The notes under the pieces were generated by a model that made no database searches, was not told the DNA's origin, and saw only the letters and a list, made by a program, of their open reading frames with translations. Source: Spelaeicoccus albus (GTDB taxonomy: Bacteria > Actinomycetota > Actinomycetes > Actinomycetales > Brevibacteriaceae). From it: a stretch of 64,000 bases of DNA. Location: positions 1,116,001 through 1,180,000 of the forward strand of contig NZ_JACBZP010000001.1 of NCBI RefSeq assembly GCF_013409065.1, read 5' to 3'. The translations under genes were made by a program, and so were the position numbers. Below, one piece after another: positions 1 through 64,000 of the stretch. The number at the start of each line of letters is the position of its first letter. Position 1 is the stretch's first letter.

Positions 1-395
1 TGGTGATGACCGGATTCGTTGCCGCCGCCGTCGCGCTCGGACTGATGGCCACCAACCCGTCCGGCATCGCCATCGCGGTGTTGTCGGCGGTGGCCGGCTT
101 CGGCGGCCTCGGCACGCAGAACATGATCAACGACTACGTCGCGCAGTACTATCCCGCCGGAAGCCGCGCCACGGGTCTCGGGTGGGCGCTCGCCGTTGGA
201 CGGATCGGTGCAATTGTCGGGCCGACGTACGGAGCGTTCATCATCGGACTGGGCGGCGGCGTCTCCGTTGCGGCGATCTCGTTTGCAGTTCCCGCGCTGT
301 TCGGCGCCGCGCTCATGTTCGCCGTCGGCCAGATCAAGTCCGACTCCGGGGCCGGCGTCGTGGAACCCGCACCAACGCGGTCCGCGGCCATCTGA
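1..395 (+). CDS. MFS transporter, C-terminal part (aromatic acid symporter-like)
   Basis: Only the last ~130 residues are present; the 5' end lies before base 1 and the frame is read from base 3. The fragment is strongly hydrophobic, with three to four membrane helices and the motif ATGLGWALAVGRIGAIVGP, a small-residue-rich helix with a GR-x-G-x-x-x-GP pattern common in the AAHS (aromatic acid:H+ symporter) branch of the major facilitator superfamily. The tail is short and polar. The gene lies 32 bases upstream of a flavin monooxygenase on the same strand, which fits uptake of an aromatic substrate by the same operon. The family is well supported; the substrate is inferred from neighbours only. 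Confidence 0.75.
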   Translation, partial: VMTGFVAAAVALGLMATNPSGIAIAVLSAVAGFGGLGTQNMINDYVAQYYPAGSRATGLGWALAVGRIGAIVGPTYGAFIIGLGGGVSVAAISFAVPALFGAALMFAVGQIKSDSGAGVVEPAPTRSAAI

Positions 396-427
396 AATCC
401 GGCTACCAACGAAAGTCAGCGCTAGAC

Positions 428-2122
428 ATGATCACCGACACCCTCTTCGGCCTTCCCGGTCACGCGCCGATAGTCATCGTCGGCGGAGGGCCGAGCGGCC
501 TCTTTCTGTCGCTCGACCTGGCCCGCTACGGCGTGCCGAGCGTCGTTCTCGATGGCCGCCGGCACATCGACGCGAACCGGCCGCGGGCAAAAACCACCAA
601 TACACGCACCATGACCCATTTGCGTCGGCTCGGCCTTGCGGAATCGCTGCGCCGGGCAGCCCCGCTGCCGGTGGATTACAGCGAAGACGTCATCTTCTGC
701 ACGAGCGCTACCGGTTATGAGCTCACCCGGTTTCACGAAGCGTTCCAGCTGCACCGCGGCCGGTACGATCTGCAGCCGGAAAGCGGACAGCAAGTCGGCC
801 AACCCGTTGTGGAAACGGTGCTGCGCGAGGCGGTCGCCGCCGAACCGCTGGTCACGGCGTACGTCGGCGCTCGGGTCGATTCGATAGACACCCCGGATGG
901 CGGCTATCGGCTGTTTGTGCGGCACGACGACGGCCGACGATCGATAAGCGCCGACTACCTCGTCGGCGCCGACGGTGGTTCTTCGGTCGTGCGCAAATCC
1001 ATCGGGCTGCGTTTGGAGGGCTCCTCTGCCGCACGGTCGAACCTCAACGTGCTGTTCCGGTCGCGCGAACTTGCCGACACCATCACCCTCGACAAGGCCG
1101 TGCAGTACTGGATCACCAATCCCGCTGCGCCGGGCATGCTCGGCCCACTCGACCTCGACGGCACGTGGTGGACGATTCTGCAAGGTGTCGACTCCGACGA
1201 CGTCGTCGCTGACCCGGTTCCTTCCATCCGTGCCATGGTTGGGGCAGAAATCGACATCGACGTGATTGAGAAGGATCCGTGGACGGCACGGATGCTGCTC
1301 GCGGACCACTACCGCTCGGGCAACGCCTTCTTGGTCGGAGATGCAGCACACCTCAATCCTCCGTGGGGCGGTCACGGGTTCAACACCTGCATCGGGGATG
1401 CCGCGAACCTCGCGTGGAAACTTGCCGCAAGTGTCAAGGGGTGGGCCGGACCCGTACTGCTGAACAGCTACGAGGCCGAACGACGTCCGGTCGCTGCCCG
1501 CACGATCCGGGACGCAGCCGCGAACGGTAACTCGCTGGCATACGATTTCGCGGACGCCGAATTGCTGGACGACGGGCCGGCCGGGCAGGCGGCCAGGGAC
1601 GCGGCAGCAGCCAATCTGGTCGTCAAGACGAGCGAGTTTCATTCGCTCGGCCTCGTCCTCGGTTACGAGTACTCCGACTCGCCGCTCAGCGGAAAAGGTG
1701 ACGTCGTTCCGCCGTCCGACCCTGTCCGGTACACGCCGAGTGCCGCCCCGGGATGCCTGCTGCCACACACCTGGCTGGCTGACGGGTCCTCTATCTACGA
1801 CATGCTCGGCCCGGGATTCACGCTGCTGTATGAGATTGGCCGAATCCCGACAGGCCAGCCGGAAGAGCTGTCGTTGGCGGCGGGCCGGTACGGGATACCG
1901 CTCACGGTCCGCGCGATTACGGAGTCGTGCAGTGTCTGGGGCGTGGCGGCCGTACTGGTCCGCCCCGACCAGCACACCGTGTGGCGCGGCAGCGATCTCT
2001 TCGACAGAGAGGGAGCGGGTGGCGCAGAGTCGGCGCTGACAGCGCTCGTGCGTGCCGCCGGAGTTCCGGACGGCGACCTCAACAGCTCTACCACCGACCG
2101 AATGAAAGAAACAGCCGGATGA
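428..2122 (+). CDS. FAD-dependent aromatic monooxygenase (PheA/TfdB family)
   Basis: 564 residues, a class A flavoprotein hydroxylase expected to hydroxylate an aromatic ring using NAD(P)H and O2 in the cytoplasm. The dinucleotide-binding motif VIVGGGPSG is at residues 16-24, and the second FAD motif GDAAHLNPPWGGHGFN starts near residue 304. The C-terminal ~170 residues match the thioredoxin-like third domain of the phenol hydroxylase/MhpA group, so the length is typical. The start was set at ATG 428, just ahead of the Rossmann fold; the open frame runs further upstream but only through sequence overlapping the transporter gene. A FAH hydrolase follows after 31 bases. The substrate (phenol, salicylate, hydroxyphenylpropionate or a plant aromatic) cannot be read from sequence. 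Confidence 0.85.
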   Translation: MITDTLFGLPGHAPIVIVGGGPSGLFLSLDLARYGVPSVVLDGRRHIDANRPRAKTTNTRTMTHLRRLGLAESLRRAAPLPVDYSEDVIFCTSATGYELTRFHEAFQLHRGRYDLQPESGQQVGQPVVETVLREAVAAEPLVTAYVGARVDSIDTPDGGYRLFVRHDDGRRSISADYLVGADGGSSVVRKSIGLRLEGSSAARSNLNVLFRSRELADTITLDKAVQYWITNPAAPGMLGPLDLDGTWWTILQGVDSDDVVADPVPSIRAMVGAEIDIDVIEKDPWTARMLLADHYRSGNAFLVGDAAHLNPPWGGHGFNTCIGDAANLAWKLAASVKGWAGPVLLNSYEAERRPVAARTIRDAAANGNSLAYDFADAELLDDGPAGQAARDAAAANLVVKTSEFHSLGLVLGYEYSDSPLSGKGDVVPPSDPVRYTPSAAPGCLLPHTWLADGSSIYDMLGPGFTLLYEIGRIPTGQPEELSLAAGRYGIPLTVRAITESCSVWGVAAVLVRPDQHTVWRGSDLFDREGAGGAESALTALVRAAGVPDGDLNSSTTDRMKETAG

Positions 2123-2153
2123 ACGAGACAATCCGACGAGAGAGGCAAATTCA

Positions 2154-3005
2154 GTGAAACTCATCGGCGTGGAGACCTCCACGGGCGCACACCATGTCGC
2201 GATCGACGACGGAGAGCGATGCCGAATACTGGATACGGTCGACGGGTTTTGGTCCGCACCGTCCGCAGCGCTCACCGATGCGGGTGGTGCGGAGACAGCC
2301 GCCGGCAGCCTGACCCGCGTCCCGCCGGTGCCGGCGTCGGCGCGCGTGTTCTGCATCGGTTTGAACTACCGAGCCCACGCCGCGGAAGGGAGCTACCGTG
2401 ATCACAAGCTCCCGGACCACCCGACCATCTTTGCGCGGTGGACTGCTTCGCTCAGCGTTGGCGGCGTGCCGGCGCCGGTACCGTCCGGCGAGCCGGGCCT
2501 CGACTGGGAAGGCGAGATCGCGGCATACGTGGGCGCCACGCTCGTCGACGCGGACGCCGATACGGCACGCGCGGCCGTGCTGGGGTACTCGACGTTCAAT
2601 GACTTGACGTCCCGGACGGCGCAGAAGCTCACCAGCCAGTGGACGCTCGGCAAGAACGGTGACGCCTCCGGCCCGCTCGGTCCGCTCGTCACCTCGGACG
2701 AAGCCGGCGACCTGCGTAGCGGCAAGCGCGTACGCACCCGGGTCAACGGCCAGACCGTGCAGGACGGCAACACGCGCGACATGATTTACGAACTCGGCAG
2801 CGTACTGTCGCTAATCTCGCACACCATCACATTGCACCCCGGCGATGTGATCTGTACGGGTACGCCGGAAGGTGTCGGCTACTCGCGGACGCCGCCGTGG
2901 CTGCTCCACCCGGGCGACGTCGTCGAAGTCGAAGTCGACGGCTTGGGCACGCTCACGACTCCGATCGTCGGTAACGACAAGCGCACTTCCGGCGGCACGG
3001 CGTGA
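2154..3005 (+). CDS. Fumarylacetoacetate hydrolase family protein
   Basis: 283 residues from a GTG start preceded by a purine-rich GAGAGG. This is an FAH/acylpyruvase fold protein that cleaves a C-C bond in beta-diketo acids (acylpyruvate, fumarylpyruvate, or a decarboxylase/hydratase variant). Visible are the entry motif FCIGLNYRAHAAE, the metal-binding acidic residues in DWEGEIAAYVG and FNDLTSR, and the C-terminal motif TPEGVG followed by LHPGDVVEVEVDGLG. It sits directly after the monooxygenase, where it would process a ring-fission product, and its GTGA end overlaps the next gene by 4 bp, so the two are translationally coupled. The exact reaction is inference. Confidence 0.85.
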   Translation: MKLIGVETSTGAHHVAIDDGERCRILDTVDGFWSAPSAALTDAGGAETAAGSLTRVPPVPASARVFCIGLNYRAHAAEGSYRDHKLPDHPTIFARWTASLSVGGVPAPVPSGEPGLDWEGEIAAYVGATLVDADADTARAAVLGYSTFNDLTSRTAQKLTSQWTLGKNGDASGPLGPLVTSDEAGDLRSGKRVRTRVNGQTVQDGNTRDMIYELGSVLSLISHTITLHPGDVICTGTPEGVGYSRTPPWLLHPGDVVEVEVDGLGTLTTPIVGNDKRTSGGTA

Positions 3006-4240
3006 CGGGCGGCTTCCGCCGGTTCGTTCCGCCGCCGGACGATCCGCGTATCACGGCGCTTCGGGGACTGAACGCGTACGACTACCGCGAAGCGGCGAAG
3101 AACGCCCCTTTCACCGGGGATCTCATTCGCGGCTGGCAGCCTCTTTATGGTCAGCCGTTCCGGGGAATGAGCGCCGACGGCGAGCCGCGGCCGTCCGTCC
3201 ACGACCTCGGCCCGGCTCGCCCGGGCGAAGAGGCGCCCGCCGAGGCGATGACCGCTGCGGCGCGAGCTCTTCTCACGGAGCTTCCCGAAGACGACCGCGT
3301 CAGGCTGTGCTATCCGGTCGACGCCGTCGAATGGCAGTTGTGGGCGAACCCGGAATTTATGCAGCACGACACCGGTCTTCGTCTCGAGTGCGCGCGGCCG
3401 GGTACTCGCCGACTTATATTGGACGTCGTCCGCGCCAGCCTGAGCGAGCCAGGCTACCGGCTTGTGCGCACGTTGATGCGCGTGAACGGCTTCCTCGGCG
3501 ACTTGGTCGAACTCGCCGGCATCATGAATGAATACAGTTACAACTTTGCCGTCTTCGGCACACCGTCCGCCGACAGGCCGTGGGGGTGGCAGCTCTTCGG
3601 CCATCATCTCGCGGTGAACTGCCTGGTCGCCGGCTCCCGGATGGTCTGCACACCCGTCTTCTTCGGCGCGGAACCGAACGGTATCGATGCGGGGCCGGAC
3701 GCCGGCACGCACGTCTTCACCGAACGCATCCGGTTGGCGCGAGCACTGATGCAGTCTCTACCCGGCGAGCTTGCCGACCGGGCACGGACATACCGCGAGA
3801 TGAACGACCCCGCGATGCCACCCGGGCGCGTGCACCCCGGGGACGAACGACACCTGGCCGGTGCGTTCCAGGACAATCGGGTGATTCCGTACGAGGGGAT
3901 CCGAGTATCCGAGATGTCCCGGGAACAGCTGGTTCTCGTCAACAGGCTCGTCGCGGAATTTACCGCGTACTTGCCCGACGGTGTCGCAAAGGCTCGCTGC
4001 CGCGAGATCGCCGCCTGGTACGACGAGACCCACTTCTCATGGATCGGCGGTACCCGCGACGACGACCCGTTTTACTTCCGCATCCAGTCGCCGGTCGTGG
4101 TTGCCGAACTCGATCACCACTGCGGCGTCTTCCTGACAAACGCGGAGCCGGCGCCGTTTCACATCCACACCGTCCTTCGTACCCCGAACGGCAACGACTA
4201 CGGGCGGGCAATCGTACGCGCGGCCGTCCGCACCGGCTAG
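3002..4240 (+). CDS. DUF3500 domain protein
   Basis: 412 residues from a GTG start overlapping the FAH gene by 4 bp. It matches the DUF3500 family by the core NEYSYNFAVFGTP, then WGWQLFGHHLAVNCLV, then FFGAEPNGIDAGP, all conserved in that family. There is no signal peptide or membrane helix, so it is probably cytoplasmic. Histidines of the GHH motif, of ELDHHCGVF and of FHIHTV near the C-terminus could bind a metal, but no activity is established for the family as far as I know. Being locked between an FAH hydrolase and a LysR regulator suggests an enzymatic step in the same aromatic pathway. Confidence 0.75.
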   Translation: MTGGFRRFVPPPDDPRITALRGLNAYDYREAAKNAPFTGDLIRGWQPLYGQPFRGMSADGEPRPSVHDLGPARPGEEAPAEAMTAAARALLTELPEDDRVRLCYPVDAVEWQLWANPEFMQHDTGLRLECARPGTRRLILDVVRASLSEPGYRLVRTLMRVNGFLGDLVELAGIMNEYSYNFAVFGTPSADRPWGWQLFGHHLAVNCLVAGSRMVCTPVFFGAEPNGIDAGPDAGTHVFTERIRLARALMQSLPGELADRARTYREMNDPAMPPGRVHPGDERHLAGAFQDNRVIPYEGIRVSEMSREQLVLVNRLVAEFTAYLPDGVAKARCREIAAWYDETHFSWIGGTRDDDPFYFRIQSPVVVAELDHHCGVFLTNAEPAPFHIHTVLRTPNGNDYGRAIVRAAVRTG

Positions 4241-4258
4241 TTGGGTGAGAATGAACTC

Positions 4259-5137
4259 ATGGAACCGACGGTCCGTCAGCTACGGGGGTTTGTGGCAGTA
4301 GCCGAGGAATTGCACTTCGGCCGCGCCGCCACGCGATTGCACATGAGCCCGTCCGCACTCAGCGAGCAGATCTCGACCATCGAACGCGGTTTGGGGCGGG
4401 CGCTGTTCCGCCGATCGTCTCGCGCCGTCCAATTGACCGACCACGGCAAACAGCTGCTGCCGCTCGCCCGGACGGCGATCGGATCCATGGACGACGTCCG
4501 GGCGTGGGCTGTGGGCGCCGACAGCGAGCTGCGCGTCGGGCTGATGGTGTCGAGCCCGGTTTTCCAAGCGGTACTTGCCGAAGCGGCCAGGCGGCTGCCC
4601 GATCTCGCGTGGCAGATCCGTCAGCTCGGATTTCTCGGCTGCTATGACGCGCTGGTTGTGGGCGACGTCGACTGCGCGTTCGTCGCCGAAGCCGGCGAGC
4701 CCTCGCACGCCGATGTTGAAGCGCTTCCGTTGTGGGACGAGGAACCGTACCTGCTGGTGGCAACCGACCATCGTCTCGCGGGGTACGAATCGCTGCACCT
4801 GGCGGATCTCGCCGGCGAGACTTTCGTATCGGTGGACGATGAAGCTCTCGCGTCACGATGGTATGCCAGCGTCATGGGGCCGGACGGTATCCCGCACCGC
4901 CTGTTGCCGATCGCCCGGAGCTTCGACGAGGTACTCGATTTGGCTGCGGTCGGAATCGGCGTCAACATCTGCGGAGCCTCGGCCGCCACGACGTACCCGC
5001 GGCCGGGCGTCCGGTTCATTCCTCTGGTGGACGCCCCGAAGATCACGACGTACCTATGCTTGCGCACGGGGCACCGTCCGGCCGCGGTCGACGCGTTCGC
5101 GCGCCTCGCCGTGGACGTGGTGCACGGCCCGCACTGA
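4259..5137 (+). CDS. LysR-family transcriptional regulator
   Basis: 292 residues. The N-terminal winged helix-turn-helix (residues 1-60; LRGFVAVAEELHFGRAATRLH, then SPSALSEQISTIERGLG) and a periplasmic-binding-like effector domain (about 90-290) define the LysR family. ATG 4259 was chosen over an in-frame TTG 18 bases upstream because it places the helix-turn-helix at the usual distance from the start. It lies in line with the FAH and DUF3500 genes rather than divergent, which is less common for LysR. It probably responds to an aromatic intermediate of the surrounding genes; the effector is unknown. Confidence 0.88.
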   Translation: MEPTVRQLRGFVAVAEELHFGRAATRLHMSPSALSEQISTIERGLGRALFRRSSRAVQLTDHGKQLLPLARTAIGSMDDVRAWAVGADSELRVGLMVSSPVFQAVLAEAARRLPDLAWQIRQLGFLGCYDALVVGDVDCAFVAEAGEPSHADVEALPLWDEEPYLLVATDHRLAGYESLHLADLAGETFVSVDDEALASRWYASVMGPDGIPHRLLPIARSFDEVLDLAAVGIGVNICGASAATTYPRPGVRFIPLVDAPKITTYLCLRTGHRPAAVDAFARLAVDVVHGPH

Positions 5138-5283
5138 TGGCAAACCTGATTGAAGCCAAACCTCGAACCCGCGAGCATCTCGAGCAGGGAGAAGACCCGG
5201 AACAGCGTGCGATCGTTCGGCCCAGCCGCATGATCGTCCGGACAATCGCGCTGGTGTTACAGGCCACACCGCTCACAGTATGA
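5137..5283 (+). CDS. Possible 48-residue small protein (doubtful)
   Basis: An ATG overlapping the LysR stop codon (TGATG) opens a 48-codon frame ending four bases before the GTG of the esterase gene, so it exactly fills the gap. The product would have a charged N-terminal half and a hydrophobic tail (MIVRTIALVLQ). There is no clear ribosome binding site; translation would depend on reinitiation after the LysR gene. I recognise no family. It may simply be chance in a 150-base spacer. Confidence 0.2.
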   Translation: MANLIEAKPRTREHLEQGEDPEQRAIVRPSRMIVRTIALVLQATPLTV

Positions 5284-5287
5284 ATGT

Positions 5288-6298
5288 GTGAAACCTTCGC
5301 GCACACACTCAGATGGCGGCGTCACCTGCCGGAAGGGTATCGTTTACGCTCACCGTGCCCGACCAGACGGCGGGCATACGGAACTGCGACTTGATGTCTA
5401 TCGGCCTGAGACGTCCGCCAACGTGCCGGCGGTCGTCTGGTTGCATGGCGGCGGCTGGTTCACCGGCGATCGCACCCTCGCCCCCGACCTGGCAGTGCGC
5501 GTCCGGGCTACCGGCTGCGCTTTGGCCACTGTCGATTATCGCCTCTCCGGGGAGGCGATCTTCCCGGCGCAGCTGCACGACGTCCGCGCGGCGATTCGAT
5601 TCCTGCGTGGCTCGGCAGCCGAACTCGGTCTCGACGCCGAAAGGGTCGGCCTATGGGGTGCCTCGGCCGGCGGGCACCTCGCCGCGCTCGCCGCGCTGAC
5701 CGGCCGAGTGACTCAGCTGCCGGGCGAACCGGATGCCGGCGACGCATCGGTGCGGGCGGTCGCCGAATCGTACGCGCCGGTCGACCTGGCCGGCGTCGTG
5801 GCGGCCGCCGAAGCGCGGCTCCCAGGCGCCGACGGCGCGTCGACCCCCGAAGCTCGGCTGCTCGGCGGCCATCCGACCGGCCGTCCGGAGCTTGCCGCGC
5901 AGGCCAGCCCGCTGAACTGGATCGGAACGGCCCGACAGGGGTCGCCGGCCTTTCAGATCTCGCACGGCACGGGCGACGTCCTCGTGCCGTGCGAGCAAAG
6001 CAAAAAATTTCACGAAGCTCTTGTCGCCGCAGGCTACGACAGCGAACTGTTTCTCGTCGATGACTACCGCCATGGTTTCCTCAACCCGGCCGGAAGGATG
6101 GACGTGAACGTGCGCGCCGTCATGGACGACGGCCGGCTTGCCGCCGCCGGAAAAGCTCCAGCCAGCCGAGTTGTCGGCGCCGGTAACTCCTTTCGCGGCA
6201 CGTTCGGCTTCGCCGACATCGACACATTCTTCGCCCGGCAATTATCGACAATTGCACCCGCACGCGATTCCGGATCACCATCAGGAGAAAAATCATGA
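5288..6298 (+). CDS. Alpha/beta hydrolase (HSL-type carboxylesterase)
   Basis: 336 residues, a serine esterase of the hormone-sensitive-lipase/BD-FAE type. The oxyanion motif HGGGW is at residues 53-57, the nucleophile motif GASAGG is centred on Ser126, and the acid and histidine are probably in GTGDVLVP and DDYRHGF. The GTG start is weakly supported; a later start near residue 12 would also fit the fold. No signal peptide is seen, so it is probably cytoplasmic. The last codons overlap the next gene (ATGA), coupling it to the bicupin dioxygenase. It may open an ester or depside bond to release the aromatic substrate handled by the neighbouring genes (inference). Confidence 0.82.
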   Translation: MKPSRTHSDGGVTCRKGIVYAHRARPDGGHTELRLDVYRPETSANVPAVVWLHGGGWFTGDRTLAPDLAVRVRATGCALATVDYRLSGEAIFPAQLHDVRAAIRFLRGSAAELGLDAERVGLWGASAGGHLAALAALTGRVTQLPGEPDAGDASVRAVAESYAPVDLAGVVAAAEARLPGADGASTPEARLLGGHPTGRPELAAQASPLNWIGTARQGSPAFQISHGTGDVLVPCEQSKKFHEALVAAGYDSELFLVDDYRHGFLNPAGRMDVNVRAVMDDGRLAAAGKAPASRVVGAGNSFRGTFGFADIDTFFARQLSTIAPARDSGSPSGEKS

Positions 6299-7347
6299 CG
6301 ACTACCGACGTCGAAGCAATGCACGCGCTCGCCCCGGTGATGGGGGCCCTGCCCGGCGAGCCGGTGCCGTACTACGTGCCGTCCGGCGAAGGGTTGCGCC
6401 GCGAGACCGGCGGCCAGCTCTGGACGGTCATCGCACGGAACGCCGACACGGGCGGGTTGTTCGACGCAGCCTTTGTATTGGGACCGCGCGGAGCGGAAAG
6501 TCCGTTCCACAGCATTCCGGCACAGCGCACGTTCGTGATGCTCGAGGGAAGCGCGCAGTTCTGGCTGCGCGGGGCCGGACGCCTGCTCGTCCCGGGCGAC
6601 TCCGTGCACGTCGCAGCCGGCGAACCGGTCGCCTATCGGATGACCAGCCACCTGACCCGGTTCCTGCAGTTCTCGGCTCCCGGCAGCGCGCTCGATGCCG
6701 TTCTCGGCAAGAGTCCGGCAGTGACTCGGCATACCTATTCCGCCGGCCGCGCGAGATCGACGAATGAGCTCGTCCTGCCCGGGAACGCCCAAGCGCAGGA
6801 AGTGCCGCGCGTGGAGATCCAGGATGCGTGGGACGATACATTGCCCGGCGGCGCCGGAAGCTACTTTCTGCGCGCCCGAACCGGTGACCGGCGTGGCTGG
6901 CCGGACGCCATCAACTCGTATATCGCTCGGGGCCGCAACACGGCCGGCGCCTATTTTGCCGTCGACACGCTCGCAGCACCGCAGCCCTACATCATCCGCC
7001 ACTTCCATGCACGGCATACCGAGAACTTTGTGTGTTTGTCCGGACGGATCTGGCTGTGGGTCAACGGCACGGAGGTGCTGCTCACCGCCGGCGATTTCCT
7101 CCATGCGCCGGCTGGCACGATCCACAGTTTCGCGATCGCCGCGCACAACACTCGCATGCTCGGCTTGCTCACCTCGGACGTGTTCGAGCCGTTCTTCGAC
7201 GTCACCGGCGTCGCCACCGATGACACGGTGCATACCGAGGGGCTGATCGACCCGTCGATATTGACGGACGGCATCAAGGCCAATCCCGATCTCGACCTGG
7301 TCGTCGTCGGTGCGCCGCCCGAGCGCGTCGTCGCTCCCGGCATTTAG
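6295..7347 (+). CDS. Bicupin, quercetin 2,3-dioxygenase-like
   Basis: 350 residues with two cupin domains (about 55-130 and 225-300), preceded by the strong Shine-Dalgarno AGGAG. The C-terminal cupin keeps the full metal set: His236, His238 and Glu243 in RHFHARHTENF, and a fourth ligand in AGTIHSF. The N-terminal cupin has FHSIPAQRTF at the same place, so the second His and the Glu are missing. Flavonol 2,3-dioxygenases of the QdoI type bind a metal at these positions and cleave an O-heterocyclic ring; this protein may do that or cleave another aromatic ring. It overlaps the esterase gene by 4 bp. Family is likely; substrate unknown. Confidence 0.72.
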   Translation: MTTTDVEAMHALAPVMGALPGEPVPYYVPSGEGLRRETGGQLWTVIARNADTGGLFDAAFVLGPRGAESPFHSIPAQRTFVMLEGSAQFWLRGAGRLLVPGDSVHVAAGEPVAYRMTSHLTRFLQFSAPGSALDAVLGKSPAVTRHTYSAGRARSTNELVLPGNAQAQEVPRVEIQDAWDDTLPGGAGSYFLRARTGDRRGWPDAINSYIARGRNTAGAYFAVDTLAAPQPYIIRHFHARHTENFVCLSGRIWLWVNGTEVLLTAGDFLHAPAGTIHSFAIAAHNTRMLGLLTSDVFEPFFDVTGVATDDTVHTEGLIDPSILTDGIKANPDLDLVVVGAPPERVVAPGI

Positions 7348-7381
7348 CACGCGCCATACACCATTGACGAGGGAGTCACAG

Positions 7382-7486
7382 ATGAACGAATCGCGCCACG
7401 CCACCGGGCGCTTCGGCGTCGCACGCATCCGCCACCGACATGCCTACGACGTGGCGCCGTCCCGGCCGGTGCGTGGCATCAAGTAG
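7382..7486 (+). CDS. Candidate 34-residue basic small protein
   Basis: A GAGGGAG ribosome binding site lies six bases before ATG 7382, which opens a 34-codon frame rich in Arg and His (for example RFGVARIRHRH). It sits in the 226-base gap between the bicupin gene and the IclR gene, 34 bases after the bicupin stop. I recognise no family. It may be a genuine small protein, a leader peptide, or the start of a gene lost by deletion. The rest of the gap shows no other gene. Confidence 0.35.
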   Translation: MNESRHATGRFGVARIRHRHAYDVAPSRPVRGIK

Positions 7487-7573
7487 TCATGCACAGAAGC
7501 GTCCCGGCCGGGTCGACGGCGCCGCCCCAGTAAGCTGGCACGACGGGGAACAGGCCGGACAAGGGAGGCGACG

Positions 7574-8350
7574 ATGGCGGGCAACACCTCCCGGCCAGGC
7601 GCTTCGCCGTTGCTGCGCGGCATTGCCGTCCTGGACTGTTTCGATGCCGACCATCTCGAGCTGTCCGTCACCGAAATCGCCCGCCGCACCGGCCTTGCCA
7701 CGTCCACGGCCGCGCGGCTCGCCGCACAGCTGGTGGACGCCGGGATGCTCGAGCGCGGCCCCGACAAGCGATTGCGAATCGGCACGAAGGTGTGGGAGAT
7801 GGGGCTGCGCGCGGACGTCGGGCTGGTCTTGCGCGAGCGCGCTTTGCCGTTCATGGTCGAGCTCTACGAAGGCACCGGCGAAAACATTCACCTGGCCATC
7901 CGCGCCGGCCGGGAGGCCCTGTACGTCGACAGGCTGATGAGCTCGCGGTCGGTACCGACGGTCAGCCGCATGGGCGGCCGGCTGCCGCTGCACACCACGG
8001 GCGTCGGCAAGGTGCTGCTTGCCTACGAAAGCGACGAGTTCATCGAAGACTACGTGCGCGGAGTGCTGGCACGCCCCACCGCCTACTCGATCACGTCGCC
8101 GGGGCGGCTCTATGACGACGTCCGCGCCGTCCGCGACCGCGGCTACTCCCTGACGAGCCAGGAACAGACCCTCGGCAATGTGTCGATAGCCATGCCGATT
8201 CACGGCAGCCGGCGTCGCGTGGTGGCGGCGCTGGGCATCGTCATGCACACGGCGCGTGCCGACGTTCCCCGGCAGGTCGGCGCCCTGCGGCGGGCCACCG
8301 AGGGGATCGCCAAAAGCCTTGGCAACGAAAACCCGCTCAGCGGGATTTGA
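7574..8350 (+). CDS. IclR-family regulator of the pca genes
   Basis: 258 residues after a good AAGGGAGG ribosome binding site. The N-terminal helix-turn-helix (about 15-70: LRGIAVLDCF, then LSVTEIARRTGLATSTAARL) and the C-terminal effector domain (about 85-250, including LPLHTTGVGKVLLAY) are those of the IclR family. IclR proteins such as PcaR and PobR control protocatechuate and 4-hydroxybenzoate genes, and this gene is directly upstream of pcaHGBD-CI-J-pobA on the same strand. That position makes it the likely local activator or repressor; the effector is probably 4-hydroxybenzoate, protocatechuate or beta-ketoadipate. Sixty-five bases separate it from pcaH, so co-transcription is possible. 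Confidence 0.88.
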   Translation: MAGNTSRPGASPLLRGIAVLDCFDADHLELSVTEIARRTGLATSTAARLAAQLVDAGMLERGPDKRLRIGTKVWEMGLRADVGLVLRERALPFMVELYEGTGENIHLAIRAGREALYVDRLMSSRSVPTVSRMGGRLPLHTTGVGKVLLAYESDEFIEDYVRGVLARPTAYSITSPGRLYDDVRAVRDRGYSLTSQEQTLGNVSIAMPIHGSRRRVVAALGIVMHTARADVPRQVGALRRATEGIAKSLGNENPLSGI

Positions 8351-8415
8351 GTATTGTCGGAGGAGGAGAGGGTTGGAACGCTGAAGGCTCAGTACCCGCA
8401 ATGAAGAGGCGAACC

Positions 8416-9192
8416 ATGGACGACGAACTTGCGACTCAGTCGCAAATCACGGCAGAAATCCGTGCGGCCCACGCCGACTACGCAGCCGGCCGCGAAGCCG
8501 GAGCCCCGGCCGAGACCCGCACCCGCACCGACTTCCCGCCCTACCGCAGCAGCGTGTTGCGCCACCCCACCAAGGATCCGCGCCACGTCGACCCGGAGAT
8601 CATCGAACTGTGGTCGCCGGCGTTCGGGCACAGCGACGTCGCGCCGATCGAGGCGGATCTGACCGCGCAACACACCGGCGAACCACTGGGTGAGCGGATC
8701 GTGGTCACGGGCAAACTTTTGGACGGCGAAGGCCGGCCGGTGCGCCGCCAACTCATCGAGCTCTGGCAAGCCAATGCCGGCGGCCGTTACATCCACAAGC
8801 GCGACAGGCACCCGGCGCCGCTCGATCCGAACTTCACCGGCACGGGCCGGCTCATCACCGACGACGACGGCACCTACCGGTTCACCACGATCAAGCCGGG
8901 TGCGTATCCGTGGAAGAACCACGACAACGCGTGGCGCCCGGCGCATATCCACTTCTCGGTATTCGGCGATTCGTTCACGCAGCGGCTCATCACTCAGATG
9001 TACTTTCCCGGCGATCCGCTGTTCCCGCTCGATCCCATTTACAATTCGATGGTGGACGACGCCGCGCGCGAGCGCCTGGTCGCCGCCTACGATCACGATC
9101 TCACCTCACCCGAATGGTCGCTCGGCTACCGATGGGACATCGTGCTGACGGGATCGAAGGCAACCTGGTTCGAACGATCAGGCGAGGAGTAG
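8416..9192 (+). CDS. pcaH: Protocatechuate 3,4-dioxygenase beta subunit
   Basis: 258 residues. PcaH with PcaG forms the non-haem Fe(III) intradiol dioxygenase that opens protocatechuate to 3-carboxy-cis,cis-muconate. The intradiol core runs from about residue 90, with ELWQANAGGRYIHKRD and the iron-ligand segment GAYPWKNHDNAWRPAHIHF, where the Tyr and the two His of HIH are ligands. ATG 8416 was chosen because AAGAGG lies seven bases upstream; in-frame ATG 8401 has no such site. The gene ends three bases before pcaG. It is the first enzyme gene of the pca operon, behind the IclR gene. Confidence 0.95.
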   Translation: MDDELATQSQITAEIRAAHADYAAGREAGAPAETRTRTDFPPYRSSVLRHPTKDPRHVDPEIIELWSPAFGHSDVAPIEADLTAQHTGEPLGERIVVTGKLLDGEGRPVRRQLIELWQANAGGRYIHKRDRHPAPLDPNFTGTGRLITDDDGTYRFTTIKPGAYPWKNHDNAWRPAHIHFSVFGDSFTQRLITQMYFPGDPLFPLDPIYNSMVDDAARERLVAAYDHDLTSPEWSLGYRWDIVLTGSKATWFERSGEE

Positions 9193-9195
9193 ACA

Positions 9196-9753
9196 ATGAC
9201 GTCCCAACCAACACCCGGCCAGACCGTCGGCCCGTTCTTCCACTATTCGCTGCCGTATGACGACGGCCCCGAACTCGTCGGCCCCTACGACGCGCGCGCC
9301 GTCACTCTGCACGGCTACCTTTACGACGGGCACGGCGACCCGGTGCCGGACGGCCTCATCGAGATCTGGCAGGTCGGCGAGGCCGGCACCGTCGTGCAGG
9401 AGACCGGTTCGCTGCGGCGCGACCATCGCACCTTCACCGGCTTCGGCCGCGCGCAAACCGACGCCGACGGACACTTCCGGTTCTTCACGGTGATCCCGGG
9501 CATCGACCCGAAGCGACCGGACGTCGCGCCGTTCATTGCCGTGGTCGTCCTGGCGCGCGGTCTGCTCGACAAACTCCACACCCGCATCTACCTGCCCGGA
9601 TACGCCGATTTGAACGCTGCCGACCCGCTGCTGACCTCGCTCGACCCGGCGGAACGGGATACCCTCACGGCGACCGAGGATGGCGAGGGATCTCTGCGTC
9701 ACGACCTACGGCTGCAGGGCGAGAATGAGACGGTCTTCCTTGCCTTCGGCTGA
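9196..9753 (+). CDS. pcaG: Protocatechuate 3,4-dioxygenase alpha subunit
   Basis: 185 residues, the shorter subunit partner of PcaH. The N-terminal PTPGQTVGPFFHYSLPY and GYLYDGHGDPVPDGLIEIWQ are hallmark segments of PcaG, and FIAVVVLARGLLDKLHTRIYLPG matches the subunit interface region. Alpha subunits resemble the beta subunit but lack the complete iron site, which fits here. A GAGGAG ribosome binding site lies across the pcaH stop, so the two subunits are probably made in step. The 3' end overlaps the likely pcaB start by 29 bases. Confidence 0.95.
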   Translation: MTSQPTPGQTVGPFFHYSLPYDDGPELVGPYDARAVTLHGYLYDGHGDPVPDGLIEIWQVGEAGTVVQETGSLRRDHRTFTGFGRAQTDADGHFRFFTVIPGIDPKRPDVAPFIAVVVLARGLLDKLHTRIYLPGYADLNAADPLLTSLDPAERDTLTATEDGEGSLRHDLRLQGENETVFLAFG

Positions 9754-11122
9754 CGTGACCTCGGCGGACGTCGGCCTGCTCTCCCCGGTCTGGGCCGGAA
9801 CCCGGGTGGCGCACGCAACGAGCGACGCCGTCGTCATCGCGTCCATGCTGCGGGCCGAAGCAGCACTCGGCCATGCCTTGGCCGACCACGACGTCATACC
9901 GGGTACCGCCGCGGAAGCGATCGAGTCCGCGTCACGCGAAGGCGCGTACGACATGGTGTCGATCACCGTTCGCAGCCGTGAGGGCGGCAACCCGCTGATC
10001 CCGCTGCTTTCCGACCTGCGCGAGCGCGTCGCCGCCGTCGATGATTCGGCAAGCCGGTACGTGCACCGCGGAGCAACGAGCCAGGACATCATCGATACCG
10101 CGTTGATGATGGCCTCGGCCGGAGCGTTCGACGTCATGCTTGCCGACCTCGAGTCGGTCGAGGACTCGCTGGCGCGGCTCGCGGACCGCTATCGGGACGC
10201 CGTGATGGCCGCCCGCACCCTCACCCAACACGGCGTGCCGACCACGTTCGGCCTGAAATCCGCCGGCTGGCTTGGCGGAGTCCTGCGGGCCGCGACCGGC
10301 GCTCGCAGCGTCCGCGACTACCTGCCGATCCAATTGGGCGGGGCGTCCGGCACATTGTCGGCGCTGGCGGCGGCAAGCAGCCCGGGCCGCGCCCTCGAGG
10401 TCGTCCAGTCGTTTGCCGACCGGCTCGGGCTGGCGGCACCGGACGTGCCTTGGCACACCGATCGGACGCCCGTGACGATGGTGGCCGATGCCTGCGTGCG
10501 CATTACCGATGCGCTCGGCAAAATCGCTACCGACGTGGCAACCCTGAGCCGTACCGAGATCGGCGAACTCGCCGAAGGCACCGGCGGTGGGTCGTCGGCC
10601 ATGCCGCAAAAGCGCAACCCCGTGAGATCGGTACTGATCAAGTCCGCGCACGTGCAGGCGCCCGCCTTGGCCGCCACCTTGCATGCGGCGGCCGCGCCCG
10701 CCGATGAAAGGCCGGACGGCGACTGGCATGCCGAATGGGCGGCGCTCATCGAGCTGCTCCGGCTGGCGGGCGGCGCCGCCGAACTGGCAGCGGACCTCGC
10801 CGCGCACCTCACCGTCGACACCGAACGCATGGGCCGCAACGTCGGACTCAGCCGCGGCCTGATCGTCAGTGAGCGGCTCATGCTCGAGCTGGCTCCGGAA
10901 ATCGGCCGCGACGCCGTCCGGCGCCTTGTCGTCCGGGCTGCGGAAGGCGCCGATCTGCGCCGATTGCTGATCGCCGAGCTCGGCACGGCCCGGTCCGGGG
11001 AGATCGACGACCTACTCGACCCGGCCCAATACCTCGGCGCTTCCGAACTGATCATCGACCGCACGCTCGCCCGGTACGAAAGTGCCGCGGCCGCCCGCCG
11101 GGCCACGAAAGGTGACGCATGA
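9725..11122 (+). CDS. pcaB: 3-Carboxy-cis,cis-muconate cycloisomerase
   Basis: 465 residues, a fumarase/aspartase-superfamily enzyme that lactonises 3-carboxymuconate to 4-carboxymuconolactone. The superfamily signature GGGSSAMPQKRNPVRS is present, with upstream VHRGATSQDIIDTAL and RTLTQHGVPTTFGLK, both typical of PcaB. The start is taken at ATG 9725, which has AGGGCGAG just upstream but overlaps pcaG by 29 bases; GTG 9755, two bases after the pcaG stop, is the alternative and lacks a ribosome binding site. The last codon overlaps pcaD (ATGA), so these genes form one transcript. Confidence 0.93.
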   Translation: MRRSSLPSADVTSADVGLLSPVWAGTRVAHATSDAVVIASMLRAEAALGHALADHDVIPGTAAEAIESASREGAYDMVSITVRSREGGNPLIPLLSDLRERVAAVDDSASRYVHRGATSQDIIDTALMMASAGAFDVMLADLESVEDSLARLADRYRDAVMAARTLTQHGVPTTFGLKSAGWLGGVLRAATGARSVRDYLPIQLGGASGTLSALAAASSPGRALEVVQSFADRLGLAAPDVPWHTDRTPVTMVADACVRITDALGKIATDVATLSRTEIGELAEGTGGGSSAMPQKRNPVRSVLIKSAHVQAPALAATLHAAAAPADERPDGDWHAEWAALIELLRLAGGAAELAADLAAHLTVDTERMGRNVGLSRGLIVSERLMLELAPEIGRDAVRRLVVRAAEGADLRRLLIAELGTARSGEIDDLLDPAQYLGASELIIDRTLARYESAAAARRATKGDA

Positions 11123-11850
11123 CCGAATCCCTCCTGCTGGGCCCGTCGCTCGGCACTTCCACGACCTTGTGGAGCAAGGTTCCGGCGCTCTTGTCCGGCG
11201 ACGTTGCGGCTTGGGGCTACGACATCCCGGGCCACGGCACCCAAAAGCCCGCCACGACCCCGCTCACGGCCGCGGCGCTGGCCGATCAGGTCGTGGAGAT
11301 CGCCGACGGGCTCGGCCTGGACACGTTCCACTTCGCCGGCGTATCGATCTCCGGTGCGGTCGGACTCGAACTGGCATTGCGCCATCCCGGCCGACTGCAC
11401 ACGCTCACGGTCATTTGCTCCAATGCGAAAATCGGCGACGCCGACGGTTGGCACGACCGGGCCGCGCAAGTCCGCGCACAAGGTACGCCGTCGCTGGTGG
11501 ACGGGTCGGCCCGGCGCTGGTTCGCCGATGGGTTCCTGGCCCGCGACCCGGCGTCCGGCGGCCGGCTACTCGGCGAGCTCAGCGACGCGGACGACGAATC
11601 GTATGCCCTGCTGTGCGAGATGCTGGCCGACTTCGACGTGCGTGACCGGCTCGGTGAGATCACGGTGCCCACGCTGGTGCTGGCCGGCGAGTTCGACGAG
11701 GTCGTGACGCCCGGCGACGCGCGCGCCACAGCCGACCGGGTCCCTGGCGGCGCATTCACCGAGATCGCGGACGCGGCGCACCTGGCGCCCATCGAACAAC
11801 CCGCCGCCGTGGCGGACGCCCTGACCGACTTCATCGGAGGTAATTCATGA
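11119..11850 (+). CDS. pcaD: 3-Oxoadipate enol-lactonase
   Basis: 243 residues, an alpha/beta hydrolase that converts beta-ketoadipate enol-lactone to beta-ketoadipate. Visible are the LGPSLGTS start segment, the nucleophile turn GVSISGAVG (Ser in GxSxS), the acid in GEFDEVVTP and the catalytic His in DAAHLAPIEQP. In many actinomycetes PcaD is fused to PcaC (PcaL); here it is free-standing, and PcaC is instead fused to the downstream CoA-transferase subunit. The gene overlaps both neighbours by 4 bp. Confidence 0.93.
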   Translation: MTESLLLGPSLGTSTTLWSKVPALLSGDVAAWGYDIPGHGTQKPATTPLTAAALADQVVEIADGLGLDTFHFAGVSISGAVGLELALRHPGRLHTLTVICSNAKIGDADGWHDRAAQVRAQGTPSLVDGSARRWFADGFLARDPASGGRLLGELSDADDESYALLCEMLADFDVRDRLGEITVPTLVLAGEFDEVVTPGDARATADRVPGGAFTEIADAAHLAPIEQPAAVADALTDFIGGNS

Positions 11851-12941
11851 GCCCGGCCACCGACGACGACCGCCGCCGGGAGGGGATGAACGTGCGTCGC
11901 CAAGTACTCGGCGGCGCGCACGTCGACGCTGCCTCGGCCGGCGCCGACGAATTCACCGGCGACTTCCAAGACTTCATCACCCGCTACGCCTGGGGCGATA
12001 TCTGGCAGCGGCCCGGTTTGGCCCGCCGCGATCGGAGCATTGCCGTGTTGACCGCACTCGCGGCCCACGGCCACCTGGACGAACTCGGCATGCACGTGCG
12101 CGCAGCCGTCCGCAACGGCCTCAGCGACTCCGAAATCAAGGAGGTGCTGTTGCAAAGCGCCATCTACGTGGGCGTGCCCGCGGCCAACTCGGCGTTCAAG
12201 GTCGCCCAGCGCGTGCTGGCCGACGTGCACGCCGGCGAGCAGCCGGCGTCCGAGACGGACAAAGTCTTCGACGCAGACAAGTCCGTCGACGACATCGCGG
12301 ACGGCTCGACGGTGCTCATTGGCGGTTTCGGCAACGCCGGGCAACCGTGGGAACTCATCGACGCGCTGCGCCATCAGGGTGCGCGCGATCTGACGGTCGT
12401 CAACAACAACGCCGGCAACGGCGAAGTCGGTCTTGCGGCGCTGCTGAAGGCCGGGCAGGTACGCAAGATCATTTGCTCATTCCCGCGTCAAAAGGACTCG
12501 CAGGTGTTCGATGAGCTGTACCGGGCCGGCGAGATCGAGTTGGAACTCGTCCCGCAAGGCAATTTGGCCGAGCGTATCCGCGCGGGCGGCGCCGGGATCG
12601 GCGGGTTCTTCACCCCGACCGGCTACGGCACGGCGCTGGCGGAGGGGAAGGAAACGCGCACTATCGATGGACGCGGGTACGTGTTCGAAATGCCGATTCG
12701 GGCAGATGTCGCGTTGATCAAGGCGCACCGGGCCGACGTCCGCGGCAATCTCGTCTACCGGAAAACGGCGCGTAATTTCGGCCCGATCATGGCGACTGCC
12801 GCGGCCACGACAATTGCCCAAGTACAGGACGTCGTGCCGCTTGGCGGCATCGACCCGGAGAACGTGGTGACGCCCGGCATTTACGTCGATCGCGTCGTCC
12901 GGACGCAGGTGCAGCCTGCCCCGGTGAAGGAGCAGGCATGA
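11847..12941 (+). CDS. Fusion: 4-carboxymuconolactone decarboxylase + 3-oxoadipate CoA-transferase alpha
   Basis: 364 residues with two complete domains. Residues ~10-127 are a carboxymuconolactone decarboxylase (PcaC; EFTGDFQDFITRYAWGDIWQ, then LTALAAHGHLDELGMHVRA). After a ~12-residue linker, residues ~139-364 are the alpha subunit of 3-oxoadipate CoA-transferase (PcaI; DGSTVLIGGFGNAGQPWELI, then GAGIGGFFTPTGYGTALAEG). The frame is open throughout, with no in-frame start codon or ribosome binding site at the junction, so it is read as one polypeptide. It would catalyse the decarboxylation step and, with PcaJ, the later CoA activation, i.e. steps on both sides of PcaD. I know of PcaL (PcaD-PcaC) fusions but not of this one. 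4-bp overlaps on both sides. Confidence 0.92.
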   Translation: MSPATDDDRRREGMNVRRQVLGGAHVDAASAGADEFTGDFQDFITRYAWGDIWQRPGLARRDRSIAVLTALAAHGHLDELGMHVRAAVRNGLSDSEIKEVLLQSAIYVGVPAANSAFKVAQRVLADVHAGEQPASETDKVFDADKSVDDIADGSTVLIGGFGNAGQPWELIDALRHQGARDLTVVNNNAGNGEVGLAALLKAGQVRKIICSFPRQKDSQVFDELYRAGEIELELVPQGNLAERIRAGGAGIGGFFTPTGYGTALAEGKETRTIDGRGYVFEMPIRADVALIKAHRADVRGNLVYRKTARNFGPIMATAAATTIAQVQDVVPLGGIDPENVVTPGIYVDRVVRTQVQPAPVKEQA

Positions 12942-13591
12942 GCGAGAACACACGGCTGTCCCGCGAACAGATCGCCGAACGGGTCGCCGCCGACATCCCG
13001 CACGGCGCCTACGTGAATCTCGGGATCGGCCTGCCCACCACCGTGTCGAACTACCTCTCGCCCGGCAGCGGCGTCATCCTGCACACCGAGAACGGGATGC
13101 TCGGTATGGGGCCCGAGGCCGAGCCCGGCAAAGTCGATCCCGATCTGCTGAATGCCGGCAAGGTGCCGGTGACGGAATTGCCGGGGGCAGCCTACTTCCA
13201 CCACGCCGACTCGTTCGCCATGATGCGCGGCGGTCACCTGGACATCTGCGTGCTCGGCGCCTATCAAGTGTCGGCCGGCGGGGACCTGGCGAATTGGAGC
13301 ACCGGGGCCCCCGGCGCGATCCCCGCGATCGGCGGCGCCATGGATTTGGCGATCGGCGCCAAACGGGTTTTCGTGATGATGAACCTGCTGGCCAAGGACG
13401 GCAGCAGCAAACTCGTGGACGAATGCACGTATCCGCTGACCGGGGTCGGATGCGTCAGCCGCGTGTACACCGACGTCGCGGTCATCGACGTGACGGCGGA
13501 CGGGTTCGCGGTTTCCGAAACCTTCGGTGGGTTCACCGTCGACGACGTGCGCGACATGACCGGGCTCGACCTTCTCGAATCGGCCGGATAG
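12938..13591 (+). CDS. pcaJ: 3-Oxoadipate CoA-transferase beta subunit
   Basis: 217 residues. With the PcaI domain of the upstream fusion it would transfer CoA from succinyl-CoA to beta-ketoadipate. The catalytic glutamate lies in HTENGMLGMGP, and the SxGDLANWSTGAPGAIPAIG and MNLLAKDGSSKLVDECTYPL segments are conserved in CoA-transferase family I beta subunits. It starts on ATGA overlapping the fusion gene. No pcaF thiolase follows, so the final cleavage to succinyl-CoA and acetyl-CoA must be encoded elsewhere. Confidence 0.93.
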   Translation: MSENTRLSREQIAERVAADIPHGAYVNLGIGLPTTVSNYLSPGSGVILHTENGMLGMGPEAEPGKVDPDLLNAGKVPVTELPGAAYFHHADSFAMMRGGHLDICVLGAYQVSAGGDLANWSTGAPGAIPAIGGAMDLAIGAKRVFVMMNLLAKDGSSKLVDECTYPLTGVGCVSRVYTDVAVIDVTADGFAVSETFGGFTVDDVRDMTGLDLLESAG

Positions 13592-13600
13592 GAGCGTTCG

Positions 13601-14776
13601 ATGGATAACAGGTCCCGCACTCAGGTCGCGATCGTCGGCGCCGGACCCGCAGGGCTCCTGCTCGCCCACCTGCTGCGCCGATCGGGCATCGAATCGGTGG
13701 TGCTGGAGAACCGATCCCGCTCCTACGCCGAGGCCCGGATCCGTGCCGGTATCCTCGAGCAAGGATCCGTCGACGTCCTGCGGGCCGCCGGCCTGGGGGA
13801 CCGGTTGAACCGCGAGGGCATGCGACACGGCGGCATCTACCTGCAGCACGGCGAACGCCGGACGCACCTTGACTTCGAGGCCGGATGCGGCCGCAGCGTG
13901 TGGGTGTACGGCCAGACGGAAGTCGTCAAGGACCTGATTGCCGCTGCCGACGCCGACGGGCAGCGGATCGATTGGGAGATTTCCGGCGACGCCCTGCACG
14001 ACGTCGACACCGATGCGCCGTACGTGACCTACCGCGACTCCGACGGCGCCTCCTGCCGCGTGGATGCCGCAGTGATCGCCGGCACCGACGGATTCCACGG
14101 AATCTCGCGACCGGCCATCCCGGAGGCGCGGCGGTCGGTGCTGGAAAAGGAGTACCCCTACGCGTGGCTCGGCATTTTGGCCGAGACGGCCCCGGCCACC
14201 GACGACCTGATCTATTCGCGCAATAAGCGCGGATTCGCGTTGTACTCGATGCGCTCGCGCGAGGTGTCGCGGCTCTACTTGCAGGTTCCGGCCGGCGAGA
14301 AGGTCGACGCATGGTCCGACGACCGGATCTGGGACGAGCTGGCCCGCCGGTTCGCGTACGACGGGTGGAGCCTCAACACCGGCCCGGTCATCGACAAATC
14401 GGTGCTGCCGATGCGCTCGTTCGTCTCGGCGCCGATGCGGCACGGCAATCTGGTGTTGGCCGGGGACAGCGCACACATCGTGCCGCCAACCGGCGCCAAG
14501 GGGCTCAATCTGGCGATCTCAGACGTCGTGCTGCTGGCCCGGGCACTGCATGCGAAGTTCACCGCGAACGACGACCGGCTCATCGATTCGTATCCGAGTG
14601 ACGCGGCGGCCCGGCTCTGGCGTGCCACGCATTTTTCGTACTGGATGACAACGATGATGCACGTCAGCGACGATGCTTTCACCAACGAACTGCAGGCCAG
14701 CCAATTGCGTTACGTGATGGGATCCGAGATCGCCCAGGCAAGCTTGGCCGAAAACTACACCGGGATGCCCTACTAA
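13601..14776 (+). CDS. pobA: 4-Hydroxybenzoate 3-monooxygenase
   Basis: 391 residues, the FAD enzyme that hydroxylates 4-hydroxybenzoate to protocatechuate with NAD(P)H and O2. It has VAIVGAGPAGLLLAHLL (residues ~9-25), the p-hydroxybenzoate hydroxylase segment EARIRAGILEQGSVD, and the second FAD motif GDSAHIVPPTGAKGLNLAISD. Length agrees with the family (~390). It follows pcaJ after nine bases and a GGAGCG ribosome binding site, so the operon carries the entry reaction as well as the ring-cleavage branch. Confidence 0.95.
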   Translation: MDNRSRTQVAIVGAGPAGLLLAHLLRRSGIESVVLENRSRSYAEARIRAGILEQGSVDVLRAAGLGDRLNREGMRHGGIYLQHGERRTHLDFEAGCGRSVWVYGQTEVVKDLIAAADADGQRIDWEISGDALHDVDTDAPYVTYRDSDGASCRVDAAVIAGTDGFHGISRPAIPEARRSVLEKEYPYAWLGILAETAPATDDLIYSRNKRGFALYSMRSREVSRLYLQVPAGEKVDAWSDDRIWDELARRFAYDGWSLNTGPVIDKSVLPMRSFVSAPMRHGNLVLAGDSAHIVPPTGAKGLNLAISDVVLLARALHAKFTANDDRLIDSYPSDAAARLWRATHFSYWMTTMMHVSDDAFTNELQASQLRYVMGSEIAQASLAENYTGMPY

Positions 14777-14802
14777 CTGCGGCCGGCGGCCGATTGACGA
14801 CT

Positions 14803-14832
14803 TGCCCGAATAAATTCCCCTATGCGTATTCT
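14803..14832 (+). promoter_or_regulatory. Possible mscL promoter
   Basis: In the 116-base gap after pobA, TTGCCC (14803-14808) and TATTCT (14827-14832) are spaced by 18 bases, compatible with a housekeeping sigma promoter about 60 bases ahead of mscL. TTGACG at 14794 is an alternative -35 but with poor spacing. Sequence resemblance only. Confidence 0.35.
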
Positions 14833-14892
14833 GTGATGCGCTATGGTTTAGCCCGGCGGCACCGTACTGCCGTAATCGAGAGAGGACAGGAC

Positions 14893-15324
14893 ATGTTTAG
14901 GGGTTTTAAGAACTTTCTGATGCGCGGTGACGTCATCATCGCTGCAGTCGGACTGGTCGTCGCGCTGGCATTCAGTACCCTCATCCAGGCATTTGCCGAT
15001 GCCGTGATCAACCCGCTCGTTGCAGCGATCCAAGGCGGAAGCGGGCCGGGGCTCGGCTGGCAACTCCGCGACGGCGGCGGCGATGCCACGTTCTTGAATG
15101 TCGGCGCCTTCATTTCGGCGATCATTTACTTCGTCATCTTCATGGCCGTCGTCTACTTCGTCATCGTCGTGCCGTACAAGCACATCCAGGCCCGGCGTGG
15201 AATTGAAGCCTTCGGCGACCCGGCTCCAGTGAAGACCTGCCCGGCATGCCTCTCGGCCGACATCCCGGCCGAAGCCAGCAAGTGCAAGTACTGCGGAACG
15301 GAGCAGCCGGCCGACGCCGTCTAA
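14893..15324 (+). CDS. mscL: Large-conductance mechanosensitive channel with zinc-ribbon tail
   Basis: 143 residues, a homopentameric membrane channel that opens under hypo-osmotic membrane tension. The N-terminal GFKNFLMRGDVIIAAVGLVV amphipathic helix and first membrane segment (about 13-42), an extracellular loop, and a second membrane segment (about 71-95) fit MscL. ATG 14893 follows a GAGAGGACAGG ribosome binding site; the upstream open frame is ignored because the conserved MFRGFKNF begins here. After the cytoplasmic helix, residues 116-134 hold CPAC and CKYC, a four-cysteine zinc-ribbon not found in the classic E. coli protein. It stands alone, closed by a strong hairpin. Confidence 0.93.
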   Translation: MFRGFKNFLMRGDVIIAAVGLVVALAFSTLIQAFADAVINPLVAAIQGGSGPGLGWQLRDGGGDATFLNVGAFISAIIYFVIFMAVVYFVIVVPYKHIQARRGIEAFGDPAPVKTCPACLSADIPAEASKCKYCGTEQPADAV

Positions 15325-15342
15325 CTTTTTCGCGGCAGCGAC

Positions 15343-15387
15343 CGCAAAACGCGGCGCGGCGTTCCCGACGCCGCGCCGCGTTTTGCG
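15343..15387. terminator. Bidirectional terminator, 20-bp perfect stem
   Basis: Two 20-base arms (15343-15362 and 15368-15387) are perfect inverse complements around a five-base loop TCCCG. It lies between the convergent mscL and PepSY genes and ends 15 bases before the PepSY stop codon, so it could stop transcription from both sides. The outer arm begins CGCAAAACGCGGCGCG, also seen in the 68-bp palindrome at 47309-47376. Confidence 0.85.
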
Positions 15388-15402
15388 TATTGAGCCGGCG
15401 GG

Positions 15403-15999
15403 TCAGTCGTGTTCCATGTGGAGGATCTTCCCGGTGGACTTCTCGACCTTCACTTCGATGCGGCCTTGCTTGCTGTCTCGAATTTCGACTTCCCATGCAG
15501 GCTTGCCGTTGTAGTCGTCGCTCTCGACGTTTTTGACGGTGCCGCCGTACTTGTCCGTGGCGATCTTACCGGCCCGGTCGCGGCTGACGGCGTTCTTTCC
15601 GGACTGGCTGTTGTCCGTTTGCGCGGCATCGCTCGAATCGTCGTCGGAATTGTCTTCGTCGTGTTTCATGTGGAGGATCTTCCCGGTGGACTTCTCGACC
15701 TTCACTTCGATGCGGCCCTTGTCGCTGCCTCGAATTTCGACTTCCCAGACGGGTTTGCCGTTGTAGTAGTCGTTGTCGACATCCTTGATTTTGCCGCCGT
15801 ATTTGTCCGTGGCGACCTTGCCGGCCTCGTCGCGGGTGACGGCGTCGCCGGACCGTTCATTATCGTGGTTCGACTGCTGGGTCGACGTCGTATCGCCTCC
15901 GCTTTGCATGCCCGAGTCGCTTCCCTGGGAGCACGCGGCCGGCGATCCTGCCGCCACGATGGCGATGCCGGCTGCCAGTGTTCGAAAACGGTGAGTCAT
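15403..15999 (-). CDS. Lipoprotein with two tandem PepSY domains
   Basis: 198 residues. A short signal peptide ends in SPAAC with Cys23 as the likely lipidated residue, so the protein is probably anchored outside the membrane. Two PepSY-like modules of about 60 residues follow (roughly 53-112 and 135-197), each with DEAGKVATDKYGG / DRAGKIATDKYGG, an NGKPxWEVEIR strand and the ending GRIEVKVEKSTGKILHM, separated by an Asp/Ser-rich linker. The near identity of the modules points to a recent internal duplication. PepSY domains are thought to inhibit peptidases or act as extracytoplasmic sensors; the role here is unknown. It converges on mscL. Confidence 0.82.
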   Translation of the reverse strand: MTHRFRTLAAGIAIVAAGSPAACSQGSDSGMQSGGDTTSTQQSNHDNERSGDAVTRDEAGKVATDKYGGKIKDVDNDYYNGKPVWEVEIRGSDKGRIEVKVEKSTGKILHMKHDEDNSDDDSSDAAQTDNSQSGKNAVSRDRAGKIATDKYGGTVKNVESDDYNGKPAWEVEIRDSKQGRIEVKVEKSTGKILHMEHD

Positions 16000-16170
16000 G
16001 AGTCTTCCTTACGTTGACGGGACCGATCGGGATCGGATTCGCCGTATCGGTTTTGTGCTTTGATTCCACGCTCTCGCCGGTCGAGGACGGTTTCAAGCCG
16101 GCTAATGAACCCTTGTCACGGACTTAACCGGCCTTTAACTCCCGGGCTCCGAGCAGGCAAGATGGTGGGT

Positions 16171-17286
16171 ATGAGCGTTGAGCACGTCGTAGTTGTCGGC
16201 TCCGGCATCGCCGGGGCCGCCGCAGCGTTTGCCTTGGCCCGGCGCGGCGTCGGAGTCAGCGTGATCGATTCCAATTCCACCGGACGTGCCACCTCGGCCG
16301 GTGCCGGAATCATCCAGCCGTGGGCGACGAACGCGGCGGGCCCGTATTACGACCTGTACGCTCTGGGGGCCGGCTATTATCCGACCTTGCTCGACCGGTT
16401 GGCGCTCGTCGAATCGACGCCCGTCGACTTTCAGCGGAACGGTTCGCTGGTGGTGTCGGCGGACGGCGGCGAACTGGACGACGTCGAAAAGCGCGTGCGC
16501 GGCCGGGCGGAGTCGGCTCCGCTCGTCGGTGAGTTGTCTCGGCTCGATAATTCCGCGGCACGGGAACTGTTTCCGCCGCTGGGAGGCGAGTACTCGGCAC
16601 TGCTCATTCCGGGCGGTGCGCGCGTGGACGGACGCAGTTTACGGGAGGGCCTGCTGAGTGCAGCGGGGTCGCTGGGCGCCCGGATACTGGGCGGGACGGC
16701 GACGCTTGACGCGGACGGGCGGGTGCACTGTGACGGAGTGCGGGTCTCGGCGGATGCGACAGTCGTGGCCGCGGGCTGCTGGACGAATGCGCTGCTCGAG
16801 CCGCTTGGCGTCCGGCTGCCCGTCGCACCGCAGCGCGGACAGATCGTGCATTTGGGTCTCGCGGGCGTGGATACGTCCCCGTGGCCGTCGGTGATTCCGC
16901 AGACGAGTCATTATCTTGTGGCATTCGATGATTCCCGGGTCGTGGTGGGTGCGACCCGTGAGGCCGACGGCGGGTTCGACGCGCGGGTGACCGCCGCGGG
17001 CCAGCAGGAGGTGCTTGCCAATGCGCTGGCCGTTGCCCCCGGGCTGGCCGGCGCAACCGTGCTCGAGACGCGGGTGGGCTTGCGGCCGCTGGCCGACAGC
17101 CCGCAGATCGGCCGGCTGCCCGGCGTCCCCGGCCTGTTCGTCAGCACGGGATTCGGAGCCGGCGGACTGACCATGGGACCCGTCAGCGGCGAGCTCATCG
17201 CCGATCTGATCATGGAGGACGACCCGCAGATGGACGTGGGCGCCTTCGCACCGGAAGCACAACCAACGAACGGAGCCGCAATATGA
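16171..17286 (+). CDS. FAD-dependent D-amino acid/glycine oxidase-like oxidoreductase
   Basis: 371 residues of the DAO family. The N-terminal VVVVGSGIAGAAAAFALARRG binds FAD, SAGAGIIQPWA is the substrate-side loop, and the C-terminal VGLRPLADSPQIGRLPG followed by GFGAGGLTMGPVSGELIADLI is the family's second flavin region. The start is ATG 16171; in-frame ATG 16162, nine bases upstream, is equally possible. The 171-base region before it, shared with the divergent lipoprotein gene, shows no other gene. It overlaps the next gene by 4 bp and probably oxidises an amino acid or sarcosine-like amine; the substrate is not readable. Confidence 0.85.
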   Translation: MSVEHVVVVGSGIAGAAAAFALARRGVGVSVIDSNSTGRATSAGAGIIQPWATNAAGPYYDLYALGAGYYPTLLDRLALVESTPVDFQRNGSLVVSADGGELDDVEKRVRGRAESAPLVGELSRLDNSAARELFPPLGGEYSALLIPGGARVDGRSLREGLLSAAGSLGARILGGTATLDADGRVHCDGVRVSADATVVAAGCWTNALLEPLGVRLPVAPQRGQIVHLGLAGVDTSPWPSVIPQTSHYLVAFDDSRVVVGATREADGGFDARVTAAGQQEVLANALAVAPGLAGATVLETRVGLRPLADSPQIGRLPGVPGLFVSTGFGAGGLTMGPVSGELIADLIMEDDPQMDVGAFAPEAQPTNGAAI

Positions 17287-17945
17287 CGATACTGGTGTTC
17301 AGCGGCAGCGACAGGTACGACAGCCAGTGGCACGATCACGTGGCCACGTCGGTGCGGGTCGGGCGGATCGTCGAAGATCTCGATCCGGATGTGCGCGTTC
17401 GGGCCGCTCGGCCGGAGGAATTTGGGGCGCTGGACGACGTTGAAATGGTCGCCGTCAATATGGGATACGGGGCCGCGTCCGAGATCGATGCGCCGCTCAG
17501 CGAGTGGGCGACGGCGTTGCAGGCGCTCGAATCATTTGTGCGGTCGGGCGGCGGCCTGCTGGCACTACACAATTCCGTCGGCGCGTTCTCCGAATTCGAC
17601 GATTGGGAACGGCTACTGGGCGGCAAGTGGAATCGCGGCATCACCATGCACCCGCCGATCGGCAACTGGGGTGTCACAGTGCACGCCGACAGCCCGGACG
17701 TCACGCGCGGGCTGGACGACTTCACGGTGTTCGATGAAATGTACAGCTTTCTGAACGTCGACCCGGCCGTCAGCGTGACGGCATCGCACACGATGGACGG
17801 CACGGAGCACCCGATCGCGTGGTCGCGGCGACACGGCGACGGTCGCGTGGCCGTCGACACCTTGGGACACGACCTGCGCTCGTACGACTTTCCGGCCCGC
17901 GTCGAATTGCTCATCCGCGAGAGCCGTTGGCTGCTGAACGGATAA
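17283..17945 (+). CDS. ThuA-like domain protein
   Basis: 220 residues, matching the ThuA (trehalose utilisation) family, which has a class I glutamine-amidotransferase-like fold without the usual cysteine triad. Conserved are the N-terminal LVFSGSDRYDSQWHD strand, the ESFVRSGGGLLALHNSVGAF turn, the HPPIGNWGVTVH segment and the C-terminal HPIAWSRRHGDGRVAVDTLGHD. ThuA is linked to conversion of trehalose to ketotrehalose in rhizobia, but most members are uncharacterised. Its ATGA overlap with the DAO oxidoreductase gene suggests the two work on the same compound. Confidence 0.82.
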   Translation: MTILVFSGSDRYDSQWHDHVATSVRVGRIVEDLDPDVRVRAARPEEFGALDDVEMVAVNMGYGAASEIDAPLSEWATALQALESFVRSGGGLLALHNSVGAFSEFDDWERLLGGKWNRGITMHPPIGNWGVTVHADSPDVTRGLDDFTVFDEMYSFLNVDPAVSVTASHTMDGTEHPIAWSRRHGDGRVAVDTLGHDLRSYDFPARVELLIRESRWLLNG

Positions 17946-17956
17946 GCCGGTCGGTT

Positions 17957-18148
17957 TCACGCGTCGCGCGTCGGTCCGGGCTGCGGTTCCGGCTCGGGCG
18001 ACGGCGTCGGCCGCGGATCGGGCGACGGCGGCATCGGAGCGGGGCCGGGCGGCTCCGGGCTGGGCGGCTCGGGAGTCGGCTCGGGCATGGGAATCGGCTG
18101 GGGTTCCGGAGTCGGAGACGGCGGGCCCGGCTCGGGTGGAATGGTCAT
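17957..18148 (-). CDS. 63-residue Pro/Glu-rich small protein
   Basis: On the minus strand a consensus ribosome binding site AGGAGGTAACCGCA leads into ATG at 18148, so this short gene is probably real. The product is almost entirely Pro, Glu, Ser and Gly in PEP-type repeats (PPEPGPPSPTPEPQPIP, PMPEPTPEPPSPEPP), expected to be an extended, disordered chain. No signal peptide or membrane segment is visible. It lies between the convergent ThuA-like gene and the MHS permease gene and could be the last cistron of the permease/peptidase operon (76 bases after the permease stop). Function unknown. Confidence 0.6.
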   Translation of the reverse strand: MTIPPEPGPPSPTPEPQPIPMPEPTPEPPSPEPPGPAPMPPSPDPRPTPSPEPEPQPGPTRDA

Positions 18149-18224
18149 TGCGGTTACCTCCTACCGATGGATGCCGGTACTTCCATGGCAGCGTCGGACG
18201 GGCCGTCTGTCAACAGCCCGGCTT

Positions 18225-19508
18225 TTACCGGGCCCCCAGCTTCTTCCAGATGCCGATGAGGCTGACAGTGCTGACCACCGCGGCGAAGATGACCCAAAAG
18301 CTCGGCGCCATGTCGTTGCCGGTGGTGTTGATCAGCCAGGTGGCCACGAGCGGCGTGAATCCACCGAAGATGGTGACGCCGACGTTGTAGCCGAGCGCCA
18401 TGCCCGTTGCTCGGGTCTCCGGCGGGAAGATGGAAGCCATGATCGCCGCCATCGGCCCGTAATAGGCGCCCTTGAAAAGTGCCATGAAGAACAGTACGAC
18501 GAGCAGCACGGCCAGAACCGGCCACGCGACCATCCAGGCGAACATCGGGTAAATGAACACGAGAATCAGGCCGGCTGCGGGGAGCATGATCGTCAACTGG
18601 CCGATTCGGTCCGAGTAGTGGCCGGCAATCGGAGCGACGATCAAGAGGACGACTCCGGCGACGATCGTCGCAATGAAGCCGCTCGAGTCGGGGAGGTGGA
18701 GGGTCTTGATGGCATAGGTCGGGATGTACGTGATCATGTAGTTCAGGCAAGTGGTGACGGCAAGGACACCGATGACCAGTAGTACGAGGAGTTTCTGCCT
18801 GGCGAACACCGTACGCACCGGTCGGCCGGCGACCCGGCTGGAGATGACTGCGGCGGACTCGGCCGGCTCGGGCACGTGGCGCCGAATGTAGATCCCGACC
18901 GGTCCGACCAGAAGTCCCACGATGAACGGAATGCGGAATCCCCAGGAATACAGGTCCTCCGAACTCATTAAGGTAGTCAGGCCAGTCCCAATGAGCGCGG
19001 CCAACAGCGAACTCATGGCCTGACTGGCGAATTGCCAGCTCGCGGCGAATCCGCGCCGACCGGGCAGATGTTCGACCATCAACGCCGTCGAGCTGCCGAA
19101 CTCGCCGCCTGCCGCAAACCCCTGAATCAGCCGAGCTATGAGGATCCCGATGGGTGCGAGGACTCCGATCGTCGCGTAGGGAGGCATGATGCAGATCAGC
19201 AGCGTGCCGACGACCATGAGCCCGAGCGAGAGAGTCAGCGCCGGCTTACGGCCGGCGCGGTCGGCGAACGATCCGAGGACCAACGCCCCCAGCGGTCGGA
19301 TGAGGAATGAGACTCCGAACGTGCCGAGGGTCAGCACCAACGACACGGCAGGATCGGCATTGGTGAAGAACGCTTTGGCGATATAGACGGCAAAGAAGCT
19401 GTAGACGGCTATGTCGTACCACTCAAGAGCATTGCCGACGCAGGCCGCCACGATGATCCGTGTGGCACCCATCGGCTGCTTGGTGGCTTTGTCGGCGGGG
19501 ATGCTCAT
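18225..19508 (-). CDS. MHS-family MFS permease (metabolite:H+ symporter)
   Basis: 427 residues with twelve predicted membrane helices. The start region (ACVGNALEWYDIAVYSFFA), the loop after helix 2 (GSFADRAGRKPAL) and the RLIQGFAAGGEFGSSTALMVEH segment are diagnostic of the metabolite:H+ symporter branch, which includes ProP, ShiA and KgtP carriers of betaines and organic acids. Its start overlaps the end of the M20 peptidase gene by 4 bp, so the carrier probably imports the peptide or acylated amino acid hydrolysed by that enzyme. The substrate is inferred. Confidence 0.9.
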   Translation of the reverse strand: MSIPADKATKQPMGATRIIVAACVGNALEWYDIAVYSFFAVYIAKAFFTNADPAVSLVLTLGTFGVSFLIRPLGALVLGSFADRAGRKPALTLSLGLMVVGTLLICIMPPYATIGVLAPIGILIARLIQGFAAGGEFGSSTALMVEHLPGRRGFAASWQFASQAMSSLLAALIGTGLTTLMSSEDLYSWGFRIPFIVGLLVGPVGIYIRRHVPEPAESAAVISSRVAGRPVRTVFARQKLLVLLVIGVLAVTTCLNYMITYIPTYAIKTLHLPDSSGFIATIVAGVVLLIVAPIAGHYSDRIGQLTIMLPAAGLILVFIYPMFAWMVAWPVLAVLLVVLFFMALFKGAYYGPMAAIMASIFPPETRATGMALGYNVGVTIFGGFTPLVATWLINTTGNDMAPSFWVIFAAVVSTVSLIGIWKKLGAR

Positions 19509-20878
19509 GCTTCACCGAGATCCCAGAACAAGCCGGCCATGATTTGCAGCGCTTCGCGCATGAGCGAGCCGAGCAGGTGCTCGTTCGGCGCGTGTTGAGC
19601 GCATCCGGGATAGGAATGCGGAATCCAAATGGTCGGCAGCCCAAGCACGTGGGCAAATGCGGAGTTCGGGAGCGACCCGCCCAAATTCGGCAACAGGCCC
19701 GCGTCCTTACCGGTCGTCTCCTGGATGGATTTCAGCGCCCACGTCACCCACGGATCCTCGGGGTCGAGGCGAGTGGCGGGCATCATGTGCTCCACGTCGA
19801 CCTCGACCATGGGAAATCCGTGGTCGTCCAGATGCTTCCGAAGGATCGCCTCGATATCGGCCGCATTCGTCCCGACGACGAAGCGAAGCTGGCAATGCGC
19901 TCGCGCCTCGTTCGGAATGGCATTGACGGGGCCGTCCGGGTTGCCGGCGATCATGGCCAGCACTTCGAGCGTGTTCCACCCGAAAAGCCGCTCGGACGGC
20001 GTCAGGCCGGGTTCGCCCCACCCGGGGTCGACCCGCGGGCTGTCCGGCGAATCGTCGACCGAGATCTTAGCCAGCGCCGACCGGACGGCAGCGGGAATCG
20101 TGGGAGGTCGCAAGCCGTCGACGAGCAGTGTGCCGTGCCCGTCGACCATGGCGGCCAGCGCATTCGCGATGACGATGGCGGGATTGCTCAGGACGCCGCC
20201 CCAGTTACCGGAGTGGTGGCTTTCGTCCCGTGCGCGGAATTTAAGCGTGAAGTTTGCCGCGCCGCGGGACCCCAGGAACAACGTCGGCAAATCCGCAGCC
20301 AGCCGCGGTCCGTCCGAAGCGAGCAGCAGATCGGCGGCGAGTGCGTCTTTGTGCAGGGCGCAGACTTCTTCGAGGCCGGGCGAGCCGGACTCCTCGCCCA
20401 TGTCGATGAGCACTTTGGCGTTGAAACCGAGCCGACCGTTACGCGCCTTGAGCACTTGCTCGAGAGCGCCGAGGTTCACGGTGTGCTGGCCCTTGTTGTC
20501 GGCGGTGCCGCGGCCGTACCAACGCTCGCCGTCGACTGTCACTTTCCAGGGGTCGAGCCCGTCGCGCCACGATTTTGCGTGGGCGCGCTGCACGTCGCCG
20601 TGCCCGTACGTCAGCACGGTCGGCAGCGAATCGCCCTCGCGGCGTTCGGCGATGAGGAACGGATGCTGCGGTGAGACGGGATTGTCCACGACGTGCGCGC
20701 TGAAGCCCAGCCGTTCGACGTCCGGAATGATCTGCTCGCCCAGATACCGACGCAGCTCCGGCCCGCTGTCCGGGTCTTGGCTCTCCGTGCGAATTGCGAC
20801 GCGGCGTGCCAGATCACTTTTGAACCGTCCGGAATCGAAGTATTCGGTTGCCAGGTCGATGGCGCTGGGTCTATTCAT
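19505..20878 (-). CDS. M20-family metallopeptidase (dipeptidase-like)
   Basis: 457 residues, a cytoplasmic zinc peptidase of the ArgE/DapE/carnosinase group. The metal motifs are YGHGDVQ, RGTADNKGQH, DMGEESGSPGLEEV and the C-terminal LPTIWIPHSYPGCAQHAPNEH; a dimerisation 'lid' domain occupies about 190-310. ATG 20878 was preferred to a start 36 bases upstream because it begins the conserved part. It is the first gene of a two-gene operon with the MHS permease and is divergent from a LysR gene, with a LysR-type box between them. It likely degrades an imported dipeptide or N-acyl amino acid. Confidence 0.88.
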   Translation of the reverse strand: MNRPSAIDLATEYFDSGRFKSDLARRVAIRTESQDPDSGPELRRYLGEQIIPDVERLGFSAHVVDNPVSPQHPFLIAERREGDSLPTVLTYGHGDVQRAHAKSWRDGLDPWKVTVDGERWYGRGTADNKGQHTVNLGALEQVLKARNGRLGFNAKVLIDMGEESGSPGLEEVCALHKDALAADLLLASDGPRLAADLPTLFLGSRGAANFTLKFRARDESHHSGNWGGVLSNPAIVIANALAAMVDGHGTLLVDGLRPPTIPAAVRSALAKISVDDSPDSPRVDPGWGEPGLTPSERLFGWNTLEVLAMIAGNPDGPVNAIPNEARAHCQLRFVVGTNAADIEAILRKHLDDHGFPMVEVDVEHMMPATRLDPEDPWVTWALKSIQETTGKDAGLLPNLGGSLPNSAFAHVLGLPTIWIPHSYPGCAQHAPNEHLLGSLMREALQIMAGLFWDLGEA

Positions 20879-20958
20879 GAACTCAAAATTCCACAGCGGG
20901 AATGTGTGCCACAAGAGTTATCGAGCATTTGGCGTATGCGTTTATGTGCGGCTCAGCG

Positions 20959-20973
20959 TTGCCGAAACGGCAA
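20959..20973. promoter_or_regulatory. LysR-type operator between divergent genes
   Basis: The perfect inverted repeat TTGCCGAAACGGCAA contains the T-N11-A pattern of LysR boxes (T20960, A20972) and lies 24 bases before the LysR start in the 118-base divergent region. It probably serves autoregulation and control of the M20/MHS operon. Confidence 0.6.
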
Positions 20974-20996
20974 TGGTTTGAGGATACGGTGAGGGA

Positions 20997-21899
20997 ATGC
21001 CGCTTTACGATCCAGCTTTGCGCTACTTTCTGGCCGTCTATGAATCCGGGTCGGTGAACGCTGCAGCCCGCGAACTTTTCGTTGCCGCGTCAGCAGTGAG
21101 CCGGCAGATGTCGAAATTGGAGCACGAGACCGGGGCACAGTTGTTCGAGAGGCTTTCAGCGGGCGTCCGTCCGACGGAGGCCGGACACCGGTTTGCCAAG
21201 TACGCCCACCGCGCAGTCCAAGACGCCGGGCACGTGATTGATGAAATTCACGAGAGTCGGTCCGCCGACACTGTCATTCGGCTTGCGGCGCCGAATGGTG
21301 TCGGTCACGAATTTCTCCCGCGATTGGCAGGGAAGTATCGGAGCGTCCACAGCGGCGCACGGTTCGTGTTGCACCTGACGGATCCTGCCGAGGCCACGCA
21401 AATGGTTCGCGACGGGGCGGCGGATCTCGCTGTGACATTCAATCTGGCGATCGAGCGGGGCGTTGAAATCGTGCATTCGGCGCCGGCACCGCTGATGGCT
21501 GTCGTGCGCCCCGGCCACGTGTTGGCGTCGTACGACGTCGTGGGGCTTCGAGACCTATTGAAATTTCCGGTGGCGCTCAACACGCCGAACACGACGAATC
21601 GGCGGCTGATCGATGTCGTCACTGCGTCCAACGGGGCCCCTATCGATCCCGTGCTCGTCTGCGACAACCCGGATGCAACCGTGCGATTCATCAGCTGCAG
21701 TGACGCCGTCAGCCTGCTCGGCGCCATCACCATCATCAAAGATCTCGAGAACGGCGAAGTAGTTGCTATTCCGCTTCGGGAAAAGGAATTGCGCCAGCGA
21801 ACTCTCCAGGTACAAACGGCAGCCGGCCGCCGATTGCCGGCCGCCGTTCAGGGTTTCGTCGATTTCGTCGTTGCCGAGTTGGGGTGCATCGCCGCATAG
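20997..21899 (+). CDS. LysR-family regulator of the M20/MHS operon
   Basis: 300 residues. The helix-turn-helix covers residues ~1-60 (LRYFLAVYESGSVNAAARELF, then SAVSRQMSKLEHETG) and the effector-binding domain about 90-290. The classical divergent arrangement with the M20 peptidase gene, and the LysR box in the shared promoter region, point to control of that operon in response to its substrate. The start ATG follows GGTGAGGGA. Confidence 0.88.
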   Translation: MPLYDPALRYFLAVYESGSVNAAARELFVAASAVSRQMSKLEHETGAQLFERLSAGVRPTEAGHRFAKYAHRAVQDAGHVIDEIHESRSADTVIRLAAPNGVGHEFLPRLAGKYRSVHSGARFVLHLTDPAEATQMVRDGAADLAVTFNLAIERGVEIVHSAPAPLMAVVRPGHVLASYDVVGLRDLLKFPVALNTPNTTNRRLIDVVTASNGAPIDPVLVCDNPDATVRFISCSDAVSLLGAITIIKDLENGEVVAIPLREKELRQRTLQVQTAAGRRLPAAVQGFVDFVVAELGCIAA

Positions 21900-21935
21900 C
21901 CCCGACTGCCGCAGTGCCGTCTCACAATATAAACA

Positions 21936-21953
21936 ATATGGAACGTTCCGTAT
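21936..21953. promoter_or_regulatory. Palindromic operator upstream of the TetR gene
   Basis: An 18-bp inverted repeat, ATA-N-GGAACGTTCC-N-TAT, lies 34 bases before the TetR start. Its size and position fit a TetR-type autoregulatory operator governing the amide-catabolic operon. The surrounding bases (ACAATATAAACAATATGG) are A/T-rich, as expected of a promoter. Confidence 0.55.
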
Positions 21954-21986
21954 CGTTACGGGCAAATTTGTGGTTCACTCGTGCTT

Positions 21987-22598
21987 ATGACGGAAGTCAC
22001 ATCGATCGGCCGGCCGCCGGACGCCGGGCTCACCGAGAAGATCCTGGATGAAACGCTGCGGCAACTGCAAACCGATGCCTACGCGACCCTGCGGATCGAA
22101 CATGTCGCTGCCGCGGTCGGGTGCGGTAAGACTGCCGTCTACCGACGGTGGGAGAACAAGGCGGCGCTCGCGGCCGCCGCATTGAAACACAGCTCGCAGC
22201 TCGGCGAGCTGCCGGATACCGGCAATATCGTCGACGACCTCGTCGTGCACGCGTGGCGCAATGTCCAAAACCAGCGGGCACGGGGTTTCGGCACCGACAA
22301 GGCTCACAACATCTGGGCGTCCATCACCGACCCGGCCGTGCGTCAATATTTCTGGGATGAGTTCCTCGTCGACAGGCGACGCATGGGCACGCAAATCCTG
22401 CGCCGCGCGATGGACCGCGGCGACCTGCCCGAGAACACCGACACGGACCTCATCCTTGACGCCCTGGCCGGGCTCACCATCTACCGCAACACGGTGCGGC
22501 TGGCCGAGATCGACGACGGCGAAGTCCGGGCGCTCGCCACGGCCCTCGTGCACTCGCCACCTCTCACACACCCTTCGAAAGTAGGCAACCGACAATGA
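21987..22598 (+). CDS. TetR-family regulator
   Basis: 203 residues from ATG 21987 (a GTG six bases upstream is possible). The N-terminal helix-turn-helix domain (about 15-65; LRIEHVAAAVGCGKTAVYRRWENKAAL) is typical of TetR; the C-terminal ~140 residues form the ligand/dimer domain. The stop overlaps the following amidohydrolase gene by 4 bp, so regulator and enzymes share one transcript, probably repressed through the palindrome at 21936-21953. Confidence 0.88.
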   Translation: MTEVTSIGRPPDAGLTEKILDETLRQLQTDAYATLRIEHVAAAVGCGKTAVYRRWENKAALAAAALKHSSQLGELPDTGNIVDDLVVHAWRNVQNQRARGFGTDKAHNIWASITDPAVRQYFWDEFLVDRRRMGTQILRRAMDRGDLPENTDTDLILDALAGLTIYRNTVRLAEIDDGEVRALATALVHSPPLTHPSKVGNRQ

Positions 22599-23899
22599 CC
22601 ACCGCCCGTCTTCCGCTGACTCCTTCACCCGGCAACACCCGGATGCGCCTGGTCGGCGCCACGCTCATCGACGGCAACGGCGGCGAGCCGGTCCGGGACT
22701 GCGAGATCGCCATCGAATCGGGTCGTATCACGTACGCCGGGCCGCGCAGGCTCGCTGACGCCGACGCCGACGCCACGACCGTCGACCTGGCCGGGAAGAC
22801 AATCCTCCCGGGCTTCATCGATTCGCACGTGCATCTGGCCTTGAACCTCGAGGCGAAACCCGCGAAAGTGCTCGCCCAGCATCCGTCCGAACGCATCCTC
22901 GAAACCGCCGCGACGATTCGGAAAACCCTGATGGCCGGCATTACGACGGCACGCGATTTGGCGGGGTTGGACGCCGGGTATCGCGACGCCATCACGGCCG
23001 GCACCATCGTGGGGCCGCGCATGCACTTGGCAATTCAAGCGCTCTCGCCAACCGGCGGCCACACCGACCACCACCTGCCTAACGGCACCTATGTCGGACC
23101 CCCGTTCGGCGAGGTCGGCCCGATCATCGACTCGGACGACGACGTCCGGCGCACCGTCCGTCTTCTCGTCCGCTCGGGCGCCGACGTGATCAAGGTCTGC
23201 ACGACCGGAGGGGTGTCCAGTCCGTCCGACACACCGCACGACCTCGGCGTCCCCGAGCATCATGTGCGCCTCATCGTCGAAGAGATGGGCCGGCGCCAAG
23301 GCCAGCCGGTGGCGGCGCACGCGCAAGGTACCGCCGGCATCATCGAAGCGATCCGCGGCGGCGTCGCGAGCGTCGAACACGGGTACGAGATCGACGACGA
23401 AGGCATTGAGCTGATGCTCGAACACGACACGTTCCTGGTGCCGACCCTCAGTTCCGCCCTCCGAGTGCCCTCGCCGGACGACGTGCCCGGCTACCTTTAC
23501 GAAAAGAAGGTCCGCTGGTCTGCCATTGCCCGCTCGCACGTGGCCAAAGCGCTGCAGGCCGGCGTCAAGGTGGCAATGGGCACCGACTCGGCGGTGTGCC
23601 CGCACGGCGTGAACCTGAAGGAACTCGGTCACCTCGTCGAACTCGGACTCGCTCCGATGGACGCCATCGTGGCCGGCACGCGGAACGCCGCGGCCCTTAT
23701 GCGCTTGGACGAGCACATCGGCACACTCGAAGCCGGCAAGCTCGCCGATATCGTCATCACCGAGATCGATCCGTTGACCGATATCACCGCGCTGGCCGAT
23801 CCGGCGACGATCGGCGCCATCCTGCAGGGCGGCCGGCTCGTCAAGGATCTCGAGGGCTGGTTTCCGGGCAGGCCGGTCGAGTCCGGGCCCGGCGCGTGA
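22595..23899 (+). CDS. Metal-dependent amidohydrolase (imidazolonepropionase/prolidase-like)
   Basis: 434 residues, cytoplasmic. The metal-site pattern of the amidohydrolase superfamily is visible: HVHLAL (HxH), a probable carboxylated lysine in DVIKVCTTGG, histidines in AAHAQG and VEHGYEID, and the terminal aspartate in AMGTDSAVCPHG. The N- and C-terminal strands form the flanking beta-sandwich. It belongs to the group containing Xaa-Pro/Xaa-Arg dipeptidases and imidazolonepropionase-like proteins. It is coupled at both ends (ATGA with TetR, GTGA with the amidase). Confidence 0.85.
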   Translation: MTTARLPLTPSPGNTRMRLVGATLIDGNGGEPVRDCEIAIESGRITYAGPRRLADADADATTVDLAGKTILPGFIDSHVHLALNLEAKPAKVLAQHPSERILETAATIRKTLMAGITTARDLAGLDAGYRDAITAGTIVGPRMHLAIQALSPTGGHTDHHLPNGTYVGPPFGEVGPIIDSDDDVRRTVRLLVRSGADVIKVCTTGGVSSPSDTPHDLGVPEHHVRLIVEEMGRRQGQPVAAHAQGTAGIIEAIRGGVASVEHGYEIDDEGIELMLEHDTFLVPTLSSALRVPSPDDVPGYLYEKKVRWSAIARSHVAKALQAGVKVAMGTDSAVCPHGVNLKELGHLVELGLAPMDAIVAGTRNAAALMRLDEHIGTLEAGKLADIVITEIDPLTDITALADPATIGAILQGGRLVKDLEGWFPGRPVESGPGA

Positions 23900-25407
23900 A
23901 CCCGGTGACGGCGGCGGATCTGCCTGCCCTGGCTGCGGCCGTGACAAGCGGATCGCTCACCAGTCGCCGGTTGGTTGACAGTTGCCTCGAGGCAGCCGAC
24001 GCGCTCGATCTGTTGCTCGGCACCTATCTCGTTCGTTTCGACGATGACGCGCGCGGTGCGGCCGACGCCGTCGACTCGGCCGCGGCCCGAGGCGACACGT
24101 TGGGCCCGCTTGCCGGCGTCCCGCTCGGCGTGAAGGACTTCATCGCGACCCGGGAGGCGGTCGCGACCGGGCAGAGCGCCGTCCACGACCCCGATTGGCG
24201 GCGCGGCCGCGACGCCGAAGTGATCGCGCGTCTGCGGCACGCCGGTGCCGTCATCATCGGAAAGACGACGATGGTCGAACACGCCGCGGGCCGGCCGGAC
24301 CCGGCCCTGCAGTTCCCGATCCCCCGCAACCCGTGGGATCTGGGCCGGTGGACGGGCGGTTCGAGCACCGGAACGGCCAATGGAATCGCAGCAGGGCTGT
24401 TCCCGGCCGGTCTCGGCACCGACACGTCGGGCAGCGTCCGTATTCCGGCGGCGATGTGCGGCATCACCGGACTGAAGCCCACTCGCGGTCTCGTGCCCAT
24501 GGACGGCTGTCTGCCGGCCAGCGACTCTCTCGACGTGATAGGTCCAATGGCGCACAGCGCGCGCGATTGCGCAGTTCTGCTCGACGTGATGACGGGCACG
24601 CCGCCGCGGGAACCGTCCGACGATCTCGCCGGTCGACGCATCGGTGTGCCGTGGACGCTGCTCAGCGATCCGTCCCGAGATATCGATGCGGCGTGCCTGG
24701 CTGCGTTTCGCCGCGCCATGGCCGAGATGGAAGATGCCGGCGCACACATCGTCGACTTCGACTTGTCCGAGATCGACGCCATGATCGCTGCGACCATGAC
24801 CATCATGATCCGCGAGATGTACGTGGTACACCGAGACGATCTCACGTCCCGATGGAACGACTACGGCAGGTCGCTCCGCCGGATTGCCGCGGCCGGGGCG
24901 ATCGTCACGGACGACGGGTACCTGTCGGCTCGTGCCTACGCCAGATCGATAGCGGCGACCATGCGGGAACGGATGGCCGGCCTGGATGCCGTCGCCACGC
25001 CGACCTGGCCGACGGGGGCCCCGCCGTACCAGTCCAACGGCGGCATGCCGCAAGAGCAGCTGAACCTGACAGCGGCGTGGAACGCGACGGGATTCCCGGC
25101 GCTTGCCGTGCCGATGGGATTCGACGACGAGCACATGCCGGTGTCGCTGCAGTTGATCGGCCCGCCGATGACGGATGCGCGTCTTCTGGGCATCGGCCAC
25201 GCGTACCAGTGCCGCACCGACTGGCACACACGCCGTCCTTCGCCCGACCCGGCTGCGACCCCGACTCCCGTGCCCGACCTGGACGACGGCATGGATGCCG
25301 GCGAAACGGCAGTCATCGAACGGATGGGCCGGACCTTGATCCAGGCGGCAAGCCTCTTCACCAATCACCCGAACACCGACACGACAATGAAAGGCGATCG
25401 ATCATGA
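23896..25407 (+). CDS. Amidase (amidase signature family)
   Basis: 503 residues from a GTG that overlaps the amidohydrolase stop (GTGA). The Ser-cisSer-Lys catalytic set is visible: Lys in PLGVKDFI, the GGSSTGTANGIAAGLFPAGL segment, and the nucleophilic Ser in GTDTSGSVRIP. It hydrolyses an amide to acid plus ammonia or amine; the signature family includes glutamyl-tRNA amidotransferase A, but the absence of gatB/gatC nearby argues for a catabolic amidase. The stop overlaps the M20 gene by 4 bp. Confidence 0.9.
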   Translation: MNPVTAADLPALAAAVTSGSLTSRRLVDSCLEAADALDLLLGTYLVRFDDDARGAADAVDSAAARGDTLGPLAGVPLGVKDFIATREAVATGQSAVHDPDWRRGRDAEVIARLRHAGAVIIGKTTMVEHAAGRPDPALQFPIPRNPWDLGRWTGGSSTGTANGIAAGLFPAGLGTDTSGSVRIPAAMCGITGLKPTRGLVPMDGCLPASDSLDVIGPMAHSARDCAVLLDVMTGTPPREPSDDLAGRRIGVPWTLLSDPSRDIDAACLAAFRRAMAEMEDAGAHIVDFDLSEIDAMIAATMTIMIREMYVVHRDDLTSRWNDYGRSLRRIAAAGAIVTDDGYLSARAYARSIAATMRERMAGLDAVATPTWPTGAPPYQSNGGMPQEQLNLTAAWNATGFPALAVPMGFDDEHMPVSLQLIGPPMTDARLLGIGHAYQCRTDWHTRRPSPDPAATPTPVPDLDDGMDAGETAVIERMGRTLIQAASLFTNHPNTDTTMKGDRS

Positions 25408-26603
25408 ACTTCGTCGATGAAGCGAAGACCATCCACCCGGAACTCATCGCGCTGCGGCGCACGCTGCACGCATCCCCGGAAGTCGGCCTCCAGCTGCCCG
25501 AAACTCAAAAGACAGTGCTTGCCGAACTTGCCGATCTCGGCCTGGACATCACTCTCGGCACCGACACGACGTCCATCGTGGCAGTGCTGCGCGGCGGCAA
25601 GCCCGGCCCGGTCGTGCTGTTGCGCGGCGATATGGACGCGCTGCCCGTGACCGAGCTGACCGACCTCGATTTCGCGTCGACCAACGGTGCCATGCACGCG
25701 TGCGGGCATGACTTGCATACCGCCGGCCTGGTCGGGGCCGCCAAACTCCTGACCGCCCACCGGGACGAACTGGCCGGCAGCGTGATCTTCATGTTCCAGC
25801 CCGGCGAAGAAGGCGAAGGCGGCGCGAAGATCATGTTGGAGGAGGGGCTGCTCGACGTTGCCGGGGAACGTCCCGTTGCCGCGTACGCGATCCACGTGGG
25901 CCCCGGCCCGAAAGGCCAATTCGGCACTCGCCCGGGAACCATCATGGCCGGTGCCAACAAGCTGTGGGTCACCATGCATGGCGCCGGAGGGCACGGATCG
26001 CAGCCGGAGAATTCCACCGACCCGGTGCCGCCGCTCGCCGAAATGGTGACGGCGCTGCAAACCATGGCGACACGGCAATTCAGCGTGTTCGACCCGATAG
26101 TTGTCACTGTGACGCAATTGGAAGCCGGCGAGGCAATCAACGTCATCCCCGACACCGCCAAGCTCGGTGCGACAATCCGCACCTTGTCGAACAAGTCGTT
26201 GGACCTCGTGATCGCCAAGACGAAATCGCTCGCCGACGGTATTGCAGCCGCTCACGACTGCACCGCCGAAGTCGAACTCGACGTCAGCTACCCCGTGACC
26301 GTTAACGACGACGCCGCAACCGCCGAAGCCCTGTCGGTCCTCCGGGAGTCCTTTGGCGACGACCGCGTGGTCGAGTCCCCGGATCCGCGGATGGGGTCGG
26401 AGGACTTCTCCTTCGTACTGGAAGAAGTGCCCGGCACCTTCCTGTTCTTGCTGGCCACGCCCGACGGGATCGACCCGGACAGCGCGACGAACCACTCTCC
26501 GCGCATCTACTTCGATGACGACGTGCTGGCCGACCAGTCCGCTGCTCTGGCGCAGCTGGCCTGGTCGAAGCTGCAAGCCGCGGCCGCCACGGCAGCAGGC
26601 TGA
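25404..26603 (+). CDS. M20D amidohydrolase (hippurate/N-acyl amino acid hydrolase type)
   Basis: 399 residues. The start region IALRRTLHASPEVGLQLPET and the metal site HACGHDLHTAGL (with the bridging Cys of M20D enzymes), PGEEGEGGAKIM, and DPRMGSEDFSFV are all present; the lid domain spans about 185-300. Such enzymes split N-acyl or N-aroyl amino acids. It is the third enzyme of the TetR operon and probably acts on the same amide/peptide-like substrate as the two upstream hydrolases. ATG 25404 is fixed by the ATGA overlap. Confidence 0.9.
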   Translation: MNFVDEAKTIHPELIALRRTLHASPEVGLQLPETQKTVLAELADLGLDITLGTDTTSIVAVLRGGKPGPVVLLRGDMDALPVTELTDLDFASTNGAMHACGHDLHTAGLVGAAKLLTAHRDELAGSVIFMFQPGEEGEGGAKIMLEEGLLDVAGERPVAAYAIHVGPGPKGQFGTRPGTIMAGANKLWVTMHGAGGHGSQPENSTDPVPPLAEMVTALQTMATRQFSVFDPIVVTVTQLEAGEAINVIPDTAKLGATIRTLSNKSLDLVIAKTKSLADGIAAAHDCTAEVELDVSYPVTVNDDAATAEALSVLRESFGDDRVVESPDPRMGSEDFSFVLEEVPGTFLFLLATPDGIDPDSATNHSPRIYFDDDVLADQSAALAQLAWSKLQAAAATAAG

Positions 26604-26618
26604 CGAAAGGAGAACCGT

Positions 26619-27842
26619 ATGGATCCGGTAGTCGCTTCAATGATCGTGCTGGCCGTCATTGCGCTCGGCGAGCTGGTCTCGATCTGGACCGGCGCCAAGG
26701 CGCCGGCGCTGCTCATCACCATCGTTGTGCTGTTCGTTCTGCTCCAGATCGGAGTAGTGCCCAAGAACATCATTGATGCCTCGACGTTCGCCGTGGTCGG
26801 CACGGTGTTGCAACCGGCCCTGCTGGTGCATATGGGCACGCTGATCCCCGTGAGCGTCATCAAGAAGCAGTACAAAGCCGTCTTGATCGCCGTCTGCGGG
26901 ATGGTCGTGGCGGTCTTGCTGATCACTGCGGTAGTGACGCCGATCTTCGGCTACGCGTCATCGGTTGCCGGGGCCGGGCCCCTCAACGGCGGCCTGATCG
27001 CGTTCATCATCACATCGAAGTCGCTGAAAGCAGCCGGGCTGGGAAGCCTCGTCGCCATCCCGCTCATGGTGTTGGTGTTGCAGGGGCTGGTAGGGATGCC
27101 GTTGACGTCGAACCTGCTGCGTCGCCATGCCAAGACCTTTCGTAACAGTGTGGACAACCGGCAGAAGGCGGGCATCGCGGTCGGCGGCGAGGGAGCACCT
27201 GCCGGCAGCGGCGGGGGAGCTGCGGCGATCGATCCGGATGCCGTAGTCGCGGCGGACAAGCCCGCCCGGTTCAAACTGATCCCGGACAAGTACTTGCAAA
27301 GCAGTATGGTCTTGCTGTTCATCATCTTCGTCGGCGGCGCCATCGCCGTCGGGCTGGGGAACCTCACCGGCATCAGCTACAGCTTGTGGGGACTGGCCAT
27401 CGGGATTGTCGGCGCGTACTTCGGCATCTATCCGCCAAGGGCACTGGAAAAGGCCAATGGTTTCACCATTGCAATGGTCGGCTTGATCTTCATCGTGCTG
27501 GCCTCATCCACCGACGTGTCGGTGAAGCAGATAGTGAGCTTGCTGCCGGTGGTCGCCACCATCGTCATCGTCGGCACCATCGGGCTGGTGATTGGCGGGT
27601 ACATCGGATCGAAAATCTTCCGGTGGGATCCGTTCAAGGGCATCCCCGTCGCGTTGACGGCGCTGTTCGGGTTCCCGGTCGACTACTTGATCTCGCACGA
27701 AGTGAGCCGCAGCGTCGGCCGGACCGATGAGGAACGCGAAGCGATTCTCGGCGAGGTTCTCGCCCCGATGATCATTGGAGGATTCACGACGGTTACGGCC
27801 GGGTCGGTGGTGATTGCCAGTCTCCTGGTGAAAACGCTCTAA
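26619..27842 (+). CDS. Multi-pass membrane protein, probable transporter
   Basis: 407 residues with about ten to eleven hydrophobic helices in two halves separated by a Gly/Ala-rich cytoplasmic loop (about 180-215). It begins 15 bases after the M20 gene behind an AAAGGAG ribosome binding site, so it belongs to the operon and probably imports its substrate. I do not recognise the family with certainty; the two-half layout resembles GltS-like or other anion symporters. The C-terminal segment FPVDYLISHEVSRSVGRTDEEREAILGEVLAPMII has an unusual charged loop between helices. Confidence 0.7.
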   Translation: MDPVVASMIVLAVIALGELVSIWTGAKAPALLITIVVLFVLLQIGVVPKNIIDASTFAVVGTVLQPALLVHMGTLIPVSVIKKQYKAVLIAVCGMVVAVLLITAVVTPIFGYASSVAGAGPLNGGLIAFIITSKSLKAAGLGSLVAIPLMVLVLQGLVGMPLTSNLLRRHAKTFRNSVDNRQKAGIAVGGEGAPAGSGGGAAAIDPDAVVAADKPARFKLIPDKYLQSSMVLLFIIFVGGAIAVGLGNLTGISYSLWGLAIGIVGAYFGIYPPRALEKANGFTIAMVGLIFIVLASSTDVSVKQIVSLLPVVATIVIVGTIGLVIGGYIGSKIFRWDPFKGIPVALTALFGFPVDYLISHEVSRSVGRTDEEREAILGEVLAPMIIGGFTTVTAGSVVIASLLVKTL

Positions 27843-27880
27843 CCGCCCGGACTGCCGCGGAGTCGGCGAGCCCTCAGCCG

Positions 27881-29932
27881 TCAGCGGAGGAACTTGTCCA
27901 GCGTCAACGGCAGATCGCGCACGCGCACGCCCGTTGCGTTGTACGCGGCATTGGCGATGGCGGCGGCCGTGCCGGTGATGCCGATCTCGCCGATGCCGCG
28001 GGCCCCGAGCTTGCCGGCGTGCTCGTCGCGCTCATCCAGCCAGATGGCGTCGATATCGTGCACGTCGGCGCATGCGGGAACGTGATAGCCGGCAAGATCG
28101 TGATTGACCACATGGCCGAACCGCGGATCCATGACGCTTTCCTCGTGCAATGCCATGCCGAGCCCCATGGTCATGCCGCCGATGAACTGCGAGCGCGCCG
28201 TCCGGGCGTTGATCACCCGGCCCACCGAGAACACGCCGAGCAACCGGTCGACCCTGACCTCGCCGGTGCGTGAGTTCACTCGCACCTCGGCGAATTGCGC
28301 GCCGAACGAATGCAGCGAGAAGTTCTCGGCGTCCGTCACGGTCGGGCTTTCGGCCCGGACCTCGTCGTCCGGTTCGGGCCGTTCGCCGAACTTCTCCCGA
28401 AACTCGTCGGCCGCCGCGATTATCGCCCCGCCCCAACTGGCGGTGCCCGACGAGCCGCCGGCGATAGTGGCGTTGGGCTCGTCGGTGTCGCCAATGGCCA
28501 GCATGACCGATTCCTTCGGACATCCCAGCGCCTCGGCAGCGATCTGCGTCAGCGACGTCCACGTGCCCGTGCCGAGTTCGGCGGCGCCGATGCCGACTTC
28601 GTAGCGCCCGTCCGCCCGGTACCGCACGCGCGCGACCGAACCGGGGATCCGCACGAACGGGTACGTTGAACTTGCCACACCGAGCCCGATCAGCCAGTCC
28701 CCCTCGCGGCGGGAGCCGGGCTCCGGACGGCGCCGTTCCCACCCGAAGCGCTCGGCGCCGGTGTCCAGGCATTCGACAAGATGACGCGCCGAGAACGGCT
28801 TGCCGGACATCGGATCAACGTCCGTATCGTTTCTCCGTCGCAATTCGATCGGATCGATGCCCGCGGCCGCGGCCAGATCGTCCATGGCCGTCTCCAGCCC
28901 GAACATGCCGGGACATTCGCCGGGCGCGCGGAACCACGACGCAACCGGGACGTCGAGAGGCACGAGCCGATGCGTCGACCGGATATTCGGTGCCGCGTAC
29001 ATGGTGCGCGCCGGCACGCCGGCCTGTTCGGCGAACTCCTTGATCTTCGAGGTGGGCTCGGTGACGTCGACGCTGACCGCCGTGAGCCGACCGCCTGGAT
29101 CCGCAGCCAACCGGATGTGTTGATGCGTCGGCTCGCGGTACCCCGCCAGGGGGAACATCTGCTGCCGGGTCAGCGCGTACTTCACCGGCCGGCCGTCGGC
29201 CGCGAAAGCGGCAAGTGCCGTGAGCGCTTCGCCGGCGTGCGGGGTGCCCTTCGACCCGAACCCGCCGCCCACGTACGGCGAGATCACGTGCATCCGGTCC
29301 GGTTCGAGCCCGAACAGCGGTGCCAGTACGCTCCGCGCCGGATGGACGCCCTGCGTGGAGTCGAACAAGGTGAGAGTCCGGCCGTCCCACTGGGCGACGG
29401 CCGTGTGCGGCTCCATCGGGTTGTTGTGCTCGATGGGGGTCGTGTAGACATGGTCGACCGCCGTGCGTGCGGACGCCAGCGCCGCGTCGACATCGCCTTT
29501 CGAAACGTCCGCCTGCTGACCGCCGTTCACGCCCTCCGGGGTGTACGCGTCCGGGTGGTCGACGCGGAATCGCGCATCGTGCGCGGACTCGTCGTACGAG
29601 TGCCCCACCAGGCCCGCCGCATAGCGCGCTTCTTCCGGAGTTTCGGCCAGCACGGCGCCGATGATTTGCCCGCGGAAGCCGATGTCCGCGGATTGCAGGA
29701 CGGCAAGCTCCAGGTTGTCGGTCGAAGCAAGCTTCGGCGCATTGGCATGCGTCAACACGGCAAACACGCCCGGGGCCGCTTCGGCTGCCGCCGTATCGAG
29801 CGCGGCAACCCGTCCCGCGGCGATCCGCGACAACACCGGAAAGAGGTAGAGGGGACGTTCGGTCCGCTGCTCATAAGCAAAGGGCGCCAGGCCGCGGACC
29901 TTCAGCTCGCCGTCGATGCGGGGCGTACTCAT
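27881..29932 (-). CDS. Aldehyde oxidoreductase, molybdenum-binding subunit (PaoC-like)
   Basis: 683 residues, the catalytic subunit of a xanthine-oxidase-family enzyme with a molybdopterin cofactor. The cofactor-binding segment SPYVGGGFGSKGTPHAGE, RAPGECPGMFGLE, and the C-terminal ARGIGEIGITGTAAAIANA, which carries the catalytic Glu of the family, are present. The GGAGGAG ribosome binding site and ATG overlap the FAD-subunit stop (ATGA), fixing the start. It resembles YagR/PaoC of the aldehyde oxidoreductases rather than CO dehydrogenase. Last gene of a three-gene operon; it converges on the membrane-protein gene with 38 bases between. No cofactor-insertion chaperone is seen nearby. Confidence 0.88.
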   Translation of the reverse strand: MSTPRIDGELKVRGLAPFAYEQRTERPLYLFPVLSRIAAGRVAALDTAAAEAAPGVFAVLTHANAPKLASTDNLELAVLQSADIGFRGQIIGAVLAETPEEARYAAGLVGHSYDESAHDARFRVDHPDAYTPEGVNGGQQADVSKGDVDAALASARTAVDHVYTTPIEHNNPMEPHTAVAQWDGRTLTLFDSTQGVHPARSVLAPLFGLEPDRMHVISPYVGGGFGSKGTPHAGEALTALAAFAADGRPVKYALTRQQMFPLAGYREPTHQHIRLAADPGGRLTAVSVDVTEPTSKIKEFAEQAGVPARTMYAAPNIRSTHRLVPLDVPVASWFRAPGECPGMFGLETAMDDLAAAAGIDPIELRRRNDTDVDPMSGKPFSARHLVECLDTGAERFGWERRRPEPGSRREGDWLIGLGVASSTYPFVRIPGSVARVRYRADGRYEVGIGAAELGTGTWTSLTQIAAEALGCPKESVMLAIGDTDEPNATIAGGSSGTASWGGAIIAAADEFREKFGERPEPDDEVRAESPTVTDAENFSLHSFGAQFAEVRVNSRTGEVRVDRLLGVFSVGRVINARTARSQFIGGMTMGLGMALHEESVMDPRFGHVVNHDLAGYHVPACADVHDIDAIWLDERDEHAGKLGARGIGEIGITGTAAAIANAAYNATGVRVRDLPLTLDKFLR

Positions 29933-30906
29933 TGCTCCTCCGACAGTTCGCTCAATACCGCCGTCAAAGTTCCGCGCAGCAGCCGACGCTTGAATTCGTT
30001 GCCGGGGAGCGGATCGGCTGCGGCCAGTTCGGCGTCGGCGGCCGCCTCGTAGGACGCCGCGGATGCCGGGGCTCCGCGTAACGCCTCTTCGGCACGCGCC
30101 GCACGCCACGGCTTGTGCGCAACCCCGCCGCACGCGATCCGCACGTCGGCCACGTGCCCGCCGTCGACCCTCAAGGACGCCGCAACGGAGACCAGCGCAA
30201 ACGCGTACGACTCTCTGTCGCGCACCTTCCGGTACGTTGACGGCGCCCCGGTGGGCGGCGGCAGTCGCACGCCGGTGATCAGTTCGCCGTGCGCCAGAAC
30301 CGTATCGTGGCTGGGATCCTCGTTCGCGTAGAACTCGTTGAGCGGAATCTCCCGATCGCCGGCGGCGCCGAGCACCTGCACGACGCCGCCGTAGAGAGCC
30401 AGGGCCACCGCCATATCGGACGGATGCGTCGCGACGCAGTCGGGCGTGGCAGCGAAGATGGCGGCATCGCGCGCATATCCGCCGAGCGCCGAACATCCCG
30501 TGCCGGGCTCGCGCTTATTGCACGGCGTGGTCGGGTCGTGAAAATACGGGCACCTGGTGCGTTGGAGCAGATTGCCGCCGGTCGTCGCGAGATTGCGCAG
30601 CTGGCCCGAGGCACCGGAGAGCAAGGCTGTGCTCAGTGCCGGATAGCGGCTGCGGACCGCCGGGTGCTCGGCGAGGTCGCTGTTCCGGACCGACGCCCCG
30701 ATGGCGACACCGCCGTCGGCAGTGTCGATCACGTCGCCGAGCGGCAGCCGGCTGACGTCGACGAGGGTGCGCGGCGTGGCGATTTCAAGCCGCATATGGT
30801 CGACGAGGTTCGTGCCGCCGGCGATGAATGCGGCGTCCGGGTCCGCGGAAACCGCCCGGACGGCGTCCGCGGTGGTGTCCGCCCGCGAGTAGGCGAAGGG
30901 AATCAT
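29929..30906 (-). CDS. Aldehyde oxidoreductase, FAD-binding subunit (PaoB-like)
   Basis: 325 residues. The FAD segment FIAGGTNLVDHMR (about 27-39) and SGQLRNLATTGGNLLQR define the medium subunit of molybdenum hydroxylases. The following insert holds Cys119, Cys129 and Cys138 (RTRCPYFHD, then PCNKREPGTGC), the arrangement of PaoB/YagS proteins, which bind an extra [4Fe-4S] cluster absent from CO dehydrogenase CoxM. It passes electrons from the iron-sulphur subunit to FAD and the acceptor. 4-bp overlaps with both neighbours. Confidence 0.88.
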   Translation of the reverse strand: MIPFAYSRADTTADAVRAVSADPDAAFIAGGTNLVDHMRLEIATPRTLVDVSRLPLGDVIDTADGGVAIGASVRNSDLAEHPAVRSRYPALSTALLSGASGQLRNLATTGGNLLQRTRCPYFHDPTTPCNKREPGTGCSALGGYARDAAIFAATPDCVATHPSDMAVALALYGGVVQVLGAAGDREIPLNEFYANEDPSHDTVLAHGELITGVRLPPPTGAPSTYRKVRDRESYAFALVSVAASLRVDGGHVADVRIACGGVAHKPWRAARAEEALRGAPASAASYEAAADAELAAADPLPGNEFKRRLLRGTLTAVLSELSEEQ

Positions 30907-31391
30907 GAGCGCCGGCCGTCCGGCGCGCCGTCCGCGGCTTGACGGACGGCGGCAACGATATTCACGTAAGCGCCGCACCGGCATAGATTGCCGCTCATTC
31001 GTTCGCGGATCTCGTCGTCGCTGAGGTCGGCGCCGCCGGCTTCGTCGAGCATGCCGACCGCCGAGCACACCTGTCCGGGAGTGCAGTAGCCGCATTGGAA
31101 CGCGTCTTGGTCGATGAAGGCTTGCTGCACCGGATGCAATTGGTCGCCGTCGGCGAGTCCGGCGGCAGTGACGACGTCCCGGCCGTCCTGTGCGACCGCC
31201 AGCGACAGGCACGTCGTGACGCGCCGACCGTCCACCAGCATGGTGCACGCGCCGCATTGACCGTGATCGCAGCCCTTCTTGGGGGACCAGTTGTTCAAAT
31301 GATCGCGGACGACGTCCAGCAAGGTCGTGCGCGTGTCAACGGTGAGGGTGTGTTCGCGGCCGTCGACGGTCATGGTGATCGAAGCATCCAT
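30903..31391 (-). CDS. Aldehyde oxidoreductase, [2Fe-2S] subunit (PaoA-like)
   Basis: 162 residues. Plant-type cluster cysteines 41, 46, 49 and 61 (KKGCDHGQCGACT) and the helical second cluster cysteines 100, 103, 137 and 139 (QCGYCTPGQ, NLCRCGAY) are all present. Unlike E. coli PaoA it has no twin-arginine signal, so the complex should be cytoplasmic. A strong AGAGGAGG ribosome binding site precedes the ATG. It is the first gene of the operon, reading away from the palindrome at 31422-31439. Confidence 0.92.
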   Translation of the reverse strand: MDASITMTVDGREHTLTVDTRTTLLDVVRDHLNNWSPKKGCDHGQCGACTMLVDGRRVTTCLSLAVAQDGRDVVTAAGLADGDQLHPVQQAFIDQDAFQCGYCTPGQVCSAVGMLDEAGGADLSDDEIRERMSGNLCRCGAYVNIVAAVRQAADGAPDGRRS

Positions 31392-31421
31392 TGTCGCCTC
31401 CTCTGGTAAACGTACCCGCAG

Positions 31422-31439
31422 CCTTGTCGGCCGACAAGG
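31422..31439. promoter_or_regulatory. 18-bp palindrome in the divergent pao/VOC promoter region
   Basis: CCTTGTCGGCCGACAAGG is a perfect palindrome 30 bases ahead of the PaoA-like start and 111 bases ahead of the VOC gene. Its size suits a dimeric repressor of TetR or similar type. No regulator gene adjoins, so the protein that binds here is unknown. The remainder of this 159-base gap shows nothing else. Confidence 0.55.
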
Positions 31440-31550
31440 GAAATCAGACCGCGGATTGGTCGTCGCCCGTCGATGAGTTTTGGCCGGCCCGATCGTCTAC
31501 CCGATAGTGTTCCCGGCCAGCGGGGGCTCCAAGAAGAAAAGAGACAGACC

Positions 31551-32333
31551 ATGAGCGAGCAGAAGTTTCCGGCAGGTGCTCCGTGCTGGATTGATCTGTT
31601 GACGAGCGACGTCGAACGCAGTAACGCGTTTTACGAACGGATCTTCGGCTGGACGGCCGGCGCCGGTGCCCCGGAATTCGGCGGATATTACATGTACTTC
31701 CTCGACGGTGCGCCAATCGCCGGCGGTATGCCGAACAGTCCGAGCATGGAGACCGCGGACCGGTGGGGCATTCACGTGAACACCGTTGATGCGCAGGCGA
31801 CGTCGGCGGCGGTGGCCCGCGCCGGCGGCAAAGCGCTCTCGGACGTCATGGAGATCGGCAGCATGGGGTTGAATGCGATGTTCGCCGACCCGGCCGGCAG
31901 CGAATTCGGTATTTGGCAGGCGAAGGAGTTCGCCGGCTGCTCCGTCATGGCGGCAGTCGGGGCGCCGTGCTGGTTCGAGTTGGGTACGTCCGATTACGAT
32001 TCAGCCGTCGAATTCTACGGGCAGGTCCTCGGTCTCGAGGCCTCCGTGATGAGCGACGATCCCGGGTTCAAATACACAACTCTCGGCGCCGGTGGGTCGC
32101 CGCTGGCCGGCATCATGGACACTCGCACGATGGGAGGCCCGCTTCGTGACGGGTGGAACGTCTACTTCGGCGTGGCCGACACCGACGAGGTGTTGGGCCG
32201 CGTGCCTTCCCTCGGGGGATCGGTGACCGGGGAGGCCAAGGATTCGCCGTTCGGCCGGGTTGCCGAAGTTGCCGATCCGGCAGGCGTCAGGTTCTCGGTC
32301 GTCTCGGTCCAGGACGAGGGCTGCCCTGTGTAA
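31551..32333 (+). CDS. VOC-family protein with two glyoxalase-like domains
   Basis: 260 residues built of two vicinal-oxygen-chelate modules (about 8-120 and 135-255). Each begins with a PCWIDLLTSDVERSNAFYE / PCWFELGTSDYDSAVEFYG segment and ends with FADPAGSEFGIWQ / VADPAGVRFSVVSV. The metal-ligand positions of glyoxalases are not clearly kept, so it may be a binding or resistance protein; related two-domain proteins are often annotated as glyoxalase/bleomycin resistance. ATG 31551 follows a purine-rich stretch. Divergent from the aldehyde oxidoreductase operon and convergent with the sigma factor gene (11 bases). Confidence 0.82.
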   Translation: MSEQKFPAGAPCWIDLLTSDVERSNAFYERIFGWTAGAGAPEFGGYYMYFLDGAPIAGGMPNSPSMETADRWGIHVNTVDAQATSAAVARAGGKALSDVMEIGSMGLNAMFADPAGSEFGIWQAKEFAGCSVMAAVGAPCWFELGTSDYDSAVEFYGQVLGLEASVMSDDPGFKYTTLGAGGSPLAGIMDTRTMGGPLRDGWNVYFGVADTDEVLGRVPSLGGSVTGEAKDSPFGRVAEVADPAGVRFSVVSVQDEGCPV

Positions 32334-32344
32334 GTCGAGCCCGG

Positions 32345-33319
32345 TCAGTCCAAGTGGGCCGGCAGGCCGAAAGCCTCGAACAGGTTCGCGGCGTCGAGGA
32401 ACGAGTGGATTCCAGCGACCTTGCCGCCGCGGACCGCCAGTACGTGCAGCGCCCACGGCGCGTGCCCGCCGGCGGGGTCGATCCGGTACTGGGCGAACGT
32501 CGGACAGCCGTTTGCCGACGTGGGCAGGATGCGCGAGCCGCGGCATTCCGCGCCGACGCCGAGCATCCAACGGCCGATGTCGTCCGAACCGCGCAGCCAC
32601 ATGGCCAACGGCGGCATGGTTTGCACGGCGTCCGCGTGCAGCAGCCGCGTGAATTCGGCGATGTCGTAGCGCTCGAACGCGTCCACGTACCTGTCGACAA
32701 GTTCGGCGGACGGCGCATCGAGCGGCCTTGCCGACTCGGTGCGCGTCGCGGCAAGCGTCGACCGGGCACGTTGCAGCGCCGAGTTGACTGCCGCGGCGGA
32801 AACGTCGAGGAGAGCAGCGACTTCGTCGGCGCGCCAGCGCAATACCTCACGGAGAATCAGGACGGCGCGCTGCCGGGCCGGCAGGAGCTGGAGGGCGGCC
32901 ACGAACGCCAGCCGGATACTTTCCCGGTATTCGGCATGGTCGGCCGCATCGGCCTCGGGCGGGAGGACGCGGTCGTCGGCGATGGGCGAGACCCACGACC
33001 CATCCGGCAGGACGTCCGCAAGCGACTCCTCAACCGGCGGGCGGGCCGGGCCGAGTTGCACGGGCATGGCGCGGCGCGAACCGGCGCGAATGGCATCGAT
33101 GCACGTGTTGGTGGCGATCCGATAGAGCCATGAACGCAGGCTTGACCGGCCTTCGAATTTTCCGGCTGCTCGCCATGCCTTCAGCATGACTTCCTGCACG
33201 GCGTCTTCGGCGTCGGCGCCGGAGCCGAGCATGCGGTAGCAGTACCCGGTCAACTCGCGCCGGAAAATCTCGGGATCGGCGGGTTCGGCCGTCGTTGGCT
33301 CCGCTTGTCGAACCGTCAT
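32345..33319 (-). CDS. ECF sigma factor with SnoaL-like C-terminal domain
   Basis: 324 residues. Region 2 (about 17-80: GYCYRMLGSGADAEDAVQEV, then SSLRSWLYRIATNTCIDAIR) and region 4 (about 130-190: LPARQRAVLILREVL, then ADEVAALLDVSAAAVNSALQ) are clear; residues ~205-315 form a SnoaL/NTF2-like domain, as in SigG-type factors (TIGR02960), which have no separate anti-sigma gene. That domain probably regulates the factor. No ribosome binding site precedes ATG 33319; instead a -10-like TAGCAT lies eight bases upstream, suggesting a leaderless mRNA under the inverted repeat described separately. Confidence 0.88.
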   Translation of the reverse strand: MTVRQAEPTTAEPADPEIFRRELTGYCYRMLGSGADAEDAVQEVMLKAWRAAGKFEGRSSLRSWLYRIATNTCIDAIRAGSRRAMPVQLGPARPPVEESLADVLPDGSWVSPIADDRVLPPEADAADHAEYRESIRLAFVAALQLLPARQRAVLILREVLRWRADEVAALLDVSAAAVNSALQRARSTLAATRTESARPLDAPSAELVDRYVDAFERYDIAEFTRLLHADAVQTMPPLAMWLRGSDDIGRWMLGVGAECRGSRILPTSANGCPTFAQYRIDPAGGHAPWALHVLAVRGGKVAGIHSFLDAANLFEAFGLPAHLD

Positions 33320-33339
33320 ACAGGTAAATGCTACCTGTA
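33319..33339 (-). promoter_or_regulatory. Inverted repeat over the sigma-gene start, possible leaderless promoter
   Basis: On the minus strand TACAGGTA, five bases, TACCTGTA form a perfect 8-bp inverted repeat whose last two bases enter the ATG. Within it TAGCAT (33333-33328) matches a -10 element ending eight bases from the ATG, so transcription could start at the initiation codon. A protein bound here would block both -10 and start site. Confidence 0.5.
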
Positions 33340-33404
33340 AAACGCCCCGCCGCGTATGGAACGCGTAGTCATGACGGGGCGCCCTATACGGCGCGGCGCG
33401 CTTT
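33339..33404. repeat. Imperfect 66-bp palindromic element, related to 47309-47376
   Basis: Centred on AGTCATGAC, the two 33-base arms match at 23 of 33 positions. The left arm matches the arm of the perfect palindrome at 47309-47376 at 26 of 33 positions, including AAAACGC and GGAACGCG. It lies in the gap between the LacI gene stop and the sigma gene start, both on the minus strand, and may terminate the lacI transcript. Confidence 0.6.
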
Positions 33405-33466
33405 CCGGTATGCGCGGCGCGCGGGGCGGCCATTCCGAGCAGCCACAGCGTTGATTCGGGTTACTG

Positions 33467-34498
33467 TCAAGCGGTCGACGTCCGAACAGTCAACTCGGGT
33501 TGGAAAACGACGTGTTCGCGTTCCGGGCGGGTGCCCGCGGCAAGTGCGGCGGATTCTCGGCGCAAGAGGTCGACGGCGGTACGCCCGAGGAGTTCGCGGG
33601 GCTGGCGAACCGAGGTCAGCGGAACGACGGTCGCTTGAGCGAAGTCGATGTCGTCGTATCCGATGACTGCGACATCGCCGGGGATAGAGACTGTGCCGTT
33701 CATGCCGAACGCTTGGACGATCCCGATGGCAACCAAATCGTTCGCGGCAAACACGGCATCGGGCATGTCGCCTGCGGGCCGCCGGAGCAGCGCTTCGCCG
33801 GCGGATCGCCCGTGCGCAATCGTCAGAGCGTCGATATCCATCACTTCGAGCGTGACGTCGGGAGCATCGCCGACCGCTTTCTGAGCCCCGGCGATTCGGT
33901 CATCTACCTGTCGCAGACCGAGTGGACCGCCAACGAGGACAATGCGCCGTCGCCCTCGACTGATCAAATGCGTCGCGGCCATGGCGCCGCCGGCGACATC
34001 GTCGACCGACACGCTCGAGAAGTCCGGGAGGTCGACCTGCCGATCGACCAGAACCGTCGGCGTGCCGCGTTCACGCAACCGCCTGAGCCGGGCCAGTGAG
34101 TCGCCGATGGGTGCGATGAGCAGTCCTTGCACTTGCTGCTCTTCGAAGAGGTCGATATAGGCCGACTCGCGTTCGGTTGACTCGGAGCTGTTGCCCAGGA
34201 GAACGGACAGGCCCTCCTCGGCGGCACGCTGTTCCGCTCCTCGCGCGAGATCGGTGAAGAACGGATTGCCCACGTCGAGTACCACGAGGCCGATGGTCCT
34301 GCTCTGGCCGGCACGCAGCTGGCGCGCCGCGTCGTTGCGGACGAAGCCGAGCTCCTCGATGGCGAGGTGCACTCTGTCAACGGTGGCCGGTGCAACCTTG
34401 GCGGGGTTGTTCAGGACGTTCGACACGGTGCCGACGGACACGCCCGCCGCGGCGGCGACGTCCTTCACTCCGATATGCGCGCGGCGTGGTGTAGTCAC
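33467..34498 (-). CDS. LacI-family repressor of the rhamnose operon
   Basis: 343 residues from GTG. The N-terminal LacI helix-turn-helix (about 8-60: VKDVAAAAGVSVGTVSNVLN, hinge helix FVRNDAARQLRAG) and the periplasmic-binding-like sugar domain (about 65-340) are complete. It is divergent from the rhamnose MFS gene, and an operator-like TGAAACGATTCA lies between them, so it most likely represses the rha operon until rhamnose, or a derivative, is bound. Confidence 0.9.
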   Translation of the reverse strand: MTTPRRAHIGVKDVAAAAGVSVGTVSNVLNNPAKVAPATVDRVHLAIEELGFVRNDAARQLRAGQSRTIGLVVLDVGNPFFTDLARGAEQRAAEEGLSVLLGNSSESTERESAYIDLFEEQQVQGLLIAPIGDSLARLRRLRERGTPTVLVDRQVDLPDFSSVSVDDVAGGAMAATHLISRGRRRIVLVGGPLGLRQVDDRIAGAQKAVGDAPDVTLEVMDIDALTIAHGRSAGEALLRRPAGDMPDAVFAANDLVAIGIVQAFGMNGTVSIPGDVAVIGYDDIDFAQATVVPLTSVRQPRELLGRTAVDLLRRESAALAAGTRPEREHVVFQPELTVRTSTA

Positions 34499-34603
34499 GG
34501 TTCATTTCTACCTCACGGAGCCCTGGCGGGCTGCTCACCGGCTAATTGGCACGCGTCTTCCGCCGCGATGTGATCTGTGTTACCGTTGACCGCACGATAA
34601 ATT

Positions 34604-34615
34604 GAAACGATTCAT
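34604..34615. promoter_or_regulatory. LacI-type operator and likely promoter of the rha operon
   Basis: TGAAACGATTCA fits the TGAAWCGWTTCA pattern common to LacI-family operators. TTGACC at 34587-34592 with ATTCAT at 34611-34616 (18-base spacing) would be a promoter overlapped by the operator, as expected for repression. The 153-base divergent region holds no gene. Confidence 0.6.
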
Positions 34616-34651
34616 CAAACCGTAGATTCTATTCGTCCAACGGAGAACGTC

Positions 34652-35980
34652 ATGGCTTTAGCGAGTGACGGGAACGCATTCGAGACAATCACCACTGCAA
34701 CTCCGCCGCATTGGCGGTGGACTTTCGTGGCGGCAATGGCCGGGTTCATCGATGCCGGATCGATTGTGGCCGGCTCGGTCGGACTCAATATTTGGGTGCC
34801 GCACTTCGGCCTCACCAACTCGATGGTCGGCCTGCTGGGGGCAATCAGCTCGAACGCCATTTCCGCAGGCGTCGGAGCGCTGCTGGGCGGATGGATCTGC
34901 GATAAATACGGTCGCAAGAAGATCTATGCCTACGACCTGGTGCTGTACATGTTCGGGCTGCTGTTCCTGATCTTTACGATGGCGCCGTGGATGTTGTTCG
35001 TGGGATACATCATCGTCGGCCTGGCGGTCGGCGCCGACATTCCAGCTTCCTGGTCTCTCATCACCGAATTTGCTCCGGCCCGCCGTCGTGGCCGCCTCGG
35101 TTCACTCGTGCAAGTGCTGTGGAACTTAGGGCCGGTGGTGATGCTCAGCCTCGGTCTGTTGCTGCAACCGCTGGGGATGTTGGGAATCCGGTTCATCTTC
35201 GGATTCCTCTTCGTGGTCGGACTCGTGACTTGGATCATGCGGCACGGTGTCGGCGAGTCCGAGCGGTGGCAGAGAGCCAATGACGCGAAAAATTTGACGG
35301 GGGACCTCACCAAGCCGGCTCGGTCGTTTGGCCGTGACATCAAGGCCCTGTTGACCAAACCGGCGCTCGGTATGTTTGTGATGCTCATCGGAATGTATGG
35401 GCTCTGGAACATCTTCGCCGGTACGAACGGCTTTTATCAGCCGTACCTGTTGAAGTCGATCGGCAACGAAACCAACGCGGCGAGCGTTGGGCTGCAATGC
35501 ATGTACTTCGGAGCAACGGTGCTCACTACCGTGTTTGTATTCGGTTGGCTGATCGACAAGATCAACAGGCGATTCTTGTTCGGCCTGAGTGCTGCCGTCC
35601 AGATTGCGGGCATGTCGCTCTTGATCTTCTTCCCGCTGACGACACCCATCGCATTTGCCTACCTCTTGTCCACCGGGCTGGCCATCGGATTCGGCCAGCA
35701 GGCGTTCTTCCAACTGTGGTCCGGCGAAGTCTTCCCCACCCGGCTGCGCGGGACAGCACAAGGGCTGATCTTTGCAATAGTGCGAATCGCACTCGGATTC
35801 TGGAGCTTCTTCGTGCCGATCGTCACGGCGACCGGCTTCCGGCCGCTTGCCATCATCTTGACGGCAGTACTGCTGGCCAGCGGAATCATCGGGTTCGTCT
35901 GGGCTCCGAGTACCTCCGGCAAGACGCTCGAAGAGATCGAACATGACCGCTACGGCGCAAAGGAGAACGCCCATGTGTGA
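34652..35980 (+). CDS. MFS sugar permease, probably L-rhamnose uptake
   Basis: 442 residues, twelve membrane helices. Sugar-porter features include the GGWICDKYGRKKIYAYD loop after helix 2, GADIPASWSLITEFAPARRRGRLGS after helix 4, and the late FPTRLRGTAQGLIFAIVRIA segment. It is the first gene of the rha operon, behind the LacI operator, and overlaps the mutarotase gene by 8 bases. A rhamnose substrate is inferred from the operon; no RhaT or ABC rhamnose transporter is present. Confidence 0.87.
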   Translation: MALASDGNAFETITTATPPHWRWTFVAAMAGFIDAGSIVAGSVGLNIWVPHFGLTNSMVGLLGAISSNAISAGVGALLGGWICDKYGRKKIYAYDLVLYMFGLLFLIFTMAPWMLFVGYIIVGLAVGADIPASWSLITEFAPARRRGRLGSLVQVLWNLGPVVMLSLGLLLQPLGMLGIRFIFGFLFVVGLVTWIMRHGVGESERWQRANDAKNLTGDLTKPARSFGRDIKALLTKPALGMFVMLIGMYGLWNIFAGTNGFYQPYLLKSIGNETNAASVGLQCMYFGATVLTTVFVFGWLIDKINRRFLFGLSAAVQIAGMSLLIFFPLTTPIAFAYLLSTGLAIGFGQQAFFQLWSGEVFPTRLRGTAQGLIFAIVRIALGFWSFFVPIVTATGFRPLAIILTAVLLASGIIGFVWAPSTSGKTLEEIEHDRYGAKENAHV

Positions 35981-36359
35981 GACGGACGACGCAAGGCCGC
36001 GCCGGGTGTGCTTCACACTGCACGTCAAACCTGAACGTATCGACGACTACAAGGCGCGTCACCGCGAGGTCTGGCCGGAAATGGCACGCGCGCTGAAGGA
36101 ATCGGGGTGGCACAATTATTCGTTGTTTCTGAGCGAATCCGGACTCATGATCGGCTACCTCGAAACCGACGACTTCGACGCCGCGCTCGAGGCCATGGCG
36201 AAAACGGAGGTGAATTCCCGCTGGCAAGAATCAATGACCGATTACTTCGAACATCCCGGCGACTCCGTATCTGACAAGGCCGACGAAAATATGCGACCCA
36301 TCCCGTTGGTGTTCCACCTGGAAGACCGGCTCGCCGAGCTGGCCGGCAGCGCGACATGA
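35973..36359 (+). CDS. rhaM: L-rhamnose mutarotase
   Basis: 128 residues. It interconverts the alpha and beta anomers of L-rhamnose. The dimeric alpha/beta-barrel family pattern is clear: RRVCFTLHVKPERIDDYKARH with the catalytic His, EVWPEMARALKESGWHNYSLF and NSRWQESMTDYF. ATG 35973 has AAGGAG seven bases upstream and is preferred to ATG 35943, which is inside the permease gene. The tail of ~25 residues after the domain is longer than in the E. coli enzyme. It overlaps the next small frame by ATGA. Confidence 0.9.
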   Translation: MCETDDARPRRVCFTLHVKPERIDDYKARHREVWPEMARALKESGWHNYSLFLSESGLMIGYLETDDFDAALEAMAKTEVNSRWQESMTDYFEHPGDSVSDKADENMRPIPLVFHLEDRLAELAGSAT

Positions 36360-36541
36360 CCGACGTCGCCACGACATCCCGCGTCGATTTCGGCCGGCAC
36401 CCGGGCGAATGGGTCGACGGCTGGAGCGCTTCGGGCGTCGACCATCACTGGGCGCTGTGCTCCGGCCACCGCGCGCGGGATTTCGCTGCAGCGGCAAGCC
36501 TGCTCGGCATCGGGCATGACAATTTCGGTACGACTCATTGA
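36356..36541 (+). pseudogene. 61-codon remnant resembling the C-terminus of an L-fucose/arabinose-type isomerase
   Basis: A 61-codon frame starts on the ATGA overlap with rhaM and ends 17 bases before rhaI. Its tail, VDHHWALCSGHRARDFAAAA followed by LLGI, resembles the C-terminal end of L-fucose/L-arabinose isomerase family proteins, where a His-rich turn precedes an alpha-helix ending in LLGI. Nothing else of such an enzyme is present, so it looks like what remains of a deleted isomerase gene; a functional small protein cannot be excluded because the frame is intact and positioned for coupled translation. Confidence 0.42.
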
Positions 36542-36558
36542 TCGAAAGGCGGCATACC

Positions 36559-37725
36559 ATGACCACTTTTAGCGACATCGCTCCTCAATTGACCCACCAG
36601 GAAATCGAATTGCCTTCGTGGGCCTTCGGCAATTCGGGCACCAGATTCAAGGTGTTCGCCCAGGCCGGAGTTCCACGAACTCCCGAAGAGAAGATCGCGG
36701 ACGCCGCAAAGGTGCACGAATTGACCGGGCTGGCTCCGAAAGTCGCATTGCATATCCCATGGGATTTGGTCGACGACTTCGACAAGCTGGGTGCGTTCGC
36801 TGCCGATCACGGCGTCCGCCTCGGCACGATCAATACGAACACGTTTCAGGACGACGACTACAAGCTCGGCAGCCTGACGCATCCGGACGCCGCAGTGCGC
36901 CGGAAGGCGATCGACCACATGCTTCGGTGCGTGGACATCATGGACAGCACCGGTTCCCGGGACTTGAAGATCTGGTTGGCCGACGGCACCAATTATCCGG
37001 GTCAGGACGACACCCGGTCCAGGCAGGATCGGCTCGCCGAATCGCTGCGTGTCGTTTACGACCGGCTGTCCGCCGAGCAGCGGCTCGTGCTTGAGTACAA
37101 GTTCTTCGAGCCTGCCTTTTATCACACCGACGTTCCGGACTGGGGCACGTCGTACGCGCACTGCGCAGCCCTCGGTGACCGCGCAAAGGTTTGTCTGGAT
37201 ACGGGCCATCACGCACCCGGGACAAATATCGAATTCATCGTCATGCAGCTTTTGCGACTTGGCAAACTTGGCTCGTTCGACTTCAACTCGAGGTTTTACG
37301 CCGATGACGATTTGATCGTCGGCGCCGCCGATCCGTTCCAGCTGTTCCGCATCTTGTACGAAGTGATCCGCTCCGGCGGATACGGCGCGAACAGCGACGT
37401 GGCGTTCATGCTGGACCAGTGCCACAACATCGAAGAAAAGATCCCCGGCCAGATACGCTCGGTGCTCAACGTGCAGGAGATGACCGCTCGCGCCCTGCTC
37501 GTCGATGCCGATGCGCTTGCCGATGCTCAGACATCCGGCGACGTTCTTGCCGCCAACCAGCTGATGATGGACGCCTTCTATACGGATGTTCGTTCCGACC
37601 TCGCGGACTGGCGCGCGTCCCGCGGACTCCCGGCGGATCCGATCGCTGCCTACAACGCAAGCGGTTACCGTGAACAGATCACCGCCGATCGCGTCGGCGG
37701 CCAGCAAGCAGGGTGGGGTGCATAA
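36559..37725 (+). CDS. rhaI: L-rhamnose isomerase
   Basis: 388 residues, a metal-dependent TIM-barrel isomerase converting L-rhamnose to L-rhamnulose. Barrel motifs include KVALHIPWDLVDD, GTINTNTFQDDDYKLGSL, LKIWLADGTNYPGQDD, a metal ligand in VLEYKFFEPAFYHTDVPDWG, VCLDTGHHAPGTNIEF and FDFNSRFYADDDLIVG. It belongs to the Pseudomonas/Gram-positive type rather than E. coli RhaA. ATG 36559 is preceded by AAAGGCGG. The stop lies two bases before the next gene's GTG. Confidence 0.93.
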   Translation: MTTFSDIAPQLTHQEIELPSWAFGNSGTRFKVFAQAGVPRTPEEKIADAAKVHELTGLAPKVALHIPWDLVDDFDKLGAFAADHGVRLGTINTNTFQDDDYKLGSLTHPDAAVRRKAIDHMLRCVDIMDSTGSRDLKIWLADGTNYPGQDDTRSRQDRLAESLRVVYDRLSAEQRLVLEYKFFEPAFYHTDVPDWGTSYAHCAALGDRAKVCLDTGHHAPGTNIEFIVMQLLRLGKLGSFDFNSRFYADDDLIVGAADPFQLFRILYEVIRSGGYGANSDVAFMLDQCHNIEEKIPGQIRSVLNVQEMTARALLVDADALADAQTSGDVLAANQLMMDAFYTDVRSDLADWRASRGLPADPIAAYNASGYREQITADRVGGQQAGWGA

Positions 37726-37727
37726 TC

Positions 37728-39782
37728 GTGACGTCGCAGCCGAAATCGACGAACCAGCAAGTATCGGAGCTGCTCGCCAGGTCGAACCGGCTGGGCAGCG
37801 ACCCGAAGAACACCAATTATGCCGGCGGCAACACCTCGGCAAAGGGCTCCACCCTCGACCCGGTCACGGGAGCCGATACCGACGTGTTGTGGGTCAAGGG
37901 GTCGGGCGGCGACCTCGGAACCCTCACCGAGGACGGTTTGGCCGTGTTGAACCTTAACCGGGTCCGCGGTTTGATGAACGTCTACCCGGGGGTCGACCGG
38001 GAGGACGAGATGGTGGCGGCATTCGATTACTGCCTGCACGGTAAAGGCGGCGCGGCACCGTCGATCGACACGGCGATGCACGCGCTGGTCGACGCCGCCC
38101 ACGTTGACCACCTGCACCCCGACAGCGGTATCGCCGTAGCGACTGCCGCCGACGGCGAAGAGTTGACCCGGGCGATCTTCGGCGGCAAAGTCGCCTGGGT
38201 GCCGTGGCGACGTCCGGGGTTCCAACTCGGACTCGATATTGCCGCCATCCAGTCGGAGAACCCGGAAACCGTCGGCACGATCCTCGGCGGACACGGCATC
38301 ACGGCGTGGGGCGCGACCAGTGATGAAGCCGAACGGAACTCGCTGTGGATCATCGAAACGGCCGCCCGGTACATCGACGCGCACGGCAAGCCCGAACCGT
38401 TCGGCCGCGCCGTTCCCGCTTACGAGCCGCTCCCGGAAGCCGAACGGCGCGCGAAAGCAGCAGCACTTGCTCCGGTCATTCGTGGACTGGCATCGACCGA
38501 CAAAGTTCAGATCGGTCATTACACCGACGACCCGGCCGTGCTGGAATTCCTGGCCGGAAGCGAGCATCAGCGACTCGCCGCACTCGGCACGTCGTGCCCG
38601 GATCATTTCCTGCGCACGAAGGTCAAGCCGCTCGTCCTCGACCTGCCCGCAGCTGCCGGCACCGATGACTGCGTCCACCGTCTGCGGGAACTCCATGCCG
38701 AATACCGCGACGCATACCGTGCCTATTACGACCGGCACGCGGATGCCGACTCGCCCGCAATGCGCGGCGCCGATCCGGCGATCGTGCTGGTCCCCGGTGT
38801 CGGCATGTTCTCGTTCGGTGCCGACAAACAAACGGCACGCGTCGCCGGCGAGTTCTACCTCAACGCCATTGGCGTCATGCGCGGCGCCGAGGCGCTGTCG
38901 ACGTATCAGCCGATCGACGAGTCGGAGAAGTTCCGTATCGAGTACTGGGCTCTCGAAGAGGCCAAGCTGGCGCGCCGTCCGAAGCCCAAATCGCACGCGG
39001 GTCGGATCGCGTTGGTGACCGGGGCGGCGTCCGGCATCGGCAAGGCGACAGCCACGCGACTGGCTGCCGACGGTTCATGCGTCGTGATCGCCGACTTGAA
39101 TCCGGACTCCGCGCAGGCGACTGCCGCGGAGCTCGGCGGACCGGACGTTGCCATCGGGGTGGCAGCGGACGTCACCGACGAAGCCCAGGTAGCAGCCGCG
39201 GTCGATGCCTGTGTGCTTGCTTTCGGCGGCCTCGATCTGGTGGTGAACAACGCGGGCCTGTCCATTTCCAAACCCCTGCTCGAGACCACCGAACGCGACT
39301 GGGACCTCCAACACGATGTGATGGCGAAGGGGTCCTTCCTCGTCTCCAAGGCAGCAGCGAAGGTGCTCATCGACCAGGATCTCGGCGGTGACATCGTGTA
39401 CATTTCGTCCAAGAATTCCGTGTTTGCCGGTCCAAACAACATCGCGTACTCCGCGACTAAAGCCGACCAGGCGCACCAAGTTCGCCTGCTTGCGGCCGAA
39501 CTCGGTGACTACGGCGTGCGCGTCAACGGGATCAATCCGGACGGCGTGGTGCGCGGCTCGGGGATTTTCGCCGGCGGATGGGGAGCAAAACGCGCCGCTG
39601 TGTACGGCGTCCCGGAAGAAGAACTCGGTGCCTATTACGCCGGCCGGACGCTGCTGAAGCGAGAGGTGGTGCCGGAGAACGTGGCCAACGCGGTCGCGGT
39701 GCTGACCGGGCCGAACCTCAGCCACACCACCGGCGTGCACATTCCGGTCGACTCGGGCGTCGCCGCGGCGTTCTTGCGGTGA
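37728..39782 (+). CDS. Bifunctional rhamnulose-1-phosphate aldolase / short-chain dehydrogenase
   Basis: 684 residues. Residues ~10-400 form a class II aldolase domain (GGNTSAKGSTLDPVTG, zinc-site AAHVDHLHPDSGIA) that splits rhamnulose-1-phosphate into dihydroxyacetone phosphate and L-lactaldehyde. Residues ~425-684 form a short-chain dehydrogenase (VTGAASGIGKATATRL, VNNAGLS, active-site YSATK) expected to oxidise lactaldehyde. This RhaEW/RhaD fusion (TIGR02632 type) is known in Bacillus and actinomycetes. GTG 37728 was chosen because it follows the rhaI stop by two bases; GTG 37713 is possible. Confidence 0.92.
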   Translation: MTSQPKSTNQQVSELLARSNRLGSDPKNTNYAGGNTSAKGSTLDPVTGADTDVLWVKGSGGDLGTLTEDGLAVLNLNRVRGLMNVYPGVDREDEMVAAFDYCLHGKGGAAPSIDTAMHALVDAAHVDHLHPDSGIAVATAADGEELTRAIFGGKVAWVPWRRPGFQLGLDIAAIQSENPETVGTILGGHGITAWGATSDEAERNSLWIIETAARYIDAHGKPEPFGRAVPAYEPLPEAERRAKAAALAPVIRGLASTDKVQIGHYTDDPAVLEFLAGSEHQRLAALGTSCPDHFLRTKVKPLVLDLPAAAGTDDCVHRLRELHAEYRDAYRAYYDRHADADSPAMRGADPAIVLVPGVGMFSFGADKQTARVAGEFYLNAIGVMRGAEALSTYQPIDESEKFRIEYWALEEAKLARRPKPKSHAGRIALVTGAASGIGKATATRLAADGSCVVIADLNPDSAQATAAELGGPDVAIGVAADVTDEAQVAAAVDACVLAFGGLDLVVNNAGLSISKPLLETTERDWDLQHDVMAKGSFLVSKAAAKVLIDQDLGGDIVYISSKNSVFAGPNNIAYSATKADQAHQVRLLAAELGDYGVRVNGINPDGVVRGSGIFAGGWGAKRAAVYGVPEEELGAYYAGRTLLKREVVPENVANAVAVLTGPNLSHTTGVHIPVDSGVAAAFLR

Positions 39783-41215
39783 CCGTGGGCGACGTGTTCG
39801 CGGCAATCGATATCGGAGCGTCGGGGGGCCGCGTCATTGCCGGGCAAGTGTCGAGCGACTCGGTCACTTTGGATGTCGTGCACCGCTTCGACAACGGGCC
39901 GATCGAGATGCACGGCACGCTTCGCTGGGATGCCGAGCGCATTGCCGACGAGATGTTGCGCGGTCTGCATGCTGTTGCCGGCCGGTACGGGCCGGTGGCG
40001 GGTATCGGTATCGACACATGGGCAATCGACTACGGTGTGGTGGACCCGACCGGCAAACTGACCGGGCCGCCGTTCAGCTACCGCGACGACAGATCCGTGC
40101 GTGGTGTCGACGCCGTGCGCGCCGCGGTGCCTGAGGCTGAGTTCTATGCCCGCACCGGTCTACAGCACCTGCCGTTCACTACGATCTACCAGCTCGCGGT
40201 CGAGACCGGGCTCGGCGACGAGGACCAGGCCATGCTCATGCCCGATCTGCTCGCGTACCGACTGACCGGACGGCGGGCGACCGAAGCGACGAACGCGTCG
40301 ACTACGGGATTGTTCGACGCAACGCGCGGCGATTGGTCACCGGAGTTGTTCGCCGCCGTGGGCCGGACGCCGTCCATATTCCCGACGCTCATCCAGCCGG
40401 GCGAGACGATCGGCACGCTGACGCCCGCGGTAGCCGCTGCGACTGGACTCCCCGAGAGCACGCCGGTAATTGCCGTCGGAACGCACGACACGGCGTCCGC
40501 CGTCGTCGGCTTACCTGGACCTGGCCGAAACTTTGCGTACATTTCATCGGGCACATGGTCGCTTGTCGGTGTCGAACTCGATCGTCCGGTGCTCACGGAG
40601 GCAAGCCGCGCGGCGAACTTCACGAACGAACGAGGGGTCGACGGCCGCATCCGCTACCTGCGTAACCTCGGCGGGTTATGGCTGCTGCAGGAGTCTCTTC
40701 GGCAGTGGGAACTGGAAGGTCTCGATATCACCCTGGCCGTCGCGCTCGCCGATGCCGCTTCGGTTCTCGCTGGCGGTCCGACTATCAATCCGGACTCTGA
40801 GGAGTTCGTTGCCCCGGGAAACATGCCGAATCGGATCCGCGCAGCATGTGCGGCGGCCGGGCAAGAACGGCCGGAAACACCCGGACAGATCACACGATGC
40901 ATTCTTGAGTCTTTGGCGGCTGCGTATGCAGCAACCGTTCGGCGAGCGGCCGAGCTGTCGGGGATGCCTGTCGAAGAGGTCCGCGTGGTCGGAGGCGGGT
41001 CGCAAAATCGGCTCTTGTGCCAGCTGACTGCGGACGCCGTCCGGCTGCCGGTTTTGGCCGGGCCGGTGGAGGCCACGGCGCTCGGTAACGTGCTCGTGCA
41101 GGCACGTTCGCAGGGCGTTGTGTCCGGAGGGCTGGAGGACTTGCGCAGCATCGTCGCTGCATCGACCACGCCCATCCGGTACGAACCGCTAAGCCAAGTC
41201 CCGACAGCACACTGA
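39779..41215 (+). CDS. rhaB: Rhamnulokinase
   Basis: 478 residues, FGGY-family sugar kinase phosphorylating L-rhamnulose at C1. ATPase-fold motifs: AAIDIGASGGRVIAG near the N-terminus, GIGIDTWAIDYGVVD, the GTHDTASAVVGLPG phosphate-2 region, SSGTWSLVGVEL and VRVVGGGSQNRLLCQLTADA with the adenosine motif. The start is set at GTG 39779, overlapping the aldolase stop (GTGA); GTG 39785 is possible. It is the last gene of the rha operon and is followed by a weak hairpin with a run of seven T. Confidence 0.92.
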   Translation: MTVGDVFAAIDIGASGGRVIAGQVSSDSVTLDVVHRFDNGPIEMHGTLRWDAERIADEMLRGLHAVAGRYGPVAGIGIDTWAIDYGVVDPTGKLTGPPFSYRDDRSVRGVDAVRAAVPEAEFYARTGLQHLPFTTIYQLAVETGLGDEDQAMLMPDLLAYRLTGRRATEATNASTTGLFDATRGDWSPELFAAVGRTPSIFPTLIQPGETIGTLTPAVAAATGLPESTPVIAVGTHDTASAVVGLPGPGRNFAYISSGTWSLVGVELDRPVLTEASRAANFTNERGVDGRIRYLRNLGGLWLLQESLRQWELEGLDITLAVALADAASVLAGGPTINPDSEEFVAPGNMPNRIRAACAAAGQERPETPGQITRCILESLAAAYAATVRRAAELSGMPVEEVRVVGGGSQNRLLCQLTADAVRLPVLAGPVEATALGNVLVQARSQGVVSGGLEDLRSIVAASTTPIRYEPLSQVPTAH

Positions 41216-41238
41216 GCAACGCGGTTCGCATGAGAGCG

Positions 41239-41261
41239 TCGAATTATTCGAACGTTTTTTT
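41239..41261 (+). terminator. Weak candidate terminator after rhaB
   Basis: A 5-bp inverted repeat (TCGAA-TTA-TTCGA) followed by ACG and seven T resembles a small intrinsic terminator 24 bases after the rhaB stop. The stem is short for a high-GC genome. The remaining ~100 bases before the next gene are A/T-rich and probably contain its promoter; nothing else is seen. Confidence 0.4.
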
Positions 41262-41362
41262 ATGCAAAGTATGGACATAGCGGTCTATGAGTGGTTTCGT
41301 GTCACGTAACGCGATTTTGAATAAGAGCGTTGGTTATACCTTTCGGGGGGAGGGTTGACATC

Positions 41363-43129
41363 GTGGACGATTGCGGTGCCGTCGCGCAGACGATTCGCGC
41401 GCGCATTCTGCGCCTAGCGTTGCTCAGCCTTCTCGTCATGAGTGGCGGTCTTCTTCTGAGCCTGGTATTCGGTGCTTCTTCTGCTTCAGCAGCGGAGTCG
41501 AACCACCAGAGCGGTGAAACGTCATCGAACGATACGCAAGCCAACCATGGTTCCGTGATCGGCAAGACCGTGCACGACGTCGGCAAAACGGTAGAGTCCA
41601 CGGCGTCGAGTGTCGCTCACAAAGTGACTCATTCGCAGAAGCCCGCGCGAGATCACCAAGACAGCACAGCAAATGCGGGAGATCCGGAAGCTAAGTCTTC
41701 ACCTCGTGAACCAAGGCATAGTGACTCCGCCGCTGCGGCAGAGGGAACGCGTGATCAATCCGCCCCCTCGGCCACTCCGGTCCCGAAAGCCACCTCAGCG
41801 TCCAAAGCGACGAAGCCGTCGCCGTCGGAATCGAGTGCGGCGTCCGATCCCGCTCCGTCAGCAGTGAAGCGTTCGGCCAATCGGACGTCCCCCCAAGCCA
41901 GTCGCAGTGCTGGTTCTGCCGCTGAGAAGCACAGCCGGCGGCATGCGACTTCTCCGCAACGCACAACTGACGGTTCAGCGCGCACTCCGGCAGAGAGTTC
42001 ATCCACGAAGTCGCCCGCGACGAAGGCCGGCGAGTCCGACCCCGCGGACTCGAAAAAGTCGTCGGACTTGCTGAATGTGAACGCTCAAGGAGTTCACATT
42101 TCAGTGGCCGTGCCGCAAGCGCGCGATTCGCATAAGACTTCGGATGGGCCTGCTCGCCGGAGTGACGATGTACGTGACAAGGCTTCGCGCCGAATTGACT
42201 CGGTGACTGAGCCGGTGTCGAAGGTGACTGAGCCGGTGTCGAAGTCGTTGACACGGGTGACTGAGCCGGTGTCGAAGGTGACTGAGCCGGTGTCGAAGTC
42301 GTTGACACGGGTGACTGAGCCGGTGTCGAAGGTGACTGAGCCGGTGTCGAAGTCGTTGACACGGGTGACTGAGCCGGTGTCGAAGGTGACTGAGCCGGTG
42401 TCGAAGTCGTTGACACGGGTGACTGAGCCGGTGTCGAAGGTGACTGAGCCGGTGGTTGAACCGGTTTCCAGTGTGGTGAAGCCGATCACGAAGTCGTTGG
42501 CCCCGGTGGTTGAACCGGTCTCCAGTGTGGTGAAGCCGGTGTCCAAATCGTTGGCCCCGGTGGTTGAGCCGATCACGAAGCCCTTGGCTCCAGTGGTTGA
42601 GCCAGTCGGCACCATTGCTCAATCGGTAGCAGCTGTTGGGTCCACACCCACCGAACTCGCCGGCAGTTCGACTACGAGTTCGCCGCTGACTGCCGCGGCG
42701 TTGAGCGAATCGGTTGCCGGCCCAGCGGTCGACGCGTTGGAAGGCGTTAAGACCGTGCCTGCATCGGATGAAACGGGGCGCGTTGAGACACAGTCGATGG
42801 TGGAGCCGCCATCGACGTTAGCAACGTCTGGTGCGCAGCGTTTCGGAACCGCGCTTCCCGCCGTTCCCGCTGCCGGTCAGGAACAGTCCGCAGCCCAACC
42901 CGATCCTGCTGCGCCGTCACCGAGCGCGCCTGCTGGAGCTCCGCACGGGCCCGCATCCGCCGCTGGATCGAGCACTGGGTCTGCTAGCGGCGGCAGCGCC
43001 GGTTCGATATTGGGGTTCGCATCCGACGGTCCGCATACGCCGACAGCACAACATACGTCGCGCATTCTCAGTCGCGACGAGGAGCTTCCGCTTACTCCGA
43101 CGTTCGAATCTGACTGCACCCCTGATTGA
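41363..43129 (+). CDS. Secreted repeat protein with VTEPVSK tandem repeats
   Basis: 588 residues from GTG 41363, 10 bases behind the GGGGGGAGGG ribosome binding site. A long signal peptide (about 1-43, LALLSLLVMSGGLLLSLVFG, cleavage after SASA) indicates export. A Ser/Ala/Pro/Lys-rich disordered stretch follows, then the motif LNVNAQGVHISVAVPQ (~236-251), then repeats at ~281-364: four complete copies of an 18-residue unit built on VTEPVSKVTEPVSKSLTR, running into degenerate VVEPVSSVVKP / KSLAP units to ~420. The C-terminal third is Ala/Ser/Pro-rich and lacks LPXTG or a membrane anchor. No family recognised. It precedes a related LPXTG repeat protein by 81 bases. Confidence 0.75.
   Translation: MDDCGAVAQTIRARILRLALLSLLVMSGGLLLSLVFGASSASAAESNHQSGETSSNDTQANHGSVIGKTVHDVGKTVESTASSVAHKVTHSQKPARDHQDSTANAGDPEAKSSPREPRHSDSAAAAEGTRDQSAPSATPVPKATSASKATKPSPSESSAASDPAPSAVKRSANRTSPQASRSAGSAAEKHSRRHATSPQRTTDGSARTPAESSSTKSPATKAGESDPADSKKSSDLLNVNAQGVHISVAVPQARDSHKTSDGPARRSDDVRDKASRRIDSVTEPVSKVTEPVSKSLTRVTEPVSKVTEPVSKSLTRVTEPVSKVTEPVSKSLTRVTEPVSKVTEPVSKSLTRVTEPVSKVTEPVVEPVSSVVKPITKSLAPVVEPVSSVVKPVSKSLAPVVEPITKPLAPVVEPVGTIAQSVAAVGSTPTELAGSSTTSSPLTAAALSESVAGPAVDALEGVKTVPASDETGRVETQSMVEPPSTLATSGAQRFGTALPAVPAAGQEQSAAQPDPAAPSPSAPAGAPHGPASAAGSSTGSASGGSAGSILGFASDGPHTPTAQHTSRILSRDEELPLTPTFESDCTPD
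42203..42454 (+). repeat. 54-bp tandem repeat inside the secreted protein gene
   Basis: Four identical 54-bp units start at 42203, 42257, 42311 and 42365, with a partial fifth to 42454. Each unit is itself two copies of a 21-base block (GTGACTGAGCCGGTGTCGAA + G) plus a 12-base block. Identity at DNA level indicates recent expansion. Confidence 0.92.
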
Positions 43130-43162
43130 GTGTGCCGGTCCCATCTAAGGGGCTAGGCAATT

Positions 43163-43184
43163 CGCTCTCCTAAATCCGAGAGCG
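43163..43184 (+). other. Hairpin between the two repeat-protein genes
   Basis: CGCTCTC and GAGAGCG form a 7-bp stem around an eight-base loop in the 81-base gap, ending 26 bases before the LPXTG gene. It could attenuate read-through or shape the leader of the downstream gene. Confidence 0.4.
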
Positions 43185-43210
43185 ATGAATACTCATGAAG
43201 GGCAAGAGTT

Positions 43211-46200
43211 ATGAATCGAATAGTGCGCAGAGCCCTGTTGGGGACTCTGTTTGCGGGGGGAGCGTGCTTCCTCGGCACCACAGCCGCAAGCGCGACTGTG
43301 CCGCACGGAGACGACGGAGGCGGTACTGGCATTCATGTGTCAGTCGGCGTGTCGGCTTCGCAGGCGGAATCCTCGGGCAGCTCAACCAGCGGCCCGGAGG
43401 CATCCGGAAACAGTCGAACGAGTACTACGTCGGCAAGCAATTCGGGAAGCCGTGCTTCCTCGTCTGGTCGTAGTGATCGGTCGTCTGGTTCGGACGGGGA
43501 TGGTCATTCGAGTCGTGGTGGTCGTTCTGGTGTGACGGTTGGCGTTTCGGCGTCGGGTTCGCAGTCGGCTGGTTCGGCTCGGGATGGTCGTAGTGATCGG
43601 TCGTCTGGTTCGGACGGGGATGGTCATTCGAGTCGTGGTGGTCGTTCTGGTGTGACGGTTGGCGTTTCGGCGTCGGGTTCGCAGTCGGCTGGTTCGGCTC
43701 GGGATGGTCGTAGTGATCGGTCGTCTGGTTCGGACGGGGATGGTCATTCGAGTCGTGGTGGTCGTTCTGGTGTGACGGTTGGCGTTTCGGCGTCGGGTTC
43801 GCAGTCGGCTGGTTCGGCTCGGGATGGTCGTAGTGATCGGTCGTCTGGTTCGGACGGGGATGGTCATTCGAGTCGTGGTGGTCGTTCTGGTGTGACGGTT
43901 GGCGTTTCGGCGTCGGGTTCGCAGTCGGCTGGTTCGGCTCGGGATGGTCGTAGTGATCGGTCGTCTGGTTCGGACGGGGATGGTCATTCGAGTCGTGGTG
44001 GTCGTTCTGGTGTGACGGTTGGCGTTTCGGCGTCGGGTTCGCAGTCGGCTGGTTCGGCTCGGGATGGTCGTAGTGATCGGTCGTCTGGTTCGGACGGGGA
44101 TGGTCATTCGAGTCGTGGTGGTCGTTCTGGTGTGACAGTTGGCGTTTCGGCGTCTAGATCGGATGGTCTCCGCGTAAATGCGCAGGGCGCATGTGGCTTG
44201 GGCAATTCGCCGGCTGTCGGAAACTCAGGCAATGCCGGGGAATTGCCGATTGTCGGTGACCTGCCGAACGTAGGAAACCTCCCGACGGTTGGTGACCTGC
44301 CGGTCGTGGGTGGTTCCGGTAATGCCGGTAACCCGGGTAATGCCGGGGATCTGCCGGTCGTGGGTGACTTGCCGACGGTTGGTGATCTGCCCGTTGTGGG
44401 TGGTTCCGGTAATGCCGGTAACTCGGGTAATGCCGGGGATCTGCCGGTCGTGGGTGACTTGCCGACGGTTGGTGATCTTCCGACGGTTGGTGATCTGCCT
44501 GTTGTGGGTGGTTCCGGTAATGCCGGTAACTCGGGTAATGCCGGGGATCTGCCGGTCGTGGGTGACTTGCCGACGGTTGGTGATCTGCCTGTTGTGGGTG
44601 GTTCCGGTAATGCCGGTAACTCGGGTAATGCCGGGGATCTGCCGATCGTGGGTGACTTGCCGACGGTTGGTGACCTGCCGAACGTAGGAAACCTCCCGAC
44701 GCTGGGTGACCTGCCGGTCGTGGGTGGTTCCGGTAATGCCGGTAACCCGGGTAATGCCGGGGACCTGCCGATCGTGGGTGACCTGCCGACGGTCGGAAAT
44801 CTCCCGACGGTAGGAAACCTCCCGACGGTAGGAAACCTCCCGACGGTAGGTGACCTGCCAACGGTAGGCGACCTGCCGGTTGTTGGTGGTTCTGGTGATT
44901 CGGATAACCCGGGTACTCCGGGTAATGCCGGGGATCTGCCGGTCGTGGGCAGCCTGCCGACGGTTGGCGACCTGCCGACGGTAGGAAACCTCCCGACGCT
45001 GGGCGATCTGCCGACGCTGGGTGATCTGCCGGTCGTGGGTGATTCCGGTAATGCCGGTAACCCGGGTAATGCCGGGGATCTGCCGATCGTGGGCAGCCTG
45101 CCGACGGTAGGAAACCTGCCAACGTTGGGCGACCTGCCGGTTGTTGGTGGTTCTGGTGATTCGGATACCCCGGGCACTCCGGGTAATGCCGGGGATCTGC
45201 CGATCGTGGGCGACCTGCCGAACGTAGGAAACCTCCCGACGGTGGGAGACCTGCCAACGTTGGGCGACCTGCCGGTTGTTGGTGGTTCTGGTGATTCGGA
45301 TAACCCGGGTAATGCCGGGGATCTGCCGATCGTGGGCGACCTGCCGACGGTCGGAAATCTCCCGACGGTAGGAAACCTGCCAACGGTAGGAAACCTGCCA
45401 ACGGTAGGAAACCTGCCAACGGTTGGTGATCTGCCGGTCGTGGGTGGTTCCGGTGATTCGGATAACCCGGGCACTCCGGGTAATGCCGGGGATCTGCCGA
45501 TCGTGGGCGACCTGCCAACGGTAGGAAACCTGCCAACGGTAGGAAACCTGCCAACGGTAGGAAACCTGCCGACGGTTGGTGATCTGCCGGTCGTGGGTGA
45601 TTCCGGTAATTCGGATAACCCGGGCACTCCGGGTAATGCCGGGGATCTGCCGATCGTGGGCGACCTGCCAACGGTAGGAAACCTGCCAACGGTAGGAAAC
45701 CTGCCAACGGTAGGAAACCTGCCAACGGTAGGAAACCTCCCGACGGTAGGAAACCTCCCGACGGTAGGAGACCTGCCGACGGTTGGTGATCTGCCGGTCG
45801 TGGGTGATTCCGGTAATTCGGATAACCCGGGCACTCCGGGTAATGCCGGGGATCTGCCGATCGTGGGCGACCTGCCAACGGTAGGAAACCTGCCAACGGT
45901 AGGAAACCTGCCAACGGTAGGAAACCTGCCAACGGTAGGAAACCTCCCGACGGTAGGAAACCTCCCGACGGTAGGAGACCTGCCGACGTTGGGTGATCTG
46001 CCGGTCGTGGGTGATTCCGGTAATTCGGATAACCCGGGCACTCCGGGTAATGCCGGGGATCTGCCGATCGTGGGCGACCTGCCAACGGTAGGAAACCTGC
46101 CAACGGTAGGAAACCTGCCAACGGTAGGAAACCTGCCAACGGTAGGAAACCTCCCGACGGTAGGAAACCTCCCGACGGTAGGAGACCTGCCGACGTTGGG

Positions 46201-47257
46201 TGATCTGCCGGTCGTGGGTGATTCCGGTAATTCGGATAACCCGGGCACTCCGGGTAATGCCGGGGATCTGCCGATCGTGGGCGACCTGCCAACGGTAGGA
46301 AACCTGCCAACGGTAGGAAACCTGCCAACGGTAGGAAACCTCCCGACGGTAGGAGACCTGCCGACGTTGGGTGATCTGCCGGTCGTGGGTGATTCCGGTA
46401 ATTCGGATAACCCGGGCACTCCGGGTAATGCCGGGGATCTGCCGATCGTCGGCAGCCTGCCAACGGTAGGCGACCTGCCGGTTGTTGGTGGTTCTGGTGA
46501 TTCGGATACCCCGGGTACTCCGGGTGATGCCGGGGATCTGCCGATCGTCGGCAGCCTGCCAACGGTAGGCGACCTGCCGGTTGTTGGTGGTTCTGGTGAT
46601 TCGGATACCCCGGGTACTCCGGGTAATGCCGGGGACCTGCCGATCGTGGGCGACCTGCCGATCGGAGGGGACTCGGGCAATTCCGGGAACTCCGGCAATT
46701 CCGGGAACTCCGGGGATCTGCCGATCGTGGGCGACTTGCCGATCGTGGGCGATCTGCCGACGGTCGGTGACCTACCGATCGTGGGGAACTCGGGTAACGC
46801 CGGGAACTCGGGCAATGCTGGGAACTCGGGCAATGCTGGGAACTCGGGTAACGCCGGGAACTCGGGCAATGCCGGGAACTCGGGCAATGCCGGGAACTCG
46901 GGCAATGCCGGGAACTCGGGCAATGCCGGGAACTCGGGCAATGCCGGGAACTCGGGTAATGCCGGGAACTCGGGTAACGCCGGGAACTCGGGTAACGCCG
47001 GGATTCCCGGTGGTGCCAGGAGCTCGGCACAGCCCGGTACGGCCGGTAGCGGCAACGCGGCTACCGTCAATGAGTCAACGACTGTTCCGCAGCCGACCGC
47101 TCAAATGCCGTACGTTGGAGCGTCATCATCACACTCGCAGACGCAATTGCCGCGGACCGGCATGACTGTGTCTGTTTTCGTTGATTTCGCTCTGCTTCTC
47201 CTTGCGTTAGGAATTGCCGCCGAACTCATGGCTCGGCGTCGCGCAATGAAGAAATGA
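43211..47257 (+). CDS. Giant LPXTG cell-wall protein with three repeat arrays
   Basis: 1348 residues. A signal peptide (about 1-28, cleavage near TAASA) directs export. Then: a GIHVSVGVSA segment; six copies of a 40-residue unit (about 86-315) with RSDRSSGSDGDGHSSRGGRS and GVTVGVSASGSQSAGSARDG; the motif VNAQGACGLGNS; about 850 residues (345-1192) of hexapeptides of the type (N/D)LPTVG, broken by GGSGNAGNPGNAG or DSGNSDNPGTPGNAG spacers; twelve NSGNAG hexapeptides (1193-1264); and a classical sorting signal, LPRTG at 1313-1317, hydrophobic helix, and an Arg/Lys tail. Sortase should attach it to peptidoglycan; no sortase gene lies in the window. Codons of the first array are unusually rich in third-position T. 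Function probably structural or adhesive (inference). Confidence 0.88.
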   Translation: MNRIVRRALLGTLFAGGACFLGTTAASATVPHGDDGGGTGIHVSVGVSASQAESSGSSTSGPEASGNSRTSTTSASNSGSRASSSGRSDRSSGSDGDGHSSRGGRSGVTVGVSASGSQSAGSARDGRSDRSSGSDGDGHSSRGGRSGVTVGVSASGSQSAGSARDGRSDRSSGSDGDGHSSRGGRSGVTVGVSASGSQSAGSARDGRSDRSSGSDGDGHSSRGGRSGVTVGVSASGSQSAGSARDGRSDRSSGSDGDGHSSRGGRSGVTVGVSASGSQSAGSARDGRSDRSSGSDGDGHSSRGGRSGVTVGVSASRSDGLRVNAQGACGLGNSPAVGNSGNAGELPIVGDLPNVGNLPTVGDLPVVGGSGNAGNPGNAGDLPVVGDLPTVGDLPVVGGSGNAGNSGNAGDLPVVGDLPTVGDLPTVGDLPVVGGSGNAGNSGNAGDLPVVGDLPTVGDLPVVGGSGNAGNSGNAGDLPIVGDLPTVGDLPNVGNLPTLGDLPVVGGSGNAGNPGNAGDLPIVGDLPTVGNLPTVGNLPTVGNLPTVGDLPTVGDLPVVGGSGDSDNPGTPGNAGDLPVVGSLPTVGDLPTVGNLPTLGDLPTLGDLPVVGDSGNAGNPGNAGDLPIVGSLPTVGNLPTLGDLPVVGGSGDSDTPGTPGNAGDLPIVGDLPNVGNLPTVGDLPTLGDLPVVGGSGDSDNPGNAGDLPIVGDLPTVGNLPTVGNLPTVGNLPTVGNLPTVGDLPVVGGSGDSDNPGTPGNAGDLPIVGDLPTVGNLPTVGNLPTVGNLPTVGDLPVVGDSGNSDNPGTPGNAGDLPIVGDLPTVGNLPTVGNLPTVGNLPTVGNLPTVGNLPTVGDLPTVGDLPVVGDSGNSDNPGTPGNAGDLPIVGDLPTVGNLPTVGNLPTVGNLPTVGNLPTVGNLPTVGDLPTLGDLPVVGDSGNSDNPGTPGNAGDLPIVGDLPTVGNLPTVGNLPTVGNLPTVGNLPTVGNLPTVGDLPTLGDLPVVGDSGNSDNPGTPGNAGDLPIVGDLPTVGNLPTVGNLPTVGNLPTVGDLPTLGDLPVVGDSGNSDNPGTPGNAGDLPIVGSLPTVGDLPVVGGSGDSDTPGTPGDAGDLPIVGSLPTVGDLPVVGGSGDSDTPGTPGNAGDLPIVGDLPIGGDSGNSGNSGNSGNSGDLPIVGDLPIVGDLPTVGDLPIVGNSGNAGNSGNAGNSGNAGNSGNAGNSGNAGNSGNAGNSGNAGNSGNAGNSGNAGNSGNAGNSGNAGNSGNAGIPGGARSSAQPGTAGSGNAATVNESTTVPQPTAQMPYVGASSSHSQTQLPRTGMTVSVFVDFALLLLALGIAAELMARRRAMKK
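43466..44155 (+). repeat. 120-bp tandem repeat, six copies
   Basis: Units start at 43466, 43586, 43706, 43826, 43946 and 44066; the first five are complete and apparently identical base for base, the sixth is cut after ~90 bp with one change (GTGACAGTT for GTGACGGTT). Each encodes 40 residues. Confidence 0.95.
44243..46786 (+). repeat. Higher-order array of 18-bp LPTVG repeats
   Basis: About 2.5 kb of 18-bp units (for example AACCTGCCAACGGTAGGA) encoding (N/D)LPTVG, LPIVG or LPVVG. Runs of three to eight units alternate with Gly/Asn/Ser spacers, giving larger modules; several modules between ~45480 and 46450 are nearly identical, indicating block duplication. The array makes the minus strand open in two frames. 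Confidence 0.92.
46787..47002 (+). repeat. 18-bp NSGNAG repeat, twelve copies
   Basis: Twelve contiguous units of AACTCGGGYAAYGCYGGG. Variation is almost only at third codon positions, so the hexapeptide is held constant. Confidence 0.93.
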
Positions 47258-47260
47258 GAT

Positions 47261-47300
47261 CAAAGCGTGCCGGGCGAACCACATCGTCCGGCACGCTTTG
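47261..47300 (+). terminator. Terminator of the LPXTG protein gene
   Basis: CAAAGCGTGCCGG (47261-47273) pairs perfectly with CCGGCACGCTTTG (47288-47300) around a 14-base loop, four bases after the stop codon. No T-run follows, as is usual in actinomycetes. Confidence 0.8.
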
Positions 47301-47308
47301 GCGACTTC

Positions 47309-47376
47309 CAAAACGCGGCGCGTCGTCAGGAACGCGAAGTCATGACTTCGCGTTCCTGACGACGCGCCGCGTTTTG
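47309..47376. repeat. Perfect 68-bp palindrome
   Basis: Two 34-base arms meet without a loop at AGTCA|TGACT (centre 47342/47343) and are exact inverse complements. The arm begins CAAAACGCGGCGCGTCGTC. It lies between the convergent LPXTG gene and ABC transporter operon, so as RNA it would be a very strong hairpin in either direction. It shares arm sequence with the elements at 33339-33404 and 15343-15387. The rest of this 157-base gap is explained by the terminator before it. Confidence 0.92.
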
Positions 47377-47414
47377 CGAGGAGCGGGCTGCGCGCCGAAT
47401 GGCCGCCGGCCGGG

Positions 47415-49100
47415 CTACTCGGCGATACTGAGCGGGATGTCCGCGCCCGGGATAGCCGCGAGCAGCCCGCGCGTGTATTCCTCTTTCGGGTTGTCGAAGA
47501 TCTCATCGGTCGACGCCGCCTCGATGAGTTTGCCGCTCTTCATGACCAGCACGTCGTCCGCGATCTGGCGGACGACCGCCAAATCGTGGGTGATGAACAA
47601 ATAGGTCAGCCCGAATTCGCTCTGCAGCCCGTCCAATAGACGCAGAATCTGATCTTGTACGAGCACGTCGAGCGCCGACACGGCCTCGTCGCAAATGACG
47701 ACTTCAGGATCGAGCGCCAAGGCGCGGGCGATGGCGACGCGCTGGCGTTGCCCGCCCGAGAGCTCATTCGGGTACCGCTTTACCGTCGACGCCGGAAGCG
47801 CTACTTTCTCGAGCAAATCGTGGATCTTCTTGCTGCGTTCGCGCTGGCTGCCGATGCCGTGTACGCGCAGCGGCTCTTCGATGGTGCGATAAATCGAGTA
47901 CATCGGGTCGAGCGTGCCGTACGGGTTCTGGAAGATGGGCTGCACCTTGCGCCGCACGTCGAGCAGCTTGGACCCGGTCAGCGGCGCGATATCGCGGCCC
48001 TCGAACAATATTCGCCCGGACGTCGGGCGTAACAGCCGCAACGCCATCTGCGCCACCGTCGACTTGCCGGAGCCGGACTCGCCGACCAGTGCCATTGTCG
48101 TGCCGCGCTTCAAGCGGAACGACACGTCGTCCACGGCCTTGAAAACCGTCGCCTTCTTGGCGAATTCACCGCGCACCGTGAATTCCTTGGTGAGGTGATC
48201 GGCTTCGAAAACGACATCGTCCGGCGCCGACGAAGCCGCGGCCGGCGCCTCGGCGGAAGACGTGGCGGCCGCGGCCCGATGCTCTGTTTCGAGTCGCCGG
48301 GATGCCAGCGACGGCGCCGAGTGGACAAGCCGGCGCGTGTACGGATGCTGGGGGTCCTGCAGGATTTCGCGCGCGGACCCGGATTCGACCACCTGCCCCT
48401 TGTACATGACGACAAGGTGCTCGGCGCGTTCAGCGGCTAGGCCCAGATCGTGAGTGATGAGCAGAACCGCGACGCCGAGCTCCGACGTCAGCCCGTCGAG
48501 GTGACCCAGTATCTGGTGCTGGACCGTGACGTCGAGCGCCGACGTCGGCTCGTCCGCCACCAGAAGCTTCGGCCGCGCAGCCAGGCCGATGGCGATGAGC
48601 GCGCGCTGGCGCATGCCGCCTGAAAACTCGTGCGGGAACTGCCGAGCGCGGCGCCTGGCGTCGGGCAGGCCGGCCTCGGACAGGACCTCGGCCACGCGTT
48701 GGTCGGCGGCCGAACCCTTGGCGATGCGGTTGGCTTTCAGGGTCTCCTTGACCTGGAACCCGATCCGCCACAGCGGATTGAGGTTCGACATCGGGTCCTG
48801 CGGTACCAGCCCGATCGATGATCCGCGCAGGGCCGCGACACGTCGATCGGACATCGTGGTGAGTTCTTGGCCGTCGAATTCGATGGACCCGCCGAGCACT
48901 GATCCGTTGCCGGGCAGCAGCCGCATGATGCTGTGCGCCAGCGTGGATTTGCCGGACCCGGATTCGCCCACGATGGCGACGGTCTGGCCCGGATACACCG
49001 TCAAGCCGGCCTTCCGGACGGCGTGGACTACGCCGTCGCGCGCCTTGAATCCGACCTCGAGGTCGGTGATCTTCAGCAGCGGAGTTTCGGTATTGCTCAT
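47415..49100 (-). CDS. Peptide ABC transporter, fused double ATPase (DppD-DppF type)
   Basis: 561 residues holding two nucleotide-binding domains. The first has Walker A GESGSGKSTLAHSIM and signature FSGGMRQRALIAIGLAARP with LLVADEPTSALD; the second, from about residue 300, has GESGSGKSTVAQMAL and LSGGQRQRVAIARALALDP with VVICDEAVSALD. Both have the C-terminal oligopeptide-transporter extension (QDPQHPYTRRLVHSAP, NPKEEYTRGLLAAIPG). Fusing DppD and DppF in one chain is common in actinomycetes. It energises the DppB/DppC-like permeases encoded upstream; its start overlaps the permease stop by 4 bp. Confidence 0.93.
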   Translation of the reverse strand: MSNTETPLLKITDLEVGFKARDGVVHAVRKAGLTVYPGQTVAIVGESGSGKSTLAHSIMRLLPGNGSVLGGSIEFDGQELTTMSDRRVAALRGSSIGLVPQDPMSNLNPLWRIGFQVKETLKANRIAKGSAADQRVAEVLSEAGLPDARRRARQFPHEFSGGMRQRALIAIGLAARPKLLVADEPTSALDVTVQHQILGHLDGLTSELGVAVLLITHDLGLAAERAEHLVVMYKGQVVESGSAREILQDPQHPYTRRLVHSAPSLASRRLETEHRAAAATSSAEAPAAASSAPDDVVFEADHLTKEFTVRGEFAKKATVFKAVDDVSFRLKRGTTMALVGESGSGKSTVAQMALRLLRPTSGRILFEGRDIAPLTGSKLLDVRRKVQPIFQNPYGTLDPMYSIYRTIEEPLRVHGIGSQRERSKKIHDLLEKVALPASTVKRYPNELSGGQRQRVAIARALALDPEVVICDEAVSALDVLVQDQILRLLDGLQSEFGLTYLFITHDLAVVRQIADDVLVMKSGKLIEAASTDEIFDNPKEEYTRGLLAAIPGADIPLSIAE

Positions 49101-50053
49101 CGTTTTCTCGTCTTCGGATCGAGGGTGTCGCGCACCGCGTCGCCCAGCATGATGAAGCTGAGCACGGTGATGGCGAGGGCAGCCGCCGGATAGAACAATG
49201 CTTCCGGATTGGTGCGGATCAGGTCTTGCGCCGCGGCGATATCAGCCCCCCACGACACGATGGAGGTGGGTAGCCCGAGACCGAGGTACGACAGCGTCGC
49301 TTCGGCCACAATGTAGATGCCGAGCGATACCGTCGCCGTCACGATGACCGGCGCAATGGCATTCGGGACGACGTGTCTGACCAGGTTCTTCATCGACGAG
49401 GTGCCGATCGCGGTCGAGGCCGTCACGAAATCGGAGTTTTTCATTGAGATCACTGCGCCGCGCATGATGCGTGCGATCTGGGTCCAGGCAAACGCCGCGA
49501 GGACCGCGGCCATGCTCCAGATGCCGGCATGGTCGCGGAAGAGCTGCATCAAGACGATGGCGCCCAAGATGAACGGCACGGCAAAGAAAATGTCGATCAG
49601 CCGGGACAGGACGGCGTCCACCCAGCCGCCGAGGAACCCGGAGACAGCGCCGACGACTCCGCCGATAATGACCACTGCCAGCGTTGTGAGGATCCCGACC
49701 GCAACGGACGCGCGAGTGCCGTAAATGACCCGGGCGAATATGTCGCAGCCTTGCTGGTTGAATCCCAATGGGTGACCGGAGCGTGGGGCACCAAGAGTGT
49801 TGTCCAGCGTGCAATACGTCGGATCGGCCGAGGTGAAGAGCTTCGGCCACACGATGGCCAGCAGGATCAGCAGGATCAGGACGGCCGAAATGATGAAGAC
49901 CGGGTTCCGGATGAGGGACTGGCCGGCGTCCTTCCACAGGCTTGCGCCGGCGGATTCGGAAGTGACGGCGTCGACGTCCTGCAATGGCGTCTCATCGAGC
50001 GGCGCGACGAAACGTTCCTGACCCGGCCGCACACGAGTTGATTTGTTAGGCAT
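49097..50053 (-). CDS. Peptide ABC transporter permease (DppC-like)
   Basis: 318 residues: an N-terminal cytoplasmic stretch, a first membrane helix with the OppC N-terminal domain, then the five-helix permease domain with the ATPase-contact loop (TASTAIGTSSMKNLVRHVVPN). It pairs with the DppB-like subunit. ATG 50053 has AAGGAT upstream, overlaps the dppB-like stop by 8 bases and lies in the same operon. Confidence 0.92.
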   Translation of the reverse strand: MPNKSTRVRPGQERFVAPLDETPLQDVDAVTSESAGASLWKDAGQSLIRNPVFIISAVLILLILLAIVWPKLFTSADPTYCTLDNTLGAPRSGHPLGFNQQGCDIFARVIYGTRASVAVGILTTLAVVIIGGVVGAVSGFLGGWVDAVLSRLIDIFFAVPFILGAIVLMQLFRDHAGIWSMAAVLAAFAWTQIARIMRGAVISMKNSDFVTASTAIGTSSMKNLVRHVVPNAIAPVIVTATVSLGIYIVAEATLSYLGLGLPTSIVSWGADIAAAQDLIRTNPEALFYPAAALAITVLSFIMLGDAVRDTLDPKTRKR

Positions 50054-50969
50054 ATCGGATCCTTGGATCGAGGACGGCGTAGAGCAGGTCGACAGCCAGG
50101 TTCGCGAAGATGTACACGATCACGAGCAATGTCACGATCGAGACGACGGTCGTGCCTTCCTGGCGAATAATCGCGTCGTACAAGGTATGGCCGACGCCGT
50201 CGACGGAAAAGATGTTCTCGGTGACGATCGCCCCGCCCATCAGGGTGCCGAGGTCGGCACCGAGAAAAGTGACCACCGGGACCAGCGAATTGCGCAGAAC
50301 GTGGAACGTTGTCACGCGAACGCCGGAAAGGCCCTTGGCGCGCGCGGTGCGCACGTGGTCGGCCGTCAGATTCTCGACGACCGAGGTTCGGGTCAGCCGG
50401 ATGACGTAGGCCAGTGACACACCGCCGAGGACCATCCCCGGCATCAACAAGGAGTACAGCGATGCATCCCGCGCAGTCGCAGGAAGCCACGAAAGTTGCA
50501 GTCCGAAGACGAACTGGCCGATGAACCCGAGCACGAATGTCGGGATCGCAATGACGACGAGCGAGAGCATCAGCACCGTCGAGTCGAAGATCTTGCCCTT
50601 CCGGATGCCCGCGATGACGCCGACGAAGATGCCGAGGACCATTTCAAAGACGACTGCGATGAACGCCAATTTGATTGTCGTCGGGAACACGCGGGCGATG
50701 ATATCGAGCACCGGCTGGCCGGAGAAGGTCATCCCGAAATCGCCGGTGGCCAAACCTTTCAAGAAGTACAGGTACTGCACGAGAAAGGGCTTGTCGAGGT
50801 GGTAATTGGCGCGGATCTGAGCCACGACGTTCGGGTTCGGAGCCCGTTGGCCGAAGAGCGCTTGAACCGGGTCGCCCGGCAACGCGAACACCATGATGTA
50901 AATCAATAGTGTGGCGCCGATGAGCACCGGGATCATCTGCAACAGTCTGCGCAGGGTGTAGCGAAGCAA
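50046..50969 (-). CDS. Peptide ABC transporter permease (DppB-like)
   Basis: 307 residues, six membrane helices. The start MLRYTLRRLLQMIPVLIGAT, the LPGDPVQALFG segment, and the ATPase-contact loop VRTARAKGLSGVRVTTFHVLRN are typical of DppB/OppB. The initiation codon is TTG, preceded by GAAAGG. It lies about 120 bases downstream of the binding-protein gene, beyond a strong hairpin that probably lowers expression of the permeases relative to the binding protein. Confidence 0.92.
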   Translation of the reverse strand: MLRYTLRRLLQMIPVLIGATLLIYIMVFALPGDPVQALFGQRAPNPNVVAQIRANYHLDKPFLVQYLYFLKGLATGDFGMTFSGQPVLDIIARVFPTTIKLAFIAVVFEMVLGIFVGVIAGIRKGKIFDSTVLMLSLVVIAIPTFVLGFIGQFVFGLQLSWLPATARDASLYSLLMPGMVLGGVSLAYVIRLTRTSVVENLTADHVRTARAKGLSGVRVTTFHVLRNSLVPVVTFLGADLGTLMGGAIVTENIFSVDGVGHTLYDAIIRQEGTTVVSIVTLLVIVYIFANLAVDLLYAVLDPRIRYA

Positions 50970-51033
50970 CTGGGTGGGCCTTTCAAAAAAGAACGCTGGC
51001 CGTCATGGACGTCGGCGAACGCTCGCGGCCGCT

Positions 51034-51074
51034 GAGAAGGGCGCGGCACCGTGCGTCGGCGGCGCGCCCTTCTC
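51034..51074 (-). terminator. Hairpin after the binding-protein gene
   Basis: GAGAAGGGCGCG and CGCGCCCTTCTC form a perfect 12-bp stem around a 17-base loop, 13 bases past the stop codon of the binding-protein gene and before the permease genes. Likely a partial terminator or mRNA stabiliser that sets the ratio of binding protein to permease. Confidence 0.7.
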
Positions 51075-51087
51075 TGAGCGGGCGGTT

Positions 51088-52740
51088 CTAGCTCTTGGTG
51101 ATGTTGTAGTAGACCGGAACGTTCTTCCAGTCGAACTGCACATGCTTGAGCGTCTTCGTGCTTGCGCCGGAGACGTTTTCGTACCAAAGCGGAATTGCCG
51201 GTAGATCCTTCAGCAGAATCTCTTCCGCCGCCTGATAATCCTTGATGCCTTGTTCGGGCGTCTTGGCCGAGGCGGCTTCCTTGACCTTTTGGTCGAAGGC
51301 CTTGTTCTTGTAATCGCCGTCGTTCGAGCCGTTACCGTCCGCGGCTCCCGAGGAGTACAGCGCAACCAGGTAATTGCCGATGGACGGGTAATCGCCCTGC
51401 CAGCCGGAGCGGAACGGGTGATCGATCTTGCGCGACGTGATCTCGCTACGGAACTGGCTGAACGTGGCAACCGGCGCACCGGATGCCTTGATTCCGAGCG
51501 TGTTGGTCAGCTGGTGGCTGACCGCGTCGACCCACTGCTTGTGCGGATCGTCACTGTTGTAGCCGAGCTTGAACTGGCCGGTCCATTTGCTGATCTGGTT
51601 GGCCTTCTTCCACAATTTCTTGGCCTTGGCCGGCTGGTACTTCAGCACGTCCGCACCCTTGAGGTTCTTGCTGTAGCCCTCAAGCGGTGGAGCGGTGAAG
51701 TCCGTGGCCGGCGTACGTGTGCCTTGGAAGATGGCCTTGGTGATCTGCTTGCGGTTGATTGCCATCGAGATGGCCTGGCGGCGCAGCCTGCCTTCCTTAC
51801 CGCTGAAATGCTTCAACCGGCCCGGAATCGTGAAGCTTTGGAAAACCGAGCCCGGCTTGCTGTACGCCTTCGTGCTGCTGTTGTCCTTGAACGTCTTCAG
51901 CGCCGATTCCGGGATCATGTCCACGAGATCGAGCGCGCCGTCCTGTACGTCGGCGTACGCGGCGTCGATGTTCGTGTAGATCCGGAAGTCGATGCCTTCG
52001 TTCTTCGGCTCACGGTTGCCGTCGTACTGATCGTTCTTCACGACGCTGATCTGCTTGTTGTGCTGCCAGGCGTCCTTGCCGTCCAGTTTGTACGGACCGT
52101 CGCCGATCGGATGGTTGCCGAAGGCCTTCATATCCTTGTAGGCCTTTTGCGGCAGCGGGAAGAACGCCGAGTAGCCAAGACGCATCGGGAAGTCCGACTG
52201 AGGCGAGCTCAGGGTCACCGTGAAGTGGTAATCGTCTTGGACCTTGAGTCCGGACATTTTCTTGGCGGTAGGCTTCTTGCCCTTACCGCTCGGGTTGACG
52301 TCTTCGTAGCCCTTGATCGGCGAAAAGAAGTTCGCAGCCAACTGCGCATTGCTGGCCAGCGCGCCGTAGTTCCAGGCGTCGACGAACGAATGGGCCGTGA
52401 CCTTCTCACCGTTGGTGAACTTCCACCCCTTCTTCAAGGTGATGTGGAAGGTCTTGGAGTCCTTGCTCTTGATGGATTTGGCAACTTCGTTTTTCGTGCT
52501 GCCGTCCGGCTCGTAACTGACGAGGCCGGCAAAGAGCGCATCGATGACCTTGCCGCCGTTGACCTCGTTCGTCGACGTCGGAATCAACGGGTTCTGCGGT
52601 TCGCCGTTGTTCACCGAAATGATGTTGTTGCCTTCTGCGCTGTCGCTACCGCTTCCGCTGCCGCAGCCGCTCAGTGCGAGACTGAGGGACGCGGTGATGG
52701 CAGCTCCAGCGAGCAGCGTCTTGTGACGTCTGCTCGTCAT
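51088..52740 (-). CDS. Peptide ABC transporter substrate-binding lipoprotein (family 5)
   Basis: 550 residues. The signal peptide ends in the lipobox LALSGC, so the protein is lipid-anchored outside the membrane. The SBP_bac_5 domain follows (NEVNGGKVIDALFAGLVSYE, FHITLKKGWKFTNGEKVTAHSFVDAWNY, LPAIPLWYENVSG near the C-terminus). Start ATG 52740 has the consensus AAGGAGG six bases upstream; an upstream in-frame start is less likely. First gene of the transporter operon. Very Lys-rich compared with neighbours. It should capture oligopeptides. Confidence 0.93.
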   Translation of the reverse strand: MTSRRHKTLLAGAAITASLSLALSGCGSGSGSDSAEGNNIISVNNGEPQNPLIPTSTNEVNGGKVIDALFAGLVSYEPDGSTKNEVAKSIKSKDSKTFHITLKKGWKFTNGEKVTAHSFVDAWNYGALASNAQLAANFFSPIKGYEDVNPSGKGKKPTAKKMSGLKVQDDYHFTVTLSSPQSDFPMRLGYSAFFPLPQKAYKDMKAFGNHPIGDGPYKLDGKDAWQHNKQISVVKNDQYDGNREPKNEGIDFRIYTNIDAAYADVQDGALDLVDMIPESALKTFKDNSSTKAYSKPGSVFQSFTIPGRLKHFSGKEGRLRRQAISMAINRKQITKAIFQGTRTPATDFTAPPLEGYSKNLKGADVLKYQPAKAKKLWKKANQISKWTGQFKLGYNSDDPHKQWVDAVSHQLTNTLGIKASGAPVATFSQFRSEITSRKIDHPFRSGWQGDYPSIGNYLVALYSSGAADGNGSNDGDYKNKAFDQKVKEAASAKTPEQGIKDYQAAEEILLKDLPAIPLWYENVSGASTKTLKHVQFDWKNVPVYYNITKS

Positions 52741-52785
52741 GAGTCCTCCTTGGTTTGTGGGGTGAGTCATAATGAAACTCCCATC

Positions 52786-52816
52786 ATTTATACGCGTCTG
52801 ATCTCAAATGGTGAAA
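52786..52816 (-). promoter_or_regulatory. Promoter of the peptide ABC operon
   Basis: On the minus strand TTTCAC (52816-52811) and TATAAAT (52792-52786), 18 bases apart, resemble a housekeeping promoter 45 bases before the binding-protein ATG. It lies in a clearly A/T-rich 205-base gap; the remainder of that gap shows no gene. Confidence 0.5.
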
Positions 52817-52945
52817 TTCCGGGATTGATGATAGCAACCGCAGGCATGTCGGCCGGGCGAATGCGAAAGCGCAAAAATTACATCAATAAATAATATATTC
52901 GTAAGATGCACACATTTTGCGGCAATCTACCGCGAATACGAACTG

Positions 52946-54523
52946 CTAGCAGTGTTTGCGACGACGTCGGTGTCGTTGGCGTTTGATCTGGCCGATGGTA
53001 CCCCGTCGAGCCGCACGGTGGAGTGCATCGAGTTCGAGCCCGGCGGCGGTGGGGTCGTGGTCGTCCATGACGTCGTAATGTCGTCCGGTGGGCAGCGTCC
53101 ATCGGAGAATCCGGGGTCCGGTGTGCCATCGGCTGGAGGGGGCGGATGGTCGTGGGCGGACTTCGACCGTGAATCGTTTGGCGGTTTTCGCCTGGTGATG
53201 CGATTTGCAGACCGGGTGGAGGTTTGCCTTTTCGGAGAGTCCGCCGGTCTGACCGTCAATCCAGGGGATCAGGTGGTCGATTTCGCAGGCCCCGGCCGGT
53301 TTGCTGCAGCTTGGGAGAGTGCATTCGCGGTCGCGAGTGCGGATGAAGTCTTTCATTCGGCTGGAGAGCCGATAGCGGTTCCGGTCGGCATCCAGCGGCC
53401 GGCCGGTAGCCGGGTCGGTGAGGAGGCGCTCGATCCAGTCGGATCCGGCGGCGATCTGCCGGGCCATCGGTGCCGGGATGGGGCCGTATCCAGCCATGTC
53501 ACCCGGCAGCTCTGCGCCCAAGAGTGTCGCGAAGGGGACTGTCACGGTGATGCGATATCGGGCCGGGTCGACCTCCCGGCCACCCTGTGTACGGACCTGT
53601 ACTCCGGTCAGGAGGTCGAATCGGAGTTGATCCAAGGTGCGCGCGTCGGGCTCGCCCCAGTCGATCTCCTGGCTGCCGTCGTGTGCTCGAGCGGCAGTAT
53701 CGACCCGGTTGAACAATGACCGCAGACGGTCTGCAGGCCCGAACAGGGTGAGCCAGGCGGACCCGTCCCGATCGGGCGAGAACTGGACGGACCGATCTCG
53801 GGTGGTGCGCTGCCTGTTTTCTTCGGCCAGCAGGGCTTGTTTTGTGATCAACCACCGGCGGGTTCGCCGACCGAACGTGTCGAAGGTGATTCCCTCGTCC
53901 CAGTCTGCGACCGCGTCGTCGAGCTCCCCGGCCAGGCCGGCAGGGAGGTTGCGGGCGGCGTCGACGATTTTTCGGAACCGCCTGGCGGACAGCCTCCCGG
54001 CTTTCAGCGCCGCCAGCACTTGCGGTAGGCAGGACACGACGAGCATCCCGTCCAATAGTCGGGTTGTGCCCGTCACTCCGGCGATGTCCAGTTCGCACGC
54101 CACCTCGTCCCCGGCCCACCGGAGAAGCAGATCGGCAAGGCTTGCTCGGAACGCTCGTCGTCGGCCGGTGGAGGACTCTCCGGACGCATCGGGCGCCGCA
54201 GTACCATCGGGTGCCGCCGCGTCTGCGATGACGCCGGCATCGTCATCGGCGGGCTCACTGGCCTCAGCGGGTGACGATGCACTGGCGGCCTTGCCGCCGG
54301 GAAATTGCTTGTCCGGGTCGGTGCGTTGACCGCCGAATGCGGCAAGGAACTCGGTTTGCCGTGCTTGGAAGAATGCCATTGCCTTTGCGCAGTCGCCCAC
54401 GGCTCGCAGCAGCTCGCCGGCGTCGAGGGTTGATTCGTCGATCTGAGCAAGTTCATCGAACGACGGCGCTCCCGGCGCGGCGTCGTCCGCTGCGCTTTCC
54501 GAAGGGCCCGCCGCTTTCTTCAT
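52946..54523 (-). CDS. DUF222 / HNH endonuclease domain protein (13E12 family)
   Basis: 525 residues. The N-terminal DUF222 region (about 20-390, with LSARRFRKIVDAARNLPAGL and a YRITVTVPFATLLG segment) is followed by an HNH nuclease fold (about 410-475: IRTRDRECTLPSCSKPAGA, CEIDHLIPW, ANLHPVCKSHHQAKT) with the zinc-binding cysteines and the catalytic His. Such proteins occur in many copies in actinomycete genomes and are called 13E12 repeat proteins; their role is unsettled, with mobile-element and defence suggestions. An Asp/Ala-rich insert sits near residues 80-130. It stands alone between the ABC operon and the ligase gene. Confidence 0.88.
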   Translation of the reverse strand: MKKAAGPSESAADDAAPGAPSFDELAQIDESTLDAGELLRAVGDCAKAMAFFQARQTEFLAAFGGQRTDPDKQFPGGKAASASSPAEASEPADDDAGVIADAAAPDGTAAPDASGESSTGRRRAFRASLADLLLRWAGDEVACELDIAGVTGTTRLLDGMLVVSCLPQVLAALKAGRLSARRFRKIVDAARNLPAGLAGELDDAVADWDEGITFDTFGRRTRRWLITKQALLAEENRQRTTRDRSVQFSPDRDGSAWLTLFGPADRLRSLFNRVDTAARAHDGSQEIDWGEPDARTLDQLRFDLLTGVQVRTQGGREVDPARYRITVTVPFATLLGAELPGDMAGYGPIPAPMARQIAAGSDWIERLLTDPATGRPLDADRNRYRLSSRMKDFIRTRDRECTLPSCSKPAGACEIDHLIPWIDGQTGGLSEKANLHPVCKSHHQAKTAKRFTVEVRPRPSAPSSRWHTGPRILRWTLPTGRHYDVMDDHDPTAAGLELDALHRAARRGTIGQIKRQRHRRRRKHC

Positions 54524-54614
54524 GACACAACTCTATTGGTGAGCACTGACAACTAGACGCGTCGAAAGCCCGATGGAACGATAATCAAGATTACGAAACA
54601 ATAACAGTTATGCC

Positions 54615-56180
54615 TTATTTGTTTCGTCGGCCCTCGCCCGACGTGAGCTTGAATCGACGAATTTTGCCGACGCTCGTTCGCGGTAGCTCGTCGATGAGCT
54701 GCCACTCGACAGGTCTGGCAGCCGAGGCGAGATTCCGCTCGGCCCAGGCCGCGAGGTCGGCAATCCGTGGCGGGTCGTCCGGATGGCGCGCCACGACGTA
54801 GGCAACGGGCACCTGGTCGCGCACATCGTCGGGGCGGGCAACAACCGCCACTTCAAGCACTCCGGGGGCGTCCGCAATTGCCGCCTCCACCTCGGTGAGG
54901 CTCACGTTTTCGCCGGAGACCTTGATGACGTCGTCAATGCGTCCGACGAACCGGTACGCGCCGTCCCGTCGAACCGTCACGAGGTCGCCGGTGGCGAACC
55001 AGGTGCGTCCGTCGGAGTCGGTGTGGAAGGCTCGCGCGGTGATCTCCGGTGCGTCGAGATACCCGGCGAACAGATCCTGGCCGGGGACGCCTTCCACGAG
55101 GAGCAGCCCGACCTCTCCCGGGTCGACGGGGTCGTAGGTCGCAGGGTCGACCACCGCGACAGTCCGATCAAGGATGGGAGTGCCGATGACGGTGGACGAC
55201 GGCGTCGTGCTGAGATCCGCCGTGACGATGGCGACAGTCTCGGTCATGCCGTACAGCTGCCGGGGTTCGGTGCCGATGATGCCGGCGAATTCGCGGAATT
55301 GCGCGGAAGACAGGTTCTGCGCGAACCAGACGTGCTCGAGGTGGAGCTCGGGGGCGTCGGACGGTCGGCGGGCCAGGATCATCCGAATCGGCGCGGCGAA
55401 CAAGCTGGCGTGCGTTGCTTCCAGCGCATCGGCTTGCCGACACCAGCGGGATGCCGAGAACGTCGGCGTCAGCGCGACTCCGGCGCCGACCGCAATGGCT
55501 GAGGCAAAGCAGTAATACTGTGCGTTCGCGTGGAACAGCGGCAAGGTGACAAGCCACCGGTGCTCCGGGCGCAGGCCGATGACCGCCGACATGGCACGAG
55601 CGACGTTCGCATAATTCGCCTGGGTCAACTCCACGCCTTTCGGGGCCGATGTCGTGCCCGACGTGAACATCACGGCAAGGCGATCGGTTTCGGCCGGCGA
55701 CACGTGCCGGCCGTCGTCGGTCGGCCCCGCGGACGACAGCAGTGGCGCCGACGGCCCGACGTCGTCCGCGGTCTCGGACAATTCGATGAGCGACTCGAGC
55801 CGCCCCCGCGCGCCGTCGCGGTACACGTCGCCGCGCGCAGCCGCATAGATGCCGATACGAGGCGACGTCCGCTCGATCTGTGACGCGATCTCGCGAGCCG
55901 CGGACGACGGGTCGACCGGTACGATCCACGCGCCGATTTTGGCTGCGGCAAGCCACAGTGCGATGAACGCCGGACAGTTCTTCAGCGCCAGATGGATTGA
56001 GCTGCCCGGCATCACGCCGGCTTCGAGCAAGCGGGCCGACACGCGTGCCACGATGTCGTCGAATTCGCCGTACGTCCACGTCTCGGGAGCGGTCTCACCG
56101 TCGCCGAACACCAGAAACTGTCGATCGCCGTGGTCGCGGACTGCGCGATGCCACACGGCGTCAAAGGTCTCGCTCGTCAT
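54615..56180 (-). CDS. AMP-dependent acyl/aryl-CoA ligase
   Basis: 521 residues, ANL superfamily. Motifs: phosphate loop MFTSGTTSAPKGVELTQ, YGMTETVAIVT (A5), WFATGDLVTVRRDGAYRFVGR (A7/A8), and the catalytic Lys in TSVGKIRRFKL near the C-terminus. It activates a carboxylic acid as acyl-AMP and passes it to CoA. The gene is divergent from the ammonia-lyase homologue, with only 31 bases between start codons, so the ligase may act on the unsaturated acid made by the lyase. A -10-like TACTAT lies four bases before the ATG, suggesting a leaderless transcript. Confidence 0.88.
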   Translation of the reverse strand: MTSETFDAVWHRAVRDHGDRQFLVFGDGETAPETWTYGEFDDIVARVSARLLEAGVMPGSSIHLALKNCPAFIALWLAAAKIGAWIVPVDPSSAAREIASQIERTSPRIGIYAAARGDVYRDGARGRLESLIELSETADDVGPSAPLLSSAGPTDDGRHVSPAETDRLAVMFTSGTTSAPKGVELTQANYANVARAMSAVIGLRPEHRWLVTLPLFHANAQYYCFASAIAVGAGVALTPTFSASRWCRQADALEATHASLFAAPIRMILARRPSDAPELHLEHVWFAQNLSSAQFREFAGIIGTEPRQLYGMTETVAIVTADLSTTPSSTVIGTPILDRTVAVVDPATYDPVDPGEVGLLLVEGVPGQDLFAGYLDAPEITARAFHTDSDGRTWFATGDLVTVRRDGAYRFVGRIDDVIKVSGENVSLTEVEAAIADAPGVLEVAVVARPDDVRDQVPVAYVVARHPDDPPRIADLAAWAERNLASAARPVEWQLIDELPRTSVGKIRRFKLTSGEGRRNK

Positions 56181-56184
56181 ATGA

Positions 56185-56191
56185 ATAGTAT
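56185..56191. promoter_or_regulatory. Shared -10 region of divergent ligase and lyase genes
   Basis: ATAGTAT reads TAGTAT on the plus strand and TACTAT on the minus strand, so one near-palindromic element could serve as -10 for both directions within a 31-base gap. The lyase gene has a GGAG ribosome binding site; the ligase gene has room for none. Confidence 0.4.
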
Positions 56192-56211
56192 GGCGGCAGG
56201 AGTGAACCCCC

Positions 56212-57678
56212 ATGCCATACGAATTGCGCACAACGCTGACCGGTAGCAGCCTCGACGCGTACGCTATCGCCGGCCACGCCGTGAATTCGGCAGTCGGCTT
56301 CGACATCGACGACGACGCGCGCCGGCGCGTGGCGGCATCCCGGGAAACGGCTGTGCGGGTCGCCGAGCGTCGCCCCGTCTACGGCCGGACGACCGGAGTC
56401 GGCGCCAATCGCTCGGTCGAGGTAGCCGCGGGCCGCGAGCAAGACCTCCGGCTGCTGAAATCGCACGCGACCGGGTCGGGCGACGAGTTGCCGCACGGCC
56501 AAGTGCGCGCCGCGATGATGGTCAGGTTGAATCAGCTGCTGGTCGGCGGCTCCGGCATGCATCCGGCAATCATCGACGCTCTTTCGCAGGCCCTGCACGA
56601 CGACGATCTGCCGCGGGTACGTGCGTTCGGTCCTATCGGTACGGGCGACCTCACCAGTTTCGCGGAAATAGGCCTCGGTTTGGCCGGGCTGGTACCCGTG
56701 GAAAGCGGGCGGTTGCGCGCGTATTGGCGGCCGCGGGCCGGTGATGCCCTCGCCTTCATGTCGACGAACGCCATGAGCGTTGCGGCCGGTTGCCTTGCCA
56801 CTGTCGCCGCGGAGCGATGGCACGACCATTGTCTGGCGATCGGCTGCCTCTCACTCGTCTCCGTGCGCGGAGCGGTCGAAGCTTTAGCGCCGGCCGTGCA
56901 GGCGGCGCGTCCGCATGCCGGCTCGGAAGAGACCGCAGCACGTTTGCGCATGCTGCTGAACGGGCATGCGCCGGCACCTGCGCGGATCCAGGATTCGTAC
57001 GGGTTTCGCGCCATGGCGCAGGTGCAAGGCGCAGTCCGTCATGCGCTCGACGACCAGCACGACGTCCTGAATATCGAAATGAACGCGGCAAGCGAGAATC
57101 CGCTCGTCGACGTCGCCGGCGACGACGTGTTCCACAATGGCAATTTCCATTCGCTTCCGATCGCGCTTGCCTTCGATTCGACGAAGTTGGCCGTTTCCAG
57201 TGCGGCACACCTGGCGTCGTGCCGGCTGACGGATATGTCCGAACCGGAGATGACGGGGCTCGAGCCGTTTCTTGCGGCGGGCCCGGCCGGAAGCAGCGGC
57301 ACCATGTTGCTGGAGTACAACGCCGCGGCAGCCCTGGCCCGGCTGCGCGCGTCCGCGAGTCCCGCGACGCTCGGGACGACCGTCGTATCCCGGGGAGCCG
57401 AAGACCACGCCGGCTTCGCCGCGCAAGCCGGCGACCAGCTGGACGAGTGCATCCGCGACGCGACGTTCGTGTCGGCATGTGAACTGCTCACGGCGATTCG
57501 CGCGCTGACGCAGGCCGGACGCCGGGTCGAAGCGGGGACGCCGCTGGGAGACTATTTTCAGCGCGCTCGGGATCTCGTCGACGCTGAAATGGCCGACCGG
57601 CCGCTGGGCGACGATCTTGCCGCGGTCGCGTCGTTCCTCAACGGGCCGACGGGGCTGCCGGACGCCTCCGTAGACTGA
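56212..57678 (+). CDS. Aromatic amino acid ammonia-lyase homologue with altered MIO motif
   Basis: 488 residues, HAL/PAL/TAL family. Conserved are the tyrosine loop VYGRTTGVGANRS, LKSHATGSGDELP, QDSYGFRAMAQVQG, SENPLV followed by NGNFHS, and RGAEDHAGFAAQAGD. The MIO cofactor normally forms from Ala-Ser-Gly in a GxxxASGDL context; here the place reads GPIGTGDLTSF, i.e. Gly-Thr-Gly with Thr144 in the serine position. Threonine is not known to me to form a normal MIO, so the enzyme may be inactive as an ammonia-lyase, form a variant cofactor, or do another reaction. Its context is a divergent acyl-CoA ligase and downstream YbaK. Length is slightly short for HAL (~510). Confidence 0.85.
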   Translation: MPYELRTTLTGSSLDAYAIAGHAVNSAVGFDIDDDARRRVAASRETAVRVAERRPVYGRTTGVGANRSVEVAAGREQDLRLLKSHATGSGDELPHGQVRAAMMVRLNQLLVGGSGMHPAIIDALSQALHDDDLPRVRAFGPIGTGDLTSFAEIGLGLAGLVPVESGRLRAYWRPRAGDALAFMSTNAMSVAAGCLATVAAERWHDHCLAIGCLSLVSVRGAVEALAPAVQAARPHAGSEETAARLRMLLNGHAPAPARIQDSYGFRAMAQVQGAVRHALDDQHDVLNIEMNAASENPLVDVAGDDVFHNGNFHSLPIALAFDSTKLAVSSAAHLASCRLTDMSEPEMTGLEPFLAAGPAGSSGTMLLEYNAAAALARLRASASPATLGTTVVSRGAEDHAGFAAQAGDQLDECIRDATFVSACELLTAIRALTQAGRRVEAGTPLGDYFQRARDLVDAEMADRPLGDDLAAVASFLNGPTGLPDASVD

Positions 57679-57682
57679 ACCA

Positions 57683-58141
57683 ATGGCAGGGATCGACGGC
57701 GCACAGGCTGACGCGCAGGCTCACGGACTGGCAGTCGAGTTTCGGCAGCGCCCGGACGCGAGCAGCCTCGAAGAAGCTGCGGCGCTCTTGGATATCGAAC
57801 CGCGCGAGATCGTCAAATCACTGATCGTGCGGAACAAGCATGATTACTTGTTTGCCTTGATCCCCGGTGATCGGCATATCGCGTGGCCCAAGCTCCGCGC
57901 GATCGTCGGCGCCAACAAATTGTCGATGCCTCCGGCCGACGAGGCGTTTGAAGCCACCGGATACGAACACGGCACCATCACGCCGATCGGCAGCTCCCGG
58001 GCATGGCCGATTTACGCCGATGAGCATATCGTGGGCCGGCGGATCGCGATGGGCGCCGGCGCCCACGGGTACAGCGCGTTCGTCGATGCCGATGCGCTCA
58101 TCGCCGCGTATGGAGCCGTGGTCGCCGACATCTCGGCCTAG
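57683..58141 (+). CDS. YbaK/EbsC-family aminoacyl-tRNA deacylase
   Basis: 152 residues, single YbaK/ProX domain. The catalytic Lys is in PREIVKSLIVRNKHDY, and the conserved GTITPIGSSRAWPIY loop and GAGAHGYSAFVDADAL C-terminal segment are present. Family members hydrolyse mischarged Cys- or Ala-tRNAPro in trans. It starts four bases after the lyase stop, so the two are probably co-transcribed; a link to the lyase substrate (an amino acid) is possible but unproved. Confidence 0.88.
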   Translation: MAGIDGAQADAQAHGLAVEFRQRPDASSLEEAAALLDIEPREIVKSLIVRNKHDYLFALIPGDRHIAWPKLRAIVGANKLSMPPADEAFEATGYEHGTITPIGSSRAWPIYADEHIVGRRIAMGAGAHGYSAFVDADALIAAYGAVVADISA

Positions 58142-58202
58142 CCCGGAGACTGTGCTGGGCCCAGACGTCGGCGACCCGTGTTGGAAGAGGCGGTGAGGAC
58201 TC

Positions 58203-59576
58203 TTATGCCTCTTCGCGAATGAGCTTCTTGTTGACGAACTCGTCCATGCCGTATTTGCCGAGTTCGCGCCCGATGCCCGAACGCTTGACGCCGCCGAAGG
58301 GCAGATCGGCCTGCGTGCCGGCCAGTCCGTTGATCCACACCATGCCGGTATCGAGCCGGTCGGCGACGGCGCGGGCCTTGTCGGTGTCCTCGCTCCACAC
58401 GGCTCCGCCCAATCCGTACGGCGAACTGTTGGCCAGGTCGACCGCCTCATCTTCGGTGGAGACCTTGTAAACGACGGCAGCCGGGCCGAACAGCTCTTCT
58501 TGATACGCGCGCATCTCCGGCGTGATGTCGGTCAGCACCGTCGGCTCGACGTACGCGCCGGGGCCGTCGACGGCCTTGCCGCCGGCATGCACGGTGGCCC
58601 CCTTGTCGATGGCGTCCTTGATCTGGGCCATCAGGTTGTCGGCAGCTGCCTGCGACGACAGCGGACCGAACGTCGTCGACGGATCGGCCGGATCACCGGG
58701 AGTGACCTTGGAGATCCGGGCAGTGAGTTCCGAGACGAAGTCGTCGTACAAGTCGTCCTTCACGATGAAGCGCTTGGGCGAATTGCACGCTTGGCCCGCG
58801 TTGCCCAGTCGGCCGGCGGCAGCCATTTTGGCAGTCTTCGTCAAGTCGGCGGTGTCGAGAAGGATGAACGCATCGGAACCGCCCAATTCGAGCACGCACT
58901 TCTTCAAATTGCGGCCGGCGGTTTCGGCAACGGCCGAACCGGCGCGCTCGCTACCGGTCAGCGACACGCCTTGATTGCGCTGATCGGCGAGGATGTCGGC
59001 GACCTGGTCGTTTGTCGCGAAGATGTTGATATAAGCCCCGTCCAGGAGCCCGGCGTCCGCAAAGATCTGCTCGATCGCCAGCGCCGACTGCGGGCAGTTC
59101 GGGGCGTGCTTGAGCAGCACGGTGTTGCCCAGCATCAGATTCGGCGCAGCGAAACGCGCGACCTGATAGTACGGGTAGTTCCACGGCATGATCCCCAGGA
59201 GAGACCCGACGGGGGCCTTGCGGACGACGGCGCTTCCGCCGCCCGCAACGCTGAGCTTCTCGTCGGCCATGAAGCTTGCGCCGTTCTCGGCGTAGTAGCG
59301 GAAGATGCTCGACACGATGTCGACTTCGCCTTTTGCCTGCGCGAACGGCTTGCCCATTTCGCTGCCGATGAGGCGGGCCAGATCGTCCTTGCGTTCTTGG
59401 AAGATCTCGGCAACCCGGTTCAGCACGGCGGCGCGTTCGTCCAGGGACGTCGTCTTCCAGGTGTGGTACGCCTTGTCGGACTTGGCAAGCGCAGCTTCGA
59501 TATCCGCAGATGTCGTCTCGGGGAACTCCTCCAATGTCTCGCCGGTGGCCGGGTTCACTGATTTGTAGGTAGTCAT
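58203..59576 (-). CDS. gabD: NAD(P)-dependent succinate-semialdehyde dehydrogenase
   Basis: 457 residues, aldehyde dehydrogenase superfamily. PWNYPYYQVARFAAPNLMLG is the cofactor-side signature, the general base Glu lies in CVLELGGSDAF and the nucleophile Cys in GRLGNAGQACNSPKRF. Length (~455) and the sequence VNPATGETLEEFP at the start match short SSADHs of actinomycetes and enterobacteria (GabD/Sad). It would convert succinate semialdehyde to succinate. It stands alone on the minus strand, with a 64-base gap to the two-component genes. Confidence 0.87.
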   Translation of the reverse strand: MTTYKSVNPATGETLEEFPETTSADIEAALAKSDKAYHTWKTTSLDERAAVLNRVAEIFQERKDDLARLIGSEMGKPFAQAKGEVDIVSSIFRYYAENGASFMADEKLSVAGGGSAVVRKAPVGSLLGIMPWNYPYYQVARFAAPNLMLGNTVLLKHAPNCPQSALAIEQIFADAGLLDGAYINIFATNDQVADILADQRNQGVSLTGSERAGSAVAETAGRNLKKCVLELGGSDAFILLDTADLTKTAKMAAAGRLGNAGQACNSPKRFIVKDDLYDDFVSELTARISKVTPGDPADPSTTFGPLSSQAAADNLMAQIKDAIDKGATVHAGGKAVDGPGAYVEPTVLTDITPEMRAYQEELFGPAAVVYKVSTEDEAVDLANSSPYGLGGAVWSEDTDKARAVADRLDTGMVWINGLAGTQADLPFGGVKRSGIGRELGKYGMDEFVNKKLIREEA

Positions 59577-59640
59577 GGAGCCAACCTATCCCGGAGATTT
59601 CGACACGCTCAATCGGCGGGGGCCGCGCCCGACGGGCGGC

Positions 59641-60300
59641 TCAGTCCGCGCCGAGCGAATATCGGTGTTCGGGACGGCCGGTTGCACCGTATTGCAGTCG
59701 CAAGGTCACGGCGCCGCTGCGGGCCAAGCCGGCCAGGTACCGGGCGGCGGTGGCGCGGGATACGCCGACGGCTTTGGCGATCTCGAGCACCGAGGCGTCC
59801 GGCCCGATCGAATCGATGGCGTCGACAACAGCATCCTCAGTGGCCGACCGGGCCGGCTTCGCTTTGTCGGCCGGGCGGATCATCGTCTGTGCCCTGTCGA
59901 TCGCGGCTTGGTCGAGCGCTCGCCCGGACTCGAACACGCGACGATACCGCGCATACGCTTTGAGCCGGCCCTCGAGTTCTTCGGCCGGGAACGGCTTGAT
60001 CAAGTAGGCAAACGCGCCGCGTCGGAACGCCGTGCGGACGTTCCGCGGGTCCGTTGCAGCGCTGAGCACGAACGCGTCGATCTCGGTGGTTTTCAATAGG
60101 TCGATGCCGGATCCGTCGGGCAGATACGTGTCGACGAGCAGCAAATCAGGCTCGGACGCCGTGATCTGTCGTAGTGCCGTGCGCCCGTCTCGTGCCGGGG
60201 CCAAAGCCGCGAATCCGGGAGTTGAGTTCACTATGTCAGCGTGCAGCCCGGCGACGAAGAAGTCGTCGTCCACGACCAGCACGCTCAAGTCGTCGCTCAT
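59641..60300 (-). CDS. CitB/DcuR-type response regulator
   Basis: 219 residues. Receiver domain about 1-125: acidic pocket VVDDDFF, phospho-acceptor Asp in LLLVDTYLPDGSG, Thr/Ser region LSAATD and Lys in KPFPAEEL. The C-terminal part (about 160-215: ASVLEIAKAVGVSRATAARYLAGLARSG) is the helix-turn-helix of the CitB family, which governs citrate or C4-dicarboxylate uptake. The ATG overlaps the sensor-kinase stop by 4 bp. Confidence 0.9.
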   Translation of the reverse strand: MSDDLSVLVVDDDFFVAGLHADIVNSTPGFAALAPARDGRTALRQITASEPDLLLVDTYLPDGSGIDLLKTTEIDAFVLSAATDPRNVRTAFRRGAFAYLIKPFPAEELEGRLKAYARYRRVFESGRALDQAAIDRAQTMIRPADKAKPARSATEDAVVDAIDSIGPDASVLEIAKAVGVSRATAARYLAGLARSGAVTLRLQYGATGRPEHRYSLGAD

Positions 60301-61985
60301 GTCGCATCCTCATAGTCGTTGTCGTTTGTCAAGACTCCCGGCAGCCGTGCGCAAAACGTGGCACCGCTTCCGGCGGCGTCGCCGGGCGAGGCGAGCCACA
60401 GATCGCCGCCGCGTTGCCGCGCGATCCGTCGGCACAGCGGTAGCCCGACGCCGTGCCCGTGTGCCGAATCGTCGTTCGAGTCGCGGGTGCTGTATCCGTC
60501 GGCAAACACGTCGGCGACGGCTTCGGGCGGGATTCCGTTACCCGAATCGGACACCGCCACGTGCAGATCGGCACCGTCGCTGAGCAGATCGACCTCGATC
60601 CACCGGGGCTCGGTGCCGTGCACAGCGGCCGTAACGGCGTTGTCGATCAGATTGCCCAGCACGGTCGTGACATCGTGCACGCGGGCCAGTTCGCCGTGCA
60701 CCGCCGAATTCGGTCCGATCCGCGCCGTGACGCCGCGTTCGGCGGCCAGGGCGGACTTGGCGCCCACGAACGAGGCGAGGAACGTCTCGTCGATCAGTTC
60801 GAGATCTTCCGCCGGGTATTCCAACGGGCCGGCCGCAATGATCGAGTCGAGATATTCGGTGGCCTTGTCGGCACTTCCGGTGTGCAAGAGTCCGGCCACG
60901 GCGTGCAGTCGTCCGGCGAATTCGTGCCGCTGCGCCCGCAGCGCGTCGGTCAGCGTTCCGACGGCGTCCAATTGGCGGGTCAACGATTCGATGTCGGTGC
61001 GGTCGCGTACCGTCAGTACCCAGCCGAGCTCGCGGCCATCGCGGCGCACCCGCTGCGCCGCCGCGATCAGGATCCGCGACCCGGCGGACACCTGGACGGG
61101 TGCGGCGTCGACGTCGCCCGGTAGCTCCGCAAGCGCCGGCGGGAGGCCGGCTTCGGCAAGCGGGAGGCCGACCGGATCGCCGAGATCGAGCAGCCGCGCG
61201 GCTTCGGCATTGCACACGGTGATCACGCGTGACGAGCTGACGCCGATCACGCCGTTATCCACGCCGTACAGCACCGCCTCCTGGTCGCCGACGAGAGCCG
61301 ACAACTCCTCGGGCTGCAGGCCGAGGGTGAGACGGTGCAACCGCCTCGTCAGCAGCCACGATGCGAGCGCCCCCAACAAGAGCGCAGCAACGGCAGTGGC
61401 CGCGATCTCGGGGATGTTCTCCTTCCACGTTGCGCTCAATTGTTTGGTCGAGAAGCCGACGCTGACCTCGCCGACCACGCGGTGGGTCTTGTCGTACACC
61501 GGTACCTTCGCGCGGGCGGAATCACCGAGAGTACCGCGTTGGATGGTGGTGACTTCGTGGCCGTGCAACGCCGCCGCAGGGCTCGTCGACACCGGCTTGC
61601 CCAGGAGCGCGGGGTTCGGATGCGCCAGCCGGATACCGGCGTCGTCCGTGATCACCACGAACAGCGCTCCGGTGCGTTTGGTCGTGTCCTGCGCGTAATG
61701 CTGCAGCGTGCCGGCGCGAAGCCGGACATCGGAGGGCACCCGCCGTCCGGCACTGATGCGGGTGACGTTGCGCCGGACGACGGGAGCCGCGGCTACCGAT
61801 TGAGCGCTGCTGAGCGCGCGCTCCTGCACCTCGTCGGTGACGCGCTGGTACACGATCCACGTGTAGACGCCGGCAGTGAGAGCCACGACTATGGCCATCA
61901 CGACGAGCAGCAGCGCAAGCGTCTGCGAGGTAAAGCTCAGCCGTCGCGGCCGGACGCGGGACTCGGAATTCACAGTGCTGAGCAT
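60297..61985 (-). CDS. CitA/DcuS-type sensor histidine kinase
   Basis: 562 residues. Two membrane helices (about 22-45 and 180-200) bracket an extracellular sensor domain; a PAS domain follows (about 215-320), then the phospho-acceptor box RAQRHEFAGRLHAVAGLL and an ATPase domain with NLIDNAVTAA, DSGNGIPPEAV and GHGVGLPLCRRIARQRGG. This is the layout of CitA and DcuS, which sense citrate or C4-dicarboxylates directly. ATG 61985 was chosen as the first plausible start; a GTG twelve bases inside is possible. Divergent from the CitMHS transporter gene, its likely target. Confidence 0.9.
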   Translation of the reverse strand: MLSTVNSESRVRPRRLSFTSQTLALLLVVMAIVVALTAGVYTWIVYQRVTDEVQERALSSAQSVAAAPVVRRNVTRISAGRRVPSDVRLRAGTLQHYAQDTTKRTGALFVVITDDAGIRLAHPNPALLGKPVSTSPAAALHGHEVTTIQRGTLGDSARAKVPVYDKTHRVVGEVSVGFSTKQLSATWKENIPEIAATAVAALLLGALASWLLTRRLHRLTLGLQPEELSALVGDQEAVLYGVDNGVIGVSSSRVITVCNAEAARLLDLGDPVGLPLAEAGLPPALAELPGDVDAAPVQVSAGSRILIAAAQRVRRDGRELGWVLTVRDRTDIESLTRQLDAVGTLTDALRAQRHEFAGRLHAVAGLLHTGSADKATEYLDSIIAAGPLEYPAEDLELIDETFLASFVGAKSALAAERGVTARIGPNSAVHGELARVHDVTTVLGNLIDNAVTAAVHGTEPRWIEVDLLSDGADLHVAVSDSGNGIPPEAVADVFADGYSTRDSNDDSAHGHGVGLPLCRRIARQRGGDLWLASPGDAAGSGATFCARLPGVLTNDNDYEDAT

Positions 61986-62082
61986 AATGCGCAAAACCCA
62001 CAGAAGACGAACTTCTCGCCGTAAGTGCACAAAACCTCCGGCGCTTGACTCCGCGGCCCTAGCGTCGAGGGAGTTTCACGTA

Positions 62083-62100
62083 ACGCACGTCACAGTGCGT
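62083..62100. promoter_or_regulatory. Inverted repeat upstream of the CitMHS gene
   Basis: ACGCAC, six bases, GTGCGT form an inverted repeat 75 bases before the CitMHS ATG in the region divergent from the sensor kinase. It is a likely binding site for the response regulator or another dimeric regulator. Confidence 0.45.
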
Positions 62101-62125
62101 CACCCACTCGGTCAAAGGAGAACGA

Positions 62126-62167
62126 ATGAACGCCGCAACGGCAGGGGAGGCCGGATCATGCTGGTAA
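62126..62167 (+). CDS. Candidate 13-residue leader peptide overlapping the CitMHS start
   Basis: AAAGGAG followed five bases later by ATG opens a 13-codon frame (MNAATAGEAGSCW) whose stop TAA lies seven bases inside the CitMHS gene, overlapping its ATG in another frame. The leader has a better-spaced ribosome binding site than the gene itself, so translation of the transporter may depend on it. No attenuator hairpin was recognised. Confidence 0.4.
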   Translation: MNAATAGEAGSCW

Positions 62168-63558
62168 TCCTCGGGTTTTTGATGATCGCCACTTTCATGG
62201 TGCTGATCATGACCAAGAAGCTGACCCCCATACTCGCGCTCATCATTGTGCCGACCGCTTTCGGCCTGTTCGCGGGCGCGGGGTTCGGCATTGGCGACAT
62301 GGTGATGGATTCCATCAAGGACATGTCATCGACGGCGGCGCTCTTGATGTTCGCCATCGTTTACTTCGGGCTGATGATCAATGTCGGACTGTTTGATCCG
62401 CTCGTGCGCCTGATCCTGCGCAAGCTTGGCAACGACCCGGCGAAGATCGTGCTGGGCACGGCGCTGCTATCGGGCGCGGTATCGCTGGACGGCGACGGGT
62501 CCACGACGTTCATTGTGGTCACGGCCGCGCTGTTGCCGGTTTACCAGCGGCTCGGCCTGAGCCCGGTCGTCTTGACGTGTGTGGCCGGGCTGACCAACGG
62601 CACGCTCAACATCGTGCCGTGGGGCGGTCCTACGGCACGTGCCGCGGCTGCTCTCAAAGTGCCTGCCAGCGACATTTTCGTGCCGCTCGTCCCGTCGCTC
62701 GTGGCGGGGCTCGTCGTATCGCTTGGATTTGCGTGGATGCTGGGCGTGCGTGAGCGCAACCGGCTGCGTGCGGCCGACCCGATCCGGTGGTCGCGCGAGC
62801 CCGCAATGGCCGGAGTCGCGTCGTCCGGAGCCTCGGTCGGCTCGGTCGGCGGCGCATCGTCCGGTGGCTCTGCGGGCGGCGCCGATCCGGCTGCCGGCTC
62901 AATGGCGGACACGGCGTTGGACCCCGACCGCGAGTCGCTGCGGCCGAAGCTGATCTGGTTCAATCTGGCGCTGACGGTGGCGATCATGGTGATGCTGGTC
63001 GTGAACGTCGTCCCGCTGCCGTTCGTGTTCATGGTCGGATGCGCCGTGGCACTCGTGGTGAACTTTCCGCACATCGGCGACCAGGCAAAGCAGCTTGCCT
63101 CGCATGCCACGAGCGTGATTGCCGTCGTCGCCATGGTGCTGGCCGCCGGCGTTCTCACCGGCGTGCTCAGCGGCACCGGAATGGTGGACGCCATGTCGTC
63201 GTGGCTGGTTGGCATCATTCCGGATTCGCTGGGGCCGCACATGGCAGTGATCACGGCGCTGCTGAGCATCCCAATGACGTTCTTCATGAGCAACGACGCC
63301 TTCTACTTCGGCGTGCTGCCGGTACTCAGCAACACGGCGGCGCACTTCGGCGTGGCGCCGGTCGAGATGGCCCGTGCCTCGGTCATCGGCCAACCGGTGC
63401 ACCTGCAAAGCCCGCTGGTGCCGGCCATCTTGTTGCTGGTGTCGCTGGCCGGTGTCGATTTGGGTGACCATCACAAGAAGGTGTTGTGGCGGGCGCTCGT
63501 CGTTGCGTTCGTCATGCTGGCCGTCGGAATCGGGCTGGCCGTGATTCCGTTCGGCTAG
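62158..63558 (+). CDS. CitMHS-family citrate/dicarboxylate-metal transporter
   Basis: 466 residues, about twelve membrane helices in two halves, with a Gly/Ser/Ala-rich central loop (about 215-260). The conserved SGAVSLDGDGSTTFIVVTAALLP segment and GLTNGTLNIVPWGGPTARAA are hallmarks of the CitMHS family (citrate-Mg or citrate-Ca:H+ symporters such as Bacillus CitM/CitH). ATG 62158 has GGGGAGG eight bases upstream and starts the first helix. Its position opposite a CitA/DcuS kinase and regulator supports substrate-induced uptake of citrate or a similar acid. Confidence 0.92.
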   Translation: MLVILGFLMIATFMVLIMTKKLTPILALIIVPTAFGLFAGAGFGIGDMVMDSIKDMSSTAALLMFAIVYFGLMINVGLFDPLVRLILRKLGNDPAKIVLGTALLSGAVSLDGDGSTTFIVVTAALLPVYQRLGLSPVVLTCVAGLTNGTLNIVPWGGPTARAAAALKVPASDIFVPLVPSLVAGLVVSLGFAWMLGVRERNRLRAADPIRWSREPAMAGVASSGASVGSVGGASSGGSAGGADPAAGSMADTALDPDRESLRPKLIWFNLALTVAIMVMLVVNVVPLPFVFMVGCAVALVVNFPHIGDQAKQLASHATSVIAVVAMVLAAGVLTGVLSGTGMVDAMSSWLVGIIPDSLGPHMAVITALLSIPMTFFMSNDAFYFGVLPVLSNTAAHFGVAPVEMARASVIGQPVHLQSPLVPAILLLVSLAGVDLGDHHKKVLWRALVVAFVMLAVGIGLAVIPFG

Positions 63559-63674
63559 GTCGAGTTCGTCCTTCGGCCGTGAAGTCGAGACTCATTGAGT
63601 GAAATCCTCCCATGGTTTTATGAAAGGATTCCTCTTAATGGCTAAACATTTCGATGCTCAGGCGAATCCTGCGA

Positions 63675-64000
63675 ATGAGTAAATTTACGGAAGAGAGCGG
63701 CACCGTGACCGATCACGGCGCCGTTCATATGCGCGCGAACCAAGTGCGGCTCGTCATTGCGCAACTCCTCGGCGGGATCGGCATCGCGTCGGGCGTGGCG
63801 GTCGGTGGTTTGCTCGCCGAGCAAATCTCCGGCACGCCCTCCGCTGCCGGATTCGTACAAACGGCCTCGGTGCTCGGTGCCGGGTTCCTGGCGATCCCAC
63901 TGGCCAGGCTCGCCGCAAAACGTGGCAGGAATTGGGCGCTCGCCATCGGCTTCGGTCTCGGCGGGGCGGGTGCGGCACTGGTGATCGCGTCCGCCGTCAC
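63675..64000 (+). CDS. MFS transporter, N-terminal part
   Basis: The frame from ATG 63675 stays open to the window edge (108 codons). After about 20 polar residues it encodes at least three membrane helices (VRLVIAQLLGGIGIASGVAV, AGFVQTASVLGAGFLAIPLA, WALAIGFGLGGAGAALVIAS) with the loop ARLAAKRGRNW in place of the MFS helix 2-3 motif. This is the start of an MFS drug/metabolite transporter; the rest lies outside. The 116-base gap before it contains AATCCT and AGGATT as a loose inverted repeat but no gene. Confidence 0.72.
   Translation, partial: MSKFTEESGTVTDHGAVHMRANQVRLVIAQLLGGIGIASGVAVGGLLAEQISGTPSAAGFVQTASVLGAGFLAIPLARLAAKRGRNWALAIGFGLGGAGAALVIASAV

Follow-up and report, generated by a model that had tools for sequence, protein, structure and literature searches.

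The question raised by this locus is what chemistry is left to a protein of the histidine ammonia-lyase (HAL) family in which the loop that would form the MIO cofactor has been altered. The window, the whole stretch of 64,000 nucleotides of Spelaeicoccus albus DNA that was analysed, carries an intact reading frame (56212–57678, +) for a protein of 488 amino acids with a PF00221 aromatic-lyase domain (327.9 bits, 1.3e-97, cut-off 27.3) and a confident AlphaFold model (pLDDT 89.6, pTM 0.90), described here as a short-loop, predicted MIO-less variant of the family. In all eight NCBIfam models matched, the protein scored below the model's own cut-off, as with hutH (TIGR01225), where 258.5 compares with a curated cut-off of 539.15. 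We consider it reasonably probable that it acts as a MIO-independent 1,2-eliminase with the HAL fold, namely a trimethylamine-lyase that most likely converts hercynine to urocanate.

An earlier, sequence-only reading of this DNA had reported Gly-Thr-Gly, with a threonine at position 144, in a lyase homologue. Codon-by-codon reading of positions 56626–56661 gives F139 G140 P141 I142 G143 T144 G145 D146 L147 T148 S149 F150, with Thr144 encoded by ACG (56641–56643, +), and the loop is thereby confirmed as genuine. The further statement that Thr144 stands at the serine position survives only as regards the threonine itself; a simple exchange of Ala-Ser-Gly for Gly-Thr-Gly does not hold, since the segment G140-P-I-G-T-G-D-L-T148 (56629–56655, +) replaces the MIO loop with one residue fewer, G-P-I-G-T-G-D-L counting eight residues against the nine of G-S-x-G-[AC]-S-G-D-L in MIO enzymes. 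The x-Ser-Gly triad (Ala-, Cys- or Thr-Ser-Gly) of the nine-residue loop, whose serine is found in all 14 canonical rows, is absent from the protein. One alignment sets Thr144 against a gap beside Ala/Cys-Ser and the other sets it against Ser, so that a threonine "at the serine position" hinges on where the gap is placed.

The five motifs that had been named as retained (VYGRTTG, QDSYGFR, SENPLV, NGNFH and RGAEDHAGF) are all present, but the claim that all main HAL/PAL regions are kept does not extend to the NGT motif, whose Asn in the MIO pocket is lost (STN) within A179-LAFMSTNA-M188 (56746–56775, +). A serine occupies this position in 115/115 clade rows, compared with Asn in 14/14 canonical rows. 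Elsewhere, alignment places the Tyr loop at V56-YGRTTGV-G64 (56377–56403, +) with Tyr57 retained, followed by Q260-DSYGF-R266 (56989–57009, +), H308-NGNF-H313 (57133–57150, +), M365-LL-E368 (57304–57315, +) and E397-D-H399 (57400–57408, +). Several residues agree between the clade and the canonical rows, namely Arg266 and Glu397 (115 of 115 each), His85 (113, two gaps), Tyr57 (112, three gaps), Phe312 (112) and Met365 (109). Others set the clade apart: His308 is found in 115/115 clade rows (canonical rows have Ser in 11/14 and His in 3/14), Glu368 in 114/115 (Gln in 14/14 canonical rows), and Glu295 in 115/115 (Asp in canonical rows).

These 115 rows comprise the window protein, 34 sequences from genome and plasmid searches and 80 from named genomes, and the sets of 34 and 80 may overlap; L076, L077, L083, L095 and L097 are missing as near-copies or badly started sequences, and the clade lyase of L127 is absent from both the tree and the 115 rows, the row taken for that locus being its divergent second lyase. 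The threonine is present in 115/115 clade rows and in 80/80 kept loci of named genomes, which places it beyond chance or sequencing error. A clade with GTGDLT, for which a search had been proposed, thus does exist. In the clade rows read, the short loop and the loss of the NGT Asn occur together, and the Asp following the triad is invariant. The earlier argument against simple decay and for a changed chemistry is therefore strengthened, as the whole clade retains the loop change. Judged from these alignments, the clade is a conserved group of actinobacterial HAL relatives with an altered cofactor-forming loop.

With a profile built from four members, 24 of 394 genomes in the class sample (own genome included) scored at least 385 bits, the best non-clade match seen being 297.5, and five more gave partial matches of 292–322 bits, making 29/394 in all; among these matches, the loop of the G075 copy (L097) reads unclearly. 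In the order sample the clade was found in 23/396 genomes, again with the own genome included, and in the phylum sample ten of 296 lay above a score gap (≥399 versus ≤348 bits), three of them, putative members by score, from outside the class. Scanning one genome per species with a single protein as query gave no match, and the same scan with a 21-row alignment yielded at least 520 stretches encoding some relative; the best 80 of these were read, and their titles name what we take, from the genera, to be actinobacteria.

The nearest precedent for such a loop is ergothionase. The solved ergothionase 6s7j is matched at 302 bits by a Sinorhizobium lyase (L150) whose loop reads GSVGQADM, and in the resulting alignment 6s7j reads SSIGEGDI at the loop (window GPIGTGDL) and LSIVSCNA at the former NGT motif (window STNA). 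Both proteins thus have an eight-residue, serine-free loop and have lost the NGT Asn. According to PMC13405746, which cites the structural work on ergothionase by Maurer et al. (2019), the enzyme lacks MIO. In an unrooted 55-row tree calculated without the loop and NGT columns, and in which 6s7j is represented only through L150, a branch with SH-aLRT support of 98.8 separates all 38 short-loop rows from the rest. The trees are quick ones with SH-aLRT as their only support measure (90 for the 14 MIO rows and 46 for three rows with a second loop type, GSxGYL); ten rows of the 55-row tree have an unusual letter make-up, L151 forms a long branch, and L076, L077, L083, L095, L097, L089, L096, L098 and L126 were left out. 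An earlier FastTree that kept the loop and NGT columns separated the canonical and GSxGYL rows from the rest at 0.993. That the short-loop lineage dispenses with the MIO cofactor is the better reading of these data, probably because its leaving group is trimethylamine, and by analogy the window gene product probably takes trimethylamine off a histidine-like betaine as ergothionase does. Against an ergothionase-like reading counts the pairwise score of the window protein, which is higher with the Thermoplasma HAL 7tqr (178 bits) than with ergothionase 6s7j (117 bits). Structural comparison of the AlphaFold model gave Z 43.2 for 6s7j (rmsd 2.2 over 475 residues, 24% identity), 43.2 for tyrosine aminomutase (TAM) and 43.1 for HAL, and the fold alone does not decide, the three being tied within 1 Z.

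Since the 98.8 branch leaves the GSxGYL lyases with the canonical rows, the three loop types require two changes in the tree. A stronger statement, that MIO was lost twice, was dropped in view of the unrooted tree, and the claim is limited to the number of changes. One GSxGYL lyase, with the loop GSVGYL, is found on a Klebsiella plasmid (NZ_CP092405.1; L039:5851-7383), where it is clustered with OpuC-type ABC genes, HutU, HutF, HutC and HutD; it recurs at ≥99% identity in 108 of 895 matched plasmid records, those listed in this band being Klebsiella. The lyase of a Rhizobium plasmid (L152) adjoins OpuAC-type ABC genes, and a GSLGYL lyase from a Brevibacterium-family genome (L038:8252-9799, -) adjoins a BCCT betaine/carnitine/choline transporter.

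Neighbouring genes were compared in 41 clade stretches, the window among them, and in 12 canonical HAL stretches as control, 11 of which come from genomes that also have a clade lyase; the best 80 of the at least 520 stretches formed a second set. "Near" refers to the fetched stretch, which mostly extended about 9 kb to either side and was sometimes shorter; we set the bit cut-offs for the markers ourselves. Many loci are from near relatives (many of them Streptomyces) and G310 is counted twice, so that the counts do not represent independent events. A gene for an OpuAC-type binding protein (PF04069) was found near 31/41 clade lyases compared with 0/12 canonical HAL controls, the ten stretches of the first set without it being L033, L071, L073, L076, L081, L084, L092, L094, L120 and the window; of the best 80 in the second set, 28 had it nearby. 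As for short-loop lyases of other kinds, L149 has an OpuAC-type gene in its vicinity, no such gene was found within about 5 kb of L148 and L151, and L150, the nearest to ergothionase, has neither transporter nor Hut markers within about 5 kb. One member of the OpuC-type family transports ergothioneine and, according to PMC9732360, has an affinity for hercynine that is about 10,000-fold lower. In the light of this preference, the transporter type indicates quaternary ammonium compounds and no single one of them.

HutU was found near 17/41 clade lyases and 6/12 canonical HAL controls, and its being as common beside canonical HALs counts against the reading preferred here. In the second set it lies near 26 of the best 80 lyases, and 23 of those 26 stretches lack a canonical HAL. 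Five HutUs from clade loci scored above the urocanase cut-off and below both thiourocanate models: those of L034 and L036 directly adjoin the clade lyase, that of L164 lies in a hut cluster, that of L161 is a partial reading, and that of L070 comes immediately after the canonical HAL in the same locus. By model they are urocanases, which points to urocanate as the product and hence to hercynine as the substrate. A role of HutU as thiourocanate hydratase was considered and set aside, the five having failed both models; no HutU is near the window gene. The clade lyase is the sole PF00221 match in two of seven genomes searched, whose completeness is unstated, and both have hut genes nearby. In Propionibacterium cyclohexanicum (G756) the order is M20, HutF, HutI, HutU, an opposite-strand ORF, the clade lyase and MFS, and in Actinomycetospora termitidis (G757) the hut genes lie within the clade-lyase stretch. 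A different set, consisting of genes for a LacI regulator, what we take to be an amidohydrolase-like protein and CDO_I (PF05995), is found near 13/41 clade lyases (L033, L070-L072, L081, L084, L089, L093, L094, L122, L124, L126 and L127); the one representative of the amidohydrolase-like neighbour that was scanned had no Pfam match at 1e-8. In three loci a strongly divergent PF00221 paralogue shares its stretch with the clade lyase: one lies at L093:12973-14442 (-; loop GSGAAGEI, QAPVS for QDPYS), and L124 and L127 have a similar second lyase.

Within this clade, the window gene can be placed in a smaller branch. Among the best 80 of the at least 520 stretches, its nearest relatives are from Arthrobacter sp. 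35W (57%), Saccharopolyspora shandongensis (52%) and Specibacter cremeus (50%), followed by Microbacterium mangrovi (49%), Propionibacterium cyclohexanicum (46%) and Brevibacterium sp. CCUG 69071 (42%), and together with these six it forms one set of seven rows in a 44-row tree (SH-aLRT 99). In 6/6 of these relatives the lyase is closely followed by an MFS gene, always of the same kind (>150 bits), which is also present in the stretches of six of the other 74 loci. No such gene lies near the window lyase, the best match being one of 68 bits about 20 kb away; a 43% relative of the carrier is encoded elsewhere in the host genome. This closest host relative (L260:5323-9073; G000:C1, ~3.34 Mb) adjoins two candidate oxidases, presumably resembling sarcosine/N-methyl amino acid oxidases.

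Neither an OpuAC transporter nor HutU was found in the window neighbourhood, and without the usual neighbours of the clade the functional claim rests on the clade. Upstream, on the opposite strand, is a divergent AMP-binding acyl-CoA ligase (54615–56180, -), for which the ATG at 56180 was taken in place of the ORF finder's start at 56306, leaving a gap of 31 bp to the lyase; crotonobetaine/carnitine-CoA ligase is among the NCBIfam models that it matches best (232 bits, cut-off 651). The next gene downstream encodes a tRNA-editing-domain protein of the YbaK/EbsC type (57683–58141, +), which was not found near the other clade lyases examined (the other 40 and the 80). The host genome (4.03 Mb) contains one other PF00221 match, a canonical HAL (GSLGCSGDL, 587.7 bits) whose stretch includes HutU and HutF, as well as seven OpuAC matches elsewhere. 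It has no match to CDO_I and none to PF10017 (EgtD-type). Synthesis of hercynine by the host itself was discarded on the latter ground, and hercynine would have to be imported.

In the mechanism proposed for the preferred reading, hercynine (histidine betaine) would be held as histidine is in HAL, with Arg266 binding the carboxylate, the Tyr57 loop acting as the base and His85 and Met365 near the ring, roles that we carry over from HAL by assumption. A proton would be removed at the beta carbon and trimethylamine lost, and no electrophile would be needed because trimethylamine is already a good leaving group; the products would be urocanate, for the Hut pathway, and trimethylamine. For the clade, support for hercynine as the substrate is fair; for the window gene itself it is weaker. 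No publication on a hercynine lyase was found among the open-access papers listed.

A MIO-free lyase of another betaine is possible though unlikely; its substrate would be ergothioneine itself or an aromatic betaine, the latter yielding an acrylate on which the adjacent CoA ligase would act. The loop type shared with ergothionase would suit this reading, as would the ~10,000-fold preference for ergothioneine reported in PMC9732360, the recurrence of CDO_I with LacI and amidohydrolase-like genes, and the divergent ligase starting 31 bp away. However, no match of ≥200 bits to this ligase was found in the other 40 or the 80 clade stretches, and the ligase was accordingly rejected as a conserved pathway partner in a lyase–ligase pair comparable to that of phenylpropanoid breakdown. 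The failure of the five HutUs in both thiourocanate models and the lack of CDO_I in the host also speak against another betaine, as does the retention of HAL-like His85 and Met365, 6s7j having no Met there when aligned via L150.

Release of ammonia from histidine by the same protein, as a MIO-independent HAL, is very unlikely. It would account for the HAL-like active-site residues and for the two genomes in which the clade lyase is the sole PF00221 match beside hut genes. Loss of MIO is, however, expected to cripple ammonia release, and the association with betaine-type transporters would be left unexplained. Moreover, 24/24 genomes of the class sample with a full-profile clade match have at least one further match at 1e-60 (part of them read), and most therefore seem not to need the clade lyase for histidine. 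Little credence is likewise given to the specific form of this proposal in which a clade HAL, devoid of any electrophilic cofactor, is the sole entry of histidine to the hut pathway in Propionibacterium cyclohexanicum and Actinomycetospora termitidis, with Thr144 and His308 sharing catalysis. A non-catalytic or decaying paralogue might be suspected from the second, canonical HAL of the host and from the separation of the window gene from its usual partner genes, but is made highly improbable by the intact frame, the residues conserved throughout the clade, the 57% identity to the Arthrobacter relative and the confident model. The idea of the sequence-only reading that threonine gives rise to an electrophile, taken here as MIO-like and within a normal ammonia-lyase, is the least probable of all in spite of the invariant Thr144 and following Asp, given the shortened loop and lost NGT Asn, the occurrence in the threonine column of Glu (in ergothionase 6s7j) or of Gln, Ala, Cys or Ser in other short-loop relatives, and the MIO-free state reported for ergothionase, of equal loop length, in PMC13405746.

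Taken together, actinobacterial proteins for which hutH is the best named model, far below its cut-off, probably do not act on histidine. Should they be hercynine lyases, histidine betaine, from which ergothioneine is made, could be converted through them to glutamate and trimethylamine. The comparison also suggests a rule for this fold. Two changes in the unrooted tree separate the MIO loop from the two loop types without MIO, and some members of each of these two types, though not all, adjoin carriers of quaternary ammonium compounds, perhaps because trimethylammonium can leave without help from the cofactor.

Among known systems, the ergothionase of Treponema denticola (6s7j/6s7q) resembles the window protein in its fold, its eight-residue loop and the lost NGT Asn (SCNA). 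It differs in having Glu at the position of the clade's Thr, shares 24% identity with the window protein and scores below some HALs, and the HutUs tested from clade loci are, by model, plain urocanases and not thiourocanate hydratases. HAL (HutH; Pseudomonas 1b8f, Thermoplasma 7tqr) has in common with the window protein the fold, the Tyr loop and the SHA, QDxY..R, NFH and EDH regions, whereas the window protein lacks Ala-Ser-Gly and the NGT Asn, has a loop one residue short and remains below the hutH cut-off. The GSxGYL lyases L039, L152 and L038 are likewise devoid of Ala-Ser-Gly, but their loop is three residues shorter than the canonical one, and the 98.8 branch sets them with the canonical rows, which makes their change separate from that of the short-loop group.
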